Positions 1 to 20,009 are shown, counted from the first letter of the stretch. The stretch is DNA of 20,009 bases from a virus (IMGVR_UViG_3300034522_000013:1-20009); one strand, 5' to 3'. Notes: generated by a model from the sequence alone, not told the origin. Numbers and translations: made by a program.

Positions 1-135
1 CCACGTCAGTCTTTGATTTCCGAACCGATCCGCATGCTGCGAAGATTCGCTGTTTATTAGATGGTCAAGATGCCCGGCGTTAAAATACAAAACCGACGGC
101 GAGGCGGAACCAAGAGGCTCGTTATTTAGTGACAT
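1..135 (-). CDS. Tail fibre / tailspike protein, N-terminal fragment
   Basis: The first 45 codons of a gene that continues beyond the left edge. The peptide begins MSLNNEPLGSASPSVLYFN and contains DRFGNQRLTW. A 'naked segment ... DRFG.(Q/E)R.T' pattern is typical of the short N-terminal adaptor that fixes a fibre or spike to the tail tip of lambdoid phages. The receptor-binding or depolymerase part is outside the window, so host specificity cannot be read. The ATG at 133-135 has a good ribosome site (GGAG, five bases upstream). The gene follows the TipJ-type protein but is separated from it by an intrinsic terminator. It must therefore be reached by read-through or antiterminated transcription; no promoter is obvious in the 51-base gap. 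The adaptor assignment is inferred from motif resemblance only. Confidence 0.72.
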   Translation of the reverse strand, partial: MSLNNEPLGSASPSVLYFNAGHLDHLINSESSQHADRFGNQRLTW

Positions 136-146
136 GTTTACTCCAT

Positions 147-169
147 AAAAAAACCCGCCGGAGCGGGTT
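147..169 (-). terminator. Rho-independent terminator between TipJ gene and tail fibre gene
   Basis: On the minus strand a 7-bp stem (AACCCGC / GCGGGTT) with a TCCG loop is followed by seven T residues. It lies just after the stop of the TipJ-type gene and directly before the ribosome site of the fibre gene. Confidence 0.85.
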
Positions 170-186
170 AAGAGATTGTGGTGTGT

Positions 187-3100
187 TTACGCGACATCGC
201 CGGGGTAACTGGCGTCGTCATACGCATATTTCCCAGGGTGATACTGAACCGCGGTCACGCCGCAGCCCCCATCACTACCTGGTGAAATTTCGCCGATAAG
301 TGCGTCATAAGGGACGCGAATTGAAGAGCAAAAGAGAAGACGCAGCGGCTCAATGGCCGGGTCGTCCATTATCCACGATTCAACGTTAAGCGCTGCGTTG
401 TATGGGATCGACAGGGTGTAATCATCAATGCGGGTGGGTGCCTGCATAGAAGAGGCACCGCCCTCCTGATTTCTGATAATCACCCGCGGGCTTTCAAACG
501 ACCAGTCAGGTGGCTCACTGAGCGTCAGGGTGATTGTGCTGCTGTCATACTTCATATCGGTAATCAGGCAGCTCAGCGTCTGGCCGCCGGGAATATCGTC
601 AGCCAGGACAATGCGATCCATGAACTCATAACAGAGCGCATCCATTTCAGTTGAGGTGGTGTGCTGCAGGCGCTGTAGCGTGTAACCCAACAACCGACGC
701 ATGCCGATGCGATAGGCGCGGTCCTGATCCAGAACGCCGTCCAGCGTGTAGCTCTCGATTTTCATCGGCGTCAGGTTGCCAGGTAACCGGCACTGCACGG
801 TTTCTTCTGCCCAGGTTGTACCGTTGATATACGTGACATCCACGCCGTCGTAATCGTCCTGGTTTGGAGCTTTAAACGAGGTCTGTAATTCCTCTGTTGT
901 CTCCTGCGGGGTGAGCATGCCTACCCAGGGTTTAATTCCCTCCCGACCAGCCGACACCAGACCATCGGTCAGGAGAAAATAGCCCATCCCGGCGTAGGTG
1001 ATTTTTTGCAGCATCTCCAGCGCCGAGGCGCTGTCACCCGTTGCAAAATCGAATGTCTCACCGCGAGGTGTCCAGTAAGTCGCCTCCAGGGCATCGATAG
1101 CGTTGCTGTCTATCTGTCCATCGGTGAATCCCAACGACTCCAGTACGTGATAGAGCGCCCCGCTGATGCTGCGTGCGGTTCTACCTCCGTTATAAATCCG
1201 CGTGGGCACCACGCTGATACGCCGATCGGATTGCGCCGCGAGGCGATTGCCCGTTCGCACGCTAATCGCCATTGTGGTTACACCTGCATACCTTGCTGGT
1301 CGCTTACTCAACCGCGAGCGCAGAGCCTGCCAGTAAACATTGTTTACTGTCCTTGCACCGCCGATTTTTGTTGTGCGCCGTGCGCGAACCTCATATTGCG
1401 CCGCTGGTAGTCCACCGATACGGCGGGTGTAACCATGCCCGTCAGCGGTCTTATTCCTGAAATCATAAGCAACTGTTTTCCAGGTACCTGCCGTCGTGGC
1501 ATCTCTGTACTGAACAAGTACGTGCACATTATGAGATTTAGGATCCCCCTTCGAGTTGTACTGAACATGGCCGTTTGGAAAAATGAAATTGTTCTCAATC
1601 GTGGTCGTCGTCTCGCCATCCGGACAAGCCAGGAACGGACCCAGCCAGGCGTAATCATCATTGACGCCCGTAATCTGCGCATCCAGCAGTGTGCGTTCGG
1701 TGAAGCCCTGCCAGGTCGAATCAACGGTGATAACATCATTACCCTCGGTATCCTGCGTGACCCGCACGCGCTCTACGGTGATAGTCTGGTCGTCGATATC
1801 CGTAATGCGAAACTGCCCGGCGGCGTACCCGATAGCGATACGCTGAACGCCATTGGGAATACCCGTGAACGGTTTTCCGGTTGCACTGTTATAGGCCAGG
1901 GTAATGTGCGCCTCAACAGCGGCGGTACCGCCGCTGGATGCGACACCCACAACATCAACCGGCGCACTCCCGAATGCAGCAACCGGTAACACACTATGAC
2001 TGATGCTGCCGCCGGCAAACGGGCTGGTCTCCTCGACGATCTGCAGGCGACCGCTATTGTCACGGGCAATCAGGCCGGAGCCCGTCAGCTGATTTGTAAC
2101 GGTGTTAACCAGCCCAGACATCGTGACGTAATTAGTGATCAGCGATACAGCGTAGGTCGTCCCATCCCAGCCAATCGTGAACGTCGCGGGGGATGAGCTG
2201 AAATCGTAGGTCGTCGGCGCTGCACTGGCGGTTACACTGGCAGCAGATCCACCCACGCCGGGTACCGCCGGAACACCGGGGGCGTAGCTCGCGATAAACA
2301 GGTCGTAATCAGACTCGTTGAAATTAACGGCAACCGGCATGCCAACCACCGGGGCCAGTTCATCGACATCGCCGAAAATTACGCTGTAGCCGCCCGTGTT
2401 CGCTACATTGTAAGAATTCGGCGCAATGACCGTAACGATAGTGCCAACTGCCCAGGAAGCAGGTATTTCGGTTTCGTCGTCACTGGCACTGGCCTCAATC
2501 AGCGTAATGGTGTTGGCGCTGACAAGTACCGCGTCTGCCGTAATGCTGACGGTCTGCGGCCCCGTAGAGCCAAGGTCAAGCCCTGACGTACCGGAAGTGG
2601 TATTGCCTACCTCACCATTGTTGAACCAGTTCTCTGAGCGGCTGTCGCCGGAGACATTCGCGCCAGGGCTGTAAATCGCATATGAGACATCGTCACCGAA
2701 CGCAGATACAGGCGTGGAGCCTATACGCACTGATGATGCGGGGATAGTCATATCCCCGACCCCCACACACAAAAACATACTGGTACTGAATTTTTTTGGG
2801 TCGTTTGAGTCAAACCGGCTGATAGGTTGAACAACGTAGTCAGGCCAGACCTTATAGCGTCCTAGGACTTCCCGAATCGGATCGCCCAGTTTGGCGGTAT
2901 TGGCTTTCGCCGGGTTGAGCTCAAGCTGATCACCGTTGCCAGGCTGAGATGCGCCGCCCGTCTGCATGGTGCTCATCATATAGAGCGAGTATGCCGCCGA
3001 AGCCACTGCGACGCTGACCGCAACCCAAAGGGCTATTTCAGCGCCGCTACCGTAGGGAACGGGGTACATACGGACATCGCTCTCTGGTGTGATGACGAGT

Positions 3101-3279
3101 AAGGGCCATTCACTTACCGGGGCCGCTACCCCTTCAATCGCAACAGTAACCGGATGTTCGCGGTTAAATTCCCAGCCCTGCACATTCTGCGAAAACCAGT
3201 CGTGGAGGGTCAGCGTCCCGTGCTCGTGAGTTTCAAGCGGTTCGCCCGGCAGGCGTGAGGGATAAATTTTGATGGTCAC
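187..3279 (-). CDS. TipJ-type central tail tip / host-specificity protein (lambda J-like role)
   Basis: A 1,030-residue protein at the end of the tail-tip gene run, the position and size class of lambda J (about 1,130 residues). The N-terminus (MTIKIYPSRLPGEPLETH) and an Ala/Val-rich hydrophobic segment near residues 82-103 match what I know of the TipJ family. This segment may help the tip engage the membrane during DNA entry. Residues about 330-480 are a Gly/Ala/Thr-rich insert, and the remainder resembles the baseplate-hub-like core of J proteins. The start is GTG; its bases overlap the TGA stop of the upstream peptidase gene (GTGA), so translation is probably coupled. No lambda I-like gene lies between the peptidase and this gene. 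Its role in binding the host is inferred from position; a separate fibre gene follows and may share it. Confidence 0.85.
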   Translation of the reverse strand: MTIKIYPSRLPGEPLETHEHGTLTLHDWFSQNVQGWEFNREHPVTVAIEGVAAPVSEWPLLVITPESDVRMYPVPYGSGAEIALWVAVSVAVASAAYSLYMMSTMQTGGASQPGNGDQLELNPAKANTAKLGDPIREVLGRYKVWPDYVVQPISRFDSNDPKKFSTSMFLCVGVGDMTIPASSVRIGSTPVSAFGDDVSYAIYSPGANVSGDSRSENWFNNGEVGNTTSGTSGLDLGSTGPQTVSITADAVLVSANTITLIEASASDDETEIPASWAVGTIVTVIAPNSYNVANTGGYSVIFGDVDELAPVVGMPVAVNFNESDYDLFIASYAPGVPAVPGVGGSAASVTASAAPTTYDFSSSPATFTIGWDGTTYAVSLITNYVTMSGLVNTVTNQLTGSGLIARDNSGRLQIVEETSPFAGGSISHSVLPVAAFGSAPVDVVGVASSGGTAAVEAHITLAYNSATGKPFTGIPNGVQRIAIGYAAGQFRITDIDDQTITVERVRVTQDTEGNDVITVDSTWQGFTERTLLDAQITGVNDDYAWLGPFLACPDGETTTTIENNFIFPNGHVQYNSKGDPKSHNVHVLVQYRDATTAGTWKTVAYDFRNKTADGHGYTRRIGGLPAAQYEVRARRTTKIGGARTVNNVYWQALRSRLSKRPARYAGVTTMAISVRTGNRLAAQSDRRISVVPTRIYNGGRTARSISGALYHVLESLGFTDGQIDSNAIDALEATYWTPRGETFDFATGDSASALEMLQKITYAGMGYFLLTDGLVSAGREGIKPWVGMLTPQETTEELQTSFKAPNQDDYDGVDVTYINGTTWAEETVQCRLPGNLTPMKIESYTLDGVLDQDRAYRIGMRRLLGYTLQRLQHTTSTEMDALCYEFMDRIVLADDIPGGQTLSCLITDMKYDSSTITLTLSEPPDWSFESPRVIIRNQEGGASSMQAPTRIDDYTLSIPYNAALNVESWIMDDPAIEPLRLLFCSSIRVPYDALIGEISPGSDGGCGVTAVQYHPGKYAYDDASYPGDVA

Positions 3280-3656
3280 TGGTAGTACTCCACTTTCACG
3301 AACCGGCGCTCAAAGCGCGCCAGCGGCAGAAATGTCACGTTAGTACGCGGGTTGCATTCAGCGGCATGCAGCACGCCGCCAATCTCCACCACGACAGCGA
3401 CGTGTGTGACCAGGGAACCGGAATAACACGCAATCCCGGCGCCCACGACTGGCTGGCAACGGGTCAACCCCGTCATCAGGCCGCGCGCTTCCCTGTCCAG
3501 TCCATTATCGTCTTTGGTCACGCCGACGAATTCAGGCCACGGTGCCAGCCCAAGGTCACGCCGGATTTCGTTTACGATGCCGAAGCAGTCAAGCTGCGGG
3601 TGTGCTCGCCCGCCCTTCAGCCATTTAACCGAAAGGTATTTATCAGGATCGAACAT
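3276..3656 (-). CDS. NlpC/P60-type tail tip peptidase (lambda K C-domain-like)
   Basis: A 126-residue protein with the layout of phage tail-tip NlpC/P60 cysteine peptidases. The likely catalytic Cys is C24 in LDCFGIV, the His is H85 in THVAVVVE, and a third polar residue is probably H97 in VLHAAEC. These enzymes are thought to cut peptidoglycan peptides locally at injection or to act in tip assembly. Lambda K has an additional JAMM-type metalloprotease domain before this one; here the protein contains only the NlpC part. The ATG is preceded by AGGG about seven bases upstream. Its stop overlaps the GTG start of the TipJ-type gene. The same gene in related prophages is sometimes labelled 'nitrite transporter', which nothing in the sequence supports. 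Confidence 0.83.
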   Translation of the reverse strand: MFDPDKYLSVKWLKGGRAHPQLDCFGIVNEIRRDLGLAPWPEFVGVTKDDNGLDREARGLMTGLTRCQPVVGAGIACYSGSLVTHVAVVVEIGGVLHAAECNPRTNVTFLPLARFERRFVKVEYYQ

Positions 3657-3665
3657 AGATATGCC

Positions 3666-4148
3666 CTAATTGAGGTAGCGAAGACCAGGAAACAACGACA
3701 GGATGTAACGAAGACGAGGCCAGGCTGTATCAAGAATATTCATGAATCCGGCGGTTATTTGCGCCTCAGTTGCTGCCCACGATCCGCTTTTAATGTCCAT
3801 GGTTATAGGTGGAGACGCCGGGAAATTAAGGTCGGTTGACATGTACTGCCGCATTATCAATGTCCCGTAACTCTTGTTTTCAAGTGCATCTCTAATTGTG
3901 TTTGAAACAATACCGTCGACATTGCTGATCGCGAACTTCAGATCCTGCGTGCCATCGTTATTTCTGGCGGGTAAAGAGACAGACATGGCGGCAGCTTCGA
4001 ACGTCACAGATGCACCCGATTCAGTGATGGCAGTAATGTTTTCGAAATTCTCCACTAGCCAATAATCATGCCCCGCTATGGAAATCTGGAGTGTATTGAA
4101 AAGTATTTCACTCCCACTGCTGGCGTAAAACCTGTTGAGCACTGTCAT
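3666..4148 (-). CDS. DUF1833-family minor tail (tail tip) protein
   Basis: A 160-residue protein beginning MTVLNRFYASSGSE, a start typical of the DUF1833 family found next to NlpC-type peptidase genes in siphophage tail-tip clusters. It sits where lambda has gene L and probably helps build the tip between the tape measure end and the central tip protein. I chose the ATG at 4146-4148 because it forms an ATGA overlap with the preceding gene's stop. A GTG four codons earlier is possible but has a poorer ribosome site. There are no membrane segments or catalytic motifs I recognise. The stop is TAG, nine bases before the peptidase start. Confidence 0.72.
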   Translation of the reverse strand: MTVLNRFYASSGSEILFNTLQISIAGHDYWLVENFENITAITESGASVTFEAAAMSVSLPARNNDGTQDLKFAISNVDGIVSNTIRDALENKSYGTLIMRQYMSTDLNFPASPPITMDIKSGSWAATEAQITAGFMNILDTAWPRLRYILSLFPGLRYLN

Positions 4149-4612
4149 GCCTCTGGCCACTCCCTGTTCAGCGCGTAATCAATGATGTCGCTCCCGGCAA
4201 TAAATTCAGGGAAGTTACCCCAGCCAGGCGGCAGCAGAGGGCGCTCCCATAATTCAAGTTGAGCGCTAAACCTCCAGTATTTTGGAGGTATCAAAGTAGG
4301 ACCTTCATAGATACCCACAAAACGGCATTTAAATAACTGATCACATCCAAGCGGAGTTTGCAGGCGCATATAAAACCAGTTCGCGCCGTCAAGCAGCACG
4401 TCGCGGTGCCAGGATGCAAATAACTGGGCCTGGCTGTTTTTGGTGAAGGTCCAGTTAATCGTTGCAACAGTAGGTGTGCTGGTATACTTCCGGCGCTGGC
4501 GCGAGCGCCCAGACGTCAACTCCGTTCGCTGCAGCGGACTGACAGGCTTGAACCCGTAGCCCTCCTGCAATGGCCGGGGCAGGTAATCATGCGGGTAAAA
4601 AATTTCAGACAC
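4145..4612 (-). CDS. Minor tail protein following tape measure (lambda M-like position)
   Basis: A 155-residue protein beginning VSEIFYPHDYLPRPLQ with a Trp/Tyr-rich middle (INWTFTKNSQAQLF, WHRDVLLDGANWFYM). By position, directly after the tape measure gene and before the DUF1833 gene, it corresponds to the first tail-tip protein, like lambda gpM or a distal-tail component. I place the start at GTG 4610-4612. It has a strong ribosome site (AAGGAG, seven bases upstream) and begins five bases after the tape measure stop. Extending the frame upstream would overlap the tape measure gene by 32 bases with no better signal. The family is not one I can name with certainty; the role is inferred from gene order. 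Confidence 0.7.
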   Translation of the reverse strand: MSEIFYPHDYLPRPLQEGYGFKPVSPLQRTELTSGRSRQRRKYTSTPTVATINWTFTKNSQAQLFASWHRDVLLDGANWFYMRLQTPLGCDQLFKCRFVGIYEGPTLIPPKYWRFSAQLELWERPLLPPGWGNFPEFIAGSDIIDYALNREWPEA

Positions 4613-4616
4613 TTGA

Positions 4617-7600
4617 TTACTCCTTTCTGGTCCTGCCGTAATAGCCATTCAGGGCGCGGCCAAACTCATTAGTTGGCCTAACCACCTGAGCTGTCAGCTC
4701 TTTTCGTATTGAAACCACAAGCTGGCGATTGCGGCTATCTATCGCCGCCATGGTCACATCATCAGGCTTACCAGTGAATGAGTTCTGAATGTGGATCTGC
4801 CCACCAGCCGCGTCCTGGCGAACGGCTTGCACCCTCTCCAGGGTGGCGTCCAGCTTTGCCGACGTACTGGCGGTAACCACTCGCTCTCCCTTTTGTAGTA
4901 GCCAGGTGCCAGTTTCCGGCACTCTGTCGATACCATCGTGCGCCATCCCGGCGAGTGACTGACCGGCTATCAACGCCACTGATGCATAACCAACGGCGCG
5001 GATTGCTGTCGCCGCAGGGATCCCCATAATGAGCCCACCTTCCGCCATAGCCTTGGTTGCTGCAAGTTCAGTGTTGATCACTGCCTGCGCCATTGCTGCC
5101 GCCTTACTGGCAATAAATAGTGTCTTATAGGCAAGACTACCTTCCTGTCCGATACCCTGCAGCAGCTGCGCCGACTGCCCTGCAAGATCAGAGAACATGG
5201 CCAGGCTGGCAGATGTATATCCCGCCTGGATATCCTCTAATTGCGAAGCATTCGTCTTGTTGATTTCAGCAACACGATCCGCATAGGTTTGCTCGTTAAT
5301 CTCCTTCTGATCGAGCAACTCCTTCTGCATTTCAAGCTGTGTTTCGTACCACTTTTCCAGTTCTTTTTGCGCATCAGCGACTCGAACAAGTTCACCGCTG
5401 GCACCGCCGACGGATGAATCGATACCGCCAAATTTCGGGGCGTCCTGAACCGAAGCTTTCGATATGCGCTCCATCGTTTCGCGATATTCTTCAGTCGCAG
5501 GTGCCGCTTCGCGTAACAATTTAATGCGCTCGCGAGTGGTCTTTAGAAGCGCCTCCTCGGGCTTCAGCAGTTCTTGATTCAGGGATTTAAGGCGTTCGAC
5601 AGCATTAAGATGATCAAGCGCGGCGGAGTTGCGCAGAAGCTCTGTCTTCTGAGTTTCAGACAAAGCCCCCAGTTCACCCTGGGTTACCTGATATTTGGTT
5701 TTAGCGAGCTCCGTACTCTGGCCAGCAAGCGCAAGCTGTTCCTGCTGCTGGCTAATGAGGCGCTTGTAAGACTCCTCAAGTTTTTCCGATGTCTTTTGCT
5801 CATCAGATTTGGGCATCTTTTTCTGAGGTTTGTTGGCTTCATTATTTCGCCATTCCAGCAGACCGTTATTAATCAACTCCTGACGGCCTGTCTGGAATTG
5901 TGGGTCACTGGTTAATCCCAGATCGTCGGCGGCATAACTGAGCCGTAAGCGCTCCTTTTCTTCACCCTTAAGGCGTGATAACTCCAAATCCCTACGGCTC
6001 TTTTCAAGTGCATCGGTTTGCTTTTTATCGAGATCGGCCTGAGGCAGCCTTAGCGGAACGTTAGCCAGCCCCTGACGGGCCATGAGAAGTTGGTTGCCTA
6101 AACCGAGAATTTTATTAAATTCAGTATGCTGACCATTCATCATGATCAGCGACTGATAAACTGCATTCTGACGCCAGGCTTGTTCGCGTATTAAATCGTT
6201 ACGACGCCGCTCTATTTCTTCGAGGGTCTGCTGAATGCCGCGAGACTTATCTCGCATGTCATTTAATTTTCCCTCTTCAACGGCAAGCTGATCCGTAACT
6301 ATCGCTACGGCTCTCAGGATATTTGCATCGTTTTCGCTGGTTATGCCGGGCTTTCCGCGAGATGCATTCAGACCGTCGATTTGAATTTTCAGCTCACCAA
6401 CCTTTTTGGCTTGCTCACCAACTAGGCGATTTTGTTCTACCAGGGCACCAACAGTTCTTCCTCTGTTGTCGTCTGTTTCAGACAAAGACATGCGAGAAGT
6501 CTTTTCTCTGATTTCATCAATTTGACTGGCATATTCCTGTGCAGATCGACGGGCTTGCTCCTGATTTTGATACATCGCATACCAGGCACCAGCTCCAAGC
6601 ATCACCAAGCCAGGCACGCCGCCAATGAGTCCAAGAGCACCGCTTAAAAGGCGGGTACCCACAGATGTCACACTATTGAGATTGCTTTGGGTGGTGACAC
6701 GATTTGCAAGATTCCGGTCTCTGGCTGCCTCGGCTGCAGCCAGGCGCCTTTCAGCAACAGCCTGAGCATCAGCGTTTTTAGCTGCCACCAGACCCGCCTG
6801 CGCACGTTCAAGAGCTGTTCTGGCTCTGACTTTTTCTGTGGCAGTTCCACTTGCAAGTGCGGTGGTCAGCCTGGTCTGAGTTGCAGTGACTTTTGCTTCT
6901 GCTGCAGCGACTTTCTCTTGTTGAGCAGCCAGAATGTCTGCACTGCGGGAACGCTGAACAGCTTGTTGAGCCCGATAAACTTCAGCTCGTGAGGCGGCAA
7001 CAGCAGACTGAGCCGCTTTATCCTGTGCAACTGCAAGAGCAACTTCTGATTTGGCAGCAGAAATCAGTGCGCCTGTTGCACTCGTAACACTCGTTACGAC
7101 TCCACTGAGATATCTTGCCAGCCCAATTCCAACAAGCGCACCGGCAGCAGTTGTGATCGTGGACATATTGTCAGCAACATCACTCAAAGCACTGCTTACC
7201 GCTGAGGAGGTAAAAGAGTCTAGCGTTTGCGCGACGCTATCTAATCCGCCAGACAGCGCATCTGTCGCACCAGTGGCCTGGTTGACACCGCCAACCCAGG
7301 CCATGAATGAGTTGGTAACTTTTTGCAGTGAACCTGAAACTGTTTGCGGCATGTTGGCAAATTCACCCTGCAATGAGCCCAGCTGGCTCATAAGTGCAGG
7401 AACAACCTTATCAATAGTTAGTTGCCCCTGATCAGCCATGCTCTTCAGGTCTTTGCGAGCCACTCCCATTCCTGCGGCAAGTGCGCGTATCACGCGATCG
7501 CCTGCTTCGTTAACGGCGTTAAATTCCTCTCCTCGAAGAACGCCTTGCGCCAGCGCCTGGCTGAATTGTGTGATTACAGAACTTGCTTCTTGGGTGTTTG

Positions 7601-8084
7601 CTCCTGAAAGTTTAAGGCCAGTTGAAACAGCCTCGGTAATTTTCAGAACTTCATCAGAGCTATACCCGTATTCGCGCATTGAAGCTGCTGCGCGTGAAAA
7701 AAGGTTTGCGTTATCGGAAAATGCCGTGCCGGTTCGCTGGCTAATTTCCATTAACTGGCGCTGAGAGACTGCAAAATCATCAGCAGAAGATGATGCCTGC
7801 TTAAGGCGCGCGTTTACAGAATTCCACTCATCGGCAATCTGAACAAGTTTACCAGTTGCAAAAGCTGCCGTAGCTGCGGCGGCGGCCCTTCCTGCTGATG
7901 CAAATCCATCAGTAAGGTCGGATAATGCTCTTTCGCTTTCGCGCGCTGCGGCTGCGGACTGTCGCCCGCCATTTTGCATGGTGCGGTAATAGTCTTGACC
8001 CATGCGCGATGCGCGGGATATTTCCGTCTGGAATGATTGCGAGTTAGCGGAAATTTTGATTATTAACTCACGTAATGTTGCCAT
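4617..8084 (-). CDS. Tail tape measure protein
   Basis: The longest gene in the window (1,155 residues), in the place of lambda H / HK97 gp16. Residues about 70-280 resemble the conserved tape-measure domain (QLMEISQRTGTAFSDNANLF, GEEFNAVNEAGDRVIRALAA). An Ala-rich coiled coil spans roughly 345-462, followed by a Gly-rich hydrophobic stretch (about 475-505), a long charged helical region (about 505-900), and a second hydrophobic stretch (about 990-1,046). Near the C-terminus, DRVPETGTWLLQKGERVV resembles the terminal motif of many tape measures. The protein sets tail length and is expected to be ejected at infection, the hydrophobic parts probably contacting the membrane. I chose ATG at 8082-8084 with GGAG seven bases upstream; a TTG one codon earlier is less likely. 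Confidence 0.93.
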   Translation of the reverse strand: MATLRELIIKISANSQSFQTEISRASRMGQDYYRTMQNGGRQSAAAARESERALSDLTDGFASAGRAAAAATAAFATGKLVQIADEWNSVNARLKQASSSADDFAVSQRQLMEISQRTGTAFSDNANLFSRAAASMREYGYSSDEVLKITEAVSTGLKLSGANTQEASSVITQFSQALAQGVLRGEEFNAVNEAGDRVIRALAAGMGVARKDLKSMADQGQLTIDKVVPALMSQLGSLQGEFANMPQTVSGSLQKVTNSFMAWVGGVNQATGATDALSGGLDSVAQTLDSFTSSAVSSALSDVADNMSTITTAAGALVGIGLARYLSGVVTSVTSATGALISAAKSEVALAVAQDKAAQSAVAASRAEVYRAQQAVQRSRSADILAAQQEKVAAAEAKVTATQTRLTTALASGTATEKVRARTALERAQAGLVAAKNADAQAVAERRLAAAEAARDRNLANRVTTQSNLNSVTSVGTRLLSGALGLIGGVPGLVMLGAGAWYAMYQNQEQARRSAQEYASQIDEIREKTSRMSLSETDDNRGRTVGALVEQNRLVGEQAKKVGELKIQIDGLNASRGKPGITSENDANILRAVAIVTDQLAVEEGKLNDMRDKSRGIQQTLEEIERRRNDLIREQAWRQNAVYQSLIMMNGQHTEFNKILGLGNQLLMARQGLANVPLRLPQADLDKKQTDALEKSRRDLELSRLKGEEKERLRLSYAADDLGLTSDPQFQTGRQELINNGLLEWRNNEANKPQKKMPKSDEQKTSEKLEESYKRLISQQQEQLALAGQSTELAKTKYQVTQGELGALSETQKTELLRNSAALDHLNAVERLKSLNQELLKPEEALLKTTRERIKLLREAAPATEEYRETMERISKASVQDAPKFGGIDSSVGGASGELVRVADAQKELEKWYETQLEMQKELLDQKEINEQTYADRVAEINKTNASQLEDIQAGYTSASLAMFSDLAGQSAQLLQGIGQEGSLAYKTLFIASKAAAMAQAVINTELAATKAMAEGGLIMGIPAATAIRAVGYASVALIAGQSLAGMAHDGIDRVPETGTWLLQKGERVVTASTSAKLDATLERVQAVRQDAAGGQIHIQNSFTGKPDDVTMAAIDSRNRQLVVSIRKELTAQVVRPTNEFGRALNGYYGRTRKE

Positions 8085-8100
8085 CAATTTTCTCCAGGCG

Positions 8101-8124
8101 AAAAAAAAGCCCGCTAAGCAGGCT
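8101..8124 (-). terminator. Rho-independent terminator between exported moron gene and tape measure gene
   Basis: On the minus strand a 7-bp stem (AGCCTGC / GCGGGCT, one T-G pair) with a TTA loop is followed by a run of eight T residues. It lies 13 bases after the stop of the small exported-protein gene and just before the tape measure ribosome site. Confidence 0.83.
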
Positions 8125-8137
8125 TTTTGTTGTGATA

Positions 8138-8437
8138 TTAACTTTCCGGGTTATCTAAAAACTCTCTCAGGGCTTGCGACTTATTGCAGGATTCTTTATT
8201 AATCGACATGCCCATCTCTTTTTGTTTCTTACAGAAATAGAAGTAGTCATCGTTTGTTTTTATGTAACCCATGAATTTATAAAACGCTTTACTACAAAGC
8301 TCAGGGTTAGCATGTTCAGCACAAACCGTAGAAGTATAACTCTGCAGTTCGCTTGATTCTAATGGCGCTAATGTTTGAGTCGCGTTTGATATAGGGATAA
8401 GACAAAAACATAATATAAATAGAACTAATTTTTTCAT
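8138..8437 (-). CDS. Small exported cysteine-containing protein; moron in the HK97 gene 15 slot
   Basis: A 99-residue protein with a clear signal peptide: MKK, a hydrophobic core to about residue 18, and a likely cut after SNA (residue 19). The predicted mature part is about 80 residues with four cysteines (C39, C48, C69, C84), enough for two disulfides in the periplasm. There is no lipobox. Uncleaved membrane anchoring is also possible. It is inserted between the tail chaperone and tape measure genes, is AT-rich relative to its neighbours, and ends at an intrinsic terminator, all typical of a moron. HK97 carries its superinfection-exclusion gene 15 at this position, so a role in blocking DNA entry of related phages is a reasonable guess. 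I do not recognise the family. The ATG at 8435-8437 has only a weak ribosome site. Confidence 0.72.
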   Translation of the reverse strand: MKKLVLFILCFCLIPISNATQTLAPLESSELQSYTSTVCAEHANPELCSKAFYKFMGYIKTNDDYFYFCKKQKEMGMSINKESCNKSQALREFLDNPES

Positions 8438-8448
8438 TTGCTTTACCA

Positions 8449-8478
8449 ATTATAAAAAAAGCGATCCTATTCTTTTAA
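8449..8478 (-). promoter_or_regulatory. Possible promoter for exported moron gene
   Basis: On the minus strand TTAAAA (8473-8478) and a perfect TATAAT (8449-8454) are 18 bases apart. Transcription would begin only about five bases before the ATG, leaving an almost leaderless message. The TATAAT also lies in an A/T run where such matches arise by chance. Confidence 0.3.
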
Positions 8479-8488
8479 GGTTGATTTG

Positions 8489-8767
8489 TCACTGAGTCGC
8501 GGCAGTAAGTGCAGCCTCAAGACCAGCAAAGGGATCTTCAGGTGCTGATTTCTTGTCATCATCCCAGCGCAGGATTGCATCTTCCAGCGGCACTTTGACC
8601 CCCTGAGAACCATAAACGGCAGAGACTATCTGGGCGGCCTGAATGTCACCGCGAATATCGCCAACGGGACTTTGCCTGTCGAACTCAATCCACATCAGAA
8701 GCTCGCTCGCCGTCATGTTCTGCCGAAGCTCTGAAAGCGTGCGCCCCATGCGGAGCGCAAGCGACAT
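8489..8767 (-). CDS. Tail assembly chaperone, T-like second frame (DUF4035-type), reached by -1 frameshift
   Basis: A 92-residue frame beginning MSLALRMGRTLSELRQNMTASELLMWIEF, which matches the pattern of the T domain in lambda-type gpG/gpGT chaperones (LALRLGRT..EL...M...EL..W). In that system a minority of ribosomes shift frame at the end of G and make a G-T fusion. The fusion binds both tape measure and tube subunits and is absent from the virion. Here the frame is open back through the end of the upstream gene, and T is in the -1 frame relative to G, as in lambda. A fusion through AAG at 8794-8796 would be about 224 residues. There is no ribosome site before the ATG at 8765-8767, so separate initiation is unlikely. 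The first gene downstream is the exported moron, not the tape measure. Confidence 0.8.
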   Translation of the reverse strand: MSLALRMGRTLSELRQNMTASELLMWIEFDRQSPVGDIRGDIQAAQIVSAVYGSQGVKVPLEDAILRWDDDKKSAPEDPFAGLEAALTAATQ

Positions 8768-8775
8768 CAGGAACT

Positions 8776-9162
8776 TTACGCCGGGGGTTGCGACTTTTCC
8801 CGCGCTTCTTCCGCGTTATTAATGAGGTCCAGCGCCTGTTTCAGCAGACGGGAATGAACGGGGCCGTAAATTTCACGCACCTGCTCATCTTCATCGACGC
8901 TGAATACCGGTTGCTTATCGGTGTCGCACAGGACGTCAATGAAGAGAACCACGTCAGCGCAAAGATTACGGTGGGCCTTTTCAGATACCGACACATTTTC
9001 ATCGTCAGCACCGACTTTCACTACTTCCTGCCAGCGCAGCCAGGCTTCGCCAGACGGCTCACGAAGAACAACTTCGACGCCTTCCCACTCAGGAACCGCC
9101 ACCGTCTTATGACGAAAGCCTGACATCTTCGCCATGGCTAATTTTTTCAGATTTTGCGACAT
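8776..9162 (-). CDS. Tail assembly chaperone, G-like
   Basis: A 128-residue protein rich in acidic residues toward its C-terminus, placed between the tail tube gene and the tape measure, as lambda G. It is expected to coat the tape measure protein and keep it soluble while tube subunits polymerise around it. Residues about 20-60 (VPEWEGVEVVLREPSGEAWLRW) resemble the conserved start of this family. The last codons (EEAREKSQPPA) overlap the frame that leads into the T-like domain. The ATG at 9160-9162 has no adjacent Shine-Dalgarno. A GGAG lies on the far side of an 8-bp hairpin, 9 bases from the start once the hairpin is folded, which may set the low expression level expected of a chaperone. 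Confidence 0.8.
   Translation of the reverse strand: MSQNLKKLAMAKMSGFRHKTVAVPEWEGVEVVLREPSGEAWLRWQEVVKVGADDENVSVSEKAHRNLCADVVLFIDVLCDTDKQPVFSVDEDEQVREIYGPVHSRLLKQALDLINNAEEAREKSQPPA
8794..8802 (-). other. Candidate -1 frameshift site in tail chaperone genes
   Basis: The minus strand reads CGGGAAAAG with zero-frame codons CGG GAA AAG. A tRNA-Lys on AAG can slip back one base onto AAA, entering the T frame. This is an A-AAG type slip and not the canonical GGGAAAG heptamer of lambda. A 7-bp stem (8741-8758, GCGCTCC / GGGGCGC) lies about 35 bases downstream, farther than usual stimulators. The zero frame ends at TAA 8776-8778, so the shift must occur before that point. Confidence 0.5.
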
Positions 9163-9171
9163 CTGTTATGC

Positions 9172-9191
9172 ATGCCGGGCCAACCCGGCAT
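9172..9191 (-). promoter_or_regulatory. Hairpin splitting the ribosome site of the G-like chaperone gene
   Basis: On the minus strand ATGCCGGG / CCCGGCAT form a perfect 8-bp stem with a TTGG loop. GGAG directly precedes the stem, and exactly nine bases separate its 3' foot from the ATG of the G-like gene. No T-run follows, so it is not a normal terminator. Folding would bring the GGAG to an ideal distance from the start. It could also protect the 3' end of the tube mRNA. Confidence 0.7.
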
Positions 9192-9196
9192 CTCCA

Positions 9197-9901
9197 TTAA
9201 TTGACGGTAAGGGTACAAGTTGATGATGTAATTGTCTTAACCGGGGCAGAAGAATCAGTGACCACGCAGGTGTAATCTCCCGCATCACCCGAAACAGCGC
9301 TGGATTTATTGAATGTGTCAGATGTTTGCCCACTGATGGTGACACCACCTTCCTTCCAGGCATAGCTGTAGGGAAGTTTACCGCCAGCGGCGGCGACCGC
9401 CATACTGATCGGCGCCCCTACCGCTACAGATTGTGCGGCGGGCAAATCAGTGGTCAGTTTAAGTGCCGGGTCAATCGGTACCGGCTTCCCTTTCAGACGC
9501 AGGGAGAACGTTGCCGCCACTACGCCGTTAGTACCGGAAGACCAGGTGTGCTGACGAACTTCGGCAAGGAACTTAAAGCCATTGCCAGACGGGAAGATGA
9601 TCTGGAAGCCATAAGCCGTGTCGTTGTCATACGCATCACGCAACGCATCCTGCGCAGCATTACGGTAAAAATTCCCTGACAGTGAAATCTCCGAAGGGGC
9701 CGGGAGACCATTAACGTTCTCCTGCTCAGTGGAGCATAGCGTGGTGACGTCAATATCCTGTTTTTGCCCGCCGGTGAACTGCGCTTCTTTGAGAGTGCAG
9801 CTCAGATCCAGATAGACGGCGGTTTCCATTGCGTCTCTGGTCGTTGGCAGTGACGAAATAAGGATTTTCGTCAGCTGCGATTTTTCGTAATTCGAGGACA
9901 T
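9197..9901 (-). CDS. Major tail tube protein with C-terminal Ig-like domain
   Basis: A 234-residue protein in the position of lambda V: after the tail terminator gene and before the chaperones. Residues 1-140 form the tube domain that stacks as hexamer rings. Residues about 148-234 look like an Ig-like fold, with W182 (SYAWKEGG) and the classic D-A-G-D-Y-T-C segment at 206-212. The usual first Ig cysteine is absent (ISMAVAAAG), so the domain would lack the standard disulfide. Such domains decorate the outside of tails and are thought to bind carbohydrates weakly. The ATG at 9899-9901 has GGAG six bases upstream, directly after an intrinsic terminator. A strong hairpin follows the stop. Confidence 0.88.
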   Translation of the reverse strand: MSSNYEKSQLTKILISSLPTTRDAMETAVYLDLSCTLKEAQFTGGQKQDIDVTTLCSTEQENVNGLPAPSEISLSGNFYRNAAQDALRDAYDNDTAYGFQIIFPSGNGFKFLAEVRQHTWSSGTNGVVAATFSLRLKGKPVPIDPALKLTTDLPAAQSVAVGAPISMAVAAAGGKLPYSYAWKEGGVTISGQTSDTFNKSSAVSGDAGDYTCVVTDSSAPVKTITSSTCTLTVN

Positions 9902-9917
9902 AGTGATCTCCGGATAT

Positions 9918-9939
9918 AAAAAAGCCGCCTCTCGGCGGT
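9918..9939 (-). terminator. Rho-independent terminator before tail tube gene
   Basis: On the minus strand a 5-bp GC-only stem (CCGCC / GGCGG) with a GAGA loop is followed by C and six T residues. It sits in the 62-base gap between the tail terminator gene and the ribosome site of the tube gene. Confidence 0.75.
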
Positions 9940-9963
9940 CAGGATGGTTATTTGAGTAAGGAG

Positions 9964-10311
9964 TTACTGGATGATGTGAACTTCAAGCGTTGCGCGGCGC
10001 AGCCCTGTTTCTGACTCGTATCCACCCGTTTTGCTCATCCGTGTAAAGCCCAGCGGCATCAGCGCAGCAATTACCTGGTCGCGAAGAGAACGTGCGTCAT
10101 CAACAGAAAATGCGTAAACGTCGACCTGCAGTGCAGTATCTTCCTCCGCAGGACCACAGAACGTGTCGGCACTGATCTGGTTCACAAATGTGAAGGTGAC
10201 CCACGGCGGTGCGACTGCCGGGGCTCCTTCACTGTTAAGCGGCACCACGCCGGGATAAACCTGACCGTCGGCAAGTTCGCGAAGCAGCCCATAGATATCA
10301 GATTCGTTCAT
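9964..10311 (-). CDS. Tail terminator / tail completion protein (DUF3168-like, lambda U role)
   Basis: A 115-residue protein (MNESDIYGLLRELADGQVYPGVVPL ... LEVHIIQ). The pattern of an N-terminal helix, a 'VYP..VP' segment, a central strand pair with a D/Y-containing 'LQVDVYAFS', and a C-terminal strand pair is that of the DUF3168/gpU-like tail terminator family. It is expected to cap the finished tail tube and join it to the head. Its ATG overlaps the stop of the preceding gene (ATGA), indicating coupling to the gp10-family gene. The family is assigned from pattern and position; no residue is diagnostic on its own. Confidence 0.75.
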   Translation of the reverse strand: MNESDIYGLLRELADGQVYPGVVPLNSEGAPAVAPPWVTFTFVNQISADTFCGPAEEDTALQVDVYAFSVDDARSLRDQVIAALMPLGFTRMSKTGGYESETGLRRATLEVHIIQ

Positions 10312-10754
10312 TTTGAAAGCACCCTGTCGATTGCCGCATTTGCTTCAGAGAATGCAGCGGCAACCGCGTCCTCCTGCCTGGCATCGTAGGCAGGGCGAAT
10401 GAACGGCACGGGAGCCATGGTTGATGTCCCCAGCTCAACAAAACGCCAGTAAAAGGCATTGCGTGGATCGCTGGTTTTCATCGTGTTATCGCTCGTGCCG
10501 GTATCAGGGTTTGTTCCCCGAACGTGCACGCCGGATGAAATGTTTCCGTTGCGATCGCGCTGCGTCATCACAACGATGTTTTTCTTCAGTTTCCCGGTTT
10601 TCTCGGGAGCGCGGCTGACGGCTTCATCTTTAAAAATGTTCGCCGCCGCACGCGTGGCATCGCGCATGACCTTGCGGTTTTCAGCTTTGCTCAGCGTCGC
10701 CAGGTCTTCCGACAAATCGAGCAGGCCAGAACAATCAAGGCTGGTACCTATCAT
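10308..10754 (-). CDS. HK97 gp10-family head-tail / tail completion protein
   Basis: A 148-residue protein with the features of the HK97-gp10 family: an N-terminal helical part (LDLSEDLATLSKAENRKVMRDATRAAANIF), then EAVSRAPEKTGKLKKNI, and a later WRFVELGTSTMAPVPFIRPA segment typical of the family. It acts at the head-tail interface or the tail's proximal end. I chose ATG 10752-10754 because AGGGGG lies seven bases upstream and the ATG overlaps the preceding stop (ATGA). An in-frame upstream start would add 14 residues inside the preceding gene. Confidence 0.85.
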   Translation of the reverse strand: MIGTSLDCSGLLDLSEDLATLSKAENRKVMRDATRAAANIFKDEAVSRAPEKTGKLKKNIVVMTQRDRNGNISSGVHVRGTNPDTGTSDNTMKTSDPRNAFYWRFVELGTSTMAPVPFIRPAYDARQEDAVAAAFSEANAAIDRVLSK

Positions 10755-11092
10755 GGTTTTACCCCCTGTTTGCAGAGTATTTCCAGCCGGGTGCATTTTG
10801 CATCCGGTATAGGTGTTCCGCTTACTTCCAGCGTCTGGCCTTTGAATGGCCCGTTTAACACAACCAGACGTGATGCAGCCGTTACATCAGTCCGGTACCG
10901 CATCCAGACGCGTATTGTCGCTTCCGCCTTTTCAGCGCCTGAAGCTACCAATTCACGACCGCTTATCGCTTTTGTTTCAGCAGGAACGCTGACAGCGGCG
11001 TCATACCATTCAGCTTTGGGTTGCCCGGAAGGAGAACGAGTTGTTCGGGAGTTTTGCACCGTCACGCGGTGGCGAAAGCGTCCGGGTTCCAT
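10751..11092 (-). CDS. Head closure / head-tail adaptor protein (phage head-tail joining family)
   Basis: A 113-residue protein starting MEPGRFRHRVTVQ and containing WYDAAVSVPAETKAISGREL and IRVWMRYRTDV, a pattern I associate with the phage head-tail joining family (SPP1 gp16-like / lambda FII role). It would bind below the connector ring and stop DNA from leaking out. TGA of the preceding gene and this ATG share a base (TGATG), with GGAGG seven bases before the start. The gene order (connector, closure, gp10-type, terminator) matches many HK97-type phages. Confidence 0.82.
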   Translation of the reverse strand: MEPGRFRHRVTVQNSRTTRSPSGQPKAEWYDAAVSVPAETKAISGRELVASGAEKAEATIRVWMRYRTDVTAASRLVVLNGPFKGQTLEVSGTPIPDAKCTRLEILCKQGVKP

Positions 11093-11424
11093 CAGCTGCC
11101 CTCCACCAGAACATCATCAGTTTTCCCACGCCAGTTACGGTGAATGAACATCATCCGCTCAGCTGCAGCGTTTGAATAAAGCTGTAATTCACTCTGCGCG
11201 GTGCGGTGTTCAAACATATCGGCGAAGCACAACAGAACAGCCCCCTTTATGGCCGCAGGAATATCAGGTGCAACCTTCCATGCGGGTTCATCACACCAGC
11301 GTAAGCAGTAATCAAAAGCTGCCTGAGCATAAAGGGCGATCAGCTCATCCCGATCATCATCCTCAAACTCAATATGCTGCTTGAGTAATTTGAGACTCAG
11401 TACATCAAGAACATTTATCGCCAT
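11092..11424 (-). CDS. Head-tail connector protein (HK97 gp6-like)
   Basis: A 110-residue, largely helical protein directly after the capsid gene. The segments VLSLKLLKQHIEFEDDDRDELI and ALYAQAAFDYCLRW follow the pattern of the gp6-like connector family, which forms a ring on the portal as the first adaptor. Its ATG (11422-11424) has no adjacent Shine-Dalgarno. GGAGGA lies 27 bases upstream beyond a very stable 7-bp hairpin, which if folded puts it nine bases from the start. The stop overlaps the next gene's ATG by one base. Confidence 0.82.
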   Translation of the reverse strand: MAINVLDVLSLKLLKQHIEFEDDDRDELIALYAQAAFDYCLRWCDEPAWKVAPDIPAAIKGAVLLCFADMFEHRTAQSELQLYSNAAAERMMFIHRNWRGKTDDVLVEGS

Positions 11425-11433
11425 GCGTTATAA

Positions 11434-11451
11434 GGGCGGGTTTCCCCGCCC
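11434..11451 (-). promoter_or_regulatory. Hairpin splitting the ribosome site of the connector gene
   Basis: On the minus strand GGGCGGG / CCCGCCC form a 7-bp all-GC stem closed by a GAAA tetraloop. GGAGGA touches its 5' foot just after the capsid stop, and nine bases separate the 3' foot from the connector ATG. The sequence after the stem (TTATAACGC) is not a terminator T-run. Confidence 0.72.
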
Positions 11452-11458
11452 TCCTCCA

Positions 11459-12619
11459 TCAGCTACCCGCTGCGGCAAAGGTACCTTTAATGATTGCTGT
11501 CGGACGATAATGCGCCAGCGCCAGACGTTCTTCACACAAAATGGTCAGCATGTTTTTCACGAAGTTATCGCGGTCTTCGCGGCTTACTTCCACGGTTGCA
11601 TCCATGCGATCCCAGACCTGAGACGCCATGTCGAAACCGCCGACCGTGAAGGTGCCGGCTGCCTGCGCCTTAGTCGGGACGACCGGCAGGCCCCACATGA
11701 TGTTGCTGGTGAATGCCTGTGGGCCACCGAAGAGATAACGGCCTTCGTTGTCCTTCAGCAGCGCGATGTTGTGCCAGTCGCGCGGGTTCAGGACGATGCC
11801 GGAGGCGCTGAACTCGGACTCTGTCACCTGGTAAATAGCGTGAGCGATGATGTCTGCCCGGGTATCGCCAGTGACATTCAGCGCAGTGTCGTAGGCGGTT
11901 GCCACTTTGTTCAGGCCTTCCAGATTGTCCCCGCTACCGTCACCGTTCAGCAACTGGCCCTCTTCCTTCAGCGCCAGACCGTACATGAGTCGGTTGTTGA
12001 CGTAGGACTGCAACATTGGCGCGTCGTCCATAACCTGACGGGATGCCTGCACCCAGTGTGCGATGGTCTTCACGTTCGCCGTTTGCTTGCTGAAGGTGAT
12101 ATCCGATTCAGGTTTCAGCGCTTTCTCTGCCACTACATCGGCGTTATTGGTAAACACCTCTTCACGCACGTATTCCAGAGAATTGCTGGAAATGCGGCCC
12201 TGCGCCAGCAGGTCACGAATGGTCAGGCGGCGCAAGCCAGGCATGATAATGCCAGGCACCTGCATCGGCTGGATCAGGCTGCCCGCTGAACCTGCATCAC
12301 TGCCGAGTGATTTGTTGAAGGTCTTTGCATCGAAGCTGCCTTTGCTGCCGTTCCAGGACTTTTGCAGCTCTTCAGCTGCACGTTCGGAGAAGGATTTCTT
12401 CTCACCCGGATTTTCCGCACCTGAAGCAAGTTTCTGTTCCAGATCGAAAAGGCGGGTACCGGATTTGCTCAGCTCTTCCTGCACTTTCGCCAGGTCTGAC
12501 TGCAGCTGTTTGGAAACCTGCCCTGTGCTTTCAATTTCTGCCTTCTGCGCATCGAAAAGCTGAGTCATTTTCAGCTGGGACTCTTCGATGGCTTTTTGAA
12601 TTTGAGCGAGTTCAGACAT
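11459..12619 (-). CDS. gp5: Major capsid protein, HK97 gp5-type
   Basis: A 386-residue protein that, compared with HK97 gp5 from memory (385 residues), is almost identical. Residues 1-103 are the delta domain, which serves as the scaffold and is removed by the prohead protease; the cut after K103 (FNK|SLGSDA) is preserved. The cross-link residues K169 and N356 and the catalytic E363 are all present at the HK97 numbers. The mature shell should therefore form covalent protein chainmail. The few visible differences from HK97 cluster in residues 85-111 (SWNGSKGSFD) and at the C-terminus (TFAAAGS). The gene follows the protease gene directly. A stable hairpin lies just beyond its stop. Confidence 0.97.
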   Translation of the reverse strand: MSELAQIQKAIEESQLKMTQLFDAQKAEIESTGQVSKQLQSDLAKVQEELSKSGTRLFDLEQKLASGAENPGEKKSFSERAAEELQKSWNGSKGSFDAKTFNKSLGSDAGSAGSLIQPMQVPGIIMPGLRRLTIRDLLAQGRISSNSLEYVREEVFTNNADVVAEKALKPESDITFSKQTANVKTIAHWVQASRQVMDDAPMLQSYVNNRLMYGLALKEEGQLLNGDGSGDNLEGLNKVATAYDTALNVTGDTRADIIAHAIYQVTESEFSASGIVLNPRDWHNIALLKDNEGRYLFGGPQAFTSNIMWGLPVVPTKAQAAGTFTVGGFDMASQVWDRMDATVEVSREDRDNFVKNMLTILCEERLALAHYRPTAIIKGTFAAAGS

Positions 12620-12621
12620 AA

Positions 12622-13299
12622 TTATTTTCCTAAATTAGAAGGGAAGGATTTGATGCTCTCAAGCAGAGCGTTTATTTGTGCTTCGTTTCCGTCGCCCTCG
12701 GACTCGCTCCGAATCGCTGACTTAAACCGGGCTATTAACCCAACTGCCTGTGATTTGGTGAGCCCGACTGAATCCCTCAGCCAGTTCTCCACATCACGAA
12801 TGGTTTCGATGCCATCGACACTTTTCATGGCTGCAATGCCAGCCTGTTCGTTGGCCGGGAAGGTGCAGACGCTGATTTCGCGCAACGCCTGGATATTCTT
12901 AAAAATGCGACCGGTGGGAATGATGGTGTAATCGTCTTTAGCAACCGAAAAGCCAACCGACATCCCCTCAACCGTACCGTGCTGCATTGCCGCCTTAAGG
13001 TCAGTAGCGCCACTGTGCCCTGGCGTCAGTTGACCGCGCACATAGAGGCCTTTTTCGTCCTCGGCGAGGCTGTCCCACTTTCCAACCGGCAATTCCCATG
13101 TTTTATGGTTGAAGAACATCGCCACTTTTCTGGTCTGGTTGGTCAGGGCGTTTTTGAAAGCGCCGGGCAGGATGATGTCGCCGTCGGAGTCGGTATTATT
13201 GAAAACAGAAGCGTATCCTTCGAAAACGCCCTGCTTCCCGTCACCGGTGAACTTGATTTCTGTCTCGTCGAAAGACAGCGTTTTTACGATCTCAGGCAT
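12622..13299 (-). CDS. gp4: Prohead protease, HK97 gp4-type
   Basis: A 225-residue protein, equal in length to HK97 gp4 and nearly identical by memory. It belongs to the caudoviral prohead serine protease family. Visible family motifs are GYASVFNNTDSDGD, the MFFNHK block with the conserved His, and ALREISVCTFPANEQ with the EIS segment. It is packaged inside the procapsid, removes the capsid delta domains and then itself. I chose the ATG at 13297-13299 (MPEIVKTLSF) to match HK97. An ATG four codons upstream is in frame but has no better ribosome site. The gene begins 17 bases after the portal stop, and its own stop is two bases before the capsid start. Confidence 0.95.
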   Translation of the reverse strand: MPEIVKTLSFDETEIKFTGDGKQGVFEGYASVFNNTDSDGDIILPGAFKNALTNQTRKVAMFFNHKTWELPVGKWDSLAEDEKGLYVRGQLTPGHSGATDLKAAMQHGTVEGMSVGFSVAKDDYTIIPTGRIFKNIQALREISVCTFPANEQAGIAAMKSVDGIETIRDVENWLRDSVGLTKSQAVGLIARFKSAIRSESEGDGNEAQINALLESIKSFPSNLGK

Positions 13300-13316
13300 C
13301 GCGGCCCCCATAAAAA

Positions 13317-14591
13317 TTAAGCCCCGTCATTGCGGGGTTCTTTGTTAGTTCCTAAATCGGTGATCGGCACGTATTGCGACTGCCGCATTGCCACATCGCC
13401 GCCTGGTAGCGGCGGGAGGTTATCCGTTCGCCGCATCTCGTTGATCGTGCGAAGCCCTGCCTCTCCCATCGCCTTCATGAATGCAGCGCGGGAAGCAGAA
13501 TCACCTCTCAACAGACCATCAAGATTGTGCTCAGCGTGGATGCGGCCAACGTCCTTCGCCGGGATCAGCCATCGCTGGATGCTGTTTTCCCAGCGCGAGA
13601 TATAGGGCTGCAGGGTGTACTGCAGAAAGCCGAGATTCTGCTGCTCGATGCCCGATCCCCAGCTCGTTGACTTCTCAACGTCGCCAACAAGGTGAGGCGG
13701 TACGCCAAAGAATCGGGCCAGTTCGCTGACCTGGAATTTTCGGGACGCCATCATTTCGGCATCCTGAGGTGTCACGCCAATTGCCGAAGTAGAAAAGCCC
13801 GCTTCCAGAATCCAGAGGCGTTTTTTTACCGGGCCGCCGGCGATCTCTTTGAAGTTCTCTTCAACCTGCGAACGCTGCTGCTCGGTTAGGACTTTTTCGC
13901 CGGTAGAGAGGATTTGGGGCGATTTAGCTCCATTCGCAAAGAAATCTCGCTGCTGATCTTCCATCGCCACCGCCACACCCGCCGATTTGCAGGCAAACGC
14001 GATGGGTGAAAGGCCGACCAGCCCGGTAAATCCGAAACCTTTAAGGTGAAAAATTTCTTTCTGTGAAAAGTTGGCGTACTCGCTATCGCGCTGATAGCGA
14101 TAAACCACGTTTTTACCGACCATCTTCACATCCATGTTGGCAGACTGAAGCGGTATCAGGCTAATCACGTCACCCGCGCTGTTACGATCCACCAGTGCAT
14201 AAGCGTTGCCGTAGAAACACAGCTGCATCGTCATGGCTTCCCTGAACTCCTGGGCGGTCATGTACTGATTAGGCGAATAGCGCAGCAGGCGGGCCAGCGG
14301 ATTGCTCAGATCTACTTTTTTTCGGTTATCGTTCTGGTCAGTTTCAAAAACGTCCAGCGGAAGGCACGCAGTGAGTGTCGAAATCAGGCTCACGCAGCGC
14401 CACACCGTCGATATTTGCAGTATCCGTTCATCGTTAATGGATGAATCGCCCAGGTGACCGTGGGCCGACACTGGCCCCGTCTGTGAGCCCTGATTTGGGG
14501 TGACTAAACGCCCGCCGACAAACCAGGACTGCAGCCTTGCCCACCAGCCGTTATTGGTTCGCAGGTCAATCGTGTATTTAGGTTCTTCCAT
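13317..14591 (-). CDS. gp3: Portal protein, HK97 gp3-type
   Basis: A 424-residue protein (MEEPKYTIDLRTNNGWWARL...), the same length as HK97 portal and nearly identical by memory. Twelve copies form the ring at one capsid vertex through which terminase pumps DNA and to which the connector proteins bind. Typical portal features include FREAMTMQLCFYGNAYALV and FQVSELARFFGVPPHLVGD. The ATG at 14589-14591 shares a base with the TGA of the large terminase gene (TGATG), so it is probably translated by re-initiation. A GTG one codon earlier is possible. Confidence 0.96.
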   Translation of the reverse strand: MEEPKYTIDLRTNNGWWARLQSWFVGGRLVTPNQGSQTGPVSAHGHLGDSSINDERILQISTVWRCVSLISTLTACLPLDVFETDQNDNRKKVDLSNPLARLLRYSPNQYMTAQEFREAMTMQLCFYGNAYALVDRNSAGDVISLIPLQSANMDVKMVGKNVVYRYQRDSEYANFSQKEIFHLKGFGFTGLVGLSPIAFACKSAGVAVAMEDQQRDFFANGAKSPQILSTGEKVLTEQQRSQVEENFKEIAGGPVKKRLWILEAGFSTSAIGVTPQDAEMMASRKFQVSELARFFGVPPHLVGDVEKSTSWGSGIEQQNLGFLQYTLQPYISRWENSIQRWLIPAKDVGRIHAEHNLDGLLRGDSASRAAFMKAMGEAGLRTINEMRRTDNLPPLPGGDVAMRQSQYVPITDLGTNKEPRNDGA

Positions 14592-16105
14592 CACATGCTC
14601 AGCGGTCGGAAAATGAAGTCATCGAAGTCACCACCCTGTTCGGTAACTTCCCCATTAGCAGCACCAACGGACATTGTCATTGCGACCATGCCATCAATAC
14701 GGCCCGTTGCTTTGGATTTATCGAGTTTGCGGTTGCCGGCAGCATCTTTAACGATCACCGCGTTCCCGGCGCACATGGTTAATACCGGGTGCATGCCGTG
14801 CCTTACCCGCCCGTTAAGCATCAGCGATTCAAGGGTGTCCACTGCCGGGCCCATATCCTTGAAGCCCTGGCCGAACTCAACCAGAGGAAGGCTCAGGCCT
14901 ATGTCATCAGCCTCTTTTCTGAACTGGTCAATGCGCCACCGGTCGAACGCCATTGAGGTAAGATCGAAATCACCGATTATTTCGGCAATATCGGCAACCA
15001 CGAATGAGTAATCGACCGATGCTCCGGGCGTGGTGCGCAAAAGCCCCTCTCTGGCCCATACGTCATATGGCGCGCGGTCTGTTTTGGACCGTGCCTCCAG
15101 CGTTTTTTTAGGAGTCCAGAAGAAAGGGAAAACATCCCAAACACCATCCTCTGCTTCACCAGCGATAACCAGCGCCGTTAAGTCGTTCCTGGCTGACAGG
15201 TCCAGCCCCGCGTACCACTTCCTCGGGGTGTTAATCGGCATCTCTCCGCAAAGCTCCCACACGCTGCGGGAGATAAACGGCGATACGGTGGAAACGCGCT
15301 GGTTCAGGTTGAGGTTGCGGAATGTGTTCTCGAAGCTCGGCATTCGCGAGGCCATTTCTGCCTGGCGCGCCATGTCTTTTTCGGAACGGAAGGTTCCGAG
15401 CGCCGGGTTCGCGGCAAGCCAGGATTCCCGCTTACCGATATCAGCGTCTTTTGGCGCTTCGTAAACGTGGCAGACAATGTGCGGATCTTTCGATTTGACC
15501 GCATCATCAATCCAGATGCTTAACAGATCGGCATCGTTCGCCGCCTGAGTGCTTATAACTATCAGCAGCGGATTCTCATGCGCGCCCTGGGCTGTGGTGA
15601 TCGCATCGATAAAATCATCCTGCGGCCCCCTTACCTGCCCTGTTTCGTCCAGAATCGCCAGAACAGGCGACAGGCCGTGCGTGGTTTTACCCTCAGCAGA
15701 TAACGCCTTATATTCGACATTACACGGCACCCCGATCAGCTTTTTGCCGCTGGGCGTTATGTGCACTATCTCCTGCAGCTTCGGGTTCAGGTTGACCATC
15801 TTCACCGCGAGGTTGAAAACGATGGATGCCTGTTCCCGGCTCAGAGCGCCACTGACGATCTGGGTATTCTGTACCGCTTCTGGCCCCACCAGATGCGCCA
15901 GCAGGATGCCGGCTATCAGCCCCGTCTTGCCGTTTTTTCGGGCGATGCTCAGTATCGCTTTATCGGTACCGACTGGATTGTCGTAAACCGCCAGGATGAA
16001 TTCTTTCTGGAAGGGGTCAAGCCGCATGGCCTTACCGAGAAGCTTGCCTTCCGGCACAATGCAAAAGCGCTCAATGAACGCTATTACACGCTCACCTCGC
16101 GTCAT
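14591..16105 (-). CDS. gp2: Terminase large subunit (ATPase and nuclease), HK97 gp2-type
   Basis: A 504-residue packaging motor. The N-terminal ATPase has a Walker A-like segment ARKNGKTG (55-62) and Walker B LAILDE (149-154, with E154 as the likely catalytic Glu). The C-terminal RNase-H-like nuclease begins at AGLDLSARND (D302 as first metal ligand), with further acidic residues at FDRW and GRIDGMVAM. It translocates DNA into the prohead and cuts at cos with the small subunit and, in this phage group, the HNH protein. It starts seven bases after the small-subunit stop. By memory it is nearly identical to HK97 gp2. Confidence 0.96.
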   Translation of the reverse strand: MTRGERVIAFIERFCIVPEGKLLGKAMRLDPFQKEFILAVYDNPVGTDKAILSIARKNGKTGLIAGILLAHLVGPEAVQNTQIVSGALSREQASIVFNLAVKMVNLNPKLQEIVHITPSGKKLIGVPCNVEYKALSAEGKTTHGLSPVLAILDETGQVRGPQDDFIDAITTAQGAHENPLLIVISTQAANDADLLSIWIDDAVKSKDPHIVCHVYEAPKDADIGKRESWLAANPALGTFRSEKDMARQAEMASRMPSFENTFRNLNLNQRVSTVSPFISRSVWELCGEMPINTPRKWYAGLDLSARNDLTALVIAGEAEDGVWDVFPFFWTPKKTLEARSKTDRAPYDVWAREGLLRTTPGASVDYSFVVADIAEIIGDFDLTSMAFDRWRIDQFRKEADDIGLSLPLVEFGQGFKDMGPAVDTLESLMLNGRVRHGMHPVLTMCAGNAVIVKDAAGNRKLDKSKATGRIDGMVAMTMSVGAANGEVTEQGGDFDDFIFRPLSM

Positions 16106-16111
16106 AGTCGT

Positions 16112-16597
16112 TTATCCGTGTTTGGGAAAGGCTATCAGGTTGTCGTCCTGGTCCTGATGCTCGGTTTTGGTGCTTCGTGCATCACGATCATTCTGATTAC
16201 GTTTTTTCTGGTCGCGACTTTCACCATTGGTTGCGTGCGAATGGATCTGGAGGTCACGACGCTGGGCAAGGATGGTGCGCTGCAGTTCAGTAATCTGCTT
16301 GCGCAAATCCTTAATTAAAGTTTCATTACGCTCTTCACCACGTATGCGCTCTTCTTTGCGCAAATCCTTGCGTAAGACGGTGATATAGAGCTGATTATTT
16401 GCCAGTTCTGCGGCTGCAAGAAGATCGGCGGGCGTCCAACTGTCCAGTGCTTTAGATCGGATATTGTCATGCCAGAAAGGTTCGGCTTTTTTCTCCAGAC
16501 CTGCATGAACCGGGGGCTGGATGGTGTCCACGGTTGCATTCTGCATGGCACGAACTGCCGCCGCCGAACTGTCGGAACGGGTTCTTTTTTCTGCCAT
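16112..16597 (-). CDS. gp1: Terminase small subunit, HK97 gp1-type
   Basis: A 161-residue, highly charged protein beginning MAEKRTRSDSSAAAV, the same length as HK97 gp1 and very similar by memory. The middle (WTPADLLAAAELANNQLYITVLRKDLRKEERIRG) is helical and probably oligomerises. The C-terminal part is a hydrophilic tail (RDQKKRNQNDRDAR ... DNLIAFPKHG), likely to contact the large subunit. It recognises cos and starts packaging. AAGGTG lies about seven bases before the ATG (16595-16597). The non-coding gap upstream is where cos is expected. Confidence 0.94.
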   Translation of the reverse strand: MAEKRTRSDSSAAAVRAMQNATVDTIQPPVHAGLEKKAEPFWHDNIRSKALDSWTPADLLAAAELANNQLYITVLRKDLRKEERIRGEERNETLIKDLRKQITELQRTILAQRRDLQIHSHATNGESRDQKKRNQNDRDARSTKTEHQDQDDNLIAFPKHG

Positions 16598-16747
16598 ATG
16601 TCAACACCTTTAAAACTGAAAAAATCGGGTTAGCGTTAAAATCAAACTTTGGCGGCGGTCATTTGGCGCAAAGAATTTGAAGATTTGATCCCCCCCCACC
16701 CATGATGATAATCATTATCACCTGATATAGTTGCAAATGGAATGATT
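16598..16747. other. Presumed cos (packaging start) region
   Basis: This 150-base gap, between the 66-residue gene and small terminase, is where HK97-type phages carry cos; the ends have 3' overhangs in that group. It contains an 8-base C run (16690-16697), a GC block GGCGGCGGTC (about 16651-16660), and a perfect palindrome at 16706-16720. I cannot say which bases are cut, because the exact HK97 cos sequence is not something I can compare here. The assignment is from gene order. Confidence 0.55.
16701..16719. promoter_or_regulatory. Fur-box-like palindrome in the cos region
   Basis: TGATAAT-C-ATTATCA (16706-16720) is a perfect 15-base inverted repeat. The 19 bases 16701-16719 match the classical E. 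coli Fur box (GATAATGATAATCATTATC) at 17 positions. No iron gene or clear promoter is adjacent. It may instead be a terminase or HNH binding site that happens to resemble a Fur box. Confidence 0.4.
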
Positions 16748-16948
16748 TCACTTTGTGATGTTTTCCGGGGCATCGCATTGCAACTCGGCACCCACCAGAC
16801 CCATTGCAATTGTCGCCTCGCCATCGGGGAAATCAGTCAGGAGCTGGCGAATGGCTTTCTCAGCCTGTTTAACCTTTGCCTGGCTTTCCTCTGGCAATGA
16901 GGCAATCAGCCCTTTGAACATCAGGATGGTTTGCTGTTCTTGTGTCAT
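16748..16948 (-). CDS. Small protein of unknown function between HNH gene and cos
   Basis: A 66-residue acidic protein (MTQEQQTILMFKGLIASLPEESQAKVKQAEKAIRQLLTDFPDGEATIAMGLVG in outline). It is probably two or three helices, with no signal peptide, membrane segment or cysteine pair. The ATG overlaps the HNH stop (TAATG) and has GGAG six bases upstream, so it is translated with the HNH gene. Its place beside HNH and cos suggests a part in packaging, but I do not recognise the family. The ribosome site and tight overlap are the evidence that it is real. Confidence 0.7.
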   Translation of the reverse strand: MTQEQQTILMFKGLIASLPEESQAKVKQAEKAIRQLLTDFPDGEATIAMGLVGAELQCDAPENITK

Positions 16949-17289
16949 TACTTGCTCCAGTGAGAAGCGGGATCGAGCGGGTAGCCGTTAGCATCACAGC
17001 CCATAACAGCGCCGCTCTTCTCCATTCTCTGTTTAGTTGAATCATGATGTGCTTTGCACAATGACTGCCAGTTCTCTTTGCTCCAGAACAGTAGTTGTGC
17101 TTTCGAGATGGCCAGCGGATTGCCAGACTTAAGCGCATCTTTGAGTTTGTGGGGTTCGATATGGTCAACCACTGTTGCTGGTGTTATGCGCCCCTGCTGC
17201 TCACACATCACACATAGCGGATGCTGCTGCAGGAAACGCAGACGGGCTTTATCCCAGCGGCTGCCATACACACGCGGTTCACCCTTCAT
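16948..17289 (-). CDS. HNH endonuclease associated with terminase (HK97 gp74-like role)
   Basis: A 113-residue HNH nuclease. Visible elements are YGSRWDKARLRFLQQHPLC, a CVMC zinc pair, the catalytic VVDHIEPHK block, and NWQSLCKAHHDSTK. The last carries the second zinc pair as C-x-x-H rather than the C-x-x-C I associate with HK97 gp74, and supplies the N and H of the motif. In HK97-group phages an HNH protein is required together with terminase for cos cleavage, and this gene lies beside the presumed cos and terminase genes. Its ATG overlaps the stop of the upstream glycosyltransferase-like gene (ATGA). Confidence 0.9.
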   Translation of the reverse strand: MKGEPRVYGSRWDKARLRFLQQHPLCVMCEQQGRITPATVVDHIEPHKLKDALKSGNPLAISKAQLLFWSKENWQSLCKAHHDSTKQRMEKSGAVMGCDANGYPLDPASHWSK

Positions 17290-17861
17290 GCAATCCTCCA
17301 GGCTCGTCGGCGCTCAGTGCGCACGGTGCCATCAGGGTGGCGCTCTACCGGTTCCCCATCATCATGATCCACCAGCGACCAGCAGGGATAGACTACCGGG
17401 CCACCGTATGCACTACCCACGGCGTAATCAGCTGCTGCACTGTTATCCCATCGGGCAAGTACGTCAGCCAGCTTTGCAACCGGCACGCTGTAGCAGACGC
17501 CATGAATTAACTGAGGCAGAGTGATGAAGTCAGCTCGCGTCTTATCAGCAGCAATCAGACGTTCAGCTATCTCCGCCTGATATTGCGGTGGGCGGCCAGT
17601 GCCGAGATAAAAGCTGATGAGATCGTCAGGCCGACTATTCAGCCAGGCACTGACCTTCCCTACAAATCCACGGACAGGCCGCGCATCATCCTCAACGATG
17701 ACAACTCTATATCTCTGGCTTGCAGCCCACTCCAGCGATCGACGATGATTCCAGTTGGCACCATGATTGCCTTCATCAATAAGAAGATGAGCATCCAGAT
17801 AATCAGCCAGCCTTTCGGCTTGTTCTCGCCGGGTATGATGCCCGACCACAACGAACTTCAC
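17286..17861 (-). CDS. Small glycosyltransferase-like protein
   Basis: A 191-residue protein starting VKFVVVGHHTRREQAERLADYL. It has the look of a GT-A fold: an N-terminal beta strand, a segment YRVVIVEDDARP with acidic residues that could bind a metal-sugar nucleotide, then LISFYLGTGRPP and a His/Cys-containing HGVCYSVP. The EDDA block recalls the LEDD motif of family GT25, but the assignment is tentative. GTG at 17859-17861 overlaps the stop of the larger glycosyltransferase gene (GTGA) with GGAAG upstream; a TTG four codons earlier is possible. The two genes are clearly co-translated and may act together. No membrane segment is present. Confidence 0.62.
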   Translation of the reverse strand: MKFVVVGHHTRREQAERLADYLDAHLLIDEGNHGANWNHRRSLEWAASQRYRVVIVEDDARPVRGFVGKVSAWLNSRPDDLISFYLGTGRPPQYQAEIAERLIAADKTRADFITLPQLIHGVCYSVPVAKLADVLARWDNSAAADYAVGSAYGGPVVYPCWSLVDHDDGEPVERHPDGTVRTERRRAWRIA

Positions 17862-19315
17862 TTGTGCTTCCAAAAGGCGTACTCCTTACCTATACCGTCT
17901 GATTTGAAAACGGTATGCACTTGCGGCCCGGTAACCAGTCGTTCGCTGAACCGGTGCGCCACAATACCGAATGCCAGCATGTCGCCCACTGCAGCAGCAG
18001 CCTGCTCTTTCTTCCAGAACCGGTTGCTTTCCGTCAGGTAGTAGAGGCGAATGATGCCGTGCGCTATCGCCATAACATCCTCGCGTGTGCCACCCAACAG
18101 GCCAGCATTCAGCATCACATCGTTGCGGTGCGCTTCAATGAATTGCTGATAGATGCTCTCAGGATGGTTGCTGGCGGCCCACGGGTCGGCGTAGGTTTTC
18201 GGTTCGGAGCCAACGTAAATATGCCCTGGCGACATCAGCGCCCACGGTTCGCGCAGCATTTGCACGTCGGTGCCATCAGTGCACCAGACGAAGCGGTATT
18301 CAGGATGTTCCCGCAGGTGCTGCCAGATATGCAGCCAGCGGCGAAAATAGACGTTCATTGCCACTGCTGGCACGGCCACCAGTTGGGCGCCTTCAGGTGC
18401 GGTGGTAAGTTCATCGGCCAGCACAACAGCGGAAGCGCCACGAATAGATGAAGCCCATGCTTTAAGCATTCCGGCATCAGGCTTTAAACGTTCTTTGCGC
18501 TGCGGATCAGGTTCACTGGTGAGTAACGTTGTGATGACCACATCATGCTGATCACGAAACTCCGCATATCCCGTATAACCACTGTCCCGGCGGCTGTTAT
18601 GGATGGTGACGTTCCGGTTCACCAGCTCATCACGGTCAGGTCGTGGTACCGAGCGCTCTACAGCCTCGTGCTCATCCAGCGAATAAATGAGCTGCTCAGA
18701 GCCAGCCACATCAGCGAATGCCCAGGTTGTCAGCCCTGCATTGTGAATCCGGGTAGCGAGGTCGGAATGTTCATACATGCCGCGCCCATAAACCGGGTCG
18801 AATCCACCGACACGCTCGATCGCGCTGCGGTGGTAATAAAGCATCACGCCGCGCTGCCCCGTGTAAGCCACATGCTGTTCATCACGGTACAGCACCGAAA
18901 TATCACGCAGCTTGCGGTCACCAGCCAGGTCAAGAAACTGATACGCCAGATGCGGTTCAGCAGACTCGATATAGGGCAGATGCCAGTTATCAGCGATAGG
19001 CCATGCGTCATCATCGAACAAAAACAGGTGCTCGCACCCGGCATCCACCAGCGCTGAAAGGCTGGCGTTCTTCGCGGCGACAATGCCCCGAGACACATCG
19101 AGGCGACGCAGCTGCACACCATCAGGAACGACAGCAGCAGGTTGTGACCCATCATCAATAACCACCACCAGCGCCCCAGTGGGTAGGTATTTAAGGTGCT
19201 GCTCAATGGCACGAGAAAGCACCACTGATCGATTGTGGGTGCTGATCGCAATGCCGATTCGCGCTGATGAATGACAGACAGGTGCATACGGGACACCATC
19301 AATAGTGACCTGCAT
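17858..19315 (-). CDS. Two-domain glycosyltransferase
   Basis: A 485-residue protein with an N-terminal GT2-type domain: GIAISTHNRS (21-30), VVVIDDGS (50-57), FLFDDDAWP with the metal-binding acidic triplet (101-103), and GGFDPVYGRGMYEHSDLATRI (170-190). A second, different domain begins near residue 256: HDVVITTLLTSEPD, RFVWCTDGTDVQML (341-354, a DxTD that could bind metal) and MLNAGLLGGTREDV (401-414), resembling a second GT-A unit. There are no membrane spans, so it should use soluble sugar nucleotides in the cytoplasm. Possible acceptors are virion proteins, DNA, or a host glycan precursor; nothing here decides. The ATG has AAGGA seven to eight bases upstream, after an intrinsic terminator. 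Confidence 0.82.
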   Translation of the reverse strand: MQVTIDGVPYAPVCHSSARIGIAISTHNRSVVLSRAIEQHLKYLPTGALVVVIDDGSQPAAVVPDGVQLRRLDVSRGIVAAKNASLSALVDAGCEHLFLFDDDAWPIADNWHLPYIESAEPHLAYQFLDLAGDRKLRDISVLYRDEQHVAYTGQRGVMLYYHRSAIERVGGFDPVYGRGMYEHSDLATRIHNAGLTTWAFADVAGSEQLIYSLDEHEAVERSVPRPDRDELVNRNVTIHNSRRDSGYTGYAEFRDQHDVVITTLLTSEPDPQRKERLKPDAGMLKAWASSIRGASAVVLADELTTAPEGAQLVAVPAVAMNVYFRRWLHIWQHLREHPEYRFVWCTDGTDVQMLREPWALMSPGHIYVGSEPKTYADPWAASNHPESIYQQFIEAHRNDVMLNAGLLGGTREDVMAIAHGIIRLYYLTESNRFWKKEQAAAAVGDMLAFGIVAHRFSERLVTGPQVHTVFKSDGIGKEYAFWKHK

Positions 19316-19350
19316 GTGAATTTCCTTTTAGATGTGCGCGTGCGAGGCGC

Positions 19351-19376
19351 AATAAAAAGCCCCGCGAATGCGAGGC
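19351..19376 (-). terminator. Rho-independent terminator upstream of glycosyltransferase genes
   Basis: On the minus strand GCCTCGC / GCGGGGC form a 7-bp stem (one T-G pair) with an ATTC loop, followed by TTTTTATT. It ends the transcript of the AT-rich gene at 19,396-19,755 and lies before the ribosome site of the two-domain glycosyltransferase. Confidence 0.8.
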
Positions 19377-19395
19377 AGGAATTAACAAAAAAATT

Positions 19396-19755
19396 TTATT
19401 TTTTTTCTCGAAGTTGCTGGAGTTTTGTTTTCACTCCTTCCAGCGACATTTCGAAGTCTAAAACATCTTGTCTTGAATATTGAGAAGGATTGAGCCAATA
19501 GTATACTTTTCGCTCACAAATTTGAGCAAAGTCCTGATCCACGCGTCTTAATGGCTCAGCCGCTGCCCGCCAAAATTCTGCAATTGCTGTCTCTCTCTCC
19601 CGTGACTCCGGTTTACCTAACCGCAGGTCTCTGTAATACACCTCTACTTCAAAAATTGCTTTTGACAATGATTCAATTGCATTGCTATTAAGGTCGGAAC
19701 GTCTGTATAAGAAAGTTATTAAGGCAGTAGCTAGTGGAGTTGGGTTAACGTTCAT
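19396..19755 (-). CDS. Hypothetical accessory protein (AT-rich, own transcription unit)
   Basis: A 119-residue, mainly helical protein (MNVNPTPLATALITFLYRRSDLNSNAIESL ... LEGVKTKLQQLREKK). It has a slightly hydrophobic N-terminal helix and charged amphipathic helices after it, with a single Cys. I do not recognise the family. It is AT-rich compared with the packaging genes and is followed directly by a terminator. It faces a divergent gene across a 200-base regulatory gap, all of which suggest a moron or lysogeny-expressed gene. The ATG at 19753-19755 has only a weak GAG upstream. Confidence 0.6.
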   Translation of the reverse strand: MNVNPTPLATALITFLYRRSDLNSNAIESLSKAIFEVEVYYRDLRLGKPESRERETAIAEFWRAAAEPLRRVDQDFAQICERKVYYWLNPSQYSRQDVLDFEMSLEGVKTKLQQLREKK

Positions 19756-19787
19756 CACCAATACTCATTCAATGAGAGATTCAAAAA

Positions 19788-19796
19788 ATTTTAACA
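19788..19796 (-). promoter_or_regulatory. Possible extended -10 promoter for the hypothetical gene
   Basis: The minus strand carries TGTTAAAAT, an extended -10 form (TGn plus TAAAAT), giving a leader of about 26 bases before the ATG at 19755. No good -35 is visible, which extended -10 promoters can tolerate. Confidence 0.35.
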
Positions 19797-19868
19797 CATG
19801 CACTCAGCGTATGCCTGCTTTGATGTCATTCCCTCGCATGAAATCATAATTTTCATCATTTTTTCAAA

Positions 19869-19882
19869 TGACGAATTCGTCA
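19869..19882. repeat. Perfect 14-bp palindrome in divergent intergenic region
   Basis: TGACGAATTCGTCA is a perfect inverted repeat about 87 bases upstream of the plus-strand start and 114 bases upstream of the minus-strand start. It is a candidate operator. The regulator is unknown. Confidence 0.5.
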
Positions 19883-19903
19883 ATGTTTTCAAAGCATTAT
19901 TAA

Positions 19904-19934
19904 AAGTGTATTACTGTATAGCGTACTTACACTT
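19904..19934. repeat. Spaced inverted repeat upstream of plus-strand gene
   Basis: AAGTGTA (19904-19910) and TACACTT (19928-19934) are exact 7-base inverted copies separated by 17 bases that include GTATAG, a possible -10. An operator overlapping the promoter of the plus-strand gene is one reading; chance in AT-rich DNA is another. Confidence 0.35.
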
Positions 19935-19955
19935 ATGTTTTGACCTGGAGGATTT

Positions 19956-20009
19956 ATGTCACCCACTGAAATTCAACTTTATTCCGCTATTGCTGGTCTT
20001 ATCGGGTCT
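19956..20009 (+). CDS. Start of a plus-strand gene, unknown product (partial)
   Basis: ATG at 19956 has a strong ribosome site (GGAGG, four bases upstream) and stays open to the window edge for 18 codons (MSPTEIQLYSAIAGLIGS). The peptide looks like the beginning of an N-terminal hydrophobic helix, so the product may be membrane-anchored. It is the only convincing gene on the plus strand and is divergent from its neighbour, as expected for an accessory gene expressed apart from the late operon. The family cannot be named from 18 residues. Confidence 0.6.
   Translation, partial: MSPTEIQLYSAIAGLIGS

Follow-up and report, generated by a model that had tools for sequence, protein, structure and literature searches.

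A probable split ribosome-binding site conserved directly after the major capsid gene of HK97-like phages

How would a ribosome start on a gene when a GC-rich hairpin stands between its Shine-Dalgarno (SD) sequence and its start codon? This question is raised twice by the stretch of viral DNA analyzed here (IMGVR_UViG_3300034522_000013:1-20009; the window, 20,009 nt), the minus strand of which carries the late operon of an HK97-like (Hendrixvirinae) phage. The operon runs from terminase, portal, protease, major capsid, head-tail connector gp6 and further neck genes on the head side to the tail tube with an Ig-like domain, tail assembly chaperones, an AT-rich insert gene, and the tape measure. 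The initial annotation had pointed out that both the capsid and the tube genes are followed by an SD, a hairpin, nine bases and an ATG. The features concerned are the following.

11459..12619, minus strand: major capsid gene (HK97 gp5-like), stop TGA at 11461-11459
11452..11457, minus strand: SD GGAGGA of the connector gene, directly 5' of the hairpin
11434..11451, minus strand: 7-bp hairpin GGGCGGG-GAAA-CCCGCCC, with compensatory variation in relatives
11425..11433, minus strand: 9-nt gap TTATAACGC without SD
11092..11424, minus strand: head-tail connector gp6 gene, start matching the N-terminus of HK97 gp6 (3jvo)
9197..9901, minus strand: tail tube gene with C-terminal Ig-like domain (sub-threshold Pfam matches)
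9192..9195, minus strand: SD GGAG of the chaperone gene
9172..9191, minus strand: 8-bp hairpin ATGCCGGG-TTGG-CCCGGCAT
9163..9171, minus strand: 9-nt gap GCATAACAG without SD
8776..9162, minus strand: tail assembly chaperone gene (HK97 gp13-like)

The layout proved exact to the base at both places. After the capsid stop, GGAGGA leads into the GC hairpin (GGGCGGG 11451-11445, loop GAAA 11444-11441, CCCGCCC 11440-11434), which is followed by 9 nt and the ATG at 11424 on the minus strand. The SD duplex energy at this junction is -9.3 upstream of the stem vs. +2.5 downstream, and the hairpin is present in the minimum-free-energy fold of the junction, the folding z of the site being -3.4 (81-nt piece). 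The stem is extendable by A-U and G-U pairs (GAGGGCGGG/CCCGCCCUU), so that it can nibble at the SD. After the tube stop (TAA, 9199-9197), GGAG is followed by ATGCCGGG (9191-9184), TTGG (9183-9180), CCCGGCAT (9179-9172), 9 nt and the ATG at 9162 (minus strand), with a linear SD-to-start distance of 29 nt. The tube hairpin is also found in the minimum-free-energy fold; its z of -1.6 (81-nt piece) makes the tube site alone unremarkable by energy. A known RNA family was ruled out for these hairpins, as Rfam at the gathering threshold gave 0 matches in the whole window.

Post-capsid junctions were taken from phage records, IMG/VR and GTDB genomes and split by capsid identity into two sets. Clade A (C-terminal capsid identity of ~78% or more; Enterobacterales and Pseudomonas) comprises 68 unique junctions from 156 records, and clade B (identity of 61% or less; Burkholderiales, Stenotrophomonas, Rhizobiales, Acetobacteraceae and many IMG/VR contigs) comprises 58 unique junctions. 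The split layout, namely a purine-rich SD, the stem, 5-11 nt and the start, is found in all but one of the 68 distinct clade A junctions, and the exception is truncated. In that prophage (L193, Proteus sp. FME41, ~7164-7220), which is probably recombined or decayed, the junction breaks off right behind the loop, and unrelated sequence follows. The order in clade B is mostly hairpin (usually with a UNCG loop), ordinary SD, start. An SD 4-mer lies 5' of the stem in 57/67 clade A junctions and between stem and start in 0/67; the corresponding clade B counts are 6/58 and 37/58, and the background is 7% in random windows. In 10/67 clade A junctions the SD is only AGG or GGG. Overall, SD pairing is stronger upstream of the stem in 67/68.

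The initial annotation had also argued that the distance is too long when read linearly and normal when folded, and the relatives bear this out at the capsid junction: the linear SD-ATG distance of 25-31 nt (67 clade A junctions) becomes 7-12 nt in 65/67 once the hairpin is excised, with a median of 9 and mostly 8-9 nt. The loop-to-start distance in clade A is 16 nt with an sd of only 0.78, vs. 4.67 for stop-to-loop, and the best hairpin lies 14-18 nt from the start in 19% of shuffled junctions vs. all real ones, allowing for rounding (one is at 13 nt).

Compensatory stem changes, which had been proposed as a check, were found as well. The stem occurs as GGGCGGG/CCCGCCC, GAGCGGG/CCCGCTC, GGGCGGC/GCCGCCC, CGGGGCAG/CTGCCCCG, CGCGGTCA/TGACCGCG, CAGGGCCG/CGGCCCTG and others, nearly all closed by GNRA loops, and at least two Watson-Crick types are present at each of the eight clade A pair positions. 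On loop-centred sequences, 347/352 pair cells (44 distinct cores) are intact vs. ~244 expected when columns or whole arms are re-dealt; choosing the best hairpin in each sequence inflates the paired fraction, a bias to which the position and shuffle tests are less exposed.

Chance hairpins were ruled out by these variants together with a strict layout search on both strands (SD 4-mer, stem of at least 6 bp, 4-nt loop, 6-11 nt, ATG). Applied to the clade A loci (0.505 Mb), it returned 27 matches, of which 22 mark the capsid junction, 2 the tube junction and 3 other places; three full repeats on dinucleotide shuffles returned 4. Over all 3.05 Mb, the plus-strand matches are almost all at capsid and tube junctions, and the minus-strand matches are mostly capsid hairpins read backwards.

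What the comparison of junctions shows, then, is a hairpin maintained as a structure and kept at a constant distance from the start codon, with no SD other than the one 5' of it. From this we infer that the ribosome uses the upstream SD with the hairpin folded. The 30S subunit would bind the SD upstream of the hairpin, accommodate the helix and then reach the AUG, folding having hidden ~20 bases between the two. Such a device has precedents. In T4 genes 38 and 25, linear SD-AUG distances of 22 and 27 nt are reduced by a hairpin to 5 and 11 nt (PMC3014915); the initial annotation was correct in pointing to gene 38, and gene 25 adds a second case. The ribosome was reported to accommodate a long hairpin without unfolding it in the split ribosome-binding site (RBS) of E. 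coli thrS (PMC3936740). The present junctions resemble the T4 sites in that a long linear distance would be shortened, here from 25-31 nt to ~9 nt, but they are unrelated in sequence and genes. Unlike the T4 sites, they are conserved across a capsid clade with compensatory changes, lie directly after the capsid gene and carry GNRA loops. The likeness to thrS would be a hairpin accommodated inside the binding region; thrS is, however, a host gene under autoregulation whose long leader contains several domains, while here a minimal hairpin lies between two phage genes. Judging from the compensatory changes, the constant loop-to-start distance and the SD found 5' but never 3' of the stem, we consider it probable (roughly 0.77) that the capsid junction is a conserved split RBS of the T4 gene 38/25 type whose hairpin descends from a structure bordering the capsid cistron on its 3' side.

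Folding of the isolated RNA often leaves part of the SD base-paired (median of 36% unpaired), and in HK97 the UUUU after the capsid stem can pair with the SD. A partly paired SD would agree with modest output of the downstream gene.

These are the very same hairpins as features already entered in HK97-type records (AF069529, U18319, JQ182727, JQ086374), which label them as terminators or bare stem-loops and give them no role in translation. In HK97 (AF069529) both are recorded as "terminator, putative" (5192-5213 and 7443-7462), the HK97 junctions reading GGAGGGGGCGGG-GAAA-CCCGCCC-TTTTAACGT-ATG after the capsid gene and GGAG-ATGCCGGG-TTGT-CCCGGCAT-GGATAAGCG-ATG after the tube gene; one or the other is a "stem_loop" in U18319, mEpX1 and HK544. 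The hairpins might be weak intrinsic terminators or attenuators that reduce transcription beyond the capsid and tube genes and are read through by an antiterminated late polymerase, their position inside the RBS being incidental. This account, which we regard as unlikely, draws on the annotation of putative or rho-independent terminators at these hairpins in HK97, HK446 and mEpX1, and on the TTTT after the HK97 capsid stem. The GC hairpin of an intrinsic terminator is indeed present at both window sites, but a U-tract directly after the stem is absent from both (TTATAACG, GCATAACA), and neither is among the terminator-like sites found in the window. The earlier statement that neither hairpin has a T-run therefore stands for the window, though not for the HK97 capsid hairpin. 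Clade A shows no conserved T-run (the 8 nt mostly contain 2-4 T; TTATAACG in the window), for which reason a canonical terminator was rejected; GCATAACA or ATAAAATT comes after the tube stem, and true T-run terminators occur elsewhere in the same operon. Moreover, termination would account neither for a start codon at constant distance nor for an SD that is always 5' of the stem.

If the capsid junction is a split RBS, how did it come about? Most clade B relatives have a post-capsid hairpin irrespective of where the SD lies, and in Pseudomonas and KPP5665-2-like phages the next gene encodes a different protein (MKIKALRMFSH...), but the layout is complete from the SD through hairpin and gap to the ATG. 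The clade B hairpin and the non-homologous next gene suggest that the hairpin originally marked the border of the capsid cistron; in clade A the SD would have come to lie on the far side of this inherited hairpin, the RBS growing around it. In a quick, midpoint-rooted capsid tree all genuine split cases fall into one clade (65 rows, SH-aLRT 100), so that a single origin of the split layout would be the simplest account. In this tree, the apparent split sites of two Gluconobacter rows and the labeling of L191 as "ordinary" are artefacts of automatic stem and start picking and were dismissed. Loop type also changes with clade: the distant relatives (e.g., L221, L230, L239, L299, L121) have UNCG and a downstream SD, the HK97 clade has GNRA and its SD upstream.

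The same facts could be taken to mean that the hairpin serves the upstream message only, blocking exonucleases after cleavage, with the downstream start reached through reinitiation by ribosomes that have finished the capsid or tube gene, and the SD-like purines incidental. The post-capsid hairpin is, after all, present in most distant relatives whatever the SD position, and with different downstream genes. We nevertheless find this improbable, because the stop-to-start distance ranges over >20 nt while stem-to-start is fixed, and an SD occurs immediately 5' of the stem far more often than the 7% seen as background. A mini-ORF or reinitiation from an AUG overlapping the stop (TGATGG, TAATGG) was rejected, as this AUG is not conserved (TGATAAGG, TAACCGAGG). 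A protein-binding operator, at which the capsid or connector protein, for example, represses the downstream gene as at the MS2 coat-replicase hairpin, would fit a hairpin placed right after the capsid gene and overlapping the next RBS; the sequence of the stem, the identity of the loop and the gene that follows differ, however, between relatives, and what is kept is a generic GNRA tetraloop helix, which makes an operator highly improbable.

The capsid protein is made in hundreds of copies and the next protein in about a dozen. It is conceivable, if speculative, that the hairpin also protects the 3' ends of capsid mRNA and holds down expression of the low-copy downstream gene. For 3'-end protection the support is indirect, in that distant relatives, and phages with another gene in the next place, still have a post-capsid hairpin. 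That a single hairpin serves two genes, bordering an abundant message at its 3' end and acting as the obligatory spacer of the next RBS, is an attractive but unproven and speculative idea, to which we give somewhat less than an even chance. If true, capsid:connector stoichiometry would be set by one compact, clade-wide element, whichever gene follows.

The tube hairpin appears to be a narrower, optional case. The form ATGCCGGG-TTGK-CCCGGCAT is found in the window, in close relatives of it and in Ig-bearing tubes of the HK97 type, and Klebsiella phages have a second, partly different stem type, CGCCGG-GNRA-CCGGCG. GGAG precedes and 9 nt follow the hairpin in both types, which have the inner GCCGG/CCGGC in common and differ compensatorily in the outer pairs. 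The capsid and tube stems had been called unrelated in sequence; this is too simple, as each is a member of a family of its own, and the Klebsiella tube stem shares the GCCGG core. Tubes without the Ig domain have an ordinary SD and no hairpin, some Ig-bearing tubes (Evi, SW-37) also have none, and another tube type has a true T-run terminator and then a separate RBS. Relatives with both genes but no stem, which had been named as evidence against the proposal, are thus numerous at the tube junction and have an ordinary SD there, so that the device would be optional at this place. No long SD-ATG distance without a hairpin was seen among the junctions inspected.

We found no reporter, probing or transcript-end data for these junctions in the literature, and no published account of the HK97 junctions among open-licence papers. 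The mechanism is already known, and the HK97-clade family appears to be undescribed; on comparative evidence the layout is real and conserved, and it probably makes a new family of a known device. Split RBSs are known from a handful of single genes, and this one would be traceable in a model phage family over dozens of stems that vary compensatorily, re-labeling features entered as terminators in the HK97 record. It would offer a natural test set for RBS predictors and a warning against calling start codons or SDs from linear spacing, and it could easily be tested in HK97.

Several other features of these loci were seen. In Klebsiella phage KPP5665-2 (L169), an unannotated small gene at 3277-3516 (MKIKALRMFSHYHLGTVSQG...), without a Pfam match, lies between the capsid gene and the gp6 homologue, and its homologues fill the same place in Pseudomonas prophages (loci L189-L203). 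T-run hairpins precede the tube gene of the window (9925-9938, minus strand; CCGCC-GAGA-GGCGG-CTTTTTT) and close its portal gene (13322-13337, minus strand; CCCCG...CGGGG-CTTAATTTTT); HK97 has annotated terminators at the equivalent sites, and both resemble true terminators, which the two hairpins after the capsid and tube genes do not. Finally, the AT-rich insert gene (8138-8449, minus strand), between the tail chaperone and tape measure genes, occupies the place of the HK97 moron gene 15. It has no Pfam match, and the N-terminus of its product resembles a signal peptide (MKKLVLFILCFCLIPISNA). It is preceded by a sigma-70-like TTAAAA-18-TATAAT (8478-8449, minus strand) and followed by a GC stem with T8.
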